Assembly (NCBI RefSeq): GCF_014164505.1
Contig: NZ_JACJFI010000002.1
Coordinates: forward strand, 1-64,000
Direction of reading: 5' to 3'
DNA: 64,000 nucleotides
Source of the DNA: Shewanella sp. SG41-4
GTDB taxonomy: Bacteria; Pseudomonadota; Gammaproteobacteria; Enterobacterales; Shewanellaceae
Both the position numbers and the translations under genes were made by a program. How positions within the stretch are numbered: position 1 is the stretch's first letter; every line of letters begins with the position of its first letter. This document shows positions 1 to 64,000 of this stretch, piece by piece. The notes below the pieces were generated by a model. It ran no database searches, was not told the origin of the DNA, and saw only the letters and a program-made list of their open reading frames with translations.

Positions 1-863
<863 letters not shown>

Positions 864-1061
864 TTACCAGCGTGTAAAATCTTCTTTCTACTGAAAGAAA
901 TTATCCAATGCTACAACTTAACTATGCATCGGTATGGTTAACGCGACATTACTTGTTTCCTTTAGCGCGAATTTTATCAAAAACATTTTCGATGACTAGA
1001 TCGTGTAAATGCAATTGGTTAAAAAATCACTCTATTGCAATAATCATTCAGTAACGGGACG

Positions 1062-2462
1062 TCATATCATGGTTTTTACGTGTTGATAAGTATCATTTAA
1101 CGCTTGCGTCGCTTTCGCAACTAGCTCGTCAATCTCACTATGACTAATGGTTAATGGCGGTGAAATAATCATGGTGTCGCCAACGGATCGCATCACCAAA
1201 CCATGGGTGATACACGCATCGCGGCAATATGTTCCAACGCCAACGTTGGCATCAAACCGTTGTCGTAACGATTTATCTTTCACTAACTCTATGGCCGCAA
1301 CCAAACCAACACCTCGCACCTCACCCACTAATGGATGATCGGCCAATTGTTGTAAGCGCGACTGTAAATACGGAGAAGAATCGTTAGCCACACGTTCAAC
1401 TAACTTTTCTTGCTCAATAATACGAATATTTTCTAATGCGGCGGCGGCTGCAACCGGATGACCGGAATAAGTAAAACCGTGGGTAAATTCACCGCAGTCT
1501 TGCTTAATAACATCAGCTACTTTGTCTGACACAATCACCCCGCCCATTGGCACATAACCCGAGGTCATGCCTTTGGCGATAGTGATGAGATCTGGCTGCA
1601 AATCAAAATACTCAGCTGCAAACCACCTTCCGGTGCGACCAAAGCCACTGATCACTTCATCTAGAATAAATAAAATATCGTATTTGGCTAAAATGCGTTT
1701 TATTTCAGGCCAATAAGTTGATGGCGGAATAATCACACCACCGGCACCTTGAAAAGGTTCTGCAATAAAAGCAGCGACATTGTCTTCGCCTAACTCAAGA
1801 ATTTTAGCTTCAAGTGCTTGTGCAGTTTGCAAACCAAATTCTTCTGGGGATAAATCCTTACCTTCGGCATACCAATAAGGTTGTGCAATATGCACCACGC
1901 CAGGAATAGGTAAATCACCTTGTTCATGCATGCCCGACATACCACCTAAACTGGCACCCGCGACAGTAGAACCATGGTAAGCATTATCTCGACTGATAAT
2001 GGTTTTCTTGCTTGGTTTGCCTTTTAAATCCCAGTAACGTCTCACCATGCGTAAGTTGGTGTCGTTTGACTCTGAGCCAGATCCTGTGAAAAACACATTG
2101 TTCATGTGCGCAGGGGCAAGAGAGGCAATTTTTTGCGCTAACTCAATAGCAGGGGGATGAGAACATTGGAAAAAACTATTATAAAAAGGCAGTTTTTGCA
2201 TTTGCTTGCTGACAGCATCCACAATGGACTGCCGTCCATAGCCCACATTGACACACCATAAACCCGCCATACCATCTAGCAGTTTATGACCCATTACATC
2301 CCACAGATACACCCCATCAGCCCTTTCTATGACCCGAGTACCCTTTTCAGCTAATCCTTTTGAATCGGTAAATGGGTGAATAAAATGCTGTTTGTCTGCA
2401 GTTTGCAGACGCTCAAGCTTTTGCTGTTGGTTCATAGCATCTGTCGATGATGGGTTTGTCAT
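1062..2462 (-). CDS. Class III PLP aminotransferase, putrescine/GABA-pyruvate type
   Basis: A 466-residue fold-type I omega-aminotransferase, full length for the SpuC/putrescine-pyruvate family. Visible marks are the [11 protein letters not shown] segment (about 68-77), [10 protein letters not shown] for PLP phosphate binding (127-136), [14 protein letters not shown] with the cofactor Asp268, and the Schiff-base lysine in TIAKGMTSG (K297). The start at 2462 follows AAGGATACCAGT. It lies 97 bases downstream of puuA on the same strand, with a strong hairpin between them. The family transfers an amino group from putrescine, GABA or related omega-amines to pyruvate. Because no puuE-type GABA aminotransferase is seen here, it may process the GABA released by PuuD. 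That role is inferred from position; direct putrescine transamination is an equally sensible reading. Confidence 0.9.
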
Positions 2463-2478
2463 ACTGGTATCCTTTCAA

Positions 2479-2512
2479 GCAGGTAGCAAATCCATTGGTA
2501 TTTGCTACCTGC
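2479..2512 (-). other. Intercistronic 13-bp perfect stem-loop before aminotransferase
   Basis: GCAGGTAGCAAAT (2479-2491) pairs perfectly with ATTTGCTACCTGC (2500-2512) around an 8-base loop. On the minus-strand transcript the stem ends about 17 bases before the aminotransferase ATG and is followed by CTTGAAAGG rather than a U-tract, so it is not a standard intrinsic terminator. It could block exonucleases, attenuate or set the ratio between puuA and the downstream message. Confidence 0.7.
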
Positions 2513-2559
2513 TGTTTTACACACACATTAATAATGTGGGCCAACGCGCCCAAGCATCA

Positions 2560-3915
2560 TTACACTGTTAATAATAAGAACTCACGTTCCCACGAACTAA
2601 CAACGCGTCTAAAGTTTTCAAGTTCAGCTTGTTTTACTGCCACAAAACCAGTGGTAAATGATTGGCCTAAATACTCAATACAAGCATCACTGCTTTGCAT
2701 CGCAACTAAGGCTTCTTCTAAGGTCAAAGGTAAGCAGTTTTCATTGTTAGTACGGCTATCGTTCGACTTGCCCGTTACAGGAGTAGAAGGTTTTAAGTCG
2801 TCAACCATACCGATATAACCACATAACAAACTGGCCGCAATAGCAAGGTAACAGTTAGCATCGGCACCTGGAATGCGGTTTTCAATACGACGATTTTGTG
2901 GTGATGATTCAGGAATACGCAGACCACAAGTACGATTTTCAACACCCCACTCAAGGTTTACTGGTGCAGATGTACCCGGTAAGAAGCGACGGAACGAGTT
3001 AGCACTCGGCGCCATTAGCGGTAACAATTCAGGAATGTACTGCTGTAAGCCTGCAATATAGCTAAGGAATAATTTACTTTGAGTGCCATCTTCTGTAGTG
3101 AAAATGTTTTTACCGGTTTTAATATCAAGCACGCTCTGGTGAATGTGCATCGCACTGCCAGGCTCATCAGTAACAGGCTTAGCCATAAATGTCGCACATA
3201 CATCATGCTTTAACGCGGCTTCTTTCAATGTGCGCTTAAAAATGAACACCTGATCGGCTAATGACAATGCATTGCCATGGCTGAAGTTAATCTCCATTTG
3301 TGCCGGACCGTCTTCATGGATCAAGGTATCAATATCAAGGCCTTGAACTTCACACCAGTCATACATGTCTTCGAACAAAGGATCATATTCGTTAGCGGCG
3401 TCGATAGAGAAAGACTGACGTCCAGCTTCTGGGCGACCAGAGCGACCGATAGGTGGCTTAAGCGGTAAATCATGGTCGTCAGAGCGTTTGGTGAGATAAA
3501 ATTCCATTTCTGGGGCAATAACCGGTTCCCAGCCTTTATCTTCATAAAGCTTTAGTACTTTCTTCAATACATTACGCGGTGACAGTTCAATCGGGTTGCC
3601 CATACGATCATAACAATCGTGAATAACCTGAGCGGTAGCTTCAACAGTCCATGGCAGCATGAAAACAGCGTTTTCGTCTGGCACACAAACAAAATCGATA
3701 TCGGCATCATCAAGAAGTTGATAGTAAATCTCATCATCGATGAAATCACCAGTCACTGTTTGTAACAACACACTCTCAGGTAAACGCATGCCTTTTTCTG
3801 ATACAAACTTATCTACTGGGGCTATCTTGCCACGAGCAATCCCAGTCATGTCACTGATAACACATTCAACTTCGGTAATTTTTTTGTCTTTCAAAAAAGC
3901 GATTAACTTATCCAT
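2560..3915 (-). CDS. puuA: Gamma-glutamylputrescine synthetase (glutamine synthetase family)
   Basis: A 451-residue glutamine-synthetase-fold ligase that would join glutamate to putrescine using ATP in the first step of the Puu route. The sequence shows the N-terminal beta-grasp part (ITEVECVISDMTGIARGK), the catalytic entry PVIAPEMEFYL with metal glutamates, the HEDGPAQMEINFSHG segment, the ATP-site MHIHQSVLD, and the C-terminal ENRTCGLRIPES/ENRIPGADANCYLAI region. Length and the lack of a GS adenylylation-loop signature favour PuuA over GlnA. It is 2 bases downstream of puuD on the same strand, so the two are probably cotranscribed. Confidence in the substrate comes from the complete surrounding pathway. 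Confidence 0.92.
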   Translation of the reverse strand: MDKLIAFLKDKKITEVECVISDMTGIARGKIAPVDKFVSEKGMRLPESVLLQTVTGDFIDDEIYYQLLDDADIDFVCVPDENAVFMLPWTVEATAQVIHDCYDRMGNPIELSPRNVLKKVLKLYEDKGWEPVIAPEMEFYLTKRSDDHDLPLKPPIGRSGRPEAGRQSFSIDAANEYDPLFEDMYDWCEVQGLDIDTLIHEDGPAQMEINFSHGNALSLADQVFIFKRTLKEAALKHDVCATFMAKPVTDEPGSAMHIHQSVLDIKTGKNIFTTEDGTQSKLFLSYIAGLQQYIPELLPLMAPSANSFRRFLPGTSAPVNLEWGVENRTCGLRIPESSPQNRRIENRIPGADANCYLAIAASLLCGYIGMVDDLKPSTPVTGKSNDSRTNNENCLPLTLEEALVAMQSSDACIEYLGQSFTTGFVAVKQAELENFRRVVSSWEREFLLLTV

Positions 3916-3917
3916 TT

Positions 3918-4682
3918 TTATCTCACTTGTGTTGCCGCATAATGTCTACAGGCTTGTCCGAATGCTTCGAAAATTGCAGTATAGAATGCATTTTCGGTTA
4001 CTTTCCATTCTGGATGCCATTGGACTCCTAATGCAAAATTTTTAGCATTTTTAACTGAAAATGCTTCGACTAATCCGTCTGGAGCGAATGCTTCTGGCTG
4101 TAACCCTTCACCAAGACGTTCAACGCCTTGAGTATGAACAGAGTTAACCTCTGCAGTGTCACAGCCCCATGCATCGTGAAGAAGCCCACCAGCAACCAGA
4201 TTAACTGGATGCGAAATACCATATTGCACATCTAATGGGGCTTTCTTATCTTCACGGTGCTCAATAAAAGTGCCGACCTCATGTAGTTTCTGATACAAAC
4301 TACCGCCATACACTACGTTCATTTCTTGAAAACCACGGCAAATACCTAATACAGGGATCCCTGCATTAATCGCGGCTTTTATCAGCGGTAAGGTTATTGC
4401 GTCACGCTTAGGGTCATGGTGGGTTCCATCATCACTAGCAGGACCTTGGTAATGATGAGGTTCAACATTTGATGGTGAACCGGTAAAAAGAATACCGTCG
4501 AGACGTGCAAGAATGGCTTCAATTGGCACATCAACACCAAGAGATGGGATAACTAAGGGAAATCCTTTAGCACCATTAACCACACTCAATAAATATTTTT
4601 CGCCCACAATGTTAAATGGATGAAGCCCAATTTGCTGATTGCACGCTACTACCCCGATGAGGGGAAGACCTGACAGAGACAT
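3918..4682 (-). CDS. puuD: Gamma-glutamyl-GABA hydrolase (class I glutamine amidotransferase fold)
   Basis: A 254-residue peptidase C26-type protein that would hydrolyse gamma-glutamyl-GABA to glutamate and GABA in the cytoplasm. The nucleophile is Cys115 in GICRGFQEMNV, the early FTGSPSNVEPHHY segment is the family GxxSN-type loop, and the catalytic His lies in LGVQWHPEW near the C terminus. The start at 4682 is followed closely by puuA (2-base gap). It leads the puuD-puuA-aminotransferase series. The upstream 445 bases carry two short motifs also seen before puuB and puuC, which suggests common control by PuuR. Confidence 0.92.
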   Translation of the reverse strand: MSLSGLPLIGVVACNQQIGLHPFNIVGEKYLLSVVNGAKGFPLVIPSLGVDVPIEAILARLDGILFTGSPSNVEPHHYQGPASDDGTHHDPKRDAITLPLIKAAINAGIPVLGICRGFQEMNVVYGGSLYQKLHEVGTFIEHREDKKAPLDVQYGISHPVNLVAGGLLHDAWGCDTAEVNSVHTQGVERLGEGLQPEAFAPDGLVEAFSVKNAKNFALGVQWHPEWKVTENAFYTAIFEAFGQACRHYAATQVR

Positions 4683-5127
4683 ATCTCACCTTTAGCAAAG
4701 AATGTGATGAACTTATTGTTTTACGTGTTCATTTTTTCACACACTACACGGATTTTTTTAGCTAGGCAAGTGGATAACTGATGATAAAAACAACTTTTAA
4801 TACAAATAAATTAAAACACTTTAAAAACAAACATATAACTTTAAATCAACCATGTTACCTAAAAACACTTTCCGAGTAACCTTGAGGATATTTCATCAAA
4901 TAATGCGCCAAAATGGGGAGGGCAATGCACAAAAAAAGGGAATTTGTTGCTTAATATTCTTTACACAAGACCATAATCTCGTGCTAGGAAGACTTACGAC
5001 AACAGCTAAAGCAGAACAAATGGTAAGCTTTTTTCGAGGTGGGAACAGCAAGGTTGATTGATTACCTTGCCTTATTCCCTGAACAAATTCATTGGATATT
5101 AACAAAACGAAATGGGATGAGAAACGA
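4683..5127. promoter_or_regulatory. puuD upstream region with candidate PuuR half-sites
   Basis: This 445-base gene-free stretch separates puuD from the 3' end of puuR. It contains ACACTTTA at 4816-4823 and AATGCACA at 4924-4931, the same two octamers found next to each other upstream of puuC and near each other upstream of puuB. A weak stem (GCAAGGT 5048-5054 with ACCTTGC 5064-5070) near the puuR end might be a terminator remnant but has no U-tract. No credible open reading frame is seen. The operator assignment is inference. Confidence 0.4.
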
Positions 5128-5676
5128 TTAAAAATCAGCTGGCGTTGTCGCGCTAGTGAGCTTGCAAGGTTCATCAAATGGATTACGAAATCGATGAGGT
5201 TGTTCACTATTAAAATAGTAGCTATCGCCTTTTTCGAGAATAAACACTTCTTCACCGACAGTAAGCTCAAGCTTACCTTCTATAATAACTCCGCCTTCTT
5301 CACCTTTATGTTGCAGCATTTCAGCGCCAGTATCGGCATTGACAGGATATGTTTCACTCATTAAGGACATCGCACGGTTTGGATAGTCACGGCCAATCAG
5401 TTTATAGACTAGCTCACCGGTACCTATATCGAGTAGCTCATTTTCTCGATAAACCACTTTTTGGTCACCAATAGAGCCGTCATCAATAGAGAAAAAATCC
5501 ACTAGTGACATAGGGATCCCGGCTAATACTTTTTTAAGTGAACTCACAGATGGACTAACACTGTTTTTCTCAATCATTGAAATTGTACTGTTGGTAACCC
5601 CAGCACGCTTGGCTAACTCGCGTTGAGATAATCCTTTCAATTTGCGAACAGCTTTTAGGTTTACACCAATATCCAA
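5128..5676 (-). CDS. puuR: PuuR-type transcriptional regulator, XRE HTH plus cupin
   Basis: A 182-residue regulator with an N-terminal XRE helix-turn-helix (LKAVRKLKGLSQRELAKRAG, then VTNSTISMIEKNSVSPS, about 8-45) and a C-terminal cupin (GVIIEGKLELTVGEE, then KGDSYYFNSEQPHRF, about 128-165). This is the architecture of PuuR, the repressor of putrescine utilisation that loses DNA binding with putrescine. The start codon is TTG at 5676, supported by AGGAG seven bases upstream. It is divergent from puuB across a 235-base region with a near-perfect inverted repeat, so it probably controls both directions. It stands apart from puuD, with its own promoter. Confidence 0.88.
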   Translation of the reverse strand: MDIGVNLKAVRKLKGLSQRELAKRAGVTNSTISMIEKNSVSPSVSSLKKVLAGIPMSLVDFFSIDDGSIGDQKVVYRENELLDIGTGELVYKLIGRDYPNRAMSLMSETYPVNADTGAEMLQHKGEEGGVIIEGKLELTVGEEVFILEKGDSYYFNSEQPHRFRNPFDEPCKLTSATTPADF

Positions 5677-5716
5677 ATTCGTTCTCCTACTAAATGTTGA
5701 CCAATAGCTTATTAGT

Positions 5717-5833
5717 TAAAGTGTTGCAGATTTCTGACACTTTACCAAAAAATATGCACCAATTAAGCACGATAACTCACTTAAATCAAAGCAATTGTAT
5801 TTTAGACTAAATAAGTGTTAAATAAAATGCACA
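5717..5833. promoter_or_regulatory. Divergent puuR/puuB control region with inverted repeat and shared motifs
   Basis: Within the 235-base puuR-puuB spacer, TAAAGTGT (5717-5724) and ACACTTTA (5737-5744) form an 8-bp perfect inverted repeat with a 12-base spacer. TATGCACC (5753-5760) and AATGCACA (5826-5833) follow. The same octamers recur before puuD and puuC. The arrangement fits an operator for the cupin-HTH regulator encoded alongside, but this is inferred from recurrence and position only. Confidence 0.5.
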
Positions 5834-5911
5834 CTCTAGATGATTTGCATTGCATCTATTTATTCATTTAAAAGTTATTATTATAATTACAATCAATAAC
5901 TTGGAGCGATT

Positions 5912-7219
5912 ATGCCACATAAATCACCGATCCATAGTCAACATTATCCAGATTCTTTTTATGTGGCTACCGCTAAAGAGCTTTATCAATATCCCAAGCT
6001 AACCGGAAACATCACTGTCGATGTGTGTATTGTCGGCGGTGGATTTAGCGGAATTAATACCGCCATTGAACTCAGGCAACGCGGTTACAGTGTCGCATTA
6101 CTCGAAGCCAAGCGTATCGGCTGGGGTGCATCTGGGCGAAATGGTGGTGAACTTATCCGCGGGATCGGCCATGACGCGAACCAGTTTCGCAATGAGATTG
6201 GTGATGAAGGTGTAAAGTCCATTCAACAGATGGGTTTTGAAGCGGTTGATATTGTCATCGAACGCATTGCAGAGCACAAAATCGATTGCGACTTACACAT
6301 GGGTTATTGTGATTTAGCCGTAAAACCAAGGCACATGGATGATTTAGCTGCAGAATACCAAGATCTCAAAGACCAAGGTTATCAAAAATCAATCAAGCTG
6401 CTTGATCGTTCGCAAATCGGAGAAGTTATCGGTTCAGACTTTTACCAAGGCGCCTTGGTCGATATGGGCAGCGGACATTTGCACCCACTTAATTTAGCCC
6501 TAGGCGAAGCGCGTGTAGCCCGCGAACTTGGTGCACAATTATTTGAATACAGCGCCGCAGAAAAAATTATTAAAGGCCCTAAACCCAAAGTCATTACTGC
6601 AGAAGGCGAAGTGACTTGTGACTATCTAGTCATGGCCGGTAATGGTTATATCGGCAATAAATTAAGCCCTTTCCTTGGCGGGAAAGTGCTACCTACTGGT
6701 ACTTATTTATTAGCTACAGAGCCATTAACTGAGCAACAATGTGCCAGTATCATCCCGCAAAACATGGCATTTGCCGATATGCGCGTGGCGTTAGACTACT
6801 TCCACTTATCAGCAGACCGCCGTTTATTGTTTGGTGGTTTATGCACTTATTCAGGTAAAGACCCAAAAGATATTGAAGCCGAATTAAGACCTAATCTTGA
6901 AAAAGTGTTCCCACAATTAAAAGGCATCAAAATTGATTATGAATGGGGCGGCATGATGGGTATCGGTGCCAACCGTATGCCACAAATAGGCCGTTTACCA
7001 GATGCAGCCAACATCTACTTTGCTCAAGCCTATGCCGGACACGGGGTAAATGCTACGCATATGGCAGCAAGATTAATTGCTGAAGCCATTAGCCAGCAAT
7101 CACAACGTATTGATGTGTTTAATGACATAAAGCACATGACCTTCCCAGGCGGACCAATGTTGCGTTCGCCATTGCTTGCAGCTGGAATGTTTTATCATAG
7201 GATGAAGGATTTACTATAG
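5912..7219 (+). CDS. puuB: Gamma-glutamylputrescine oxidase (FAD-dependent DAO family)
   Basis: A 435-residue flavoprotein oxidase expected to convert gamma-glutamylputrescine to gamma-glutamyl-gamma-aminobutyraldehyde with release of ammonia and peroxide. The Rossmann FAD motif is VDVCIVGGGFSGINTAIEL (about 37-55), with the acidic residue closing strand 2 in VALLEAKRIGWGASGRNGG. The C-terminal DAO segment MGIGANRMPQIGRLP and the QAYAGHGVNATHMAARL second flavin region are present. The ATG at 5912 has a TTGGAGCG ribosome site. It is divergent from puuR. Its stop codon runs directly into a 19-bp duplicated sequence and a repeat mosaic, so any native terminator may have been lost. Confidence 0.93.
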   Translation: MPHKSPIHSQHYPDSFYVATAKELYQYPKLTGNITVDVCIVGGGFSGINTAIELRQRGYSVALLEAKRIGWGASGRNGGELIRGIGHDANQFRNEIGDEGVKSIQQMGFEAVDIVIERIAEHKIDCDLHMGYCDLAVKPRHMDDLAAEYQDLKDQGYQKSIKLLDRSQIGEVIGSDFYQGALVDMGSGHLHPLNLALGEARVARELGAQLFEYSAAEKIIKGPKPKVITAEGEVTCDYLVMAGNGYIGNKLSPFLGGKVLPTGTYLLATEPLTEQQCASIIPQNMAFADMRVALDYFHLSADRRLLFGGLCTYSGKDPKDIEAELRPNLEKVFPQLKGIKIDYEWGGMMGIGANRMPQIGRLPDAANIYFAQAYAGHGVNATHMAARLIAEAISQQSQRIDVFNDIKHMTFPGGPMLRSPLLAAGMFYHRMKDLL

Positions 7220-7256
7220 GTTGCTGGATTTGCTGTGGGTTGCTGGATTAGCTGTG
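7219..7256 (+). repeat. 19-bp tandem duplication at puuB stop codon
   Basis: Two copies of GGTTGCTGGATTWGCTGTG (7219-7237 and 7238-7256) differ at one base and are followed by a third partial unit. The first base is the last base of the puuB stop. It marks the entry to the repeat-rich insertion between puuB and puuC. Confidence 0.8.
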
Positions 7257-7279
7257 GGTTGGCAAAAGAGTCAACCTTT

Positions 7280-7790
7280 GTTCTTTTTATGGCCTACGGC
7301 CACTAACGCTTAAGATCGCAAGGTTCCACCCTGCACAGGCCAAATATGGCGTCATTCCGGCAATGCTTTTAAGCCGGAATCCAGGTGTTATTTTTGCTTT
7401 GTACTTTTGTACTTTTGTACTTTTGTACTTTATGGCCTGCGGCCACCAACGTCGTGGCGCTTCACCCACACCAGACCAAGAGGAAACCAACGGCTGTTCC
7501 CTCTTGGAACTCCCAGCCGCCCCGCAACATTTTCGCTATTTACAAAACAATAGCTGCGAAAAGGTCGCCATGGGGATTGATCCAGCTTTGGACTTCATTT
7601 GTAGCATGCCTCGGCCTTATTCGAAAATGCTAACGCTTCAGATGGGGCGTCCCTTCCCCTCCAAAGCTAGCCAGACATCCATGTCTGGGCTCACGTCATT
7701 TTCTTCAATGGCCTCAAGTTCAGAGTTGAATTTGGGCATTTGAAAGCTAAGAACAACTCGTTTTTGGACATTTCCGAGTTAGAACATTAA
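7280..7790 (-). repeat. Dispersed hairpin mosaic, copy 1 (inverted relative to copies 2 and 4)
   Basis: Reading on the minus strand, this stretch matches the mosaic at 10660-11032 block by block: a segment ending near an aacgag motif, an 8-bp hairpin with ATGGAT apex (CCAGACAT/ATGTCTGG, 7671-7688), a GGGGAAGGGACGCCCC block, GCGTTAGCATTTTCGAATAA, a variable spacer, a 32-base hairpin (7476-7507), the GAAGCGCCACGACGTT block, and TGGCCNNNGGCCA palindromes near 7291 and 7433. An internal period-9 array (GTACTTTTG, about four units, 7401-7436) sits between two blocks. Long reading frames crossing it are artefacts of the repeat. No transposase is encoded. It lies directly after puuB. Confidence 0.75.
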
Positions 7791-7847
7791 TTCTAATTCG
7801 TGAGCTTCAGGTTAAAATTTCTATGGGTAACGCCTCATTAGCAGTAC

Positions 7848-8234
7848 TTACTTGATACTGGTAGTTATTTTATTAATTTCAGCGGACATCTCTTGCTGTA
7901 TTAAGGGCCTCAGTCTTAAGAACTTGGCGTAAGCGGGATGATCTAATATTTCTGAAATTTGCACGAGTTCGTCTGCGGTAAAATGCTTAATGTAAATTCC
8001 TTGGATCTTATCGATAAATTCATCTGAATTAAAAAGTTTTAATAATTTGGTAGCATATTCACTTGATTCTTCCTCTGTGTAACCACCGGAAGTAAACACT
8101 TTGGTTAGAGACTCCTTAGTATAAGCGGAAGATGATTTTTCAAATATACTTTTGGCAGCCTGCTTTGCTTGCTCAGTATCAACAGCATAAGAACTTTGAG
8201 AAATGATTAATAAAAGGAATATGAGCTTACGCAT
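7848..8234 (-). CDS. Small secreted protein, DUF2059-like
   Basis: A 128-residue protein with a clean Sec signal peptide (MRKLIFLLLIISQSSYA-VDT). The remainder is helical and charged, with a C-terminal AKFLRLRPLIQQEMSAEI segment that resembles the C-terminal part of DUF2059 proteins, which are periplasmic and of unknown function. The start at 8234 is chosen because AGGAGGT lies nine bases upstream; an upstream in-frame start would lack the signal peptide position. It follows the next gene with a 38-base gap, suggesting a two-gene operon. Family assignment is tentative. Confidence 0.65.
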   Translation of the reverse strand: MRKLIFLLLIISQSSYAVDTEQAKQAAKSIFEKSSSAYTKESLTKVFTSGGYTEEESSEYATKLLKLFNSDEFIDKIQGIYIKHFTADELVQISEILDHPAYAKFLRLRPLIQQEMSAEINKITTSIK

Positions 8235-8272
8235 TTGATTGACCTCCTTGTTTATTAGCTTGTTATGTAACG

Positions 8273-8560
8273 CTACCACGAAACGTGACCTATTACTTCT
8301 TTGTACGAAGCCAATGCTTTATACATAGCTAATTGAACACGTAACTTTTTAATAAATACTTGATAGCAAAACACAGGTAATAGCCAAAAGATTAAAAGAG
8401 CTGATTGAATGAACAATAAGACAAATACGAATTCGTTGAATATACCGTCAAGAAGGAAGAAAACTAACACGAAAAAATTAACAATAACGAAAAGCCAAAT
8501 AGCCCACCGAGCATCCTTAATCAATTGGCGTAATTCTGAAGATTGACTCTCAGGTTGCAT
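8273..8560 (-). CDS. Small membrane protein with two transmembrane helices
   Basis: A 95-residue protein not recognised as a named family. It has a short polar N terminus, then two hydrophobic helices (AIWLFVIVNFFVLVFFLLDG and FVFVLLFIQSALLIFWLLP, about 25-78), and a basic C-terminal tail ending GHVSW. The ATG at 8560 is preferred over the adjacent GTG because AAGGAAA is four bases away. It is the first gene of a pair with the DUF2059-like gene, so it may act with it at the inner membrane. No functional residue is visible. Confidence 0.55.
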   Translation of the reverse strand: MQPESQSSELRQLIKDARWAIWLFVIVNFFVLVFFLLDGIFNEFVFVLLFIQSALLIFWLLPVFCYQVFIKKLRVQLAMYKALASYKEVIGHVSW

Positions 8561-9130
8561 CACTTTCCTTAGTTACATAACGTATTAGCGAGAATTCCGA
8601 TAAACATCCTGAGAAGCTCACCAAAACTCAACATCCATACTGCTTTAATTATTAATAATTTTAGTAACTTATCAGCTTAAATAACCCAAATCAATCACCT
8701 GTTAGTCTAGGCAAAAGCGAGAATTTAGATAATCGAGAATAATACAAACTCGTTATGTAGAGCAGATATATTAACAAAAATAAGCTAATTCAATTGGATA
8801 GCATTGTCTTTTAGGTGAAACCGAGAATTTTCGCAATTACATAACGAGAAACAACACTGTTGTTTTAACACAAATGAATTATAACTGTGTAAAAGCACAG
8901 TATGCTGTCGCAAAGATTTTATGATGTTAATCGTAGATAAATTTATATCAAAATGGTGCTTTCATAAATTAGCGATAACTATGTTCGAGCAAAGTTTGAA
9001 TTGGATGTTCTCTAACAAGGAACGGGGCAAAAACGAGTTAGTGATCTTGACTACGAAATGGTCAGCATCAACTTTGAATTTGAGGCAAGTTTACCTCATA
9101 TCGGTGTACAGTTTCATTAAGCCACAATAA
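8561..9130. other. AT-rich gene-free stretch with recurring ACATAACG / CGTTATGT motifs
   Basis: This stretch carries ACATAACG near 8574, CGTTATGT near 8751 and ACATAACG again near 8834, with GCGAGAATTY-like words next to several of them. A related TGTTATGTAACG occurs at 8260. The motifs are alternately oriented, so the 8574-8758 segment is bounded by inverted repeats. A 69-residue frame at 8921-9130 has no ribosome site or recognisable content and is not called. Confidence 0.4.
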
Positions 9131-9410
9131 TGGCGGGTTAGCTTTCGAGGGGAAGGGACGCCCCATCTGAAGCGTTAGCATTTTCGAATAAGGCCGAAGA
9201 CGGTTAAATATGCGGCCAGAAACTGGATCAATTTCCGTCGCAATTTTTTCGCTGCTGTTGTTTGGTTAAATAACGAAAATGTTGCCGGAACGGCAGGGGC
9301 CAATTCTTTAATAAAGAATAAAGAGGGGGTTGCTGTTGACCCCCTTTTGGCCTGTGCAGGCTGGAATCTTGCGATCTTAAGCGTTAGTGGCGGCAGGCCA
9401 TCGCTTAAAA
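9131..9410 (+). repeat. Dispersed hairpin mosaic, copy 2
   Basis: It shares GGGGAAGGGACGCCCCATCT (from about 9150), GCGTTAGCATTTTCGAATAA, the AGCTGGATCA-like word, GCGATCTTAAGCGTTAGTGG and a TGGCGGCAGGCCA variant with copies 1 and 4. The hairpin position is filled by a different 10-bp stem (AAGAGGGGGT 9321-9330 with ACCCCCTTTT 9339-9348). The GAAGCGCCACGACG block is missing here. It lies immediately downstream of the lipoprotein gene on the opposite strand. Confidence 0.7.
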
Positions 9411-9425
9411 GACAAGCTAACTTAA

Positions 9426-10142
9426 TTACAATTGCTGTAACCTTTGTGTATGCTGCAGCAGTAAAGTGTCCAATACTTCAGGGCTTAAGATAAATATTTG
9501 TACAATTTCTTCGCCGGTTTTAGAAACTGTTGCTTGCTTGTCTTCAAAAGTAATATGTAAACCTAACGCCTTTAACGTCTGTTGATCATAACTAAATAAT
9601 GGCGTGTTTCGTTTACCTTTTAAGCCTGGCATCATCCCCAATACCGTGACAGCTTGATTAACCTTAACCATGTCAAAAAAGACGCGCTCGGCCTCTGCCC
9701 ACGCCATAATATATTCAACCATACTTTTGTTGTACTTATGGAAGTCTTCCGAACCGTATAAGAGTGGTTGTAACACCCCACCATGCCAACCTAACAGGGC
9801 ATCTTGTTTTATAGTCACTTCATCACTGGCGGTTACAACATAATTAGCACACGATGATGCACAGACTTTATCAACTGTAACCTTTAATTTGTGCTGATAT
9901 ACCAACTCACCTAATCGTATGCCAGCAAGTACATCTCCCCCACCACTGTTAATAACCAATGAGGTTATTTGAGTTGGACTATTTGCTATGCCTTGTTCAA
10001 AAGCGGCAACATTATCTGGATCAATTTCACCGCTATAATTAATGACAGAGGGCAATAAGGGGTCGATAACAAGACTAAAAGAGGGTTGTTTACTTGCGCA
10101 ACCAATTAAGGTTAGCAGCATGGCTAGCAGTAGATAACGCAT
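9426..10142 (-). CDS. Periplasmic lipoprotein with ClpP/crotonase-like fold (COG3904-like)
   Basis: A 238-residue protein with a lipoprotein signal (MRYLLLAMLLTLIGC, lipobox LIGC). The core GGGDVLAGIRLGELVYQH and VDKVCASSCANYVVTASDEV resembles the predicted periplasmic ClpP-like family, with SGGGD as the oxyanion-type loop and Ser in the CASSCANY helix start at the nucleophile position. A later WHGG turn is also typical. The catalytic role, if any, is not established. It is flanked on both sides by repeat mosaics, which suggests it travelled or was rearranged with them. The start at 10142 has only a weak GGA upstream. Confidence 0.7.
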   Translation of the reverse strand: MRYLLLAMLLTLIGCASKQPSFSLVIDPLLPSVINYSGEIDPDNVAAFEQGIANSPTQITSLVINSGGGDVLAGIRLGELVYQHKLKVTVDKVCASSCANYVVTASDEVTIKQDALLGWHGGVLQPLLYGSEDFHKYNKSMVEYIMAWAEAERVFFDMVKVNQAVTVLGMMPGLKGKRNTPLFSYDQQTLKALGLHITFEDKQATVSKTGEEIVQIFILSPEVLDTLLLQHTQRLQQL

Positions 10143-10359
10143 TCATATTCCATCATGATGTTGAGTTCGCAAAAATTAGCATAACAAGCTCATTATTCAC
10201 AAGTAAATAATTTCAATTCCTCGATGATATTGATTAATCAGACTCTAACTGAACATAATCGCCAGAGACTTCTCATTGCAGGTCATTGGACTATATAGCT
10301 TTAAGATTATTTTGTTACTTTAACCATCCGGTTTCAGCTTGATTGAGGACGTTGAGGAC

Positions 10360-10620
10360 TCTTTATAAAAGAATGCGTGTTATAAAAGAATGCGTGAGCC
10401 TGACATGGCCTTTCTCGCACATCTGACCTATATGGATATTGGAAAAGTCATAATGATGCCGGGAACATCATTGACCATGCCATCACGACATTTGTGAATC
10501 CATTCACATCAGACTCCCTATGTGAAGCGTTAGCATTTTCATTCTTTATCATAAAGAGTTGGCCGAAGAACACTCAGACGAAGTTAAAAGCTGGGAATTT
10601 AATTGGGTCCGCATAAACTT
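10360..10620 (+). repeat. Dispersed hairpin mosaic, copy 3 (degenerate)
   Basis: It shares GAAGCGTTAGCATTTTC (about 10524-10540), the GTTGGCCGAAGA variant and AAAGCTGG with the other copies. Preceding it are several unrelated small stems: AATGATG/CATCATT near 10451-10471 and GTGAAT/ATTCAC near 10494-10509. A GAATGCGTG-like duplication lies near 10370-10395. It is the most decayed copy and abuts copy 4. Confidence 0.55.
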
Positions 10621-10659
10621 TTATAAAAAGATAAGTTTTAAGCCACTTTTGTGTCCGAA

Positions 10660-11032
10660 ACGAATTAGTCATGCCCAAATTCAACTCTGAACTTGAGGCC
10701 GTTGAAGAAAATGACGTGAGCTAGCCATGGATGGCGAGCTAGCTTTAGAGGGGAAGGGACGCCCCATCTGAAGCGTTAGCATTTTCGAATAAGGCCGAGG
10801 CTGACTAAAAATAAAGTTAAAAGCTGGATCAGACCACGTCGCGAAATTATCGCTTTTCAGATAATTTTGATGTGGCGGTTGGGAGATCCAAGAGGGAACA
10901 GCCGTTGGTTTCCTCTTGGTCTGGTGTGGGTGAAGCGCCACGACGTTAGTGGCCGTAGGCCATAATCTAATAGCCCGTGCAGGGTGGAACCTTGCGATCT
11001 TAAGCGTAAGTGGCCACAGGCCATAAAAAATT
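10660..11032 (+). repeat. Dispersed hairpin mosaic, copy 4 (most complete)
   Basis: The blocks run in order: CCCAAATTCAACTCTGAACT, a hairpin with ATGGAT apex (GCCAT/ATGGC, 10724-10735, extended by AGCT/AGCT), GGGGAAGGGACGCCCCATCT, GCGTTAGCATTTTCGAATAA, a variable spacer with AAAGCTGGATCA, the 32-base CCAAGAGG...CCTCTTGG hairpin (10888-10919), GAAGCGCCACGACGTT, then palindromes TGGCCGTAGGCCA and TGGCCACAGGCCA separated by GCAGGGTGGAACCTTGCGAT. It is the inverted partner of copy 1. It ends eight bases before the sseA stop. Confidence 0.75.
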
Positions 11033-11039
11033 AACCCTA

Positions 11040-11873
11040 TTATTCAATAGGAAGCGCAGCATCGCCGCCCCATACCGCCCAAGAACCATCATATAAAGCC
11101 GCTTGATGGTGCCCTGCTGCATACGAAGCCAGAATCAAAATACATGCGGTAATTCCCGAGCCACAACTAAATACCCGTTGAGCGTTATGGCTGGCGTCTA
11201 AGTTAGCGAAAATGGTATGTAACTCACGAATAGGTTTCATTTTGAACCCGTTTAATACCTGCGCGAAAGGCAAGTTGAGTGAACCTGGAATATGACCACT
11301 GCGCATACCAACACGAGGTTCTGGTGACGTGCCGTTAAACCGCCCTGCTGCTCTTGCATCAATAATATCAACATTAGCATGACCAAGATGGGTCAATATA
11401 AACTCGGTATCGCAAACCTTGTGTTGCTGCTGACGCCCTTTGATATCACCTAAATTGATAGCGCTGGCAAACTGACGCACAGTGTCTCGCCCTTCTCCTC
11501 GCCATTGAGGTAAACCGCCATCGAGTACAAATACCTTATCAAACCCCATAGCTTTAAAGGTCCACCATGCACGCGGTGCAGAATAAATACCTTGGTCATC
11601 GTAAATAACGACAGTGCTGTTATGGTTTATGCCTAATGCTTGCGCAGCATGAATAAATTGCTTTTCGTTAGGCATAGCATGCGTTTGTGAAGAGTGATGG
11701 TCAAAAAAGTCTCTGTCGATGTGGCATGATAATGCCCCAGGAATAACATAAAGCTCATCGTATACCAGCGGCTCTTTACCCAATACCACTTCCATACTGG
11801 CATCGAGTAACACAAGTTCTGGGTCTTCTAAGTGTTGCGCTAGCCAATCTGTGGTCACTAAAGGAAAATTCAC
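11040..11873 (-). CDS. sseA: 3-mercaptopyruvate sulfurtransferase, two rhodanese domains
   Basis: A 277-residue tandem rhodanese enzyme that transfers sulfur from mercaptopyruvate or thiosulfate to acceptors. The inactive N-terminal domain carries the VVIYDDQGIYSAPRAWW motif, and the catalytic C-terminal domain carries the Cys in VFSCGSGITACIL. The CGSGITA loop is the type found in mercaptopyruvate sulfurtransferases rather than in thiosulfate-preferring rhodaneses. A GTG start at 11873 is preferred because GAGAGG lies six bases upstream; the longer frame would include this ribosome site. It is 37 bases downstream of the VanZ-like gene on the same strand. Confidence 0.88.
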   Translation of the reverse strand: MNFPLVTTDWLAQHLEDPELVLLDASMEVVLGKEPLVYDELYVIPGALSCHIDRDFFDHHSSQTHAMPNEKQFIHAAQALGINHNSTVVIYDDQGIYSAPRAWWTFKAMGFDKVFVLDGGLPQWRGEGRDTVRQFASAINLGDIKGRQQQHKVCDTEFILTHLGHANVDIIDARAAGRFNGTSPEPRVGMRSGHIPGSLNLPFAQVLNGFKMKPIRELHTIFANLDASHNAQRVFSCGSGITACILILASYAAGHHQAALYDGSWAVWGGDAALPIE

Positions 11874-11910
11874 ATTAAACCTCTCTTTCAATTGATGGCA
11901 AATATTGATG

Positions 11911-12333
11911 CTAACTCACGCTAGGACTACCACGATGATTGTCTATATAACGCTGAGTTAAGCCACTTAAATAACTAAATAAGATAATACCAACAGCATC
12001 GGCAACTAAGTCGATGATGTCTAATGTTCTTGACGGGATAAAACCCTGACTGATTTCTTCACTCAAGACGAATATCGACACTAACACAGCGCCGTAATAA
12101 ACCGGAAGACGTCCGATGCAAAAATGACGACTGAGTAAGGCTAAATTAACTACATAGGTTAATAAACCGAATAACAGCATGTGGCCGACTTTATCGCCGT
12201 AAGGGATGAGTTTTATTACGTCGAAAAACACACTGTGGCCGCCCGTATTGGCGAGGTAAATAACCCATAAAATAAAACTAAAAAAACCGCCAGCAACAAT
12301 AATAGCCAAACGAGAGAAGGTCTTATGGGTCAT
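11911..12333 (-). CDS. VanZ-like membrane protein
   Basis: A 140-residue inner-membrane protein with four predicted helices. The VanZ-family features are the DKVGHMLLFGLLTYVVNLAL segment and EEISQGFIPSRTLDIIDLVADAVG, where the EExxQ and DxxDxxAN-type acidic patches are conserved. VanZ proteins have no settled biochemical role outside teicoplanin resistance, and single-domain members are common in marine bacteria. The ATG at 12333 is preferred because GGAT is eight bases upstream. The gene precedes sseA and is probably cotranscribed with it. Confidence 0.75.
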   Translation of the reverse strand: MTHKTFSRLAIIVAGGFFSFILWVIYLANTGGHSVFFDVIKLIPYGDKVGHMLLFGLLTYVVNLALLSRHFCIGRLPVYYGAVLVSIFVLSEEISQGFIPSRTLDIIDLVADAVGIILFSYLSGLTQRYIDNHRGSPSVS

Positions 12334-12511
12334 CGGCATTCATCCGTATGAAATATTGATGTAAATAATGCCTTTGAGTCTACAACGAATAGTTAGCATT
12401 TTAGCGTTAATTTTGCTTAACCTCTGGTCGATTTAAGGTGTCAGCAATAAGCATGTACTTGTTAAACAAAAACCGAGTTGTTGGTATGAATTATCCAACG
12501 CAGAGATGGCC

Positions 12512-12540
12512 AATAAAAAAGCCCTTTATTGCTAAAGGGC
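12512..12540 (-). terminator. Intrinsic terminator after puuC
   Basis: GCCCTTTA (12521-12528) pairs with TAAAGGGC (12533-12540). On the minus strand the stem is followed by TTTTTTATTG. It lies 30 bases after the puuC stop. Confidence 0.9.
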
Positions 12541-12569
12541 TTAATATTAATCTACATTACGAATGCCTA

Positions 12570-14066
12570 TTATAGGGCTATCCAAGTTGCTTTGATTTCG
12601 GTGTATTTATCAAACGCATGTAATGATTTATCACGGCCATTACCAGACTGTTTATAACCACCAAACGGAGCAGTCATATCGCCGCCATCATAATGGTTAA
12701 TCCACACCATACCGCTGCGCAGCGCTTTGGCCGTTTTGTGAGCTTTGCTTAGGTTTGATGTCCAAACACCCGCCGCTAGACCATACATAGTATCGTTGGC
12801 AATTTGAACGGCTTGTTCCATGCCATCAAACTCGATAACCGATAACACTGGGCCAAAAATCTCTTCGCTGGCAATGGTCATGTCATTTCTAACATTACTA
12901 AAAATGGTCGGTTGTACGTACATGCCGCCAGTTTCTGCCATAACTTGTTTTCCGCCATCAACCAAGGTGGCACCTTGCTCGCTACCGGCTTTGATGTAAT
13001 TAAGCACGTTTGTCAGTTGTTGCTGATCGACCATTGCACCGCAAGTTGTTTTAGGATCAAGCGGATGACCAGGTTGCCAACCTTGCATTTCTTCAACAAT
13101 CAGCTTAATTAACTCATCTTTTACACCTGACTCAACCAATAAACGAGAACCCGCGGTGCAGACTTCGCCTTGGTTAAACGCAATGGCTACTGCGGCAGCT
13201 TCTGCAGCAGCTTTTAAGTCTGGTGCGTCATTAAACACAATATTAGGGCTTTTTCCGCCAGCTTCTAACCACACGCGCTTCATATTCGACTCGCCTGCGT
13301 AAATCATTAACTGTTTAGCAATTTTAGTTGAACCGGTGAATACCAAAGTATCGACATCCATGTGCAATGCCAACGCTTTACCAACGGTATGACCATAGCC
13401 TGGTAATACGTTTAATACCCCTGCAGGTATTCCCGCTTCAATCGCGAGTTGCGCCATGCGAATAGCGGTAAGAGGTGATTTTTCTGATGGCTTTAAAATC
13501 ACGCTATTGCCTGTGGCGAGTGAAGGCCCAAGCTTCCAACATGCCATAATCATTGGGAAATTCCATGGCACGATGGCTGCGACGACGCCAACTGGCTCAC
13601 GGGTGATCATACCTATTTCGTTATGAGCAGTAGGAGCAATTTCATCATAAATTTTATCTATCGCTTCACCATACCAACGTATAGCACGAGCAGCGCCAAC
13701 CACATCAACACCTTTAGAGTGCTGAATCGGCTTGCCCATATCAAGCGTTTCAAGTAACGCCAATTCATCGGCGTTTTCTTCAAGTAAATCAGCAAACTTA
13801 ATCATGACTTGCTTGCGTTTAACCGGCGGTAACATTGACCAGGTTCCCGCTTCAAATACTTCACGCGCATTCGCCACTGCAAGGTTAGCATCGGCTAAAT
13901 CACAGCTAGCCACTTTGGCTAATACTTGGCCATCGATAGGACTGATACAGTCAAATGTGTCACCAGAAGATGCACCTTGATATTGACCATTAATGAAAGC
14001 TTGCCCGGTAATTTTCAGACTTGCAGCTAGTGCTTCCCAATCGCTACGACTTGTTGGAGTACTCAT
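12570..14066 (-). CDS. puuC: Gamma-glutamyl-gamma-aminobutyraldehyde dehydrogenase
   Basis: A 498-residue NAD(P)-dependent aldehyde dehydrogenase, full length. The cofactor loop PWNFPMIMACWKLGPSLATG, the FTGSTKIAKQ turn, the catalytic glutamate in WLEAGGKSPNIVF and the nucleophilic Cys in FNQGEVCTAGSRLLVE are all present. It would oxidise the aldehyde made by PuuB to gamma-glutamyl-GABA. The assignment to puuC among ALDHs rests on sequence type plus the locus. It is divergent from the omega-aminotransferase across 313 bases that contain the shared AATGCACA and ACACTTTA octamers, and it ends at a good terminator. Confidence 0.9.
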   Translation of the reverse strand: MSTPTSRSDWEALAASLKITGQAFINGQYQGASSGDTFDCISPIDGQVLAKVASCDLADANLAVANAREVFEAGTWSMLPPVKRKQVMIKFADLLEENADELALLETLDMGKPIQHSKGVDVVGAARAIRWYGEAIDKIYDEIAPTAHNEIGMITREPVGVVAAIVPWNFPMIMACWKLGPSLATGNSVILKPSEKSPLTAIRMAQLAIEAGIPAGVLNVLPGYGHTVGKALALHMDVDTLVFTGSTKIAKQLMIYAGESNMKRVWLEAGGKSPNIVFNDAPDLKAAAEAAAVAIAFNQGEVCTAGSRLLVESGVKDELIKLIVEEMQGWQPGHPLDPKTTCGAMVDQQQLTNVLNYIKAGSEQGATLVDGGKQVMAETGGMYVQPTIFSNVRNDMTIASEEIFGPVLSVIEFDGMEQAVQIANDTMYGLAAGVWTSNLSKAHKTAKALRSGMVWINHYDGGDMTAPFGGYKQSGNGRDKSLHAFDKYTEIKATWIAL

Positions 14067-14252
14067 TGTGACCTCTACATAATAAATGGATTGATAAGCA
14101 CCAAGCTAAACAAAAAAATCAGGTGCTAAACCTAAAATGTGTGCCGTATAAAATGGATTACAGACACAATAACATTAATGAATATTGTCACCTGATTATG
14201 CTGAACAGCAAGATATTTTCAATATATTTTACAAAATAGGCACATTTAGTTT

Positions 14253-14275
14253 AAATAAATGCACAAAACACTTTA
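14253..14275. promoter_or_regulatory. Candidate PuuR site between puuC and aminotransferase
   Basis: AATGCACA (14258-14265) and ACACTTTA (14268-14275) lie two bases apart in the divergent spacer. Both octamers recur in the puuD and puuB upstream regions. The adjacency here gives the clearest view of the composite element. Assignment to PuuR is inferred. Confidence 0.45.
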
Positions 14276-14379
14276 ACGTTCATTATTTTTGACATAGCAT
14301 AGCGAATATTCATCACTCATTATTTAACCAATTTGAGATGAATCCCTAGTAATTGTAGCTATCAATGTAGAGTCAATTT

Positions 14380-15732
14380 ATGAGCGAATTTCAGAAAAAC
14401 AGAACTAGCGATTCATCGCAAACATGGCCGAACATGGCACACTTTTGGATGCCGTTTACTGCCAATAAACAATTTAAGACTAATCCTAGGCTGTTGGTTT
14501 CGGCACAAGGAATGTACTACACCGATATTGAAGGCAATAAAGTACTCGATGCTACTGCCGGTTTATGGTGTTGCAATGCTGGCCACGGCCGTCAAGAAAT
14601 TTCCCAAGCAGTAAGCCAACAAATTAGCCAAATGGATTATGCACCGTCTTTTCAAATGGGCCATCCGCTCGCATTTGAATTAGCGCATAAACTCAGTCAG
14701 CTGAGCCCTGACGGATTGGATAAGGTGTTTTTTACTAATTCTGGCTCAGAATCTGTTGATACCGCACTAAAGATGGCGCTTTGCTATCATCGCGCCAATG
14801 GTCAAGCCACTCGTACTCGGTTTATCGGTCGTGAGCTTGGTTATCATGGTGTCGGTTTTGGAGGCATCTCAGTCGGTGGGATCAGTAATAATCGCAAAAC
14901 CTTCAGCCAACAATTACTTCAGGGTGTAGATCACTTACCTCATACGCTCGATATTGCCAATAATGCCTTTAGCCACGGTTTACCACCGCACGGAGTGGAT
15001 AAAGCTGAGGTGCTTGAACAACTTATTACTTTACATGGCGCCGAGAACATTGCCGCGGTCATTGTTGAGCCGATGTCTGGTTCTGCTGGGGTTATCTTAC
15101 CGCCAGATGGGTACTTAACGCGGTTACGCGAAATAACCCAAAAACACGGAATTTTATTAATATTTGATGAAGTGATTACAGGCTTTGGCCGAGTAGGCGC
15201 AGCCTTTGCCAGCGAGCGCTGGCAAGTCACTCCAGATATGATCACCACAGCCAAAGCCATTAATAATGGTGCTATTCCCATGGGTGCAGTATTTGTTAGC
15301 AATACCATTCACGACACTTGTATGCATGGCCCTGATGAATTAATTGAATTTTTCCACGGTTATACCTATTCAGGTCATCCGGTAGCGGCAGCATCTGCAC
15401 TTGCTACCTTATCTATATACGAAGATGAAAAATTATTTGAACGCGCAAAAGGTCTTGAGTCTTATTTCGAGCAAGCGGTTCACAGCCTTAAAGGCTTACC
15501 AAACGTCATTGATATTCGTAATACTGGTTTAGTTGCAGGTATTCAACTGGCGCCAAGTGAAAAAGGCGTGGGTAAACGAGGTTATGCCATTTTTGATCAT
15601 TGTTTTAGACATGGTGCGTTAGTGCGGGCAACGGCTGACATTATTGCATTATCACCGCCACTGATTGTGGAAAAGTCGCAAATTGATGACATGATTAATC
15701 ACATTACCGATGCAATTAATGCTGTTGGTTAA
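14380..15732 (+). CDS. Omega-amino acid--pyruvate aminotransferase (beta-alanine type)
   Basis: A 450-residue class III aminotransferase of the beta-alanine:pyruvate type. Visible marks are the N-terminal HFWMPFTANKQFK signature, ATAGLWCCNAGHGR, the phosphate-binding NSGSESVDTALK, the cofactor Asp in LLIFDEVITGFGRVG and the Schiff-base Lys in MITTAKAINNGAIPMG. It would convert beta-alanine or GABA with pyruvate to malonate or succinate semialdehyde plus alanine. The next gene encodes a matching CoA-acylating semialdehyde dehydrogenase 53 bases downstream, forming an omega-amino acid degradation pair. Its divergence from puuC with shared octamers suggests joint control with the putrescine genes. 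Confidence 0.9.
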   Translation: MSEFQKNRTSDSSQTWPNMAHFWMPFTANKQFKTNPRLLVSAQGMYYTDIEGNKVLDATAGLWCCNAGHGRQEISQAVSQQISQMDYAPSFQMGHPLAFELAHKLSQLSPDGLDKVFFTNSGSESVDTALKMALCYHRANGQATRTRFIGRELGYHGVGFGGISVGGISNNRKTFSQQLLQGVDHLPHTLDIANNAFSHGLPPHGVDKAEVLEQLITLHGAENIAAVIVEPMSGSAGVILPPDGYLTRLREITQKHGILLIFDEVITGFGRVGAAFASERWQVTPDMITTAKAINNGAIPMGAVFVSNTIHDTCMHGPDELIEFFHGYTYSGHPVAAASALATLSIYEDEKLFERAKGLESYFEQAVHSLKGLPNVIDIRNTGLVAGIQLAPSEKGVGKRGYAIFDHCFRHGALVRATADIIALSPPLIVEKSQIDDMINHITDAINAVG

Positions 15733-15785
15733 CGCTGTTAGTTAATATTTTCTGAATACATATTTTGCTTAAAAGGATCCAGTTC

Positions 15786-17285
15786 ATGCTAAACATCACT
15801 CATTTTGTCGATGGGCAACACACGTCAGCCAGTCAACGTAATCAAACGATCTATGACCCTGCTACGGGAGAAACGCGTGGCCAAGTATCATTGGCGAGTC
15901 ACGATGAAGTGAGCTTAGCGATAGCTACTGCTAAAAATGCCTATCAGACTTGGTCGCAAGTGACGCCACTTAACCGTGCACGAGTGTTATTCAAGTTTAA
16001 AGCCTTAGTAGAGCAAAATATTGATAAATTGGCACAGCTCATCACTATTGAACATGGCAAAGTGTTGGATGACGCTAAAGGTGAAATTACCCGAGGGCTC
16101 GAAGTTGTTGAGTTTGCTTGCGGCATTCCGCATTTGCTCAAAGGTGAGCATACCCAACAAGTGGGTGGCGGCGTTGATTCATGGTCTGTTAACCAATCGT
16201 TGGGTGTCGTTGCCGGTATCTCACCGTTTAACTTTCCGGTTATGGTGCCAATGTGGATGTTCCCTATCGCAATAGCCTGCGGTAATACCTTTATCATGAA
16301 ACCGTCTGAAAAAGATCCGAGCGCAGTGATGTTCATTGCCGAATTATTGACACAAGCAGGCCTGCCAAATGGCGTGTTTAATGTGATTAATGGCGATAAA
16401 GAGGCGGTTGATGCTTTATTAACTCATCCAGATGTTCACGCGGTTAGTTTTGTTGGCTCAACCCCAATTGCCGAATACATTTACAGCACAGCCTCTGCTC
16501 ACGGTAAACGCGTGCAAGCATTGGGCGGAGCTAAAAATCACATGCTATTAATGCCAGATGCTGACTTAGATCAAGCCGTCAACGCATTAATGGGTGCAGC
16601 ATATGGTAGTGCAGGTGAACGCTGTATGGCTATTTCGGTGGTATTAGCGGTCGGCGATGTAGGCGACAAATTAGTCGAAGCATTATTACCGCAAATTAGC
16701 ACCTTAAAAATTGGCAGCGGTATTACCCCTGAAATGGACATGGGACCGTTAGTTTCAGCCCAGCACTTAGCTAAAGTTCGCGATTATGTCGAAGCCGGTG
16801 TCAAAGAAGGTGCAACATTAGTGGTTGATGGCCGAGACATCAGTATTAAAGACCACCAGCAAGGTTACTTTTTAGGTGCGTGCTTATTTGATCATGTCAC
16901 GCCGCAGATGAGCATTTACCAGCAAGAAATTTTTGGCCCTGTATTAGCCATCGTCCGCGTCGACAACTATGCCGATGCATTGGCGCTAATTAACCAACAC
17001 GAATTTGGTAATGGCACGGCTATTTTTACTCAAAGCGGTCAAGTTGCACGCCATTTTTGTCATCACGTTGAAGTAGGCATGGTCGGCGTAAACGTGCCAA
17101 TCCCGGTGCCAATGGCATTTCATAGCTTTGGCGGCTGGAAACGTTCGTTATTTGGGCCGCTGCATATGCACGGACCGGATGGAGTTCGCTTTTATACTAA
17201 GCGCAAAGCCATTACCGCTCGCTGGCCACAAGCTAAAACCGATACGAATGAACCTTCGGCATTTATTATGCCGACCATGAAATAA
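15786..17285 (+). CDS. mmsA: CoA-acylating (methyl)malonate-semialdehyde dehydrogenase
   Basis: A 499-residue aldehyde dehydrogenase of the MmsA/IolA type, which oxidatively decarboxylates malonate or methylmalonate semialdehyde to acetyl- or propionyl-CoA. Visible are GVVAGISPFNFPVMVPMWMF, QALGGAKNHMLLMPDADLD (the glutamate of ordinary ALDHs is replaced, as in the CoA-acylating group) and the catalytic Cys in YGSAGERCMAISV. The C terminus has the family FFGxxR-like TKRKAITARWP. The ATG at 15786 has AAGGATCC ten bases upstream, whereas the longer frame would start inside that site. It is paired with the aminotransferase, probably for beta-alanine catabolism. Confidence 0.9.
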   Translation: MLNITHFVDGQHTSASQRNQTIYDPATGETRGQVSLASHDEVSLAIATAKNAYQTWSQVTPLNRARVLFKFKALVEQNIDKLAQLITIEHGKVLDDAKGEITRGLEVVEFACGIPHLLKGEHTQQVGGGVDSWSVNQSLGVVAGISPFNFPVMVPMWMFPIAIACGNTFIMKPSEKDPSAVMFIAELLTQAGLPNGVFNVINGDKEAVDALLTHPDVHAVSFVGSTPIAEYIYSTASAHGKRVQALGGAKNHMLLMPDADLDQAVNALMGAAYGSAGERCMAISVVLAVGDVGDKLVEALLPQISTLKIGSGITPEMDMGPLVSAQHLAKVRDYVEAGVKEGATLVVDGRDISIKDHQQGYFLGACLFDHVTPQMSIYQQEIFGPVLAIVRVDNYADALALINQHEFGNGTAIFTQSGQVARHFCHHVEVGMVGVNVPIPVPMAFHSFGGWKRSLFGPLHMHGPDGVRFYTKRKAITARWPQAKTDTNEPSAFIMPTMK

Positions 17286-17297
17286 GTGAAGCAAACA

Positions 17298-17660
17298 ATG
17301 AAGCATATTAACGATATTACGCTTTTTAGCAGCCAATCAACTGCGATTGAGTCGTATCACTTAACGGATGAAAAACGGCTCACAGGTGATCCGCTGCAAT
17401 CAGTGCAAAATCATTTCGAAAGCCCGTGCAAGCAGTTTAATGTTGGCATTTGGCAAAGTGAAATTGGCAGTTGGAATATCAATTATAGCGAATATGAATA
17501 TTGCGATATTCTCGAAGGCTGTAGCATTATCACCGACAGCCAAGGCAAAAGCTTAACAGTTAACACTGGTGATAAATTTGTTATTCCTGCCGGGTTTATA
17601 GGCACATGGGAAGTCACCGAACACTGTAAAAAGATCTACGTTATTTTTGAACAACAATAA
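17298..17660 (+). CDS. Small cupin protein (DUF861-like)
   Basis: A 120-residue single-domain cupin. The core motifs are EYEYCDILEGCSIITD and NTGDKFVIPAGFIGTWEV, as in the DUF861/ureidoglycine-type cupins often found beside catabolic dehydrogenases. No assigned reaction exists for such stand-alone members. It begins within 15 bases of the mmsA stop and is surely cotranscribed. A GTG at 17286 abutting the mmsA stop is an alternative start; the ATG at 17298 has a weak AGTGAAG upstream. It may be an accessory or small-molecule sensor of the pathway, which is inference. Confidence 0.75.
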   Translation: MKHINDITLFSSQSTAIESYHLTDEKRLTGDPLQSVQNHFESPCKQFNVGIWQSEIGSWNINYSEYEYCDILEGCSIITDSQGKSLTVNTGDKFVIPAGFIGTWEVTEHCKKIYVIFEQQ

Positions 17661-17780
17661 CGTGTAACCGCCATGTGGTACAGACAAAACCTTAACGGTT
17701 TTAGTTCTGATAAGTGGCATTCGCAGTCGTTGAGTACCTTAATACCAACAACTGTATTTTATGTAAATGGAGATAATATC

Positions 17781-18503
17781 GTGTCGAACACATTAAAAAG
17801 AACGCGAATTGCACTGTTAACTGGATTAACATTATCAGCTACCCTACTGGCTCCACTCGCTACGGCAGAAGTATCTGGTGCAGTCACTGTAACCAACGAC
17901 TATCGCTTCCGAGGTGTGTCACAAAGTGCAGCGGATCCCGCACTACAAGGTAACATTGACTGGAGCCATGACAGCGGATTTTTCGTTGGCGCTTGGGCAA
18001 GTACAATTGACTTTGATGAGCCTGGATACAATGGCCCAGATGTAGAGATTGATTTGTATGCTGGTTACTACGGTGAAATTAATGATGACGCTAGCTATGA
18101 CTTAACCTTATACCGTTATAACTACCCAGGTGACAGTGAGTTAGATTACCTTGAAGTGAGTGCAGGTATCGATTTTAGTGGTTTTAGAGCCGCCTATTGG
18201 TTTACCAATGATTACGCTGGCAGCGACCTTGACCTACATTACACCGAAATTAATTACGGTTGGGAATTTGCCGAGAATTGGAGCCTAGACTTACATTATG
18301 GCTATAACTTTGGCGACGCCATTGACGACGGTGAAGGTTTTGATAGTTATTCAGATTATTCAGTTGGAGTATCAACTGAAGTATCAGGCTTTGGCATCTC
18401 GGTTGCGTATTTAGACACCGACATTGATGGAGATTACGAAGTTAGCTCTGGTCTATATAGAAACTCTGGCACCTTATTAGCGAGTGTAAGCTACGCGTTC
18501 TAA
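17781..18503 (+). CDS. Outer-membrane TorF-family putative porin
   Basis: A 240-residue secreted beta-barrel protein. After a Sec signal peptide (ALLTGLTLSATLLAPLATA) come alternating amphipathic strands starting SGAVTVTNDYRFRGVSQS, the hallmark of the TorF/Gcw_chp family, and ending in YRNSGTLLASVSYAF with a terminal aromatic residue for Bam recognition. The GTG at 17781 is chosen because GGAG lies eight bases upstream; an earlier in-frame start would add a non-signal leader. It is very acidic overall. It follows the omega-amino acid genes by 120 bases and may admit their substrates, but that is only positional. A terminator follows. Confidence 0.85.
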   Translation: MSNTLKRTRIALLTGLTLSATLLAPLATAEVSGAVTVTNDYRFRGVSQSAADPALQGNIDWSHDSGFFVGAWASTIDFDEPGYNGPDVEIDLYAGYYGEINDDASYDLTLYRYNYPGDSELDYLEVSAGIDFSGFRAAYWFTNDYAGSDLDLHYTEINYGWEFAENWSLDLHYGYNFGDAIDDGEGFDSYSDYSVGVSTEVSGFGISVAYLDTDIDGDYEVSSGLYRNSGTLLASVSYAF

Positions 18504-18555
18504 CGCTAGTTGAGTTAATCAGCACCGATCATGACAAGTCAGTCTTAAAAACAAG

Positions 18556-18579
18556 AAAACCGCCAATGGCGGTTTTTTT
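18556..18579 (+). terminator. Intrinsic terminator after TorF-family gene
   Basis: AAAACCGCC (18556-18564) pairs with GGCGGTTTT (18568-18576), followed by a run of T. The stem lies 53 bases after the porin stop. Confidence 0.9.
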
Positions 18580-18633
18580 ATGACCAATAGTTAACTAAAC
18601 ATATTAGCGATGCAATAAATGCAAAAGCGAAAA

Positions 18634-18813
18634 TTACTTAGTCGTTAAACCTGCTAACGGCTGCCCTTGAGCTTGTTTTTTTACGCCTTGCCAACCATCT
18701 GCAAGACGTTGTAATTGTTCACTTCTCTGTGGGAACTGATTTGCTAAATCACGCATTAGTGATGTTTGAATCTCACAAATTTCGGCCCAACGAGTTGCAT
18801 TAGATAATGGCAT
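18634..18813 (-). CDS. Small hypothetical protein, helical
   Basis: A 59-residue protein not recognised. The sequence is largely helical and polar (RWAEICEIQTSLMRDLANQF, then RSEQLQRLADGW), ending in a glutamine- and lysine-rich tail. The ATG at 18813 follows AAGGAT by six bases, the main reason for calling it. It is alone, convergent with the porin gene whose terminator lies just beyond. A coding assignment is plausible but not certain. Confidence 0.45.
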   Translation of the reverse strand: MPLSNATRWAEICEIQTSLMRDLANQFPQRSEQLQRLADGWQGVKKQAQGQPLAGLTTK

Positions 18814-19209
18814 TTTCAATCCTTAAATAAGTTATACATCCGTTTACATTCACTCATGCAGTACATAAATGTAGCACATCAAGCTAATTTAGAAAGCAGT
18901 ATTTACACAGTAAACCAGCTCAAAAAAACATCAACGCATATCGGTTGTGCTTTTAGTTGATTTAAAAGAAATTTTGTTTTATTTAAACATAAAAATAATA
19001 CACTCAATTAATATGAGCCAATCAATGAGCCGTTAATGTAAACAACTTACATAGCAAGAATATAATGGATTTATAAATGATGCTTTATTGATGCAATATA
19101 ATTTAGATCTTGCGCATAGATTTCAATAAAATAGCATTGCATCCATGACATACCAGAGTATCTTATTGTTATAGCAACCGTATAAATGTACGGCACAAAG
19201 GAGCGAACT
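18814..19209. other. AT-rich gene-free stretch
   Basis: About 400 bases upstream of both the small helical gene and the DUF3634 gene. It is strongly AT-rich. No credible frame, RNA fold or repeat was seen; promoters for both flanking genes presumably lie here. Confidence 0.4.
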
Positions 19210-19554
19210 ATGGCTGATACCATCATAAAAATACTGATAATTGCAGGGTTATTTTTTCTGGCCTATAAACTGATTTTTAGTGGTAGCCGCGGGTTAACAC
19301 TTTTTGAGATGCATTTTAAAGATGGCAAACTCAATAAGCATAAAGGCAAAATACCGGAGAAGTTCGAACGTGATTGTCGTTCCATAGCCAAATCTAATAA
19401 ACTAACTTGCACTGTCAGAGCAGAGAAGTCTGGTGATGTGCGGTTGCATGTATCAGCTAATATTGGTGATAACTTAGTCCAGCAAATACGTAACCAGTTT
19501 CCGTTTGAGTATTATGACAAGAAGCAGTCAGACGCGTCTAAACTTAAAGGTTAA
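19210..19554 (+). CDS. DUF3634-type membrane-anchored protein
   Basis: A 114-residue protein with one N-terminal membrane helix (IIKILIIAGLFFLAYKLIF, about 5-23) and a cytoplasmic domain containing LFEMHFKDGKLNKHKGKIP and ending QQIRNQFPFEYY. The FxxGxLxxxKGxxP and IRNxFP words match my memory of the DUF3634 family of gammaproteobacteria, whose function is unknown. The ATG at 19210 has AAAGGAGCG upstream. It is monocistronic, with a bidirectional terminator shared with the converging lipid operon. Confidence 0.75.
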   Translation: MADTIIKILIIAGLFFLAYKLIFSGSRGLTLFEMHFKDGKLNKHKGKIPEKFERDCRSIAKSNKLTCTVRAEKSGDVRLHVSANIGDNLVQQIRNQFPFEYYDKKQSDASKLKG

Positions 19555-19574
19555 TATTGGCTGTTGAGCAAACG

Positions 19575-19602
19575 AAAAATGGACTCTAACGAGTCCATTT
19601 TT
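19575..19602. terminator. Bidirectional intrinsic terminator
   Basis: AAAAATGGACTC (19575-19586) pairs with GAGTCCATTTT (19591-19601), with T-tracts on both strands. It serves the DUF3634 gene and the convergent lipid-cluster operon. Confidence 0.9.
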
Positions 19603-19644
19603 GTGTCATTTTTTTATGCTTAGTCGACTTTACTATTCAATGAC

Positions 19645-20289
19645 TTAGTCAGGCTGTTTAGCAATAACCAAGGTGACTTGAGCAACCGTGATACCAAATT
19701 TAATAATATCGCTTTTATTGATAATGGTTTTCTCATCGACCAGAAACATCCAGTCGTCAAAATGGACTTCATATTCACTACCATCAACTGGCAATATCAT
19801 GTCATAACGCCATCGCAATGCACTACCGCGAGACTCACCTTGAGCAATGCCTAATATATCATTGGCAGTGCCCTCATAGAGCCCATTTCCTTTATCAGTA
19901 ATGTTCCACACCCGAGTTTGCTTTTCACCATCATCGTAAATAAACCATTCGTTTATCACACCCTGCTTACCTTCAGGCGAATCTACCCAGTGCGCTTCCA
20001 TGGTGACGGTAAATTTACGAGTCACCTTGCCAGAAAAATCTTGTACCACTCCAGCGGCCGTTAATTTACCATCAAAAAAAGTCGCTAAATCTAACGTTGG
20101 AGTTGTGTTTTGATAATCTTCAATCGAGGCTGATGAACATGACATAACGCCTAACGCTAGTCCGGTATATAAGCAGGCTTGAGCCAGCTTTCGCGCTAAT
20201 TTTTTAGTGAAGAGTTGAGTTAACCGTTGAGTTAGCATTCGGGCGCTAAAATGTCGCTGCTGCCGCATGAGTAATAAAAACGAGTGCAT
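19645..20289 (-). CDS. DUF3833-type lipoprotein
   Basis: A 214-residue protein with a long basic N-terminal region, then a lipobox (LALGVMSC-SSASI, Cys near 51) and a lipocalin-like beta domain: LDLATFFDGKLTAAGVVQDF, then VTRKFTVTMEAHW and DDWMFLVDEKTIINKS. These words match the DUF3833 family, unknown in function but regularly found with Cfa-like methyltransferases. It overlaps the previous gene by one base and is the last gene of the eight-gene operon. The true start may be one of the methionines closer to the lipobox. Confidence 0.85.
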   Translation of the reverse strand: MHSFLLLMRQQRHFSARMLTQRLTQLFTKKLARKLAQACLYTGLALGVMSCSSASIEDYQNTTPTLDLATFFDGKLTAAGVVQDFSGKVTRKFTVTMEAHWVDSPEGKQGVINEWFIYDDGEKQTRVWNITDKGNGLYEGTANDILGIAQGESRGSALRWRYDMILPVDGSEYEVHFDDWMFLVDEKTIINKSDIIKFGITVAQVTLVIAKQPD

Positions 20290-20945
20290 TAGTTAACTCC
20301 AATAAGTTGATTACGTAACTTTGGATGGCTGGTTTTTTCAGACAACCAAATGTCGAGAAAGGCCTCAGGAAATTGGGCATTACTGACTTGATAATAAGGG
20401 GTATCGTTGAGTAAGAATGCGGCATCCTCAGGGGTGTTAACCTTAAAGGTCAGCCTGTCGCCCTGTTTAACATTCGGCCATGCATTAATTAACTGCTGCC
20501 GGTACAGTTCAATATTGGCTTTGGTAACACCTAAATGCTGCCATTGCTCAATAGTGGCATCAACTAAATCAATTGCATCAATATCGCGGTGGTATTGGAT
20601 GTCCAGAGTCATTGGAAAACGATTAGCTTGATATTTACCATCAATGGAAAATAATTTAGCGCTATAGATATCAAGCCATAACAAGCTCATGTCTGCAGTG
20701 CCAACTTCAATCAATGCCACATTATTCTTATCGCTGGTAACGCTATTTTCGTTGGTAACGTTTGTATCGCTGGTAACGTTTGTATTGCTGGTATCATTTG
20801 CAGACGCATCGTTAATACTCACTGCTACAATCAATGTTAATACTAATGCGCCAACCACACCGAACAGTAATTCGACCAACCAATGCGATGATTGATACAA
20901 CTTAATCTCTGATTGCGACTTTACGTCATTATGTAAGGTTTTCAT
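20289..20945 (-). CDS. Chalcone-isomerase-like periplasmic protein
   Basis: A 218-residue protein with an N-terminal membrane anchor or signal (LLFGVVGALVLTLIVAVSIN), a low-complexity linker of repeated N/T/V/S residues (about 50-75), and a C-terminal chalcone-isomerase-like domain: SLLWLDIYSAKLFSIDG, then FPMTLDIQYHRDIDA and LDIWLSEKTSHPKLRNQLIG. Bacterial members are not flavonoid enzymes; related folds bind fatty acids. The linker is encoded by near-identical short repeats. The start ATG at 20945 has GGAG upstream. It overlaps the DUF2878 gene by four bases. Confidence 0.8.
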   Translation of the reverse strand: MKTLHNDVKSQSEIKLYQSSHWLVELLFGVVGALVLTLIVAVSINDASANDTSNTNVTSDTNVTNENSVTSDKNNVALIEVGTADMSLLWLDIYSAKLFSIDGKYQANRFPMTLDIQYHRDIDAIDLVDATIEQWQHLGVTKANIELYRQQLINAWPNVKQGDRLTFKVNTPEDAAFLLNDTPYYQVSNAQFPEAFLDIWLSEKTSHPKLRNQLIGVN

Positions 20946-21472
20946 CTACGATTCTCCAATGCAAGGTCCGCCGTTGTGATGCGAGAGCTAATAAAGAGTA
21001 ATACGGGAAATAAGCAACTCCAGATCAATACCAATATAACTGCGCTCCAAACCTCCCCTAAAGGCAACATCACTGCGTCAAATTTAGCTCCTGCGAGATA
21101 ACTTAAACAACCAAATACACCGCCAAGTAACGCCTGTAACCAAAGAGGAAACTTTCTAAATAACGCCAAACTGTAATCTAAACAAAGTGCGAAGTAGAGC
21201 CACAACAATCCCAACCAATAAGGAATATTATTAAACTCAAATACGCCAAACCACACCAATAGACTGTCAACCGCGATGCCAATCGCACCACAGACACACA
21301 TTACCAGCGCATCATGACGAACTGATTTTGATAACAAAAAATGGCAAATGAGCAATAAAATAGACAACAAGATAAGTTGGTTGTGCGCTAGGACTCCGGC
21401 CCACCAAACTAATTGGAAGCACACGGCGTTGATTAACATAACTAGTTTTGACGGGAGACAATGAGTAGACAT
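20942..21472 (-). CDS. DUF2878 integral membrane protein
   Basis: A 176-residue hydrophobic protein with about six membrane helices: VMLINAVCFQLVWWAGVLAH, then LILLSILLLICHFLLSK and ALVMCVCGAIGIAVDSLLVW, ending in a helix VILVLIWSCLFPVLLFI. These match the DUF2878 family, which neighbours cfa-like genes in marine gammaproteobacteria. Function is unknown. The start at 21472 is preferred (AGGTG five bases upstream) over a longer frame that would overlap the cfa gene. It is followed by a 4-base overlap with the chalcone-isomerase-like gene. Confidence 0.8.
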   Translation of the reverse strand: MSTHCLPSKLVMLINAVCFQLVWWAGVLAHNQLILLSILLLICHFLLSKSVRHDALVMCVCGAIGIAVDSLLVWFGVFEFNNIPYWLGLLWLYFALCLDYSLALFRKFPLWLQALLGGVFGCLSYLAGAKFDAVMLPLGEVWSAVILVLIWSCLFPVLLFISSRITTADLALENRR

Positions 21473-21551
21473 AACACCTCGCACAAACAGGAGGAGACGT
21501 CCCGGTAACTCATTACCGGGAATATAATGGCGATTTGACTGTAAAACGATA

Positions 21552-22790
21552 TTATTTAGGGCGGTATTGAGGTCGAACAGCAACAAGGTGAACCGTGCTG
21601 GTAGTGCGCTCTAAAAAGCCACCTTCGCAGTAACTCAAGTAGAACTTCCACATCCGGATAAAATCATCACCGTAATTTAAGGCTTTAATTTTATCGTAGG
21701 CAGCATCAAAATTTTCATGCCAGTGCTTTAAGGTACGCGCATAGTCCTTACCCATGTCATCAATAGACCAGGTTACCATGTCGGTTTTCTTGGCAATATG
21801 TTTGGTCATTTCACTCACCGACGGTAAGCAACCACCGGGAAAAATATAGCGTTGAATAAAGTCGACACTCTTTCGATAACTGTCGTAACGTTGGTCGGCT
21901 ATGGTAATCGCTTGGATCAGCATGCGACCGCTTGGCTTAAGCAGATTTTGCAATTTTTCAAAAAAGCCCGCTAAATATTCGTGTCCCACGGCTTCAATCA
22001 TTTCAATTGAAACCACGCGATCATATTCACCAGTCAATAATCTATAATCTTGTTTGAGTAAGGTAATGCTGTCTTGTAGGCCTTCTTGCTTTACTCTCGC
22101 CTCTGCGTAATCGAACTGGGCATCTGAAATTGTGGTGGTTGTGACATGTACGCCGTAGTGTTTTGCAGCATAAATGGCTAATGCGCCCCAACCAGTTCCT
22201 ACTTCAAGCAAGGTTTGACCTGGAGTTAACTCTAAACGCTCGCAAATGGTATGCAATTTATGTAATTGTGCTTCATTTAAACTACTGTCATTTGCAGGAT
22301 AAAGAGCACTTGAATACATCATTTCTGGGTCAAGGAATTCTTTATACATGTCATTACCTAAGTCGTAATGAGCCAGAATATTTCGTTTTGAACCCGTTTC
22401 CGAATTACGATTAAAAACATGTTTAACGCGATTAACGCCGTTACTCAACCATGAAAAGTAACGTTCAATATTGTCCAACAATGCTAAATTCTGGGCGAAA
22501 ACCTGCACCACTTTGGTTAAGTCTGGACTACTCCAATGGCCTTGAATGTAAGCCTCACCTGCCCCAATTGAACCGCCAAACACCACTTGACGATAAAAAT
22601 TGGCGTGCTGAACTTGCATGGTAGCGTGAACTTGGCTTTTGGCGTCGCCAAATTCTGATGTTTGATTACCATCTACAATCGTTAAATGACCTTCTGAAAG
22701 GTGCGCTAATGCACGAAGAAGAATTTTCCTTGCTAGGCTGTCAGATAAACTCGCTTGAGTCATGCTGCTTTCTGTCGCCGTATTTTCCAT
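21552..22790 (-). CDS. cfa: Cyclopropane-fatty-acyl-phospholipid synthase family methyltransferase
   Basis: A 412-residue SAM-dependent enzyme that modifies unsaturated acyl chains of phospholipids. Visible are NILAHYDLGNDMYKEFLDPE and MMYSSALYP, the SAM-binding LLEVGTGWGALAIYAA, the SIEMIEAVGHEYLAGFF catalytic region and the C-terminal FLSYCEGGFLERT. The start at 22790 uses GGAGAG. Cfa itself and UfaM-type furan fatty acid methyltransferases share these motifs, and the gene neighbours favour the clustered variant rather than housekeeping Cfa. The reaction (cyclopropane ring or methylation toward furan acids) cannot be told from sequence alone. Confidence 0.88.
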   Translation of the reverse strand: MENTATESSMTQASLSDSLARKILLRALAHLSEGHLTIVDGNQTSEFGDAKSQVHATMQVQHANFYRQVVFGGSIGAGEAYIQGHWSSPDLTKVVQVFAQNLALLDNIERYFSWLSNGVNRVKHVFNRNSETGSKRNILAHYDLGNDMYKEFLDPEMMYSSALYPANDSSLNEAQLHKLHTICERLELTPGQTLLEVGTGWGALAIYAAKHYGVHVTTTTISDAQFDYAEARVKQEGLQDSITLLKQDYRLLTGEYDRVVSIEMIEAVGHEYLAGFFEKLQNLLKPSGRMLIQAITIADQRYDSYRKSVDFIQRYIFPGGCLPSVSEMTKHIAKKTDMVTWSIDDMGKDYARTLKHWHENFDAAYDKIKALNYGDDFIRMWKFYLSYCEGGFLERTTSTVHLVAVRPQYRPK

Positions 22791-22894
22791 GTCATCTCTC
22801 CAGTTCATACACTGTCTAATTGGTTCGCTTCATTGGCGTAATTACAGACTAATACGTGATAAGCATTTATTTGGTTTACATTTTGTAAGAATTA

Positions 22895-23716
22895 TTAGCT
22901 CTCTTCAATGGTTTGCTTGCTTACAAAGGGGATTCGCTTAATAAATAACTTCATTGCCTGCCAATAAATACCCAGCATAATTTTGCAGGTCATCAAGGGA
23001 TAATTCAGCATAAATCGACGTATAGAACGCGAATTTATTGGTTGGCGTTTTAACACTAAACCGGCATCGAATAATTTATCGTTATTGTCATTTCGGTTTT
23101 CAATGGTCACTTTCAAGTGTTTGCCCGGCGGCGTAATTCGCCACAAGTAATGCATGTCTAAATTCATAAACGGAGACACATGAAAGACTTTGTCTGTTTG
23201 AGCGGTATTAGCAATATCAATCAAATAACAATGGCGCTCATTCCAAGGAGTATTACTGACCTCGGCAAGCATATAAACCATGTCATTTTGATGATAACAA
23301 AAGTAAAAATTGACCGGACTAAAATAGAAACCAAAATGGCGTATTTGCCCAGAAAATATCACTTTATCGCATGTTTGCGTGGCACCTAAATGCTTAATGG
23401 TTGCCAACACACGTTGCTTTAACGCGGCGACATCATCTCCCTTGCTCGCCTGAGTCAGCACAAGTTGATCACCAAATTGCTTCTTTAGGGAATTAAGGTA
23501 ATCGCTAGGATTAAATTTAAGCGGAGTAAACCTGTCTGTTGAAAATAACTTACTGACTGCCGTTAACGCCGGCAGTTCATCTAAATCTATTGCCATCATC
23601 GCAATGTTATAACCAAAACTGTGCAACTTGGGCGTATGACGGCGATGGTTTATCTTGCCGCAATAAATGCCACTGTTTAATTGATCATGTTCCATTACTG
23701 ATGTGGTTTGATTCAT
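22895..23716 (-). CDS. DUF1365 family protein
   Basis: A 273-residue cytoplasmic protein. Typical DUF1365 words are SGIYCGKINHRRHTPKLHSF near the N terminus, GQIRHFGFYFSPVNFYFCYH in the centre and FHVSPFMNLDMHYLWRITPP, followed by a basic C terminus. The family almost always neighbours a FAD-dependent desaturase/oxidase and a Cfa-like enzyme, as here. No catalytic mechanism is known to me. It overlaps the FAD enzyme by four bases, showing translational coupling. Confidence 0.85.
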   Translation of the reverse strand: MNQTTSVMEHDQLNSGIYCGKINHRRHTPKLHSFGYNIAMMAIDLDELPALTAVSKLFSTDRFTPLKFNPSDYLNSLKKQFGDQLVLTQASKGDDVAALKQRVLATIKHLGATQTCDKVIFSGQIRHFGFYFSPVNFYFCYHQNDMVYMLAEVSNTPWNERHCYLIDIANTAQTDKVFHVSPFMNLDMHYLWRITPPGKHLKVTIENRNDNNDKLFDAGLVLKRQPINSRSIRRFMLNYPLMTCKIMLGIYWQAMKLFIKRIPFVSKQTIEES

Positions 23717-24981
23717 AGACTAATCCCAAACAGATCGCATACTTCAACCGCGCTACGAACGCCGTCCTCATGAAATCCATTGTGCCAGTAAGCCCCCGCG
23801 AAATAAGTGTTATGTTTACCATTAATGAGTGATCTTTTCGCTTGTGACTTCATGCTGGCATCATTAAACACAGGGTGAGCATAATTAAATTTACGCAATA
23901 TTTTGCTTTCATCAATCGATGCGGTTTGATTTAAGGTGACACAAAATGTAGGTGCACTGCTCGGTAAACACTGCAAAATATTCATATTGTAAGTCACGCT
24001 AGCAGGACGCTGAGCAATATCTTGCTGATTGACGCCATCTAAACGATAGTTCCAACTTGCCCATGCCGCTTTTCGCTTAGGCAATAGATTAATATCTGTG
24101 TGCAGGACCACTTCATTATTTTGATATTCCATTGCACCTAACACGTCTATCTCATCTTGAGTCGCGTCGGTTAACATGGCCAGAGCTTGATCGCTATGGC
24201 AACTCAACACAACATCGTCAAAGTGCTGCCATTCGCCGTTGGCAACCTGAACATACACCCCATCATCGCCGCGTTTAATACCACTAACGGGTGAATTTAG
24301 GTGGATGCGATCTTTAAACGGCGCGGTTAAGGCTGGGATATAACTGCGTGAACCACCTTCAAGTACATACCATTGCGGGCGATCATTAATATTTAATAAA
24401 CCATGGTGCTGGAAAAAACGGATAAAAAATCGCAATGAAAAGCCGCGCATATCATCAATACTGGCAGACCAAATAGCCGCGCCCATAGGCAAAATGTAAT
24501 GCTCACAGAAAAAGGCCGAAAAACCTTGTTCATCAAGATACTCACCTAATGTAGATGTTGGGTATTTGTCGGCCTCATAAATGACTTTACAACCATTATT
24601 GAAACGAACAATTTCACCTAAGAAGCGGTAAAAACTTGGACGAAATAGATTACGACGTTGAGCAAATAAACTCCACAAATTATGACCATTATATTCAAGC
24701 CCAGTAAGTGCATTGTTAACACTAAAACTCATTTCAGTCGGTAGAGACTTAATATTAAGTTGCGCCATTAATGTTTCAAATAGCGGATAAGTACGGTCAT
24801 TAAAAACAATAAAACCAGAATCAATTGCGTATTGCTGCCCTGCCACTTCCACATCAATGGTCGCAGTGTGCCCACCAATATAATCATTAGCTTCAAACAC
24901 AGTTACCGTGTGTTCACGACTTAACAGGTGGGCACATGTTAATCCCGAAATTCCAGTACCAATTACAGCAATATTTTTCAT
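23713..24981 (-). CDS. FAD-dependent amine-oxidase-type oxidoreductase
   Basis: A 422-residue flavoprotein with the Rossmann motif MKNIAVIGTGISGLTCAHLL at the N terminus, then GGHTATIDVEVAGQQYAIDS, and a C-terminal GAYWHNGFHEDGVRSAVEV flavin segment. The type is the NAD(P)-binding/amine oxidase group next to cfa and DUF1365 genes, thought to introduce double bonds or oxidise acyl chains (UfaD/UfaO-like). Its substrate is inferred from context. The ATG at 24981 follows AAGGATTAACTAA. It is in the middle of the eight-gene operon, with 54 bases to the SDR gene upstream. Confidence 0.85.
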   Translation of the reverse strand: MKNIAVIGTGISGLTCAHLLSREHTVTVFEANDYIGGHTATIDVEVAGQQYAIDSGFIVFNDRTYPLFETLMAQLNIKSLPTEMSFSVNNALTGLEYNGHNLWSLFAQRRNLFRPSFYRFLGEIVRFNNGCKVIYEADKYPTSTLGEYLDEQGFSAFFCEHYILPMGAAIWSASIDDMRGFSLRFFIRFFQHHGLLNINDRPQWYVLEGGSRSYIPALTAPFKDRIHLNSPVSGIKRGDDGVYVQVANGEWQHFDDVVLSCHSDQALAMLTDATQDEIDVLGAMEYQNNEVVLHTDINLLPKRKAAWASWNYRLDGVNQQDIAQRPASVTYNMNILQCLPSSAPTFCVTLNQTASIDESKILRKFNYAHPVFNDASMKSQAKRSLINGKHNTYFAGAYWHNGFHEDGVRSAVEVCDLFGISL

Positions 24982-25035
24982 TTAGTTAATCCTTGACGCT
25001 AATACTTATTCTTATGGTGAATTGATTTGGGCCCA

Positions 25036-25815
25036 CTATTTGGGTGCCAACAAATACACTAATAATCTTTCTGGTAATAAAGAGGCTAATTTAAGTAACC
25101 AAGTAAATTTAGTCGGGAAATGGATTTCGCGGCGTTGACGCAGCATACCATTATAAATAGCCTGAGCCGCTTGCTGGGAGGTGATTTGCATTGGCATAGC
25201 AAAGTCATTTTTGGCGGTTAAAGGGGTTTTAACAAACCCAGGACAAATCACACTCACCCCAATACCATGCTGAGTAAGGTCAACACGTAAACTACGGCCT
25301 AAATAACCAATAGCTGCTTTAGATGAACCATAGGCTTCGGCACGCGGAAACGGTAAATAAGTGGCACTTGAACTCATTAACCCGAGTTGTGCACCACGGC
25401 TCAGCAAAGGTAAAAAGTGTTCCAAGCAATACCCCATCGCAACCACATTAGTATTGATCACTCTGGCAAATAGCGCTGAGTCGAAATGCAATGCATCGTC
25501 AATATATTCACAGCTACCAGCATTGAGTATCACCTGCTGTAACTGCCAATGATTATCGTGCAATAACTGCTTAAGCTCGGCTGCAGCACCTTGCACCTGG
25601 TCACTATCGGTAATATCGAACTCAAGCGGTATTGCGCCTGTAATGGCTTGCAAGGCTTGGGCATTTCGACCGCAGGCTATAACAGCCACACCTTTAGCGA
25701 GGTAATACTCCGCTAAAGCTAAACCAATGCCAGAACTTGCACCAGTAATTAATACCGCTTTTGTATCGGAAGTAGGTGTATTAGATTGAGGTATATCGGA
25801 GCTAGCTGTTGCCAT
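25036..25815 (-). CDS. Short-chain dehydrogenase/reductase
   Basis: A 259-residue classical SDR. It has the cofactor motif TGASSGIGLALAEYY (about 25-39), NAGS at the NNAG position, the catalytic Ser in LGLMSSSATYL, and the YGSSKAAIGYLG catalytic Tyr/Lys pair, then CPGFVKTPLT. The product is probably an oxidoreductase of a hydroxy- or keto-acyl compound made by this cluster, which is inference. It overlaps the NTF2-like gene by one base. Confidence 0.88.
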   Translation of the reverse strand: MATASSDIPQSNTPTSDTKAVLITGASSGIGLALAEYYLAKGVAVIACGRNAQALQAITGAIPLEFDITDSDQVQGAAAELKQLLHDNHWQLQQVILNAGSCEYIDDALHFDSALFARVINTNVVAMGYCLEHFLPLLSRGAQLGLMSSSATYLPFPRAEAYGSSKAAIGYLGRSLRVDLTQHGIGVSVICPGFVKTPLTAKNDFAMPMQITSQQAAQAIYNGMLRQRREIHFPTKFTWLLKLASLLPERLLVYLLAPK

Positions 25816-26318
25816 TACTTAGTCACCCTATTTTTAAGTAAGCCAATCAAGCCACCTAAAAACGGCACTTGCTCGTATAGCATTTGGCCTAGATCAAAAT
25901 AGTCTCTGTGAGAAAAAATCTTATCGGAAAATTTAAGTTGCGACATGCCTTCAACATTAATCAGCTGCCCTTTATTTAATTTAGGGTGTGAATAGCTCAT
26001 GGTCCAATACAATGCTGCCTGTTGTTTATCAGCACTGATCACCACTTCTTTAATATCAAATTCAATGTGGGTGACATTTTGATACATGTTGGCAAAGTAA
26101 TCGGTTAATGCTTCTATTCCCTCAACGTGATGCATGGGATCTCGAAAACAAATATCATCTCGATAAACTTGACGCAGTAAAAAAAGATTATCTTTATTAA
26201 GCTGTTGATACATATTAATAAAGGCATCTACAATAACCGGATGACCATTAACCGACGCAGAGCTGTCAGCATTTAACGGTTCAGATTGAGTATCAACTGT
26301 TGACTGTGCACCTTGCAT
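25815..26318 (-). CDS. NTF2-like (SnoaL-type) small protein
   Basis: A 167-residue protein with an NTF2-like cone fold: DAFINMYQQLNKDNLFLLRQ, then YRDDICFRDPMHHVEGIEAL and SQLKFSDKIFSHRDYFDLGQ. It is the first gene of the lipid cluster, with AGGAGT seven bases from the ATG at 26318. Members often act as small isomerases or dimer partners. The gene upstream in many relatives is an ECF sigma factor, but none is present here: the 236 bases before it contain only the nrfA terminator. Confidence 0.8.
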   Translation of the reverse strand: MQGAQSTVDTQSEPLNADSSASVNGHPVIVDAFINMYQQLNKDNLFLLRQVYRDDICFRDPMHHVEGIEALTDYFANMYQNVTHIEFDIKEVVISADKQQAALYWTMSYSHPKLNKGQLINVEGMSQLKFSDKIFSHRDYFDLGQMLYEQVPFLGGLIGLLKNRVTK

Positions 26319-26490
26319 TAACAGACTCCTATTACGCTACCAAGAAAAATATACGCAACCTAGATATAACAATGCCTTATATGACAATAAGATAAAAGTA
26401 TTTCATGGCCGTGAAGTAAATAAAAACTCATTAGGCATTGATACGAGATAACGCAGGAAGTAGATCACCCTTTTAAACGAACCAAAAAGC

Positions 26491-26521
26491 AAAAACGCCT
26501 AAGCATGGCTTGGGCGTTTTT
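26491..26521 (-). terminator. Intrinsic terminator after nrfA
   Basis: AAAAACGCC...AAGC (from 26491) pairs with GCTT...GGGCGTTTTT (to 26521), one bulged pair, with T-tracts on both sides. It lies 34 bases after the nrfA stop. Confidence 0.88.
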
Positions 26522-26554
26522 AATGTTTATAAATTGAAATTTTTGTTTAAAAGT

Positions 26555-27964
26555 TTAGTAACCCGTTTTGGCCACCGGCTGCCAGTACTTATCAACTTCT
26601 TGCTTAATAAAAGCTTGTTTGGCTTTTATTGCGTCGGCTTCAATAAAGCCAATAGCGGCATGGGCTTTTTGTTTGGTGCTGTAATCTGGATACTCAACTT
26701 CAGTAACGGACAATTGACTCAATATACGGGCTAATGCTTCACGGGCATAAGTAATCTGCTCAGTCGATTTATCCAGTAATTCAATGCCCTCTTTAGGATT
26801 ATGCGCGTACATGCCATGCGATGCGGTAGCAAAATCCCAGCGCCATTGTGAATGACGAATAGCCATAATCGCATCATTCATTTGCGGCCATGTGGCTCCT
26901 GCATCCCAAGCCGCTTTGGCTTCGTAATGCGCTTTAATCAGCAATGACTCTACATTACGTGATTTAGCATCAATATTAGCTTTGGTTTTATCAAGCTTTT
27001 TGGTGATGGCCGCTTTACTGCTATGGCAACTTGTACAAGCGCGATCAAAATTGTCTAATGCGCCACCCACTTTATGGTCAGTAAAAGTAGCGCCTTTTTC
27101 ATCTGTCGCAGGCGGCATATGACAGGTTATACACGTCACGCCTTGCTTAGCATGAGCCGAACGACTCCAATGCTCAAACTCTGGATGACGTGCTTTTAAT
27201 ATTGGGGTTTTAGAAATTGGGTGGATCCATTCGTAAAAGCGACGAGTGTCGTAATACTTTTCAATTTCATCAGCAGTGCTGCCAAAAATCCATGGAATAT
27301 TTACTTTGTTATTATTTTCAGGCTGGAAATAATAACTCACATGACATTGGCCACAAACCTGAGCGCCTTGCATGCTGCGGTCTTGCTTATCAAAAGGCAG
27401 TTTAATTTTTTCCATCGCATTTTGAGCATGTGGCCGAGGTAATGCCAGTTTAGCACTGCCATCAACATGACAATCGCTACAGTAGACAACGGATTTGATT
27501 TCTCGACCTAAATCGACAAAATTGGCACCTGAAAAACCTTGAATACCCATTTCTTTGATCAATCTAGGGGCATCGGGTGTTTTACAGGTCCAGCAACTGG
27601 CAGATAAACCTTTGTCACCTTCGGCAATTGCAACACCAGTACGCAAAGTGTGCGTCACGTCAGCCACTGCAAACTGATGTCCGCGAGGGCTATGATACTC
27701 TTTAGCAAATGACGAACCCGCCCATAAAATGATATTGGCAGGGTATTGCGCCAGTATATCGTCTCGTTCAGCTTGCTCTTCTGTTGCTTGCCAAGTGTCA
27801 TATTGTTGTGGAAATTTAAGTTGATTAGGATCCACTTCAGCACTTTTAAGCGACCAAGATGTCAGACTCAGCAGTGCCATTGCGCTAATAATAATGCTTA
27901 ACCCTACCTTACTTCGCATTGGCTGAGTCGCTTTCATTATTACATCAATCAGTAGATCCATCAT
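26555..27964 (-). CDS. nrfA: Pentahaem cytochrome c nitrite reductase
   Basis: A 469-residue periplasmic enzyme reducing nitrite to ammonium. Five haem sites are visible: CWTCK (124-128, the catalytic lysine-ligated haem unique to NrfA), CSDCH (162), CGQCH (204), CITCH (278) and CTSCH (310). The N terminus is an uncleaved-looking membrane segment (LSIIISAMALLSLTSW) serving as signal. YYF near 211 and the KARHPEFEHW segment add active-site and ligand residues. The ATG at 27964 has AAAGG upstream. No nrfB-G maturation or partner genes are visible here, so those must act from elsewhere. nnrS is 130 bases upstream on the same strand. Confidence 0.93.
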   Translation of the reverse strand: MMDLLIDVIMKATQPMRSKVGLSIIISAMALLSLTSWSLKSAEVDPNQLKFPQQYDTWQATEEQAERDDILAQYPANIILWAGSSFAKEYHSPRGHQFAVADVTHTLRTGVAIAEGDKGLSASCWTCKTPDAPRLIKEMGIQGFSGANFVDLGREIKSVVYCSDCHVDGSAKLALPRPHAQNAMEKIKLPFDKQDRSMQGAQVCGQCHVSYYFQPENNNKVNIPWIFGSTADEIEKYYDTRRFYEWIHPISKTPILKARHPEFEHWSRSAHAKQGVTCITCHMPPATDEKGATFTDHKVGGALDNFDRACTSCHSSKAAITKKLDKTKANIDAKSRNVESLLIKAHYEAKAAWDAGATWPQMNDAIMAIRHSQWRWDFATASHGMYAHNPKEGIELLDKSTEQITYAREALARILSQLSVTEVEYPDYSTKQKAHAAIGFIEADAIKAKQAFIKQEVDKYWQPVAKTGY

Positions 27965-28094
27965 ATTGCTAACCTTTCTCTAATCTCTTTATTTACAGCG
28001 CTACATTGTTCGATAAGTCTGTAGCACTACTTGTTAACTGTTTCGTTTAGTTAACTGTTTAGTTAGTTAACTTTAGTTACTAATTTAGTTGGTA

Positions 28095-29321
28095 TTATCC
28101 TGGACGGCCATCAAGACGTGGACGTAGTAAAATCGGCGCGTAAAACCACACAAATAAACCAAAACCGATAAACCAACATGCTCCAGCTGCCCATAACCAA
28201 ATTTGGGTGTATTCAGGCATCAACAAAGGCATTCCTGCACGTAAAATTGCGGCGAGAGGCAAACATAAAAATGCCCACGTCATATTAGGACCTTGATAGA
28301 TATTGCGACTAGTATGCCCAAGTGAAACACGTGAAATCATTGATAAGCATAATGATGCAATTCCGCCAATAGCAAACAAATGCAACAAGGTACGATAGGC
28401 ATATTCGTTATCAATGTTGATTGCCATCAATAACAGCGTGATAGGCAACGACAGATACGAAATATGCAATGACCACAGCATCGGCTCTTTTAGGGTCTTA
28501 TGTGCTTGCCAACGAGCAAAACGGACTAAATGTAGTATGCCTGCTACTGCTAAAAGTGCTTGTTCAACTCCTTTTGGAAACCAGTGACTTATTGCTTGAA
28601 TAAACAGTAATCCCATCGCTAATAATAATGTATTTTCTAGCGCCTTAATGGGATCCGGCTTGGGTTGTTGAATTTTCATTGCGGTAAAAAATGGGATCAC
28701 TCGACCGCCAACAATAGTAATAACCATGGCTAGCCACCAAATCATTCCTTGCCATAATTGGGTCGATAACGAAAAGTTACGTTCAGACAAGGCGTAGTAA
28801 CTGGCTAGATTAACCAACAATGCGACCACCAACATGATAGGAAAGCCAATATTGCGCCATTGTTTAACCGGATAAATACAGCGCCACAATGCCAACGCAC
28901 TTAACCCTAAAAATAAGCTGTCAAATATTGCAGGTAGTATCAAAGGGATGTTCATTGGTAATAGCAACATTAAGCGAGCAATGAGCCAACAACCAAAGGT
29001 GACCATTAACGCGCGGCCCGTAATGGTGGGTTGATTGGTCCACGCTTGTACTGCTGTGAGTAAAAAACCGCACACGATAGCCATGGCAAAACCAAATAAC
29101 ATTTCGTGAGGATGCCACCATAGCGGTACTACGTTAGCCCAAAACTCACTGTTAAATAAGCTATATTGCGGAGTAAACCAGCCCATTAACCACAACGGAA
29201 TGTATAACGCTGCGACACTCGCCCCACCCAAAAAAAACGGTCTAAAACCCAAACGCCATATTGCAGGAGTGTTATCAATTTCAGCAGGATCATCAATATT
29301 CAGCATAAGCAGTGCACTCAC
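28095..29321 (-). CDS. nnrS: NnrS family haem-copper membrane protein
   Basis: A 408-residue polytopic inner-membrane protein with about twelve helices. It opens with IWRLGFRPFFLGGASVAALY, then WWHPHEMLFGFAMAIVCGFL, GGRVIPFFTAMKIQQ and RTLLHLFAIGGIASLCLSMI, all typical NnrS words. Members protect against nitric oxide and nitrosative stress. A GTG at 29321 is listed; an ATG at 29306 is possible. An FNR-type box candidate sits about 80 bases upstream. With nrfA downstream it makes a nitrite/NO unit. Confidence 0.9.
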   Translation of the reverse strand: MSALLMLNIDDPAEIDNTPAIWRLGFRPFFLGGASVAALYIPLWLMGWFTPQYSLFNSEFWANVVPLWWHPHEMLFGFAMAIVCGFLLTAVQAWTNQPTITGRALMVTFGCWLIARLMLLLPMNIPLILPAIFDSLFLGLSALALWRCIYPVKQWRNIGFPIMLVVALLVNLASYYALSERNFSLSTQLWQGMIWWLAMVITIVGGRVIPFFTAMKIQQPKPDPIKALENTLLLAMGLLFIQAISHWFPKGVEQALLAVAGILHLVRFARWQAHKTLKEPMLWSLHISYLSLPITLLLMAINIDNEYAYRTLLHLFAIGGIASLCLSMISRVSLGHTSRNIYQGPNMTWAFLCLPLAAILRAGMPLLMPEYTQIWLWAAGACWFIGFGLFVWFYAPILLRPRLDGRPG

Positions 29322-29396
29322 TTAGTGGATTAACTTCAACAAGATTTAAACATGTATAATATATAAATCTTTAATACCGTCATTCTATGCTGTTAA

Positions 29397-29410
29397 TTGA
29401 CGCGCTTCAA
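29397..29410. promoter_or_regulatory. Candidate FNR/CRP-family box upstream of nnrS
   Basis: TTGACGCGCTTCAA matches the FNR pattern TTGAT-N4-ATCAA at eight of ten core positions and lies about 80 bases from the nnrS start. It would be consistent with anaerobic control. Single-site evidence only. Confidence 0.35.
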
Positions 29411-29462
29411 TCATTACTCATCAATCAACTCACCAGCCAAGCTCATAGTGTGATCTAACGCA

Positions 29463-29500
29463 ATAAAAAAGCCGCTATTATCATAAGAGATAATAGCGGC
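29463..29500 (-). terminator. Intrinsic terminator after phrB
   Basis: GCCGCTATTATC (29471-29482) pairs perfectly with GATAATAGCGGC (29489-29500). On the minus strand it is followed by TTTTTTATTG. The position fits termination of the ybgA-phrB transcript. Confidence 0.9.
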
Positions 29501-29621
29501 CTGACAGTGTTATTGCTGATTTATCGAATCAAGATGGACTCAGTAACCTGAGTTCAGGATAACAAATGGCTCTCAAACAGCCTTTTGTCTTGCTAACTGC
29601 ATTGAATGTTAATCGAAACAA

Positions 29622-31055
29622 TTAACCACGCTTTAATGCACTTAGTACCTCTATCGCCCGCAAGCGTGCCATCTTGTGTTCGACAATAGGCTGTGGATAT
29701 CGGTCATCTTGTCGTTGTGCAAATAAGTCATTCACATTGATGGTTTTGGGTTGATGAATATCGGCCAAAGACCATGTTGATAACTCGGGAACATAACGCT
29801 TTATGAAACTTGCATCTGGATCAAACTTGCTACTTTGGGTCATTGGATTAAACACGCGGAAATAAGGTTGCGCATCGCAGCCTGTTCCGGCTGACCATTG
29901 CCAACCACCATTATTGGCGGCTAAGTCACCATCAATTAGTTTTTGCCTAAAATATCGCTCGCCCCAACGCCAATCAACCAATAAGTGTTTAGTTAAAAAG
30001 CTGGCTACCACCATGCGTAATCGATTATGCATCCAACCGGTTTGATTTAATTGGCGCATAGCAGCATCAATAATTGGATAGCCTGTTTGGCCATCACACC
30101 AGGCGGTAAACTCAGCAAGATTATTACGCCACACAATGCCGTCGCCTAACTCATTAAAGTTATGGTTCATGGATAAGCGTGGAAATGCTACCAGTAAATG
30201 GCGATAAAACTCACGCCAAATTAATTCATTTAACCACGTTTTGGCGGGGCAAGTGTCATCCACTAATGCTTGGGGATAACGCGCTAATATTGCTGCGACA
30301 CATTGACGTGAACTGATCACCCCAATAGCTAAAAATGGCGATAATCGACTGGTTCCTTCAAGGGCAGGAAAATCCCTTTCGGCTTGATAATCTGCAACTT
30401 GGTTTGCTAAAAACTGATCCAATATTCGCTTTGCAGCGCCCTCTCCTGCAGACCATTGCTCACTAGATATTTTATCGCAGTTAAATACGATTTCGCTAGG
30501 GGCTGGAAGTACAGCAGCTATTGGCGATGGCACCGCGACGGGAACTATCGCGCGCTGGCCAGCAATACTTTTCCACTTTTTAGCAAAAGGGCTAAAGACT
30601 TTGTACATATCACCAGACAAATTTTTCACTTGCCCTGGCGCCAATACACAATCTTGGTCTATTAATGTTAATGGCATGCCGTTATCAATTAATGCGCAGT
30701 CTCGACGACGTTCATTTATTTCAGGCTCATTAGCAGCAAACACAGCAGCAATATTATGCTTGTCGACATAAGCGGCTAACAGGGTTTGTACTTCATCAAA
30801 GTCTTGCGCATGCAACACATCTAGATGAATACCTAACACCGCCAATGCCTGTGCTAACAAATTGACATGTCGCTGGATAAAATCAATTTGTATCGGCGCA
30901 ACATCATGCTGCGCCCATTGTGCTGGGGTGACAAAATATACAGCTCGAACATGACTACGATTATTGATGGCAAACTCGCACGCCGCCACTAAAGCAGGGT
31001 TATCCGCCAAGCGTAAGTCTTGTCGAAACCACATCAAGCTGTTCAGGTTAGTCAT
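29622..31055 (-). CDS. phrB: Deoxyribodipyrimidine (CPD) photolyase
   Basis: A 477-residue FAD photolyase that repairs UV-induced pyrimidine dimers. The N-terminal alpha/beta antenna domain opens LMWFRQDLRLADNPALVAAC. The FAD domain shows SRLSPFLAIGVISSRQC, ELIWREFYRHLL, GYPIIDAAMRQLNQTGWMHN and WSAGTGCDAQPYFRVFNP, with the DNA-binding and tryptophan electron-transfer residues. Length and these words match class I CPD photolyases. It is 11 bases downstream of the ybgA-like gene on the same strand, an arrangement seen in E. coli. Confidence 0.95.
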   Translation of the reverse strand: MTNLNSLMWFRQDLRLADNPALVAACEFAINNRSHVRAVYFVTPAQWAQHDVAPIQIDFIQRHVNLLAQALAVLGIHLDVLHAQDFDEVQTLLAAYVDKHNIAAVFAANEPEINERRRDCALIDNGMPLTLIDQDCVLAPGQVKNLSGDMYKVFSPFAKKWKSIAGQRAIVPVAVPSPIAAVLPAPSEIVFNCDKISSEQWSAGEGAAKRILDQFLANQVADYQAERDFPALEGTSRLSPFLAIGVISSRQCVAAILARYPQALVDDTCPAKTWLNELIWREFYRHLLVAFPRLSMNHNFNELGDGIVWRNNLAEFTAWCDGQTGYPIIDAAMRQLNQTGWMHNRLRMVVASFLTKHLLVDWRWGERYFRQKLIDGDLAANNGGWQWSAGTGCDAQPYFRVFNPMTQSSKFDPDASFIKRYVPELSTWSLADIHQPKTINVNDLFAQRQDDRYPQPIVEHKMARLRAIEVLSALKRG

Positions 31056-31066
31056 TTTTCAGCAAC

Positions 31067-32029
31067 CTAGTATGCATAACGAAGCTTAAGCGCTTCTGGA
31101 TGTGGATTTAAATACACTTGGTCTTGAATATACGGGGTATGAAACTCACGCACATAATGGTTAATCAAGGTGATTGGCACCAACAAAGGCAACAACCCTT
31201 GGCGATATTTTAAAATTGACTCACTCAACTCTTCTTTTTGTTCAGCGGTTAACTGCTTCTTAAAATAGCCTTGAATATGCTGCAAAGTACTGGTGTGATT
31301 TTTACGAGTAGCAATAATTTTAAGTGCCGTCATAAAGCCTTCAAAATATTGTTGTGCGGTTTGCTCAACATCTTGAATATCGGCCAAGATAGGCCCTAAA
31401 TCACGATACCACTTTGGGCTGTGAGCCATTAATAAATACTTATAACGCGAATGAAACTGCATTAACTTATGCTTAGTGATGCCCGATTTAGTCATTTGCT
31501 TCCAATCGTTATAAGCAAATACACGGGTAAAAAAGTTTTCTCTTAATGGCAAATCATGCAAACGGCCTTCTTCTTCTACAGGCAGAAATGGGTAGCGTTC
31601 CATTAATTTTTTTGCAAAAACACCGATGCCGGTTTTAGTGCCATGATTGGTACCAATTTTGTACTCGGTAACCCTTTCCATGCCACAGGTTGGTGATTTG
31701 GCACATAAAATATAACCGCCCAGGTAATCTAATTCTTCCACTTTTGCTTGGGAGTATTCATTAAGCTTGTCTGTCACATCGAGCGTTCCATCAGCACTGC
31801 GAATATGCACTACATCGCCATCTCGTATTTGACGGATACTTTTACGTGGTGCGCCCATGCCGATCGCCATTTCAGGACAAACAGTGGTGTATTCAAAAAA
31901 TGGTTCAATTTCTTGTTTACAGTAATAAGAGTTTTTGTGTCCGCCATCAAAGCGAACTTGGTTACCTAACAAGCAACTGCTGATCCCAATCTGGATTTTT
32001 TCTGGCACAAATGTATCGATATTTGGCAT
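31067..32029 (-). CDS. DUF523/DUF1722 two-domain protein (YbgA-like)
   Basis: A 320-residue protein with an N-terminal DUF523 domain (IGISSCLLGNQVRFDGGHK, then VCPEMAIGMGAPR and CAKSPTCGMERV) and a C-terminal DUF1722/YbgA domain (FFTRVFAYNDWKQM, HSRYKYLLMAHSP). Function is unknown, but DUF1722 genes are commonly linked to photolyase genes, as here. Cysteines in SSCLLG, VCPE and SPTCG could form a metal site, which is inferred. The start at 32029 is chosen because AGGAGTG is upstream; the longer frame lacks a ribosome site. Confidence 0.88.
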   Translation of the reverse strand: MPNIDTFVPEKIQIGISSCLLGNQVRFDGGHKNSYYCKQEIEPFFEYTTVCPEMAIGMGAPRKSIRQIRDGDVVHIRSADGTLDVTDKLNEYSQAKVEELDYLGGYILCAKSPTCGMERVTEYKIGTNHGTKTGIGVFAKKLMERYPFLPVEEEGRLHDLPLRENFFTRVFAYNDWKQMTKSGITKHKLMQFHSRYKYLLMAHSPKWYRDLGPILADIQDVEQTAQQYFEGFMTALKIIATRKNHTSTLQHIQGYFKKQLTAEQKEELSESILKYRQGLLPLLVPITLINHYVREFHTPYIQDQVYLNPHPEALKLRYAY

Positions 32030-32204
32030 ATTATGCACTCCTGTGGCAACTGTAATATTCCCAAAGTGGGATAAAAAGGGTGTCATGCTAACTACACATG
32101 CTATTAAACAGACATACGAGTAAAACATCCATTAAGTTCATTATTTATAAGGTTATTTATCGTTTTTGCAATATATAGCTACATATTAGTCAAATAAGGC
32201 AGAC

Positions 32205-32232
32205 AATAAAAAGCAGAACCTAAGTTCTGCTT
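32205..32232 (-). terminator. Intrinsic terminator after DUF368 gene
   Basis: AAGCAGAAC (32211-32219) pairs with GTTCTGCTT (32224-32232). On the minus strand a T-rich tract follows. It is about 60 bases after the stop. Confidence 0.88.
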
Positions 32233-32290
32233 CATTATTCATCTTTTACTTGTCTTGCACCTGAACGGCCCAGATTAAGCTTCAACAGGA

Positions 32291-33220
32291 TTAACTATTC
32301 GCTTTGTTGCCGAAGTGCTCTAATCCCCACACCAAACCAATTCCCACCAGCAGACATACTATGGCAATGATCATTTGTGATGACTCACCAGTGATTTGCT
32401 CAAACTGAAACGGAGATAAATTTTGTTCTACCAAAGGTACTAATTCACCTTTTGAATTCTCGCGCCAACTGATCACTTGTTTCCAAGGCCAAATTTTACC
32501 TAGCGTACCTAGCATTAACCCCGTTAAAAATAATAACGTCATATCATGAAATTTACGTAACAAAGCCGATAACACATGACTAAAACTTAATAATCCGACT
32601 ACTGCACCTATCGCAAAACAGGCTAAATAAGCAATATCAAAACCTTTGGCTGCCGCTAATACTGCTGGATACATCCCTAAAAGCAGTAAAATAAAGCTGC
32701 CTGAAATCCCGGGTAATATCATGGCGCAAATGGCAATCGCACCACAAAAGAAGAAGTTAAGGTAACTCACCTGCATTTCGATAGGATGTAATACTGTAAT
32801 AGCCCACGCAAAGGCAACACCAACAACGAACATCGCAATCCGAATAGCATTGAATTTGTTCACTTGCTTAAGCATATGAACCACGGAAAATAAAATTAAT
32901 CCAAAAAAGAACGACCACACTGGAATGGGATGTGTCACCAATAGCCAAGAAATCAATTTAGCTAAGGTAAAAATACTGGTAAGAATCCCACCAAATACAC
33001 ACACGAGAAAAGGACCATTAATGTGTAAAAAAGCCGCTTTAATGCCTTTTTGTTTGATAATGCCCACTAACGACCAGTTAATTTTGCGAATGCCATTCAA
33101 TAATGGGTCTAAAATACCGGTAATAAACGCAATAGTGCCACCCGACACGCCCGGCACAACATCTGCGGCGCCCATGGCCATACCTTTGAAATAATTCAAT
33201 AACAGTGAGTCAGTTTTCAA
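32291..33220 (-). CDS. DUF368 polyprenyl-phosphate transporter (PopT-like)
   Basis: A 309-residue inner-membrane protein with about nine helices. The N-terminal LNYFKGMAMGAADVVPGVSG and central ICAMILPGISGSFILLLLGM segments form the paired re-entrant G-S-G motifs of DUF368. Family members have been shown to recycle undecaprenyl phosphate across the inner membrane for envelope synthesis, especially at alkaline pH. The start codon is TTG at 33220 after AAGGATGAATT. It is monocistronic, with a terminator 60 bases downstream. The transport role is from the family, not from sequence alone. Confidence 0.85.
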   Translation of the reverse strand: MKTDSLLLNYFKGMAMGAADVVPGVSGGTIAFITGILDPLLNGIRKINWSLVGIIKQKGIKAAFLHINGPFLVCVFGGILTSIFTLAKLISWLLVTHPIPVWSFFFGLILFSVVHMLKQVNKFNAIRIAMFVVGVAFAWAITVLHPIEMQVSYLNFFFCGAIAICAMILPGISGSFILLLLGMYPAVLAAAKGFDIAYLACFAIGAVVGLLSFSHVLSALLRKFHDMTLLFLTGLMLGTLGKIWPWKQVISWRENSKGELVPLVEQNLSPFQFEQITGESSQMIIAIVCLLVGIGLVWGLEHFGNKANS

Positions 33221-33359
33221 AATTCATCCTTAATGTGTCTAATCGCGTAAATTATACCTGTGCCCTTTGCAATGAGCGATGGAAAATATTCAACGGGGCT
33301 TTTCCGCAGGTTACAACAATGTTAATCTCGTCCGACCAGATAACGATTAGAGTTCATTT

Positions 33360-33836
33360 ATGATCCCAACTAAACCCAATAAAGTCATGTCGCTATATAA
33401 GAAAGTCACTGCTTATCCATTTGGTAAACAGATTTTTTCTAAAATGGTGTCTCGAATGGCGCCCTATTTTGGCACAGTACACCCTTACATAAGTGATTTA
33501 CGCGTTAACCGCTGTGAATGTTTAATCAAAAAACGCAAAAAAGTCCAAAATCATATTGGTACCGTACATGTAATAGCTATTTGTAATGGCCTCGAAATGG
33601 CCATGGGCACGATGGCAGAAGCATCAATCCCGGCTCATTTACGCTGGATCCCTAAAGGCATGAGCGTTGATTACACAGCAAAAGCGGGCAGCGACATTTT
33701 ATGTGTTGCAGAGGTAAAACCAGAACAATGGCAAGTGGGTGATATGTTAGTCGACGTAAAAGCCTATGACACTAATGGTGTTGTGGTGGTCCAAGGGCAT
33801 ATTAAGCTATGGATTTCAGAGAAACCTCAAAAATAA
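33360..33836 (+). CDS. Hotdog-fold DUF4442 protein
   Basis: A 158-residue single-domain protein of the thioesterase-like hotdog fold. Marks are MAPYFGTVHPYISDLRVNRC, then HVIAICNGLEMAMGTMAEAS, with the substrate-side helix HVIAICNGLEMA typical of DUF4442. Members are presumed acyl-CoA thioesterases. The start at 33360 has only weak AGAG upstream; the methionine 27 bases further on is possible. It is 45 bases from the SPFH gene and probably cotranscribed. Confidence 0.8.
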   Translation: MIPTKPNKVMSLYKKVTAYPFGKQIFSKMVSRMAPYFGTVHPYISDLRVNRCECLIKKRKKVQNHIGTVHVIAICNGLEMAMGTMAEASIPAHLRWIPKGMSVDYTAKAGSDILCVAEVKPEQWQVGDMLVDVKAYDTNGVVVVQGHIKLWISEKPQK

Positions 33837-33880
33837 CCAGGTAAATTAATCACCTTTATTCACTTTGCTAGGGAAGCATA

Positions 33881-34768
33881 ATGTTAAAAAATGGTCTGGC
33901 GCAAGCTAACACAAATCATCTCTGTAAAATCATTCCAGTCGCAGTTTTACTGCTAATGCTGATCAGTTTATATGGTAGCTGGTATACCATTGATCAGGGC
34001 GAACGTGGGGTATTGCTGCGTAACGGTAAAATTATTGATACTGCAGAACCAGGTCTTGGATTTAAAATTCCACTAATGGATACCGTAGTTAAAATATCAA
34101 CCCAAACTCACACAGCAAACTACCAAGGTTTACAGGCGTATAGCCGCGATCAACAACCTGCAACATTACGCGCATCTGTCACATTTAGCATACCGCCAGA
34201 TCAGGTTGAAGAAGTGTATGCTAATTTCAAAAGTATCGACTTAATGGTGTCGCGCTTACTCGACCGCCAAGTACCAACCCAAATTGAGAATATTTTTGGT
34301 AAGTATACGGCTATTTCTGCCGTTCAAGAGCGTATCAAGTTTGGTATTGATGTCACTGACGCCATTACTAAATCGATTAAAGGCCCGGTGACCATTAATT
34401 CGGTACAGATTGAAAATATCGACTTTAGCAACGCATACGAGAAATCAGTAGAGGACAGAATGCGTGCAGAAGTAGAAGTACAGACACAATTACAGAATCT
34501 TGAAAAAGAGCGTGTTAGTGCCCAAATTGCCGTGACTCAAGCACAAGCTGAAGCAGACTCACAATTGGCTCGCGCAATTGCAGAAGCTGAAAGTATCCGT
34601 ATTAAAGGTAACGCAGAAGCATCAGCGATTAAAATTCGTGCTGAAGCGCTAGCGCAGAATCAAAATTTAGTTGAATTAACTAAAGCGGAACGTTGGGATG
34701 GGCGCTTACCAACAACTATGCTACCTACTGGCACTATCCCGTTCCTTGAAGTACAGACAACTAAATAA
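33881..34768 (+). CDS. SPFH/prohibitin-family membrane protein
   Basis: A 295-residue protein with an N-terminal membrane helix (IIPVAVLLLMLISLYGSW, about 19-36) and an SPFH domain: YTIDQGERGVLLRNGKIIDT, then PGLGFKIPLMDTVVKIS. A long coiled coil follows (EKERVSAQIAVTQAQAEADS, then a series of AEAxxIRIKGNAEA repeats). This fits prohibitins that form scaffold rings and modulate membrane proteases such as FtsH. An FtsH-family gene occurs 7 kb downstream. GGAAG lies six bases before the ATG. A terminator follows. Confidence 0.9.
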   Translation: MLKNGLAQANTNHLCKIIPVAVLLLMLISLYGSWYTIDQGERGVLLRNGKIIDTAEPGLGFKIPLMDTVVKISTQTHTANYQGLQAYSRDQQPATLRASVTFSIPPDQVEEVYANFKSIDLMVSRLLDRQVPTQIENIFGKYTAISAVQERIKFGIDVTDAITKSIKGPVTINSVQIENIDFSNAYEKSVEDRMRAEVEVQTQLQNLEKERVSAQIAVTQAQAEADSQLARAIAEAESIRIKGNAEASAIKIRAEALAQNQNLVELTKAERWDGRLPTTMLPTGTIPFLEVQTTK

Positions 34769-34800
34769 ACCTGTAAACATACTTCACAAACCACTTCACA

Positions 34801-34841
34801 AACCAAGCGTGCGGCATTAACGCTTAACGCTTGGTTTTTTT
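34801..34841 (+). terminator. Intrinsic terminator after SPFH gene
   Basis: AACCAAGCGT (34801-34810) pairs with ACGCTTGGTT (34827-34836), followed by a T-run. The loop is 16 bases. Confidence 0.85.
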
Positions 34842-34988
34842 ATAATAGTTCCCCCGCCCCCCAAACGCATTATCTAGTTGCATTACCGCATTTGACTGGT
34901 AATCTCTAACAGCGCCTCTTTAATGAATAAAGAGGGTTTATAAACGGCTAAATGCAAAAGGAATTCAGTAATTAATACTGCAACGAAC

Positions 34989-36137
34989 ATGGATGAAAAT
35001 AGCACTGCGCCCCAACAGACTCGTTTGGCAAATCTTGACGCTATCAGAGGGCTTGGCGTATTAGGTATTTTCTTCCTTAATATCTATTTTATGGGCAATA
35101 GCTTTTTCGGTTACGCTCCTCATGAAGTTCAGCTCACCAGCGACATTATCCTGCTCACTTGTAGCAATTTTTTCTTAGAAGGTCGCTTCTTTAGCCTATT
35201 TGCGATGCTTTTTGGGGTGGGATTATTAATCCAATACCAACGCCAGCAAATGGCAATGGAGACAGCCACCACTCAGCAGCAAAATAAACGCATAAAACGC
35301 CGTCTGTATTGGTTAATTGTCTTTGGTGTAATACACGCTATTTTCATCTTTCCTGGCGATATATTATTGTCTTATGGTGTCAGTGGATTATTGGCTTTTC
35401 GCTACATTAGCCTCAGTGCTGATGAGTTAATCCTTAAAGCTCAATGGTTTATCTTTTTATCATTAATCCCCATAGCACTTATTTCGCTCATGCCTGACGA
35501 TCAAGTTTATTCACGAGACTCAGCATTCTTTGTCGAGCAACTTGCTGATTGGACAGGCAGCTACCAACAACAACTGACGCTGCACTTAACCATGTTTGCT
35601 TATATGCTTGCGGTTATCCCATTAGCGTTAATGTGGTATATCGCAGGCTTAATGCTTTTAGGGATGGCGTTATATAAACGCAATATCTTTGTTGATGGAT
35701 TGGATAATAAAACCCTGTGGCAATGTGTATTTTGGGCAATCACATTAGCATCATTAGATTCGATATTAAGTCTAAGTGGCAATCAGATGTTGGAGTCGAT
35801 GTCTGATCTTTTATTATGGTTCAGCGCTATTGCGACCGCTTTGATTTACATCCACATTATTGTTAAATTCTGCCAAAATACGCCACATAGACTGAAGCTA
35901 CTGCAAAACGTCGGCCGGATGGCGTTTAGTTTGTACATTCTCCAGTCAATAGTCGGTATTTTACTGTTACGTTATATCGCACCAGACTGGCTGTACTCAC
36001 TAGACAGGATAGGTTACGTCTCAATTGCGATTATCTACAGTGTATTTCAACTGTTGTTAGCGGATGTCTATTTACGCAAATTCAACCAAGGCCCATTAGA
36101 AAAGCTGTGGCGTGTGTTAGTCTCCCGCACAAGCTAA
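34989..36137 (+). CDS. DUF418 family membrane protein
   Basis: A 382-residue polytopic inner-membrane protein. The opening RLANLDAIRGLGVLGIFFLN and the C-terminal segment RMAFSLYILQSIVGILLLRY are classic DUF418, part of the acyltransferase-3-like superfamily. About eight helices. No substrate is known. An ATG at 34989 is used but the ribosome site is weak (GAACG). It stands alone between a terminator and the DUF1294 gene. Confidence 0.85.
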   Translation: MDENSTAPQQTRLANLDAIRGLGVLGIFFLNIYFMGNSFFGYAPHEVQLTSDIILLTCSNFFLEGRFFSLFAMLFGVGLLIQYQRQQMAMETATTQQQNKRIKRRLYWLIVFGVIHAIFIFPGDILLSYGVSGLLAFRYISLSADELILKAQWFIFLSLIPIALISLMPDDQVYSRDSAFFVEQLADWTGSYQQQLTLHLTMFAYMLAVIPLALMWYIAGLMLLGMALYKRNIFVDGLDNKTLWQCVFWAITLASLDSILSLSGNQMLESMSDLLLWFSAIATALIYIHIIVKFCQNTPHRLKLLQNVGRMAFSLYILQSIVGILLLRYIAPDWLYSLDRIGYVSIAIIYSVFQLLLADVYLRKFNQGPLEKLWRVLVSRTS

Positions 36138-36256
36138 TGAAACATATACACTTAAAAGAAGAATCTATGCAACTACCATTGTGTGCAATGCTGATTAATC
36201 TCATCAGTATGACGAAATCAATATGATAAAATTAATCTCACGGAGCAGACACTAAA

Positions 36257-36607
36257 ATGAATAAGTTTGCTTGGTTGATGTTGCTGCTCATTGGCGCTAT
36301 TTTTGCCACTATTCAGCCCTGGTTAGCTGGGATATATGGCCTAATTAATCTGGTCACTTTTAGTTTATATTATCGTGATAAATCTGCCGCTAAGCAGGGG
36401 CAATGGCGCATAAAAGAAAGTACCTTACAATTTTTTTCTTTAATCGGCGGTTGGCCAGCAGCGCTACTCGGCCAGTATCACTTACGTCATAAAACCCAAA
36501 AATCGTCTTTTAAACGGATATTATGGTGTTGCATCGTACTCAACTCAGTTGGAGTCAGCTTAATGTGTTATCAGCAGTGGCATCCGTTATTCGATGCATA
36601 CCGTTAA
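36257..36607 (+). CDS. DUF1294 small membrane protein
   Basis: A 116-residue protein with about three to four membrane helices. The DUF1294 marks are INLVTFSLYYRDKSAAKQGQ and IKESTLQFFSLIGGWPAALL, then GQYHLRHKTQKSSFKRILWC. Function is unknown; a fuller family form carries an N-terminal cold-shock domain, which is absent here. GGAG lies upstream of the ATG at 36257. It is 104 bases before the FKBP gene. Confidence 0.8.
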   Translation: MNKFAWLMLLLIGAIFATIQPWLAGIYGLINLVTFSLYYRDKSAAKQGQWRIKESTLQFFSLIGGWPAALLGQYHLRHKTQKSSFKRILWCCIVLNSVGVSLMCYQQWHPLFDAYR

Positions 36608-36711
36608 GCTGTTGGTTCAATTATCGCTTCAATCGTGTTGATGAGTATTAGCTCAGCAATTTTTACGCTAAACTAGTCGCACTATCTACCCAACAATTCG
36701 AGATTAATTAA

Positions 36712-37182
36712 ATGCGTATGATTTTAGCCGTTCTGGTCATTGCGGGCGTTATTTTTTATTTTTTCACTCAATCTAACAATTCTAAAGCCGCCAAAGAAAA
36801 CATTGAGAAAGGTAAGATTTTTTTAGCTGAAAATGCCAAACGCGAAGGCGTCAGCCAAACCTTATCTGGCTTACAATATGAAGTGCTAGTTAAAAGTGAG
36901 AATACCGAACACCCTAGCGCAAAAAGCAAAGTTACCGTGCATTACCACGGCACACTCATTGACGGTAGCGTATTCGACAGCTCTGTTGATCGCGGCGAAA
37001 CAATCAGCTTTGGTTTAAATCAAGTGATAGCCGGTTGGACCGAAGGTGTACAACTCATGAGTATTGGCGACAAATTCCGTTTTTATATTCCAAGCCAATT
37101 GGCTTACGGCAATCGCTCAACCGGTAAAATTGCCGGCGGCTCAGTACTAATTTTTGATGTTGAGTTATTTGAAATTAACTAA
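36712..37182 (+). CDS. Membrane-anchored FKBP-type peptidyl-prolyl isomerase
   Basis: A 156-residue protein: an N-terminal hydrophobic anchor (MILAVLVIAGVIFYFF), a short FKBP_N-like linker (EKGKIFLAENAKREGVSQ), and a C-terminal FKBP domain with VTVHYHGTLIDGSVFDSS, QVIAGWTEGVQLMSIGDKFR and IPSQLAYG. Active-site residues (YHG, FDSS, VIAGW, YG) are conserved. It probably folds proteins in the periplasm or at the membrane. Monocistronic with a downstream terminator. Confidence 0.9.
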   Translation: MRMILAVLVIAGVIFYFFTQSNNSKAAKENIEKGKIFLAENAKREGVSQTLSGLQYEVLVKSENTEHPSAKSKVTVHYHGTLIDGSVFDSSVDRGETISFGLNQVIAGWTEGVQLMSIGDKFRFYIPSQLAYGNRSTGKIAGGSVLIFDVELFEIN

Positions 37183-37235
37183 AAATTAAATAATAGATGA
37201 CATAGTTTTCACACTAAGAACTACACCAAAAATCC

Positions 37236-37260
37236 AAAGCCTCCATAGCGGAGGCTTTTT
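37236..37260 (+). terminator. Intrinsic terminator after FKBP gene
   Basis: AAGCCTCC (37237-37244) pairs with GGAGGCTT (37250-37257), then a T-run. Confidence 0.9.
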
Positions 37261-37364
37261 GCTATTGCTTGACTCATACCACTTAGCTAATTTTTCTTAA
37301 TCCTCCAGTTCCCCGAAAACAACTTAATAAAAACTCATAAATCTGCAGCTTCAAGGATTCTCCG

Positions 37365-37590
37365 TCCGAAGTGTCCGAAATAGCGTGATAAAAATGCCGT
37401 AGTGACATCATGGATGATGACACAGACTCAGGGGTACATGGATGTACCATCTGAGCCGTTAGGCGATTTTTGTTATGCTATGAGGATCAACACTTTGTCG
37501 GAGCTGCTGGGGTGATCCAAGAGGGGAAAGCAGTGTTTCCCTTCTTGGTCGGGTGTGGGCGAAGCGCCACGACGTTAAGCTGACTATATT
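37365..37590 (+). repeat. Dispersed hairpin mosaic, copy 5
   Basis: It fills most of the gene-free interval between the FKBP and peptidase genes. Two ATGGAT-apex hairpins are present (CATCAT/ATGATG 37406-37419 and GGTACAT/ATGTACC 37433-37448), then an ATCTGAGCCGTTAGGCG variant, then a 32-base hairpin CCAAGAGGGG...CCCTTCTTGG (37517-37548) and the GAAGCGCCACGACGTTA block. Order and spacing match copy 4. The stem sequences differ but stay paired. Confidence 0.7.
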
Positions 37591-37613
37591 TGTCAGTGAT
37601 AATTAAAAAAATA

Positions 37614-38828
37614 TCATGCTAGATAAAACGGATCATCAATCGACTTCGCTGGCGCTGTAAACCATTTAGGCCCTTGCGCGGTCATGTAAAAATGGTCTTC
37701 ATGACGGATCCCAAATTCCCCAGGTACACATAACATTGGCTCGTTACTAAAACACATGCCCACTGCCAGTGGTGTTACATCATTACGCACCAAATATGGC
37801 CATTCATGAATATCTAAACCGATACCATGACCAGTACGATGAGGTAAACCTGGCACGTTATAGTCTGGGCCAAAGCCTGCGGCTTCTAACACGATACGAG
37901 CAGCTGCATCGACGTCACCACACAGGGTTCCTAAGGTAGCAGCATCAAACGCAGCAATTTGTGCATCTTGCTCAAGTTGCCATAATTGACGCTGACGAGC
38001 ATTAGGCTCACCAAATACATAAGTGCGAGTAATATCAGAGTTATAACCTTGTAACTGGCAACCGGTGTCAATCAATACTGTGTCATTTTTCTCAAGCGCT
38101 TTAGGTGATTTAACCCCATGTGGATACGCAGTATCTTCACCAAATAGCACGATGCAAAAGTACGAACCTTTGGCCGCGCCCACGGCATAGTGAGCTTGGT
38201 TAATAAAGTCTTCCACTTCCGAAGTGGTAATGCCCTCACGTAAAATACTAGCGGTGGCTTTATGCACTTCTAGGGTCATGCCTTTAGCGCGTTGCATTAA
38301 GGCAATTTCGGCAACCGACTTAATCATCCGACATCCTGCCGTTACTGTTGTCGCACTTACAAATCGATGCTGAGGAGCTGCTTGGGCAATGCCATCGCTA
38401 ATAAAAAAGGCGGTTGACTCATCAATACCGATTTTTGCTTGGCTCAAGCCGATGTTATCCAGCACATCGGCAAATAATTGATATGGGCTTTCATCTTCAT
38501 GCCACGTATTTACTTGACCTTTAATGGTCATATAACCCTGTAACGTGTCGAGTTCAAATGCTGGAGCAATATACTGAACCTCACCCACAACGGGGATAAT
38601 AGCACCCACCATACGCTCGCTAGAAAACCAACGAGTACCAGTAAAGTAGTACAAATTAGTACCAGCATTCACATAGATTGCTTCTAAACCATGTTGCGCC
38701 ATCAATCGTTGTGCATGTTGAATTCGTTGATTAAATTCATCATCACTTATCGCAGCTACACCGTGAGTCATATTAGTGAGTGTGGCTAATGCTTGTTGCG
38801 GGCTAACGCCGCCGACACCGATTGTCAT
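37614..38828 (-). CDS. M24 family metallopeptidase (Xaa-Pro peptidase/creatinase-like)
   Basis: A 404-residue protein with a creatinase-like N-terminal domain (GLEAIYVNAGTNLYYFTG) and a C-terminal pita-bread metallopeptidase domain. Metal ligands sit in TVLIDTGCQLQGYNSDITRT (two Asp), HRTGHGIGLDIHEWP (His) and FSNEPMLCVPGEFGIRHEDH (two Glu). It would cut Xaa-Pro dipeptides or related substrates in the cytoplasm. AAGGAAAACCT precedes the ATG at 38828. It is divergent from a second M24 peptidase, across a region containing two palindromes. Confidence 0.9.
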   Translation of the reverse strand: MTIGVGGVSPQQALATLTNMTHGVAAISDDEFNQRIQHAQRLMAQHGLEAIYVNAGTNLYYFTGTRWFSSERMVGAIIPVVGEVQYIAPAFELDTLQGYMTIKGQVNTWHEDESPYQLFADVLDNIGLSQAKIGIDESTAFFISDGIAQAAPQHRFVSATTVTAGCRMIKSVAEIALMQRAKGMTLEVHKATASILREGITTSEVEDFINQAHYAVGAAKGSYFCIVLFGEDTAYPHGVKSPKALEKNDTVLIDTGCQLQGYNSDITRTYVFGEPNARQRQLWQLEQDAQIAAFDAATLGTLCGDVDAAARIVLEAAGFGPDYNVPGLPHRTGHGIGLDIHEWPYLVRNDVTPLAVGMCFSNEPMLCVPGEFGIRHEDHFYMTAQGPKWFTAPAKSIDDPFYLA

Positions 38829-38888
38829 AGGTTTTCCTTTGGTTATTTTTATTGTTATTTATCTAGAGTCTGTGGAAATCAAATCGTC

Positions 38889-38966
38889 TTACCTTGTTTA
38901 AATATACAAGGTAATCAATACCGACAAGGATACCGCCTGTATCGCTTTGTTACCATTGTATACAAT
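38889..38966. promoter_or_regulatory. Two palindromes in the divergent peptidase promoter region
   Basis: TTACCTTGT (38889-38897) and ACAAGGTAA (38906-38914) form a 9-bp inverted repeat with an 8-base spacer. ATTGTATACAAT (38955-38966) is a perfect 12-base palindrome of the TTGTATACAA kind bound by GntR/FCD-type regulators. No regulator gene is adjacent. Likely operators by form and position. Confidence 0.5.
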
Positions 38967-39100
38967 ATAAGTTTACAATTTTAATCAGCCTTGCTCCACA
39001 TTATGTCAGCGACTTCACTTGCCAGTTTGCCGTCACGCTTGCGATAATCGCAGTTCATTCTACAGAGCTGAGTTCATCAGTCGCCTCCAACGGAGAAACC

Positions 39101-40888
39101 ATGTCCAATATTATTGCTACGCGTCTTAACGCCATTCGCCAACAGCTTGAAGTAAACCAAATAGATGCATTCATCATTCCTCGCGCTGACGAATATTTAG
39201 GTGAGTATGTCCCTGCTCGTAACGAGCGTTTACATTGGGCCACTGGCTTTACGGGTTCTGCAGGCATGGCAATAGTGTTAAAAGACCGCGCAGCAATATT
39301 TACCGACGGCCGTTACACAGTGCAAGTACGCCAACAAGTAGACGGTAACTTATTTGAATATTTAAGCCTGTATGACGACCCGCAAATTGACTGGTTAATC
39401 GATACATTACCTGCAGGCGCTAGCGTCGGCATCGACAGTCGCTTACATACCCTTGCTTGGTATCAACAAACTAAAGCGCAATTTGATAAAGCCCAAATCA
39501 ATTTAGTTGAAGTAGATAGCAACCCGATTGATGTGAGTTGGTTAGACCGCCCTGCACCATCAGCATCTACCATGACTTTATTTAGCCACCAAGGTGCAGG
39601 ACGTAATAGCGTCGAGAAACGTCAACAAATTGGTCAGCTGGTTAACAAGCAAGGCGCCGATGTTGCCCTTATTGCCGCATTAGATTCATGTTGTTGGTTA
39701 CTGAATATCCGTGGTAATGACGTTCCACGCTTCCCCGTCATACTTGGCTGTGGATTATTATCAACCAACGGCGACATGACCTTTTTTACCGATTTAGCTA
39801 AAGTGCCGCAAAATATTGAACAGCACGTAGGTGCCGGAGTGAGCTTTAAAGATGAAGCGGAACTGGCTACCGTACTTGCGCAAATGAATGGCGTTAAGCT
39901 ATTGGCCGATCCACATTCTGCCAACGCCTATTCGCAGTTACTGGCACAAAAAGGTGGCGCTAAACTGATTGTGGGTACCGACCCGGTTGCATTACCTAAA
40001 GCACAAAAAAATAACGCCGAATTAGCTGGTATGCGAGCGTGTCATATTCGTGATGGCGCTGCCGTTAGCCGTTTTTTAGCCTGGTTAGACAGCCAAGTTG
40101 AACAAAACATTATGCACGATGAAGCACAACTTGCTGACAAGTTAGAAAGCTTTAGATTGCAAGACCCGCTATATCGCGAGCCAAGCTTTGACACTATTTC
40201 AGCCACTGGTGCCAATGCCGCCATGTGCCATTACAACCATAATAATGGCACACCAAGCACAATGACCATGGACAGTATTTACTTGGTCGATTCTGGTGCT
40301 CAGTACATAGACGGCACCACCGACGTTACCCGCACCATCGCCATTGGCAAGGTAACCGACGAGCAAAAGAAAATGGTTACACTGGTATTAAAAGGCCACA
40401 TAGCCCTTGATACCGCTCGCTTTCCTAAAGGCACTTCTGGTGTACAACTCGATGCATTTGCTCGTCAGTATTTATGGCAGCATGGTTTTGATTATGACCA
40501 CGGAACGGGCCATGGTGTTGGTCACTTTTTAAGTGTTCACGAAGGCCCGCAGCGCATTGGCAAAAACGTTAATGGCGTGGCATTACTGCCGGGCATGGTA
40601 TTGTCGAATGAGCCCGGTTATTACCGCGCCGACGGTTTTGGTATTCGCATCGAAAACCTAGTCACAGTGCAACATTGCCAAGCATTGGCAGGTGCAGAAC
40701 GTGAAATGTATGAGTTTGATGTATTAACACATATACCAATGGATGCACGCTTAATCGATAAATCATTATTAACTGATTTTGAAGTGAATTGGTTTAATCA
40801 ATATCAGCAAAAAGTACGTCAAACCTTAGCGCCATTAATGCAAGGTGATGAGTTAACATGGTTAAACAAAGTAACAGCTGCAATTTAA
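39101..40888 (+). CDS. Aminopeptidase P family metallopeptidase, long form
   Basis: A 595-residue three-domain enzyme (two creatinase-like N-terminal domains, then M24 catalytic). The N-terminal NQIDAFIIPRADEYLGEYVP and WATGFTGSAGMAIVL are typical of the long Xaa-Pro aminopeptidases (APP1-like). Catalytic residues lie in LVDSGAQYIDGTTDVTRTIA, GTGHGVGHFLSVHEGP, then NEPGYYRADGFGIRIEN. It removes N-terminal residues before proline. GGAG lies six bases before the ATG. A 14-bp unit is repeated three times immediately after its stop. Confidence 0.93.
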   Translation: MSNIIATRLNAIRQQLEVNQIDAFIIPRADEYLGEYVPARNERLHWATGFTGSAGMAIVLKDRAAIFTDGRYTVQVRQQVDGNLFEYLSLYDDPQIDWLIDTLPAGASVGIDSRLHTLAWYQQTKAQFDKAQINLVEVDSNPIDVSWLDRPAPSASTMTLFSHQGAGRNSVEKRQQIGQLVNKQGADVALIAALDSCCWLLNIRGNDVPRFPVILGCGLLSTNGDMTFFTDLAKVPQNIEQHVGAGVSFKDEAELATVLAQMNGVKLLADPHSANAYSQLLAQKGGAKLIVGTDPVALPKAQKNNAELAGMRACHIRDGAAVSRFLAWLDSQVEQNIMHDEAQLADKLESFRLQDPLYREPSFDTISATGANAAMCHYNHNNGTPSTMTMDSIYLVDSGAQYIDGTTDVTRTIAIGKVTDEQKKMVTLVLKGHIALDTARFPKGTSGVQLDAFARQYLWQHGFDYDHGTGHGVGHFLSVHEGPQRIGKNVNGVALLPGMVLSNEPGYYRADGFGIRIENLVTVQHCQALAGAEREMYEFDVLTHIPMDARLIDKSLLTDFEVNWFNQYQQKVRQTLAPLMQGDELTWLNKVTAAI

Positions 40889-40890
40889 AC

Positions 40891-40932
40891 GAGAAGGTTT
40901 AAGCGAGAAGGTTTAAGCGAGAAGGTTTAAGC
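40891..40932 (+). repeat. 14-bp tandem repeat, three exact copies
   Basis: GAGAAGGTTTAAGC is repeated three times (40891-40904, 40905-40918, 40919-40932), beginning three bases after the peptidase stop. A GGTTGTTGGCGGTTGTT duplication follows. Recent slippage or repair expansion. Confidence 0.95.
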
Positions 40933-40954
40933 GGTTGTTGGCGGTTGTTAAGTA

Positions 40955-40991
40955 AGAGCTTAGGGTGATTTCATCATCCTAAGCTCTTTTT
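40955..40991 (+). terminator. Intrinsic terminator after aminopeptidase P gene
   Basis: AGAGCTTAGG (from 40955) pairs with CCTAAGCTCT (to 40987), with inner TGAT/ATCA pairing, and a T-run follows. Confidence 0.9.
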
Positions 40992-41552
40992 AATAGAGTA
41001 ACGAATTCAAAAGTTATGACGAAAATAGAAGGTATGACATCAGCTTTTAGGATGGCTATGCTACACCTAAACATCAATCCAAAATCCGGTACCACTAGCG
41101 TTTCCAAAGGCGACATAAGATGCCGTTACCTTATGTATATTGATGTTATGCCTTTGAAATTTTTAATATCACACTATATATCTCAATGACTTAAATTATA
41201 ACCAAGCGAACTCCTTACTGGATAAGGCAAGCTTTACCACAAGCGCCAACAAGGTGCATCTTCCAGACAACACTGGTTGTGCTCATTATCGTTAGTTAAT
41301 AAAATCTGTTACTTGATTTCGACATGATTAATATCAAGTTGTTCTGCTGTGTTGGGTTTATGATATAGATAGTACTTATGCTTCTTGAAAGCAATTTACT
41401 AATGAGCCCTTTCCCTTTCTTCATAAAAATAGTCAAAAAAGACTATCACCCACTAAGTGGAAAGGTTTAAATTAAATAGCCGTATTAATAGGCTACATAA
41501 TTGGTATTTTAATTTTTACTACATGATCTAATCAACTCAAAATAGAGGCGAT
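40992..41552. other. Gene-free stretch upstream of FtsH paralogue
   Basis: There are 561 bases without a credible frame. Notable are ATAGTC/GACTAT (41429-41446), a perfect 6-bp hairpin with an A6 loop, CCAC/GTGG (41450-41460), and a CTTGAAA (41384-41390) followed after 16 bases by CCCTTT, a possible but loosely spaced heat-shock promoter. No mosaic repeat copy is present. Confidence 0.35.
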
Positions 41553-43448
41553 ATGACAGAAAATAAAAAAGATACTAATAACACTACTAATAATAACAAA
41601 AGCACGACGGATAATTCAGAATCCACACCACAGCAAACGCCGCATCCTTTTGATGCTCACACGCTAATGTGGATAATGATGTTCTTTGCTGCGTATACCA
41701 TTTTTTCGAGTTTTTTTGATTCAACAAAACCAGAAATTTCATATACAGATTTTAAAAAAGCAGTCATTGCCAATCAAGTGTCATCCATCTCTTTCAAAGG
41801 CGATCAAATCTACGGTACCTATAACGTAGGAGGCTCAGACAAACCAAAAATATTCCATACCGTTATGCCTCCTACCACAGACACAAATTTGCTACCTATC
41901 CTTGAAAAAAACAACGTCACTATTTTCGCAAAGTCTTCTGCTGATCCACAATGGCTTTCCATTTTGCTAGGTATTGTTCCTTGGTTATTAATTATTGCTT
42001 TTTTTGTTTACTCAAGCCGAATGTTACAACAAAAAATAGTAGGAAAAGATGGTTTTATGGGCTTTTCAAAGTCTAAAGCTAGGCTGTTTGAAACCAAAGA
42101 CAATGAAATCGGTTACGACGATGTCGCCGGAGTGGAAGGAGCTAAGCAAGACCTTCAAGAAATCATTGATTACTTAAAAAAACCTGGGGAATTTAATAAG
42201 CTCGGTGCAAAAATGCCACGGGGTATTTTATTAATGGGCCCACCAGGAACGGGGAAAACCATGCTTGCAAAAGCCACAGCTCATGAAGCTGGAGTGCCTT
42301 TTTTTAGTATTAGCGGATCAGAATTTATCGAAATGTTTGTTGGCGTTGGTGCTTCTCGTGTTCGAGATATGTTTAAAGAAGCAAGAGATAAAGCTCCAGC
42401 CCTGATTTTTATCGATGAAATTGACTCCGTTGGCCGCGTTCGAGGCACTGGCCTAGGTGGCGGCAATGACGAACGAGAACAAACACTTAATCAAATTCTT
42501 GCCGAGATGGACGGATTTTCAGGCGATGAAGCCGTTGTGGTGTTAGCAGCAACAAATCGCCCTGACGTACTAGATCCAGCACTATTAAGACCGGGGAGAT
42601 TCGATAGAAAAGTGACGTTTGAGTTACCTCAACAAAGCGCAAGAATAAAGATTTTAAAAGTACATACTCGTAAAGTACCGATTGAGTTAAATTTCGATTA
42701 CAAAGAATTAGCCAGCATGACCGTTGGATTTTCTGGTGCAGACCTCGCTAACTTAGTCAATGAAGCCGCACTCTGTGCAGCAAGAAAAAAAGCCGACACA
42801 GTAACAAGAGATGACTTTAATCAAGCCCATGACAAAATTATAATGGGAAGCGAGCGAAAAGATTTATTAAATCCGTCAGAACGAAAAAGAACCGCCGTTC
42901 ATGAAAGCGGACACGCCATCGCAGCATTATTTTTACCCAATAGCGATCCGCTCCGAAAAGTCTCAATCATTCCTCGCGGCCGAGCATTAGGCGCAACAGA
43001 ACAACTCCCCGTTGAAGACCGACACAATTACACCCAATCATATTTACAAACACGATTATCCGTCATGCTAGGTGGGCGCGTAGCAGAAAAAATTGTGTTG
43101 GATGATATCAGTTCAGGCGCATCCAATGACTTAGAACAAGCAACCCACCTTGCCAAAATGATGGTGACTCAATGGGGTATGAGCGACGCCATTGGTCCGA
43201 TTCATTTTAAAGTCGGCTCCGAACATCCTTTTCTGGGCTACGAAATACAACAAGAAAAAGATTTTAGTGAAAAAACAGCTACTATAATTGATCAAGAAAT
43301 TTACAGAATAATAAAAGAAGCAGAACAAACAACGTTTGCCATCTTATTACAACATCGCGACGATCTAAATCAATTAGTTGAAGAGCTACTCAACAAAGAA
43401 ACCTTAGACATTCACATGATTGAAGCAATGCTAAAATCCACAAATTAA
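41553..43448 (+). CDS. ftsH: FtsH-family membrane AAA+ zinc protease, divergent paralogue
   Basis: A 631-residue inner-membrane protease. Order: an Asn/Thr/Ser-rich cytoplasmic tail (1-35), membrane helix 1 (about 38-55), a short periplasmic domain, membrane helix 2 (about 134-155), AAA+ core with Walker A GPPGTGKT (229-236), pore loop [14 protein letters not shown], Walker B LIFIDEID (284-291), and arginine fingers in RPGRFDRK. The protease domain has zinc motif HESGH (450-454) and the third ligand Asp in [15 protein letters not shown]. FtsH degrades membrane and regulatory proteins. The hydrophilic N-terminal extension is unlike the usual FtsH, whose first helix starts almost at residue 1, and no rrmJ/folP neighbours are present, so this is probably a second copy. 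An SPFH partner gene is 7 kb upstream. Confidence 0.92.
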
Positions 43449-43789
43449 CAACAAAATATTTAGCTAACAAACACCCTTCCCTTATACCTGCCATTGATCG
43501 AGTAGCAATAATGGTAAGGGCGTCAGCATATGCTGTGCAACAAACAAGCTTGCTGTTTTCCTCGATAATAAATGCTAAAGGGTGTCGCCACTGCAGTGAG
43601 TCACTTTGATTGTACGGTTTACTGAACAACCTATTTTTTTGTGGGTGTTTTTTTACCGATATAGTAAAAAATGTTAGCTGCTTCGTATTTCCCCATTGTT
43701 GATTGTTGTAAACTCCGCGCCGACAAAGGCTGTGTTGGTAAGAGTAAATTTTACCAGACATGTGTATAACAAATTTGTTTACCACAATA
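43449..43789. other. Gene-free stretch after FtsH paralogue
   Basis: There are 341 bases with no credible frame; a 131-codon minus-strand frame through it lacks domain content and overlaps the ftsH end. A small CACTGCAGTG palindrome lies near 43590. The promoter of the permease transcript must lie here or in the next segment. Confidence 0.35.
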
Positions 43790-43895
43790 CTCGCAGGTCA
43801 CTAACGCAATATGCGCCAAGTGGATCTCTCACCCAATTTTTCTCGTTTGGGGCTCTACCTGCCATAGCCGTGCCGCCAATGAATGACCATTGGTT
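43790..43895 (+). ncRNA. Structured 5' leader of purine permease, candidate riboswitch
   Basis: GCAGGT (43793-43798) pairs with ACCTGC (43857-43862) and encloses two hairpins: CACT...AGTG with an inner CGCA/TGCG stem (43799-43822) and CCCAA/TTTGGG (about 43832-43851). This makes a compact three-way junction. A perfect CCAATG/CATTGG hairpin (43876-43893) follows 38 bases before the start codon. The fold and the purine permease downstream suggest ligand-sensing RNA, but I cannot match it from memory to a named purine or xanthine class. Confidence 0.4.
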
Positions 43896-43931
43896 AACTG
43901 ATAATTTAAGAGATCAAAAGGTATAATATCT

Positions 43932-45290
43932 ATGAAGTCTGAACAGACTCTCTCTAGCTCGACTGCAACTTCTGATTCATTTTTAGACCGCTATTTCACT
44001 ATATCTGCTCGTGGAAGTACCTTAAAACGTGAAGTCATTGCTGGCTTAACGACGTTTTTGGCTATGGTTTATTCGGTGATTGTGGTGCCAAACATGCTAG
44101 GTATTGCGGGATTTGACCCTGCTGCAGTATTTATCGCTACTTGTTTAATTGCCGCATTCGGTTCGTTACTCATGGGACTATGGGCTAATTTACCGATGGC
44201 CATAGGCTGTGCAATATCACTCACCGCATTTACTGCATTTAGCATGGTGCTGGGACAGGGAATATCGATTCCTGTCACTCTTGGCGCTATTTTCCTTATG
44301 GGTATCGTATTTACGCTTGTGAGTGTCACCGGTATTCGTCAATGGGTGCTCACTAACTTGCCAACCGGTATTGCTCACGGAACGGGTATTGGTATTGGTT
44401 TGTTTTTACTGCTTATCGCAACTAACAGCGTTAAATTGATTGTTTCAAACGATGCCGGTTTACCGGTAAAGCTTGGTGATATTAATAGCTTACCGGTTAT
44501 AGCAACAATAATTGGCCTTGCTATGACGATAGGGCTTGAGCGCCGAGGCACCCCAGGTGGCATATTATTGGTGATCGTCGGGCTATCGATTTTCGGGCTA
44601 GTATTTGATCCTAGCGTAACTTATCAAGGTCTATTTGCATTGCCTGACTTGATGTCTGAAACATCGCTAATTGGTCAGCTCGACATTATGGGCGCACTCA
44701 ATCCAGTGGTTCTGCCTATTGTGTTGGCGTTAGTGATGACCGCTATTTTCGATGCCACTGGCACAATTAGAGCGGTTGCAGGGCAAGCGGAACTTCTCGA
44801 TGATAAAGACAATATTGTTGGTGGTGGTAAAGCACTGACATCAGACTCAGTCAGCAGTATTTTTGCAGGCGTGGTCGGCGGCGCCCCGGCGGCTGTGTAT
44901 ATTGAATCGGCTGCAGGAACCGCTGCGGGTGGCAAAACTGGCCTGACCGCGACCATCGTTGGCATACTATTTTTGATGATGATGTTCTTAGCGCCGTTAA
45001 GCTTTTTGGTACCGGCTTATGCTACTGCGCCAGCACTTATGTATGTTGGATTACTGATGCTAAGCAACGTTACCAAACTTGATTTTGACGATAAAGTGGA
45101 TGCTATGTCGGGCCTAACCTGCGCGGTATTCATCATTTTAAGCTGTAATATCGTTACCGGGATTATGCTTGGATTTGTTACCTTGGTTATTGGCCGCATA
45201 TGCAGTGGCGAGTGGCGTAAACTACGACTTGGGGTTATGTTAATTACCCTCGGTTTAGTCGCTTTCTATATGGGTGGCTGGGCGATTTAA
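43932..45290 (+). CDS. NCS2-family purine permease (AzgA-like)
   Basis: A 452-residue inner-membrane transporter with about 13-14 helices. AzgA-like marks are [20 protein letters not shown] and [20 protein letters not shown], then [20 protein letters not shown] and [20 protein letters not shown]. These carry the substrate-site residues of hypoxanthine/guanine/adenine permeases (the ESAAG and FDATG loops). Purine specificity within the family cannot be told. AAAGG precedes the ATG by ten bases. A structured leader suggests ligand-dependent expression. A terminator follows. Confidence 0.9.
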
Positions 45291-45313
45291 TTCGATTATA
45301 AACTCAATGTTAA

Positions 45314-45340
45314 GACCAGCCATCGAGGCTGGCCTTTTTG
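45314..45340 (+). terminator. Intrinsic terminator after NCS2 permease
   Basis: CCAGCC (45316-45321) pairs with GGCTGG (45327-45332), followed by CCTTTTTG. Confidence 0.85.
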
Positions 45341-45546
45341 TATTGACGTAAATATTGGCAACAACAATGCGATAATCTCCCGCCCCAAGATCTGAAAGAT
45401 GACAATCAAAGTCACAACAGCTGACATCGCTAACTTGTCGATTATTCAATAAATCATTTCAACCTCATTACTAACCACCAGCAAGCCGTTATTACTCATT
45501 TTTTAGACAAGGTTAAACAGAGGTTGAAACGCTCTATTACTCTGAA

Positions 45547-45560
45547 TTGATCTGCGTCAA
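45547..45560. promoter_or_regulatory. Candidate FNR/CRP-family box upstream of N-ATPase
   Basis: TTGATCTGCGTCAA matches TTGAT-N4-ATCAA at nine of ten core positions. It lies 346 bases before atpD in a 615-base interval (45291-45905) otherwise holding the permease terminator and one possible tiny gene. Control by oxygen or catabolite signals would make sense for a conditional ATPase, but this is inferred. Confidence 0.45.
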
Positions 45561-45651
45561 CGCAAAGCGCGCCAAAAGGTTTTTAATAAAGTAAAGGGCT
45601 AAATATTTGCACGCATTTTGTCAGGATTGATTACTCGGTTTTACCTTGGAT

Positions 45652-45789
45652 ATGAGTATGGTTGAGCCAATGCGTTGGTCTATTCTAGGCTTATCGATAC
45701 CTTTAAAAATAGTGTCCGTATTTGATTTTTTACTGGCACAAAGCATCATTAAGCAGATGGAAAAACAGCTGCGCCAGTACTATAACTAA
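45652..45789 (+). CDS. Possible 45-residue small protein upstream of atpD
   Basis: A short frame starting ATGAGTATG encodes MSMVEPMRWSILGLSIPLKI, then VSVFDFLLAQSIIKQMEKQL, then RQYYN. It has an amphipathic centre and a basic C-terminal helix. The ribosome site is poor (TTGGAT). It starts 92 bases after the FNR-like box and ends 116 bases before atpD. It could be a small membrane-associated protein or a remnant. Not recognised. Confidence 0.3.
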   Translation: MSMVEPMRWSILGLSIPLKIVSVFDFLLAQSIIKQMEKQLRQYYN

Positions 45790-45854
45790 TAAACAAATAA
45801 CACTCGAATAGCACAATGTATTGGCTAGCGGTCATAAATGGAGACGGCACTTAA

Positions 45855-47360
<1,506 letters not shown>

Positions 47361-47396
47361 CCATGGGTAAATAAACAGACCAACAAGGATTGTAAA

Positions 47397-47807
47397 ATGC
47401 TATCAGCACACATGAACCTTAAAATTTTGCTGCCCTATAAGGTTTTTGCCCAGCTGCAACATGTGGTGCGCATTGTTGCTGTTACGCCTCAAGGTTCGTT
47501 TGGTATCTTGCCACATCGACTTGACTGTGTGGCGTCATTAACTGCTGGGTTACTGGTTTATGAGTGTGAGGGCGCAGATGAAGTCTACGTTGCTATTGAT
47601 GAAGGTGTACTAGTTAAAACAGGCTTTGATGTAGTGATTTCGGTGCGTAATGCGATTGGTGGTTTGGTGTTGAGCGACTTGCACCAAGCTGTTAAACAAG
47701 AATTTATGCACCTCGATGAACAAGAACAACAACTGCGTTCGGTGCTGGTCAAAATGGAAAGTAATTTCATGCGCCGCCTGACTGACTTTCACCATGACAG
47801 GCCCTAA
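47397..47807 (+). CDS. atpC: N-type ATPase, epsilon subunit
   Basis: A 136-residue F1 epsilon subunit. The N-terminal beta sandwich is seen (MNLKILLPYKVFAQLQHVVR, then VTPQGSFGILPHRLDCVASL and VYVAIDEGVLVKTG), followed by a helical tail (HLDEQEQQLRSVLVKMESNF). The GSFGILP loop is the family signature. It couples F1 rotation to the c-ring. AAGGATTG precedes the ATG. It is the second gene of the operon, 36 bases after atpD, as expected for N-ATPases. Confidence 0.9.
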   Translation: MLSAHMNLKILLPYKVFAQLQHVVRIVAVTPQGSFGILPHRLDCVASLTAGLLVYECEGADEVYVAIDEGVLVKTGFDVVISVRNAIGGLVLSDLHQAVKQEFMHLDEQEQQLRSVLVKMESNFMRRLTDFHHDRP

Positions 47808-47809
47808 CT

Positions 47810-48202
47810 ATGAATAATAAATCAGAGGAAGATATCACCCCAGAAAAATCAAATTCTGAATCATTAAATTCTGAATCATTAACGCCTGAAAAAAATACGT
47901 CCAACAACCAAAAGTTTAGCCAGCAAGTTGATGACATGGCGACACGAAAACTAAAGGCGCAACGACATATTAACAAAACAGTATGGACCGGTTTTGGGAT
48001 GATGGGGCTTATTGGTTGGTCGGTGGTGATCCCAACGGTGCTTGGTGCCGCACTCGGCATTTGGTTGGATGAACACTATCCAGGTGAACACTCAAAAACC
48101 TTAATGTTACTGATTATTGGTTTATGCCTTGGGTGTTTTAATGCATGGCATTGGGTTGATAAAGAAGACAAGGAAATTCATCGAGATGATGAACTTGATT
48201 GA
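47810..48202 (+). CDS. atpQ: N-type ATPase accessory AtpQ (AtpI/gene-1-like)
   Basis: A 130-residue protein with two membrane helices (TGFGMMGLIGWSVVIPTVLG and MLLIIGLCLGCFNAWHWV). They fit the ATPase gene-1/AtpI family, thought to help c-ring assembly. In N-ATPase operons this position is AtpQ. The N terminus is variable and carries an exact 15-bp duplication that encodes NSESL twice (47851-47880). It starts two bases after the atpC stop. Confidence 0.85.
   Translation: MNNKSEEDITPEKSNSESLNSESLTPEKNTSNNQKFSQQVDDMATRKLKAQRHINKTVWTGFGMMGLIGWSVVIPTVLGAALGIWLDEHYPGEHSKTLMLLIIGLCLGCFNAWHWVDKEDKEIHRDDELD
47851..47880 (+). repeat. 15-bp exact tandem duplication inside atpQ
   Basis: AAATTCTGAATCATT is present twice in a row (47851-47865 and 47866-47880), in frame, so it adds five residues to the cytoplasmic N terminus of AtpQ. 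It is one of several such expansions in this operon. Confidence 0.95.
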
Positions 48203-48209
48203 CTTTGCA

Positions 48210-48413
48210 GGCAACTTATTGCTGAAAAGTCAGTTGATACTACATTTGTTGATAGAAAAGTAGATGATAAAAAACGCATGATGGTGAATCAATTTAGGGC
48301 AACTTATTGCTGAAAAGTCAGTTGATGGCAATTTAGTTGATGGAAAAGTACTTGATAGCAAAGCGCTTGATAAAAAAGTACTTAATAGAAATTTACTTGA
48401 TGGAAAAGTGGTT
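48210..48413 (+). repeat. Direct repeats and degenerate 15-mers between atpQ and atpR
   Basis: A 29-bp sequence starting GGCAACTTATTGCTGAAAAG occurs at 48210-48238 and again, exactly, at 48298-48326. From 48327 to the atpR start is a series of degenerate 15-base units. In the atpR frame they read as VLDGK/VLDSK/ALDKK/VLNRN/LLDGK-like pentapeptides and continue into the first residues of AtpR (MENLLVDN). There is no usable start codon upstream of 48408 in this frame. The other N-ATPase junctions in the operon are only 1-90 bases. Confidence 0.85.
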
Positions 48414-48770
48414 ATGGAAAACTTACTTGTAGACAATATATTTGTAGAGCTCGCATTGGTATTACTGGCTGGTGTATTGCTAGGGGTGTTTTTTTTCGCC
48501 GGACTTTGGTGGACGGTTAGCCAGCTAAAATCGACTCGCCATGTTGCGTTGTTATTTATCTTCAGTCTGCTATTTCGCTCCACCATAGTGATCGTTGGAT
48601 TCTATTTTATTGCTGGCGAAAACTGGCATCGTCTATTGGCAGGATTACTCGGATTTATGTTAGTTCGCCTCTTGGCAACGCGATATACCCTGCAGCAAGA
48701 GCAGACTCCGTCATTGGGAAAAACACTCATAGTCGACAAAATAGTCGATAAACAAGAAGACAGCTTATGA
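48414..48770 (+). CDS. atpR: N-type ATPase accessory membrane protein AtpR
   Basis: A 118-residue inner-membrane protein with three predicted helices: ELALVLLAGVLLGVFFFAGL, then HVALLFIFSLLFRSTIVIVG, then LLAGLLGFMLVRLLATRYTL. The conserved arginine in FRSTIV and in VRLLATR, plus position between atpQ and atpB, fit the AtpR family, proposed to interact with the c subunits. The ATG at 48414 is used; GTG at 48408 is possible. The coding N terminus joins a degenerate 15-bp array. It overlaps atpB by four bases. Confidence 0.85.
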   Translation: MENLLVDNIFVELALVLLAGVLLGVFFFAGLWWTVSQLKSTRHVALLFIFSLLFRSTIVIVGFYFIAGENWHRLLAGLLGFMLVRLLATRYTLQQEQTPSLGKTLIVDKIVDKQEDSL

Positions 48771-49561
48771 ACCTTAGCCCTGACCAAATAATTTTCTGGC
48801 AAATGAGCTTTGTTAAGCTCAACGCCACGATTGTATTTACCTGGGTAGTGATGCTGCTACTGGTGGTGGGTTCAATCCTGATTACCAGAAAATTATCTAA
48901 GGATATGCAGCGTTCTCGCTGGCAAAATTTGCTGGAAGTTGTCGTCATTACCATCAGCCAACAGATTGAAGAGGTTGGTCTGAATAATCCTCATAAATAT
49001 CTTGGATTTCTCGGCTCGTTATTTTTGTTTATTGCCATCTCCGCCATCTGTACGGTGATCCCCGGCTTCGAACCGCCTACGGGTTCACTTTCCAGTACTG
49101 TGGCTTTGGCGTTATGTGTATTTGTAGCAGTACCGATGTTTGGTATTGAGAAGCAAGGCTGGCGCGGCTACCTAGCCACCTACACCAAGCCAACTGCCAT
49201 TATGTTGCCATTTAACCTTATCAGTGAAGTGTCGCGGACGCTGGCCTTAGCGGTGCGGTTGTTTGGCAACATGATGAGTGGCGTGATGATTATCGGTATT
49301 CTACTGAGTATTGCCCCCTTTTTGTTTCCAATCGTAATGACACTGCTGGGTTTACTCACCGGCATAGTACAGGCCTATATATTTTTTATTTTGGCAACCG
49401 TTTACATCGCTGCGGCTACGCGCATTCAACGACCTGAGCACGAACTAGCACAAGATAGTTCTGCCACTACGCAGCAACATGATACAATGCCAGCTCCTGA
49501 GCTATGGGCTAATAGCTACGAACGAAGAGCTATTAGCTATGGGCTACGTACTTTGTGCTAG
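48767..49561 (+). CDS. atpB: N-type ATPase, F0 subunit a
   Basis: A 264-residue F0 a subunit with about five to six helices. The essential stator arginine is R164 in LALAVRLFGNMMSGVMI, and the last helices show PIVMTLLGLLTGIVQAYIFF. It forms half the ion channel with the c ring. Residues from about 243 are unusual (LWANSYERRAISYGLRTLC) and are encoded by a repeat block at 49499-49560, so the C-terminal tail appears to have been extended by repeat growth. The ATG overlaps the atpR stop. An 85-base spacer of similar repeats follows before atpE. Confidence 0.92.
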   Translation: MNLSPDQIIFWQMSFVKLNATIVFTWVVMLLLVVGSILITRKLSKDMQRSRWQNLLEVVVITISQQIEEVGLNNPHKYLGFLGSLFLFIAISAICTVIPGFEPPTGSLSSTVALALCVFVAVPMFGIEKQGWRGYLATYTKPTAIMLPFNLISEVSRTLALAVRLFGNMMSGVMIIGILLSIAPFLFPIVMTLLGLLTGIVQAYIFFILATVYIAAATRIQRPEHELAQDSSATTQQHDTMPAPELWANSYERRAISYGLRTLC

Positions 49562-49620
49562 TAATTATGCACTACGAACTATGAATTCTGAATTATGGAT
49601 TATGATATTGTACCTTATGA
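49499..49620 (+). repeat. Degenerate repeats at the atpB 3' end and beyond
   Basis: AGCTATGGGCTA occurs at 49500-49511 and 49535-49546. GCTAATAGCT (49508-49517) and AGCTATTAGC (49528-49537) form a 10-bp inverted repeat. A string of CTATGAATTCTGAATTATGG-like words follows to about 49620. The block covers the last residues of AtpB and the gap before atpE. Confidence 0.8.
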
Positions 49621-49651
49621 TCTAACACCTTAATGAGATGTAGGAGTGATT

Positions 49652-49933
49652 ATGGACAGCATAACAATTATTGCAATGGTATCGATTATCACCGCGGGGT
49701 TTACCATCACCATCGGCGTGATTGGACCTTCGCTAGGAGAAGGAAAAGCGGTAGCAACGGCTTTATCCTCTTTGGCACAGCAGCCAGATGCATCCGCCAC
49801 GATTACCCGTACACTATTTGTCGGTTTAGCGATGATCGAATCAACCGCGATTTATTGCTTTGTGGTAACGATGATACTGCTGTTTGCCAACCCTTTTTGG
49901 AATTACTTCATCGACCAAGCTGCGGGTATATAG
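49652..49933 (+). CDS. atpE: N-type ATPase, F0 subunit c with Na+-binding signature
   Basis: A 93-residue two-helix c subunit. Helix 1 has GPSLGEGKAVATAL, with E30 at the position of the sodium-ligand Gln of Na+ F-ATPases. Helix 2 has MIESTAIY, with E63, S64, T65 and Y68 matching the I. tartaricus ES/T-Y sodium site. Two carboxylates per hairpin are the N-ATPase hallmark. The ATG at 49652 has AGGAG five bases upstream. It would form a large ring that binds and rotates with Na+ (or H+ if the second carboxylate changes selectivity). Confidence 0.93.
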   Translation: MDSITIIAMVSIITAGFTITIGVIGPSLGEGKAVATALSSLAQQPDASATITRTLFVGLAMIESTAIYCFVVTMILLFANPFWNYFIDQAAGI

Positions 49934-49936
49934 GCT

Positions 49937-50773
49937 ATGTTAATCGATTGGTTTACCGTATTTGCGCAAGTGATAAATTTTTTGGTACTCGTGTGGTTGC
50001 TGAAGCGATTTTTATATCGGCCCATTCTTAATGCCATAGATGCCCGTGAACAACGGATTGCAGCACAAATCGCCGACACCGATGCGAAAGGGATCGAAGC
50101 CGATCTTCGGTGCGAAGAATTTCAGCAGAAAAATACCGATTTTGAACAACAAAAAACCACCCGCATGAATCAGCTAAGAGATGAAACCAAAGCCGAGCGT
50201 GCACGTTTGCTTGAAGCGGTAAGGGTAGAGTCGGAAGAGTTGCGGAGAAAATTACAAATAGCCCTTAAAAACGAGCAACTCGATTTGCAAGGTGCTATCA
50301 GCCGGGGGGCTCGGGATGAAATATTCTCGATAGCGCGCAAAGTACTTGGCGATCTTGCTGGCACCACTCTAGAAGCCGCCATGACAGAGGTTTTTATTAA
50401 TCGTTTGCATAGCTTAAATGATGAGGAAGTGGCCACGCTACAATCAGCAATATCCCCGCCAATGAATGTCTCTACACAAGCTATTCTTGTGCGAACCGCC
50501 TTTGCACTTCCAAAGCAGCAATGCTCACTCGTTGAAGTAGCCATTAAAAAAATATTAGATCATGATCTACCAATCCGCTTCGAGACTGAGCCTGATGTAA
50601 TCAGTGGAATTGAGCTCAGCATCAACGGTCAAAAAATCTCGTGGAGTATTAACGAATACCTTAGCTCACTGGCAAAGCGGGTTGACGAGTTACTGCAACC
50701 CCCAATAAACATTGAACAAGCGGCCCCTACTCAGCCAACAACAAAGAAAGACAGTCATGAAATCGACACCTAA
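49937..50773 (+). CDS. atpF: N-type ATPase, F0 subunit b with delta-like C terminus
   Basis: A 278-residue stator subunit. An N-terminal membrane helix ([20 protein letters not shown]) is followed by a long coiled coil (about 30-140, rich in Glu/Gln/Arg) as in b. Residues about 165-260 resemble the C-terminal part of OSCP/delta ([20 protein letters not shown], then [12 protein letters not shown]), which would replace the missing separate delta gene. The final Pro/Thr/Gln tail is unstructured. It overlaps atpA by 17 bases. Confidence 0.88.
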
Positions 50774-52304
50774 ATTGCTGCAAGCAACATTTGAGCAGAC
50801 ATTGTCGATTCTGCAGCAAGCCCGACTGTCTTTTTCACCACAACTGCAACCACGAGAAATAGGCATCATCACCAGCATTGCCACCGGCATAGCAAAAGTG
50901 TCTGGTTTACCAGGAGTCGGTTTTGAAGAAGTGTTGAAATTCCCAGGAGATATTTTTGGCATTGCCTTTAATGTTGATGAAGATGAAATTGGTGCAGTAC
51001 TGCTAGGGGATTATTGGCATTTGCAGGCCGGTGATGAAGTTGAACGTTGCGGCCATTTAGTCGATGTACCTGTAGGAGAAGGCCTTATCGGCCGTATTAT
51101 CAATCCTATCGGTGAGCCCTTAGACAGTAAAGGTAAACTGATTACCAGTACACGCCTTCCTGTTGAGCGTCCATCGCCTGCCATTATGGATCGGGCACCT
51201 GTTAGTGTGCCTTTACAAACTGGTATCAAAGTTATCGATGCGCTTATTCCCGTAGGTCTTGGGCAACGCGAATTGATTCTCGGTGATAGGCAAACCGGTA
51301 AAACAGCCATTGCCCTTGATACCATACTCAATCAGCGTGACAAAAACGTACTCTGCGTGTATTGCGCCATTGGACAGCGCGCCTCAGGGGTGGCCAAAGT
51401 AATTACGACACTGCGAGAACAAGGAGCCCTTGAATACACAGTTGTCGTGGTGACCGAAGGTAATGATCCTCCAGGCCTCGCGTATATTGCCCCTTATGCG
51501 GCGACGAGTATTGCCGAGTATTTTATGCAGCAAGGCCGCGATGTATTAATTGTTTACGACGACCTGACTCACCATGCACGAGCTTATCGAGAGCTGTCGC
51601 TGTTATTACGTCGGCCGCCCGGTCGTGAAGCTTTTCCCGGCGATATCTTTTACATCCATTCGAGACTATTAGAGCGGGCGACTCACTTGAGTCAACATCT
51701 AGGAGGGGGCTCATTAACTGCGCTACCCATTATTGAAACCGAAGCGCAGGATATCTCCGCCTATATTCCCACTAATCTTATTTCAATTACCGATGGGCAG
51801 ATATATCTTTCACCCTCGCTATTTGAACTGGGCGTACTGCCCGCCGTAGACGTCGGAAAATCGGTTTCTCGTGTCGGCGGTAAGGCGCAACGAGCGGCTT
51901 ACCGAGCCGTCGCATCAAACCTCAAATTGGCTTATGGTCAGTTTGAGGAACTGGAAACATTTGCGAGCTTTGGCGCACGATTAGATGACAGCACACTAAA
52001 AATTATCGATCACGGTCGACGCATTCGCGCTTGCCTGAAACAAGCAGAGTCAACTCCTATTTCGATGATTGAACAAATTGCAGTATTACTGGCATTAACC
52101 GCTAATCTATTTGATGAAATCCCTTTAGAGGCCATGAACGAAGCTGAATTGGCCGTTCGCGCTGCCGTTGCAGATATTCCTGACGAGATATCTGCACGAT
52201 TAGAAAGCGCCAAAAAATTAACTGATGAAGATCGCGACGCGATTTTGCAGGCTGTCCGCAATGTACTAGCACCATTTACGCCTACCCAAAAGCTAAGGAA
52301 ATAA
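50757..52304 (+). CDS. atpA: N-type ATPase, F1 alpha subunit
   Basis: A 515-residue alpha subunit. The barrel opens [20 protein letters not shown], then GDRQTGKT Walker A (176-183), followed by [38 protein letters not shown] and [19 protein letters not shown]. The ATG at 50757 overlaps the end of atpF by 17 bases; an upstream TTG frame would extend it without a ribosome site. Alpha regulates the catalytic beta sites. Confidence 0.93.
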
Positions 52305-52305
52305 C

Positions 52306-53184
52306 ATGAGTGAAGGGGTTGCCAGTCTACGTCACCAAATCAACAGTGCGGAAGAACTTGAATCCGTAGTACGCAGCATGAAAGCCATGGCGTCGTCGAA
52401 TATTAGCCAATACGAAAACGCAGTTCGCTCGTTAGATGATTATTATCGTACCGTGCAACTTGGGTTAACGACCTGTTTCAAACAACATAAAACCTCTAGC
52501 ATTATAGGAAGAAAACCACAGCCTGATAAAGCAGCTATTGCAGTAATCGTATTTGGTTCGAATCAAGGGCTTGTCGGTCAATTCAACGAAGTAATGGTAA
52601 CGTTTGTTAGCGATTCATTAATGAAGTTACCGGGCAATAAAACCCTATGGGCTGTGGGTGAGCGCCTTCAGTCGCGACTAGCAGAGACCAAGTTGACGCT
52701 GGAGGCGGGGTTTGAACTGCCAAACTCCATTGGTACTATTTCTACACTGGTCGGTAAGATTTTAATTGAAATAGAATCACAACGAGAGCAGGGGTTTATC
52801 GACCGGGTTTATCTATTTCACCATCGTCCACATTCCGGTTCAATATATACGCCAGTGAGCCAACAACTTTTACCACTGGATCAGCACTGGCGCCATCACC
52901 TAGCTCACATTCACTGGCCGACCAATAACTTACCCGAAGTTATGCCTGATCGGGAGCAAACATTACGTGCAATGGTGCGCGAATATCTGTTTGTCAGTCT
53001 ATTCAGAGCTTGCGCTGAATCACTTGCCAGTGAAAATGCCAGTCGACTGTCTGCTATGCAGCGCGCAGAAAAAAACATCAATGAATTACAAGCCAGCCTC
53101 AAGCAAAGGTTTCATTGCCTGCGTCAAAGTAGTATCGACGCCGAATTGTTCGATGTAATTTGTGGATTTGGATCGATGAAATAG
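52306..53184 (+). CDS. atpG: N-type ATPase, F1 gamma subunit
   Basis: A 292-residue central stalk. N-terminal SLRHQINSAEELESVVRSMK and C-terminal RLSAMQRAEKNINELQASLK are the paired coiled-coil helices, and VIVFGSNQGLVGQFNEVMV is the central domain. It is more divergent than housekeeping gamma, as is usual for N-ATPases. The ATG follows AAGGAAATAAC, and the gene begins two bases after atpA. It closes the nine-gene operon; a palindrome lies about 160 bases later. Confidence 0.92.
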   Translation: MSEGVASLRHQINSAEELESVVRSMKAMASSNISQYENAVRSLDDYYRTVQLGLTTCFKQHKTSSIIGRKPQPDKAAIAVIVFGSNQGLVGQFNEVMVTFVSDSLMKLPGNKTLWAVGERLQSRLAETKLTLEAGFELPNSIGTISTLVGKILIEIESQREQGFIDRVYLFHHRPHSGSIYTPVSQQLLPLDQHWRHHLAHIHWPTNNLPEVMPDREQTLRAMVREYLFVSLFRACAESLASENASRLSAMQRAEKNINELQASLKQRFHCLRQSSIDAELFDVICGFGSMK

Positions 53185-53339
53185 AGATAGGGTTGAATAA
53201 TAAGGAGACGTGAACTTTTCTGTTTTTGTTAGATATTAGCAGTAGTTTTGCTTTAGGATTTACAACATTAGGTTTTGCTCTTAACTCAGCAACAACGTGC
53301 AGAGTTAACTCTATTAAGTAAACATACTTTTAAATTCAA

Positions 53340-53373
53340 CGGTTAACTAATCAGAGTTCAGGTTAGTTAACCG
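53340..53373. promoter_or_regulatory. 11-bp inverted repeat upstream of Crp-family gene
   Basis: CGGTTAACTAA (53340-53350) pairs with TTAGTTAACCG (53363-53373). A T-run follows only after a further ten bases, so it could be a weak atpG terminator or an operator for the regulator that starts 50 bases later. Confidence 0.5.
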
Positions 53374-53425
53374 CACTTTCAGTTTTTTTAATAATTATGT
53401 TAGATTAAAAGTTAAAGCATTTTTT

Positions 53426-54118
53426 GTGGGTACTATCCTGAAAACTCTTAAATTTTACAATTGGTTAGACAGTCTTCCTAAAGGTGTACAAAATGAAATA
53501 TTTAACTTGATGACCGAACGAACATTGTCTGACGGTGAAGCGTTATTTCATATCGGAGAAGAGTCTAACGAACTCTATCAGATAATAACGGGTAAAATTA
53601 AATGCAATATGTACAGCCATGACGGAAAAGAAGTGGTTATCAGTACATTGCTTTCGGGAGAGACGTTTGGCGAGCAAGGGTTACTGGATGGTTTAACCAG
53701 AGCGACCAATACTTACTCTGTGGGAGTTTCTCTTGTTAAGGTGTTAAATAAAAAGTACTTTTCTCAGTTATGTATCAAACATCCTGAGATTAACGCTCAA
53801 CTTATTGTCATGTTTAGTCATCGAATGAGAATGGCATTTGAAATTAATACCGATAACCTTACTTTGCCTCTACGGCAAAGACTTTTTCGATGTCTACATC
53901 GAATAGTGGTCAGTTTAAGCGCTACGCCAACCGTTGATAACGCTCTGTCTGTTGACATCTCTCACGATGAACTGGCAAGAATGGTCGGCGCCTCTAGGCA
54001 AAATGTCAGTAAAGAGCTAAAGCAAATGGAGCGTGACGGGCTACTCACCATTCAATACGGGAAGATGGTAATTAATAACCTTCAAGCCCTCGAAAAAGAA
54101 TATTATGCTAGCAATTAA
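53426..54118 (+). CDS. Crp/Fnr-family transcriptional regulator
   Basis: A 230-residue protein with an N-terminal cyclic-nucleotide-binding-like domain (GEALFHIGEESNELYQIITG, then LLSGETFGEQGLLDGLTRAT) and a C-terminal Crp HTH (ISHDELARMVGASRQNVSKE). No N-terminal or central Cys cluster is present, so it is not an Fe-S FNR; it may bind a nucleotide or another ligand. The GTG start at 53426 lacks a strong ribosome site. It is tail-to-tail with the DHDPS-like gene (4-base overlap), and it follows the N-ATPase operon on the same strand, so it could control either. Confidence 0.85.
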   Translation: MGTILKTLKFYNWLDSLPKGVQNEIFNLMTERTLSDGEALFHIGEESNELYQIITGKIKCNMYSHDGKEVVISTLLSGETFGEQGLLDGLTRATNTYSVGVSLVKVLNKKYFSQLCIKHPEINAQLIVMFSHRMRMAFEINTDNLTLPLRQRLFRCLHRIVVSLSATPTVDNALSVDISHDELARMVGASRQNVSKELKQMERDGLLTIQYGKMVINNLQALEKEYYASN

Positions 54119-55077
54119 TTGCGGTACTGTTTTGCCTGTAAACCATTAACAATGCTAGTCACCTGCTCAGCTTCTTCGCTTGTTAAACTCGGCAAGGGAG
54201 TTCTAACCTTTGTATTAATGGGTATCCCCATTACGTTTAAAGCGTGTTTAATTTTAGCGTGTGAACTCGACACATTTTTTACCAGTGGCACCGGGAAAGA
54301 AGTGAGCAATTTCAACACCCAATATTGGGTGTTGCCAGCTAGCTGCAACGAATTAATAATCGGCAAAACATCTATAAGTTTATCTCTGCATTTTTTAATA
54401 CCAGCAACATTATATTCAATAGCATTGTAGTAATCTTGTGCTTGCTGAGGAGATACCGAAGCAATAGGACAAATAGCACCAGCCGCGCCCATCTTTATAA
54501 CGGGCTCCAACGCTAAGCTTAATCCGCTAAAATACAGTGTTTCAGGTAAGCAGGACAATACACCTCTAGCCGTTGGTATATGCAATGAGCTATCTTTTAT
54601 CCCAATAATGTTATCGATGTCGAGAATGGCAACAAGTTGTTTAACACTAAAAAATCGACCCGTTATTTGAGGAAAATAATAAAACAGTATCGGCTTTGAA
54701 GCGTGTTGTGCAATTTGTTTAAGCGCGTGTAAATATTCAGCGAAAGAGCTGTGATAGTAATCCGATAGCAACAGTAAAACATAATCAACATAAGGCGTGT
54801 ATGAGGTTATTTTATCTATTGCTTGCTTACTACTGTGCGCGTGAATGCCCGCGATAATCACTTTATTGTGATTTAGGTAATGATACGCTGACTCAATAAC
54901 AGCATATTGCTCACTATCAGATAAATAGGGTAACTCGCCGCCACTCCCCAGTAAGGTAACACCAGGAATATCTGATTGATTGTAATACTCCAAGCAGGCT
55001 TTTAGGCCTTGCAAATCAAGGTTTTCATTTTCGTCTAACGGCGTATGAACAACGGGGTAAATCCCTTTTTTCATCAT
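54115..55077 (-). CDS. DHDPS/NanA-family aldolase-type lyase
   Basis: A 320-residue class I aldolase-fold protein. GIYPVVHTPLDENENLDLQG opens it; the Schiff-base lysine lies in IIGIKDSSLHIP, the catalytic Tyr in PILFYYFPQITG, and the pyruvate-binding loop is GSGGELPYLSDSEQY (GSGGE replaces GTTGE, so it is not DapA). The substrate is unknown; a 2-keto-acid aldolase or dehydratase is likely. Two bases separate it from the stop of the FMN oxidase gene, so they are one operon. Confidence 0.82.
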   Translation of the reverse strand: MMKKGIYPVVHTPLDENENLDLQGLKACLEYYNQSDIPGVTLLGSGGELPYLSDSEQYAVIESAYHYLNHNKVIIAGIHAHSSKQAIDKITSYTPYVDYVLLLLSDYYHSSFAEYLHALKQIAQHASKPILFYYFPQITGRFFSVKQLVAILDIDNIIGIKDSSLHIPTARGVLSCLPETLYFSGLSLALEPVIKMGAAGAICPIASVSPQQAQDYYNAIEYNVAGIKKCRDKLIDVLPIINSLQLAGNTQYWVLKLLTSFPVPLVKNVSSSHAKIKHALNVMGIPINTKVRTPLPSLTSEEAEQVTSIVNGLQAKQYRN

Positions 55078-55079
55078 TA

Positions 55080-56300
55080 TCAGTTTTCTCCACAATGGAT
55101 GGCGCTGTGGCCAACCGTAGGGACAACAGAATCTAAATGTGAGTTAAATTGCTCAATTAAATCGATATTAATATCTTTAATGTTATTCACCCCCATTAAT
55201 CCCATGGTTGAAGTAATTTCTTGTTGAAATAGCGACAATAATGAGTTGATCCCCGCGTCACCTTGAGCAGCCATTGCATAAACCCAAGGCCGACCAATTA
55301 ACACACTATTTGCACCTAACGCGATGGCCTTGATGACATCAACACCATTACGAATACCACCATCAAGAAGAATTGATGTTTGACCGGCCACGGCGTTTGC
55401 AATGCTGGGTAATTTATTAATGGTCGACGAAACCCCGTCTAATTGACGGCCGCCATGATTAGAAATAACAATTCCATCGGCACCCGAATCTATCGCGGCT
55501 TTGGCATCGTTAACATCCATAATGCCCTTAATAATAATATTACCGTGCCAGTTTTGTCGAAGCCAAGCAATATCCTTCCATGTTGCACTTGGGTCGAACT
55601 GACTTTCAACAAATGCTTTATATCGATTAAGATCATTGGCACTTTTTACCTGATGCGTTAGATTTCCTAAGCTGTGCGGCTTACCCATCACACCAATATC
55701 AAACAACCAGCCAGGCCGTGTAAGCAACTGGGTTAAATAAGATATCTTTCCTTTTACAGTGTTACCTAGCATACCGTTACGATAATCCCGTAAACGCATA
55801 CCCGGCAATGCAAGGTCAACCGTAAACACTAGCGTATTGCAACCTGATAGCGCTGCACGATTAAGGATGTCTAACACTAACCCTCTATCACGCAACATGT
55901 ATAACTGAAACCAAAATGGCTGTTTGGTGGCTGCGTGTATTTCTTCAGCGGAACAGATTGCAACAGTAGAAAGCGTAAACGGAATAGCGTTATTTTCAGC
56001 GGCTTTTGCTGCCATGACTTCGCCTCGCCTAGCAAAAAGACCTGCCATACCCACAGGGGCGAGTGCCAAAGGCATTGAAAGGTATTCTCCAAACAGTGTT
56101 GTAGATGTGTCTATCTTTGATACGTCTCGCATCACTCTTTGTTTTAGGGTGTATTTATCAAAGTCAGCGACATTGGAACGCAGGGTTTGTTCTGCATTTG
56201 CACCGCCTTCAATATAATCGAATAAGAAGTTAGGTAAGCGCTTTTGAGCTAATTTTTTGTAATCGTTTGTTGAAACGGGAACGACGTCATACATGCTCAT
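55080..56300 (-). CDS. FMN-dependent alpha-hydroxyacid oxidase/dehydrogenase
   Basis: A 406-residue LldD-like flavoenzyme. The FMN fold opens KKLAQKRLPNFLFDYIEGGA, the substrate Tyr is in FWFQLYMLRDRG, the base His in VISNHGGRQLDGV, and the FMN lysine in NIIIKGIMDVNDA. It would oxidise an L-2-hydroxyacid (lactate or a related compound) to the 2-keto acid. A neighbouring lyase would act on a 2-keto acid. GGAG precedes the ATG at 56300. It lies 99 bases downstream of the hydrolase gene. Confidence 0.88.
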   Translation of the reverse strand: MSMYDVVPVSTNDYKKLAQKRLPNFLFDYIEGGANAEQTLRSNVADFDKYTLKQRVMRDVSKIDTSTTLFGEYLSMPLALAPVGMAGLFARRGEVMAAKAAENNAIPFTLSTVAICSAEEIHAATKQPFWFQLYMLRDRGLVLDILNRAALSGCNTLVFTVDLALPGMRLRDYRNGMLGNTVKGKISYLTQLLTRPGWLFDIGVMGKPHSLGNLTHQVKSANDLNRYKAFVESQFDPSATWKDIAWLRQNWHGNIIIKGIMDVNDAKAAIDSGADGIVISNHGGRQLDGVSSTINKLPSIANAVAGQTSILLDGGIRNGVDVIKAIALGANSVLIGRPWVYAMAAQGDAGINSLLSLFQQEITSTMGLMGVNNIKDINIDLIEQFNSHLDSVVPTVGHSAIHCGEN

Positions 56301-56399
56301 TGTTTTCTCCAAGATAAATAACCTGAACTAGGAATAACAAACGATCAAACTGGCATTGCAAACGTTACGATCTGCTTGTAATGCGATATGTCTGTTCCG

Positions 56400-57578
56400 T
56401 TATTTTTTATCTTTAAGAAACTCAATCATTATTCTGTTCACTTCGTCAGGCTTTTCTTGCTGAACCCAATGGCCTGCTCCATCAACAAAATGAATCTCCA
56501 ATTGGGTAATATTCGCTTTCATTGCTTCAAAATTGCCATAGCTTTGATAAGGTCCCCAATCTTTAGCTCCAGCAATAAATGCCACAGGAACATCAATACC
56601 TTTACCACTAAAGGTTTTTATTGCATGGAAAAATTTTGGGTTGGTCGCACACCGATACGAGTTCATCGTTCCTTGAAATTGTGTACGCGTAAATTCTGTC
56701 GAGAACACAGCAAGTTCGTTGTCTGGTAGCCATTCGCAAGCATCTATTTGCGCTTGCGTTGGCATAAATTCCATTACCTGCTGTGGCATCGTTTTGTCTA
56801 AATCCATCACATAATATTTTGGGATTTTTGAAAATTCTTCTAAGGTTTTCGCTTGCAATGGATGTGGATTATTTTCTGTCCAGTCACCACTTTTGGCGTG
56901 ATTGTATGCACGCATAAAGTCGTGAACACCTTGTGGTGCATTCATGATTTCTTCGTTGGCGTAGTCAGTAGCAAAATACATTTGATAATGTTTACGTGGC
57001 GGGTTAAGTGAGCCTAGTTGCGCCTCCATACTTTGCGTTAACGTTGGGTCATAACTTGTCGCATCTTTAGGTAAGTTAGCCGTGTTAAAAGGAAACTGTG
57101 GTGTTCCGGGCCAAGGTGTACTCATAATAATCAAAGATTTAAACATGTCAGGACGAATAAAACTGCATAAGGCAGCGGCTGGTGAGCCAAAATCGTGTCC
57201 TGCAACGGCTGCTACCGATTTATAGCCTAGCGCATACACCAAACCAATCATGTCTTGTACATTGTTATATAAACTGAATGGCTCAAGATTGCAGTCAAAG
57301 CCAGCTTCCCAACCTGTTGTTCTGCCACTGCCACGCATGTCAGGCGCAATAACATGAAAGCCTTGTTCCGCTAAAGGTACAAGTTGTTTTCTCCAACTAT
57401 ATGCCAACTCAGGATGTCCATGTAGTAGTATTACTAGCGGTCTATTTTCGTCCTCAAATCCAGCTTCCAGAATGTGAACATTTAAACCGTTATTGTTATC
57501 AACAAAACGCGATCTGATCGCTGGGTCAAGTGTGTTGGTGCCGTATGCATTTTTATTGTTATTTTCAGCGTTGCTCAT
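56400..57578 (-). CDS. Alpha/beta hydrolase, epoxide hydrolase-like
   Basis: A 392-residue alpha/beta hydrolase. LVILLHGHPELAYSW gives the oxyanion HGxP, the nucleophile is D129 in VAGHDFGSPAAAL, and the catalytic His lies in VDGAGHWVQQEKP. An Asp nucleophile points to an epoxide hydrolase or haloalkane dehalogenase rather than an esterase. Hydrolysing an epoxy acid would give a hydroxyacid for the oxidase downstream. This is inference from order. The ATG at 57578 follows AGGTGAATA. It is the first gene of the three. Confidence 0.85.
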   Translation of the reverse strand: MSNAENNNKNAYGTNTLDPAIRSRFVDNNNGLNVHILEAGFEDENRPLVILLHGHPELAYSWRKQLVPLAEQGFHVIAPDMRGSGRTTGWEAGFDCNLEPFSLYNNVQDMIGLVYALGYKSVAAVAGHDFGSPAAALCSFIRPDMFKSLIIMSTPWPGTPQFPFNTANLPKDATSYDPTLTQSMEAQLGSLNPPRKHYQMYFATDYANEEIMNAPQGVHDFMRAYNHAKSGDWTENNPHPLQAKTLEEFSKIPKYYVMDLDKTMPQQVMEFMPTQAQIDACEWLPDNELAVFSTEFTRTQFQGTMNSYRCATNPKFFHAIKTFSGKGIDVPVAFIAGAKDWGPYQSYGNFEAMKANITQLEIHFVDGAGHWVQQEKPDEVNRIMIEFLKDKK

Positions 57579-57999
57579 TATTCACCTCATATTTACTTTT
57601 TATTATTGAGAATGTTCAGGAGTTACTATTATGACTACCCCTAGTTGCAAACTAATATATGAACAATTGCGACTTGAAGTTTGTCATGTAACCGACAATT
57701 GCACACAATAACCGCCGATGATGGTCGCTAATTTGCTGATCATATGGCTATGGCTAACGCGCAGGACAGTGCACTTACCTTGTTCACCCTTACAGATTTG
57801 GAGGGCAAGGCGGTAATAAGAAGATAATGACAGGTGGTGGTATGGTTAAACTATGGCTTGCGGCCATATCTTAAATACACTTTGGCCCAAAAACGAGTTA
57901 ACAGTCCAAAACTTTACAGGCTGTAAATGCCATTGCTATCACGCCATATCATCTAAACAATTCTCCGCTAAAAAATCTTATCGTTAGACACAGATAAAG
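57579..57999. other. Gene-free stretch with repeat-mosaic fragments
   Basis: This holds a TATGGCTTGCGGCCATA variant (about 57861-57877), the short palindrome seen in the hairpin mosaic, and a CCCAAAAACGAGTTAAC word also seen near 7760 and 9030. No frame is credible. It appears to be a decayed trace of the mosaic. Confidence 0.45.
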
Positions 58000-58239
58000 T
58001 TCAGGATTTAAACAAAAGTTTGTTATACTCCGCGGCCGCTTATCGATGGCACTCAATTGGGTGTATCATTCAAGCTTAACGTTTTTCAACTATCTTAAGA
58101 CGTTAATCAACCCAGTTAAGCATGAGATCTGCCATTAGTAATGGCTATCGGCCCAAATATTCTAGATTGACCTTGTGGAGCTAACTTAGCTTGCTACAAC
58201 TAAATCGCTTTGTTTTGATGTACATACAGGAACCGCACC
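58000..58239 (+). promoter_or_regulatory. Extended -10 promoter and long leader of DEAD-box gene
   Basis: TGTTATACT (58021-58029) is an extended -10 element with TTCAGG (58000-58005) as a poor -35. The start codon is at 58240, so the untranslated leader is about 200 bases. Such leaders are usual for cold-induced RNA helicase genes. AGGA is the ribosome site. Confidence 0.55.
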
Positions 58240-59541
58240 ATGAAATTCGAATCTTTTAGCTTCGCCCCAGAAATATTACGCGCGATCGCTGAGTGCGGTT
58301 ATCAATCTATGACGCCAATTCAACAACAAGCGATCCCAGCGATCCGTCGTGGTGAAGATGTCCTAGCAAGCGCTCAAACCGGTACCGGCAAAACAGCCGC
58401 ATTTGCACTGCCTATATTACAAAGAATGTGTGATAACCCAAAAGAGACGATGCCGTCTAACACTCGCACCTTAATTCTGACTCCAACTCGTGAGCTTGCA
58501 GCACAGGTTGCAGACAATATTAGCGCTTACAGTAAGTACCTTAATTTAACGGTATTAACCATTTATGGTGGCGTTAAAATAGAAACCCAATCACAAAAAC
58601 TTAAACGCGGTGCTGATGTTATTGTTGCAACACCAGGTCGTTTACTTGAACACATTGTGGCGTGTAACTTAAGTTTGTCGAATGTTGAGTTTTTAGTACT
58701 CGATGAAGCCGACCGTATGCTGGATATGGGCTTTAGTGCTGACATTAAAAAGATTCTCCAAGCAGTAAACAAAAAGCGTCAAAACATGTTGTTCTCTGCG
58801 ACCTTCTCTTCTGAGGTTAAAAAGCTGGCGAATGACATGCTTGAAAAGCCTAAAGTGATTACTGCTGATAAACAAAACACCACTGCCGACACCGTTAGTC
58901 AGGTGGTATACCCAGTAGAGCAGCGCCGTAAGCGTGAATTAATATCTGAACTTATTGGTACCAAAAACTGGCAACAAGTGTTGGTGTTCACCGCGACTCG
59001 TGACGCTGCAGACAAATTGGTTAAAGAGCTTAACTTAGATGGTATTCCATCGGGCGTGGTTCATGGCGAGAAAGCCCAAGGCAGCCGACGTCGTGCTTTA
59101 CGTGAATTTGTTGAAGGTAAAATTCGCGTGTTAGTGGCTACCGAAGTCGCCGCTCGTGGTCTTGATATTAAAAATCTTGAATACGTTGTTAACTATGATT
59201 TACCGTTTTTAGCCGAAGATTACGTGCACCGTATTGGCCGTACTGGTCGTGCAGGTAAAACCGGTGTGGCAATTTCGTTTGTGAGCCGCGAAGAAGAACG
59301 CACCCTAGCAGATATTGAAAAGCTAATCGGTCAGCCAATTCGCCGAGTGACAGTACCAGGTTATGAAGTCGGTAGCCGTGAAGTACTGCTTAAGCAAATT
59401 GAAAAGCGTCGTAGTTTTGCTAAAAAACAACAACGTGGTGATAACGCTGGCGCCCAGATGATTGCTGAGAAAAACATGGACGGACGTCGTGTTAAAGTAG
59501 GTAAAGTTAGCAGCACTGTTAAATACAAAAAGATTAAATAA
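58240..59541 (+). CDS. rhlE: DEAD-box RNA helicase, RhlE-like
   Basis: A 433-residue ATP-dependent RNA helicase. All motifs are visible: Q motif GYQSMTPIQQQAIPAI, I ASAQTGTGKT, Ia PTRELAAQV, Ib TPGRLLE, II VLDEADRML, III SATF, V ATEVAARGLDI, VI HRIGRTGRAG. The short basic C-terminal tail (VLLKQIEKRRSFAKKQQRG, then a K-rich end) fits RhlE-type helicases. It likely unwinds structured mRNA or rRNA precursors. Its long leader fits autoregulation. Ends with a terminator. Confidence 0.93.
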   Translation: MKFESFSFAPEILRAIAECGYQSMTPIQQQAIPAIRRGEDVLASAQTGTGKTAAFALPILQRMCDNPKETMPSNTRTLILTPTRELAAQVADNISAYSKYLNLTVLTIYGGVKIETQSQKLKRGADVIVATPGRLLEHIVACNLSLSNVEFLVLDEADRMLDMGFSADIKKILQAVNKKRQNMLFSATFSSEVKKLANDMLEKPKVITADKQNTTADTVSQVVYPVEQRRKRELISELIGTKNWQQVLVFTATRDAADKLVKELNLDGIPSGVVHGEKAQGSRRRALREFVEGKIRVLVATEVAARGLDIKNLEYVVNYDLPFLAEDYVHRIGRTGRAGKTGVAISFVSREEERTLADIEKLIGQPIRRVTVPGYEVGSREVLLKQIEKRRSFAKKQQRGDNAGAQMIAEKNMDGRRVKVGKVSSTVKYKKIK

Positions 59542-59570
59542 CCCCGTTAGAAACAATAAACGGTAATTGA

Positions 59571-59595
59571 AAAAGGCGCTTAGGCGCCTTTTTTG
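59571..59595 (+). terminator. Intrinsic terminator after DEAD-box gene
   Basis: AAGGCGC pairs with GCGCCTT around a short loop (59573-59590), followed by a T-run. Confidence 0.9.
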
Positions 59596-59697
59596 CGTTT
59601 AAATGAAACTAATTCTACCAACAGCGGGTCTATTTTACCGATTGCATGCTTTACTGTGAAAAGTGCATATCAGGATATAACAACACAAGGACATACC

Positions 59698-60333
59698 ATG
59701 TTAAAAACTCTACTTATTGCCAGCGCACTTACGTTAACCAGCTTAGCCAGTGTGGCTAAACCTATTGCCAGTGACGAGAACAATGTCATGCCACTGCTCA
59801 ATGGCCACCAAATCCCAGCCATTACGTTGCAAGATGTGGATGGTAAAGCGGTTGAACTCAGTAAGCTTGTGGCCCAAAAGCCGACTATATTCTTCTTTTA
59901 CCGTGGCGGTTGGTGTCCATTTTGTAATTCGCAAATGGGTCAGTTAAAAGCAATTGAACCGAAACTGATTGAGATGGGGTTTCAATTAGTAGGAATATCA
60001 CCTGATACTCCAGAAAAAATGCGTGCGTCGATGAATAAGCAAGAACTCGATTATTTATTACTGTCAGACACCTCAATGGCAGCATCGCAAGCATTTGGTT
60101 TAGCCTATTACACCAGTGCAGATATCACTAAAAAATATACCGCCAGTTTAGCGGTAACCAATGAACTGTTTACCACCCCAGCGGGTGAAAAACGTTTAGT
60201 GTTACCCGTGCCAGCAGTCTATTTGGCAGATAAAAGCGGCCTAATTCACTTTCAATATGTGAATCCAAACTACAAGGTTCGCCCTGCCCCAGAGTTAATT
60301 TTAACCGCGGCTGAGTTACTCGTTAAACCTTAG
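59698..60333 (+). CDS. Secreted peroxiredoxin-like thioredoxin-fold protein
   Basis: A 211-residue protein with a Sec signal peptide (MLKTLLIASALTLTSLASVA) and an AhpC/TSA-like domain: IPAITLQDVDGKAVELSK, FFFYRGGWCPFCNSQMGQL with CPFC at 73-76, then LVGISPDTPEKM. It resembles periplasmic peroxiredoxin-like proteins. The two-cysteine motif indicates redox activity; the substrate is unknown. The ATG at 59698 fits the signal peptide; an upstream frame has no ribosome site. A terminator follows. Confidence 0.85.
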   Translation: MLKTLLIASALTLTSLASVAKPIASDENNVMPLLNGHQIPAITLQDVDGKAVELSKLVAQKPTIFFFYRGGWCPFCNSQMGQLKAIEPKLIEMGFQLVGISPDTPEKMRASMNKQELDYLLLSDTSMAASQAFGLAYYTSADITKKYTASLAVTNELFTTPAGEKRLVLPVPAVYLADKSGLIHFQYVNPNYKVRPAPELILTAAELLVKP

Positions 60334-60358
60334 TTAACGCCAAATTCAAATAGAATCT

Positions 60359-60391
60359 AGCCAACATTAATCCAATAATGTTGGCTTTTTT
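60359..60391 (+). terminator. Intrinsic terminator after peroxiredoxin-like gene
   Basis: CCAACATTA (60361-60369) pairs perfectly with TAATGTTGG (60376-60384), then CTTTTTT. Confidence 0.92.
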
Positions 60392-60657
60392 AACTTACTC
60401 TTTTGAGTCAGCACCCTCTAATTCAACACTATAGTGTTATGACACTTACCCACTCACACTTGGTTTTTCAACAACTACACTTCTACACACCGATACATCT
60501 AGACTTATCGTAATTAAATACAATCTTTCATCACAAAAAATCTCGAAATACAGGCGTTTTTAGCCAATTAGTGCATTTTATATTGGATTTTTAATACCTC
60601 ACCTCGTTACACTGTTCGGTATATAAGAATATCCCTACACAGAGGCTGTAAATTACC

Positions 60658-61848
60658 ATGTCTATTCCTACTATATTTGGCACAGCAAACACTTCTGGCA
60701 CCATTAAGGCGATGCTATTGGGTTGCGGTGAACTCGGCAAAGAAGTGGCCATTGAGCTACAACGTTACGGAATTGAAGTCATCGGGGTTGATCGTTACCC
60801 CAATGCCCCTGCAATGCAAATTGCTCATCGTTTTCATGTGATTAACATGCTGGATGCAAAGGCATTAAAAGCGGTTATCGAGCTTGAACAGCCAGATTTA
60901 GTGATCCCAGAGATTGAAGCTATTGCCACCCAAACGTTAGTGGAACTAGAACAGCAAGGTTTACATGTGGTGCCAACAGCTAACGCAGCCAAACTCACTA
61001 TGGACCGTGAGGGCATACGCCGACTTGCGGCAGAGACCTTAGCGATACCAACATCAAAGTACTTTTTCTGTGACACCCTAGCGGAATTTGAACAGGCGGT
61101 TACCGACATTGGTATTCCATGTGTGGTTAAGCCTGTGATGAGTTCGTCTGGTAAAGGCCAGAGTGTTATTAAGTCAGCACAAACCATTCAGCAAGCATGG
61201 GCTTTCGCCCAAGAAGGTGGCCGAGCTGGCCAAGGCCGAGTGATTGTTGAAGCCTTTATTCCGTTTGATTACGAAATTACCTTACTGACGATTAGCGCCA
61301 TAAATGGCATTCACTTTTGCGACCCAATTGGCCATAGACAAGAAGATGGCGATTATCGTGAATCATGGCAACCGCAGGCGATGTCGGCGGAGATATTACA
61401 CAAGGCACAAGCCATAAGCCAACGAGTTGTTGAGGCATTAGGTGGGTATGGACTCTTTGGTGTTGAGCTATTTATTCGTGGTGATGAAGTGTATTTTTCT
61501 GAAGTGTCGCCAAGGCCACACGATACAGGTTTAGTGACTTTAATCAGCCAGGATTTATCTGAATTTGCCTTGCATGTTCGTGCAATTTTAGGCTTACCGA
61601 TAAGCAATATTGTGCAGCATGGTCCCAGTGCTTCTGCCGTGATCCTTGCTGAAGGCACATCCACCAATATCCGTTACCAAGGTATGGCGGCAGCCTTAGC
61701 GCCCACCGATACCCAATTACGCTTATTTGGTAAACCAGACATTGATGGCCGCCGGCGCTTAGGTGTAGCGCTAGCCCGCGATAACTCGGTAGAACAAGCG
61801 GTCGAAAAAGCGAAAACCGTTGCCAGTCATATCAAGGTACTATTTTAA
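60658..61848 (+). CDS. purT: Formate-dependent GAR transformylase
   Basis: A 396-residue ATP-grasp enzyme that makes formyl-GAR from GAR, formate and ATP in purine synthesis. The N-terminal preATP-grasp fold opens [20 protein letters not shown] and continues [18 protein letters not shown]. The ATP-grasp core has [30 protein letters not shown], and [16 protein letters not shown]. The C-terminal [20 protein letters not shown] is diagnostic. The ATG at 60658 follows AGAGG. No clear PurR box is seen upstream. Confidence 0.95.
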
Positions 61849-61886
61849 CGTCACTGGATATTATTTTAACGTCTAACTTAATGATG

Positions 61887-61922
61887 AACTAAGCCGTGGA
61901 ATATCTGCGGCTTAGTTTTTTG
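61887..61922 (+). terminator. Intrinsic terminator after purT
   Basis: AACTAAGCCG (61887-61896) pairs with CGGCTTAGTT (61908-61917), then a T-run. The stem overlaps the end of the decayed gene on the other strand. Confidence 0.9.
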
Positions 61923-62393
61923 CTTTAGGCATTGGTTTAGGTAGAGGTTTATCCGCTAAATGAAAGTGCACTAACATCAATAATCGAAACAGCGCCTTAA
62001 GCTTACGATCTTACTCAACTTTACCCGCGTTAATCAATTTGCACAGCACAGCTATTTTCATGTATAGATTGCTAACTAACACATCGCTTTGATGGCCTAA
62101 GTATTTATCAAACTCTTTATAGCCATCAATAGTGCGCGGCGCTAACTTAGCCTGACGAATATTTAATCCCGACAACATCGCTTTATCAAACGCTTGAGTT
62201 TCTAGCCCCTTGATAATGTCGGCAGCACTGAATTTTGCACCAAGCCATCCACAATAAAATAAATATTCGATTCAATTTCAAATTGCAGTGCATGAGTGTC
62301 ATAACGCACGTTATCAGATCTTGTACGTTCTTTATCGACAAAATCAAACAAGATTTTCCAGAATGACATTTGCAGATCCAGTTCAGGGCTCAA
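61912..62393 (-). pseudogene. Decayed gene of unknown family: frameshift plus in-frame stop
   Basis: On the minus strand, residues SPELDLQMSFWKILFDF and DTHALQFEIES run in one frame to about 62270. The sense continues in a second frame with EYLFYCGWLGAKFSAAD, IIKGLETQAFDKAMLSG, PRTIDGYKEFDKYLGHQ and VLVSNLYMKIAVLCKLI. A TAA at 62011-62013 then interrupts that frame, and 32 more sense codons (DRKLKALFRLLMLVHFHLAD...) follow to a stop at 61912. An in-frame TAG just upstream of the first codon suggests the 5' end is missing too. Not recognised as a named family. Confidence 0.7.
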
Positions 62394-62451
62394 TGCTGAA
62401 CACTAAATTTTTACACTCAACACATTCAAAGTGAGTGATGAGTGTTCGTTT

Positions 62452-63405
62452 TTAGCCGTTAATTCGATTCAACATTTTACCTTGTTGAAACTGGCGTACA
62501 TTTTCAACCGCAATATTGAGAAGTTTTTGCCTAGCTTGTAATGTCGCCCATGCAATATGCGGCGTAATAGTAATGTTGGCAGCACTAAGTAGTGGGTTAT
62601 TGCTACTGGGTGGCTCTGTCGATAACACATCAACCGCCGCAAAGCCGTTACCATTATTTAACCACTGCGCTAAATCGGTTTCATTAATCAAGTCGCCACG
62701 GGCGGTATTCACTAATAAACAACTGGGCTTAAGTAAGCGTAAACTGTCGTTATTGATCATGTATTTGGTTGCGGCACTTAACGGACAATGCAGCGAAATA
62801 ATATCGGCTTGTTGAAGCAAAGCGTCGCGTTCACACCACTGAATAGCATCAGGTAAATTGATTTTAGGTTTAGCACTGGTAATCAACACTTTCATACCAA
62901 ACGCGGTCCCTAAATGAGCAACCTGTTGGCCAATATCACCATAACCTACCACACCTAGAGTGAGGCCTTTTAATGAGGTTAATGGCGATAAGGTAAAACA
63001 AAAATCTCGTTGCGTGACCCACTGACCTTGTTTTACGGCTTGGTCATGTAAGGCAACTTGCTGTTTATGATGTAAAATATGGGCAAACACCATTTGTGCT
63101 ACAGCATCAGGGCCATAAGCTGGAATGTTGGTTACAACAATTCCTTGCGCTGTTGCGGCATCAACATCGACCACATTAGTTCCGGTGGCAAGAACACCAA
63201 TATAGCTTAATGCGGGCAGTTGCTTTAAGGTCGCGGCACTCAATAGCGTTTTATTGGTCAGTACGATTTGCGCGCCTTGGCATCGACTGACGATTTGGTC
63301 AAGTGTGGTATGGTCGTAAATATCGCACTGGCCTAACGCCTCAAGCGCTTGCCAACTCAAATCACCAGGATTAAGTGTAAAACCATCTAATACCACTATT
63401 TTCAT
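62452..63405 (-). CDS. D-2-hydroxyacid dehydrogenase, NAD-dependent
   Basis: A 317-residue enzyme with the NAD Rossmann motif LTLGVVGYGDIGQQVAHLG (about 146-164), the substrate arginine in LVNTARGDLINETDLAQWL, the glutamate in VLSTEPPSSNNPLL and the catalytic His in ITITPHIAWATLQAR. It would reduce hydroxypyruvate or glyoxylate or a related 2-keto acid. This is close to glycerate dehydrogenase (HprA) but specificity is not settled. It ends 58 bases from the decayed gene. The ATG at 63405 has a GGGGCAATAG leader. Confidence 0.88.
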   Translation of the reverse strand: MKIVVLDGFTLNPGDLSWQALEALGQCDIYDHTTLDQIVSRCQGAQIVLTNKTLLSAATLKQLPALSYIGVLATGTNVVDVDAATAQGIVVTNIPAYGPDAVAQMVFAHILHHKQQVALHDQAVKQGQWVTQRDFCFTLSPLTSLKGLTLGVVGYGDIGQQVAHLGTAFGMKVLITSAKPKINLPDAIQWCERDALLQQADIISLHCPLSAATKYMINNDSLRLLKPSCLLVNTARGDLINETDLAQWLNNGNGFAAVDVLSTEPPSSNNPLLSAANITITPHIAWATLQARQKLLNIAVENVRQFQQGKMLNRING

Positions 63406-63452
63406 CTATTGCCCCATTCCATTGTTTACAACAACTACGTTATCGGCTTGCG

Positions 63453-64000
63453 CTAACGCATTCCCCTAGAGGTTTTAATTCGCTCGTAAGCGGCTTGAAT
63501 ATCTTGTGCTTTGGTGTTGGCCAATTCCATCATCTCTTCAGGTAAGCCTTTAGCCACAAGCTTGTCTGGATGATGTTCATTCATCAACTTACGGTAAGTT
63601 CGTTTTACGTCTTGATCGCTAGCGGATTCTTGCACACCTAGTAGCACATAGGCATCTGAAAGCGGCATTTTATTGCCTTGGGGCGACTGATGATGACTAA
63701 ACTCAGCCTGCCAACGCGCCAATAAAGCATCTAGTTGTGCTGCAAGACCAAGCTTAGTAGCAATAACAGACAATATTTGTTTTTCATTGTCGTGTAACTC
63801 ACCATCGGCCAAGGCAGTTTGAATTTGGATTTCTAAGAACATTTGCGCTAACTCGACCCGCCCTTGAGTGGCTTGTCGAAACAGTTCTAACTGCTTTATC
63901 AAATCAAAATCAGCTTGGCGACCTTGACGAAAAGCCGTTTGCGCATCGACACGTGACTGCCCAGACAACTTCATTTGATCCATTAACATGGTGGCAATAC
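63453..64000 (-). CDS. djlA: DjlA co-chaperone, C-terminal part (5' end cut by window)
   Basis: The visible frame continues past the window end: IAT before MLMDQMKLSGQSRVDAQTAF matches the inner part of DjlA. A TerB-like helical domain (LAQMFLEIQIQTALADGELH, then NEKQILSVIATKLGL) is followed by a C-terminal J domain (YVLLGVQESASDQDVKRTYR, KLMNEHHPDKLVAKGLPEEM) with the HPD triad that stimulates DnaK ATPase. The N-terminal membrane anchor is outside the window. The next gene downstream on the same strand is the hydroxyacid dehydrogenase. Confidence 0.9.
   Translation of the reverse strand, partial: IATMLMDQMKLSGQSRVDAQTAFRQGRQADFDLIKQLELFRQATQGRVELAQMFLEIQIQTALADGELHDNEKQILSVIATKLGLAAQLDALLARWQAEFSHHQSPQGNKMPLSDAYVLLGVQESASDQDVKRTYRKLMNEHHPDKLVAKGLPEEMMELANTKAQDIQAAYERIKTSRGMR

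Follow-up and report, generated by a model that had tools for sequence, protein, structure and literature searches.

The leader of a purine permease gene in Shewanella sp. SG41-4, at about positions 43720-43931 of the window (the whole 64,000-nucleotide stretch of DNA that was analysed), is a real, conserved, cis-acting RNA of an unlisted class. It is very plausible that this RNA is a riboswitch, and likely that its ligand is a purine. The full reading that we favor, with reasonable confidence, is of a translational riboswitch, from a class outside Rfam 15, that would sense a metabolite and turn the permease off (OFF) and whose likeliest ligand would be guanine, hypoxanthine or a close purine.

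Gene context of the leader

The gene directly 3' of the leader encodes an NCS2 purine permease, as identified by profile search (PF00860, E = 8.5e-72); this assignment, together with a resemblance to GhxQ and GhxP, bears out the original prediction that the gene is a purine transporter. Among E. coli DNA matches to the permease, the best ten listed were all ghxQ (approximately 68% in DNA over 88%), a gene that lies after guaD and xanQ in E. coli. An annotated GhxP shares 70.8% protein identity with the window permease, the S. frigidimarina permease is 98% identical to it, and NCBIfam returned no name for any of the four permeases tried. Because of the homology to GhxQ and GhxP, the substrate is likely guanine or hypoxanthine.

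Elsewhere at the locus, the gene directly upstream (41553-43448) encodes an FtsH-like membrane protease (Peptidase_M41, AAA and FtsH_ext) with an Asn/Thr-rich N-terminus. An operon at 45906-49561 resembles an alternative F-type ATP synthase, with a beta-subunit-like ATPase (PF00006) followed by small frames, one of them a-subunit-like as judged by eye only.

The features of the leader and its gene are as follows.

43709..43714, + strand: -10-like hexamer TAAACT of a presumed promoter; the Shewanella leaders compared have similar hexamers some 5-6 nt ahead of the 5' element
43728..43734, + strand: P0 5' strand GGCTGTG, pairing with 43863-43869
43793..43798, + strand: P1 5' strand GCAGGT; 3 of 6 pairs have changes on both sides
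43799..43822, + strand: P2 hairpin, closed by CAC (43799-43801) and GTG (43820-43822), with variable interior; third pair C-G, U-G or U-A
43823..43831, + strand: junction strand J2/3, GATCTCTCA, nearly invariant; its first 7 nt complement 43909-43915
43832..43851, + strand: P3 hairpin, CCCAA (43832-43836) with TTGGG (43847-43851); double changes in 4 of 5 pairs
43852..43856, + strand: junction strand J3/1, GCTCT, nearly invariant
43857..43862, + strand: P1 3' strand ACCTGC, from RNAalifold and covariation on model matches
43863..43869, + strand: P0 3' strand CATAGCC, directly after P1
43876..43893, + strand: optional linker hairpin CCAATG/CATTGG, in the window and several relatives
43909..43915, + strand: AGAGATC, complement of GATCTCT in J2/3 (43823-43829) and kept in relatives; candidate pseudoknot or alternative-pairing strand
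43918..43921, + strand: Shine-Dalgarno (SD)-like AAGG, by sequence and position
43932..45290, + strand: NCS2 purine permease, GhxQ/GhxP-like, from PF00860, the E. coli ghxQ matches and the identity to ghxP

Structure and covariation

Folded as a single sequence, the window element is not unusually stable (z = -0.84; 37 of 200 shuffles matched or exceeded its stability), nor is the full stretch up to the start codon (z = -0.57). The lone fold being unremarkable, the case for the junction rests on relatives. We aligned 20 leaders from outside the window's clade with MAFFT, and RNAalifold returned precisely this junction. Its 14 pairs, 6 of them changing on both sides, fall in the three helices already drawn from the sequences. 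In this alignment 99.3% of cells are paired, and 30 cells are changed on both sides against a shuffle mean of 11.0. Because its rows had to fit a pattern requiring the conserved letters, letter conservation within it is partly a product of selection.

A covariance model (R1) built from the 20 leaders, with the window excluded from training, gave the window a score of 63.5 bits, with E = 2.5e-16 when its own genome was searched. We then used R1, which places no demand on conserved letters, to collect a larger alignment: 94 sources were chosen from more than 200 loci (many of them same-genome repeats), and 75 matched, 67 of them distinct. Here, too, pairing holds in 99.3% of cells, and 8 of the 14 pairs show double changes, counts that lean towards R1 because the rows were fitted to it, and that include the diverged or decaying leaders L165, L149 and L081. 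None of 500 shuffles reached the covariation score, and sliding the partner strand along lowered pairing to 31-51%. A quick permease tree of 56 genes placed 9 pair-type changes in P1, 3 in P2 and 21 in P3, and a few of these led to unpaired states.

The two unpaired junction strands of the RNA are nearly invariant. J2/3 reads GGATCTCTCA in 65 of the 67 distinct matches to R1 (73 of 75 rows), and GGCTCT precedes the 3' side of P1 in 63 of 67 (71 of 75 rows). The P2 and P3 loops vary in both length and letters, and J1/2 is 0 nt long. The ortholog leaders show near-identical islands between freely varying stretches.

The junction is itself enclosed by an outer helix, P0, which begins at 43728 and makes the conserved unit larger than the span first proposed (43790-43895). 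Its 5' element was spotted by complementarity and only afterwards located by its letters. All seven pairs form in 45 of 47 distinct rows, including such variants as GGCCATG/CATGGCC and GGCTGCG/CGCAGCC, the exceptions being L091 (5 of 7 pairs) and L153 (6 of 7). In total 326 of 329 P0 cells are paired, a value reached by none of 2000 column shuffles, and the tree carries 28 pair-type changes in P0, a few to unpaired states. Because the -10-like hexamer lies upstream at a nearly fixed distance, P0 is probably close to the 5' end of the RNA, with a transcript start that we would place near 43718-43722.

The original prediction of GCAGGT/ACCTGC enclosing two hairpins thus holds at the positions first given, and these elements are conserved and covary in relatives. 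Covariation among relatives had also been named as a test of the proposal; when it was run, four helices (P0, P1, P2 and P3) were found to covary. A conserved, structured 5' leader with covariation, as is generally expected of a riboswitch, is therefore present.

A conserved partner strand near the ribosome-binding site

AGAGATC, just before the SD-like motif, is exactly complementary to the opening 7 nt of J2/3 in 68 of 69 distinct leaders. The gap between this strand and the motif is 0-7 nt in 67 of 68 leaders (in L093 the motif was not located), and the spacer from P0 to the strand ranges from 10 to 59 nt. L081 carries a double change, GTTCTCT in J2/3 with AGAGAAC downstream, and is the sole covarying example. 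The lone exception to complementarity is L165, where changes affect J2/3, J3/1 and the downstream strand alike. The isolated 7-bp duplex of J2/3 with AGAGAUC is calculated at -7.9 kcal/mol.

This strand (43909-43915) and the 5' strand of P0 both fall outside the span first proposed, which therefore does not describe the whole unit. The CCAATG/CATTGG stem that had been proposed as the switch is present in the window; it is not a conserved switch element, as 21 of the 68 leaders with a located downstream strand have only 10-12 nt separating it from P0, too little to hold the stem.

Distribution of the leader RNA

A search with the leader and its flanks (E <= 0.001) gave matches in 61 of 97 Shewanella genomes, many of them only short conserved stretches. 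With R1 at E <= 0.01, 80 of 148 Shewanellaceae genomes were matched, 79 of them strongly (E < 1e-7). All 79 strong matches lie before the same permease and on its strand, at distances of 32-145 nt from the permease match. An ortholog of the permease (at least 79% identity) is present in 90 genomes, and the RNA in 80 of these, counting one (G071) in which it was found separately; the other ten ortholog leaders had no R1 match at E <= 0.01. Among the 148 genomes, those lacking the ortholog gave no strong match.

Searches with R1 at the level of order (394 genomes; 13 Shewanella and two weak matches), class (369 genomes; the window's genome only) and phylum (398 genomes; two matches, both Shewanella) gave no strong match at another gene or in another genus; because they sampled part of each group with stricter filters, distant forms could be missed. 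Weak matches at 21.7-23.6 bits (G125, G022:C1, G341 and G163) were set aside as chance: none is at a permease ortholog, and those in G022:C1 and G341 lie inside reading frames. A viral contig with the core pattern was likewise rejected, since it scored 11.3 bits (E = 0.74) and the match fell within a long reading frame, and blastn of the leader against the plasmid collection gave no match.

Several individual copies are unusual. Long extra sequence is accommodated inside P3 in L160 (409-534; G118) and inside P2 in L015 (1589-1704; G053), with the junction letters intact in both. Two copies are apparently decaying: L149 (463-535; G014), in which J3/1 is deleted, and L165 (132-213; G149), with its altered J2/3, J3/1 and SD-side strand.

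Comparison with known RNA families

No Rfam 15 family matches the window leader, even at a permissive threshold of up to E = 10, and Rfam searches of ten other loci gave six matches (E of 1.8-7.7), all far below gathering scores. The suggestion of a possible new class agrees with this result, as does the statement that the leader is not a canonical purine riboswitch: searched up to E = 10, the leader held no RF00167 match, and hence none at that model's gathering score of 37 bits.

Like the leader, RF00167 (guanine, adenine and variants) is a three-way junction associated with purine-related genes. The leader differs in having no nucleotides between P1 and P2 and in its junction letters. RF00167 is recognized by kissing P2 and P3 loops and conserved junctions, a combination that the leader lacks; because its P2 and P3 loops are variable, it has no constant loop-loop contact. 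No RF00167 member was found in the window's whole genome (with stricter filters). Elsewhere, 20 of 60 Shewanella genomes carry RF00167, several with a second copy. These canonical purine riboswitches of Shewanella (L252-L271) were followed by adenosine deaminases in all five cases in which the downstream protein was tested. Rodionov and co-workers (PMC3223726) list eight known riboswitch families in Shewanella, and place adenosine deaminase and a purine transporter under the purine riboswitch there.

The xanthine-type riboswitch NMT1 (RF03054), raised as a possibility in the original prediction, is likewise associated with purine-related control in proteobacteria, and is described as a two-stem bulged hairpin (PMC7373994). 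The leader instead has three covarying stems around a three-way junction and lacks the two-stem architecture and the conserved bulge letters of that type; because no Rfam family matches, assignment to this type is unsupported.

The position of AGAGATC recalls preQ1-II, preQ1-III and SAM-II, whose SD-proximal pseudoknots pair a strand before or in the ribosome-binding site with the aptamer core. The leader resembles them in that an SD-adjacent strand complements its core, and differs in its P0-P1-P2-P3 layout and its conserved letters. In the article text that was searched, including PMC11109978, PMC2864571 and PMC9295807, we found no published description of this RNA.

Proposed mechanism and alternatives

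Nearly invariant, unpaired J2/3 and J3/1 strands and a complement on the SD side together make up the anatomy of a translational riboswitch. We propose a three-way junction of P0, P1, P2 and P3 in which GAUCUCUCA and GCUCU, both pyrimidine-rich, are the likely binding core, and further propose that AGAGAUC near the SD can pair with GAUCUCU of this core. When ligand is abundant, the bound junction and the crossing helix would exist together, crowding the SD 2 nt downstream, and less permease would be made; when ligand is absent, the AGAGAUC strand would be free and translation could go ahead. We favor the OFF pseudoknot because the gene encodes an importer. The likeliest ligand would be guanine or hypoxanthine, or a close purine such as xanthine or a guanine nucleotide; gene associations cannot narrow this choice because the RNA precedes one gene only. 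The ten of 90 permease orthologs without the RNA count against the riboswitch reading.

The direction of control could be the reverse. In nested ensembles of 71 leaders, J2/3-AGAGAUC competes with P1/P0, with a mean P1 probability of 0.48 and a mean SD unpaired probability of 0.54; because nested folding is split across species in this way, the two pairings may be alternatives. The same RNA could then be wired ON, the ligand stabilizing P1/P0 and freeing both AGAGAUC and the SD. L084, L105 and L177 are among the species that lend themselves to such wiring, with P1 probability near 0 and with J2/3 and AGAGAUC both paired. We nevertheless consider it unlikely: the window ensemble favors P1/P0 (0.92/0.98), the crossing geometry is also feasible, and plentiful purine would be expected to shut off a purine importer. 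Counting in turn against the OFF reading, AGAGAUC in the window is predicted to be engaged largely in other pairs (0.21 unpaired), and the SD to be only 0.31 unpaired even when the crossing helix is left out.

As ligand binding by the leader is itself our proposal, a protein regulator or RNA chaperone could take the place of the metabolite, and protein-binding leaders restricted to a single gene and genus do exist. An RNA whose loops vary while its junction strands hardly change looks like an aptamer, however, and the families absent from the window leader in Rfam include protein-binding leaders, so that we rate this explanation lower still. Stable hairpins close to the start codon would fit a structure that is no more than a passive element for stability, temperature response or the tuning of translation; those same nearly invariant unpaired strands would then be unexpected, and we judge this reading improbable. 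The most remote is a DNA operator, in which GATCTCT and AGAGATC form an inverted repeat for a transcription factor: their inverted complementarity fits, and a purine regulon with an unknown factor has been inferred in Shewanella (PMC3223726), but the spacing of the two halves differs widely among leaders, both sit well 3' of the -10-like box, and four helices covary as RNA.

Regulation of the permease in and outside Shewanella

Using a consensus that we take to be that of the PurR box, and allowing up to 4 mismatches, we found PurR-like boxes in 24 of 35 ortholog leaders from outside Shewanella, in none of the shuffled leaders, and in none of 46 Shewanella leaders, whether they carry the RNA or not. 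The PurR regulon is reported as missing in Shewanella by Rodionov and co-workers (PMC3223726). PurR-like boxes in other genera and a structured RNA before most Shewanella orthologs suggest a regulatory swap.

A more specific version of the preferred riboswitch reading, which we put forward tentatively, is that PurR control in Shewanella gave way to a new class of riboswitch, with no relation to RF00167, for guanine, hypoxanthine or a close purine, and that its pyrimidine strands may clasp the GAGA of AGAGAUC. We speculate that both pyrimidine junction strands could lie on GAGA beside the ligand in a triple helix (U.A-U / C.G-C); CUCU of J3/1 fits GAGA in parallel, and L008 and L081 break this register. 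If true, this would be another independent RNA solution for purine sensing, at one gene of one genus, and a rare class of the kind missed by family surveys.

Two leaders of one Shewanella lineage, L098 (2954-2990) and L243 (509-545), are without the junction RNA and keep the region of the P0 3' strand and AGAGACC before the SD; L243 (G027) is one of the ten ortholog leaders that lack the RNA.
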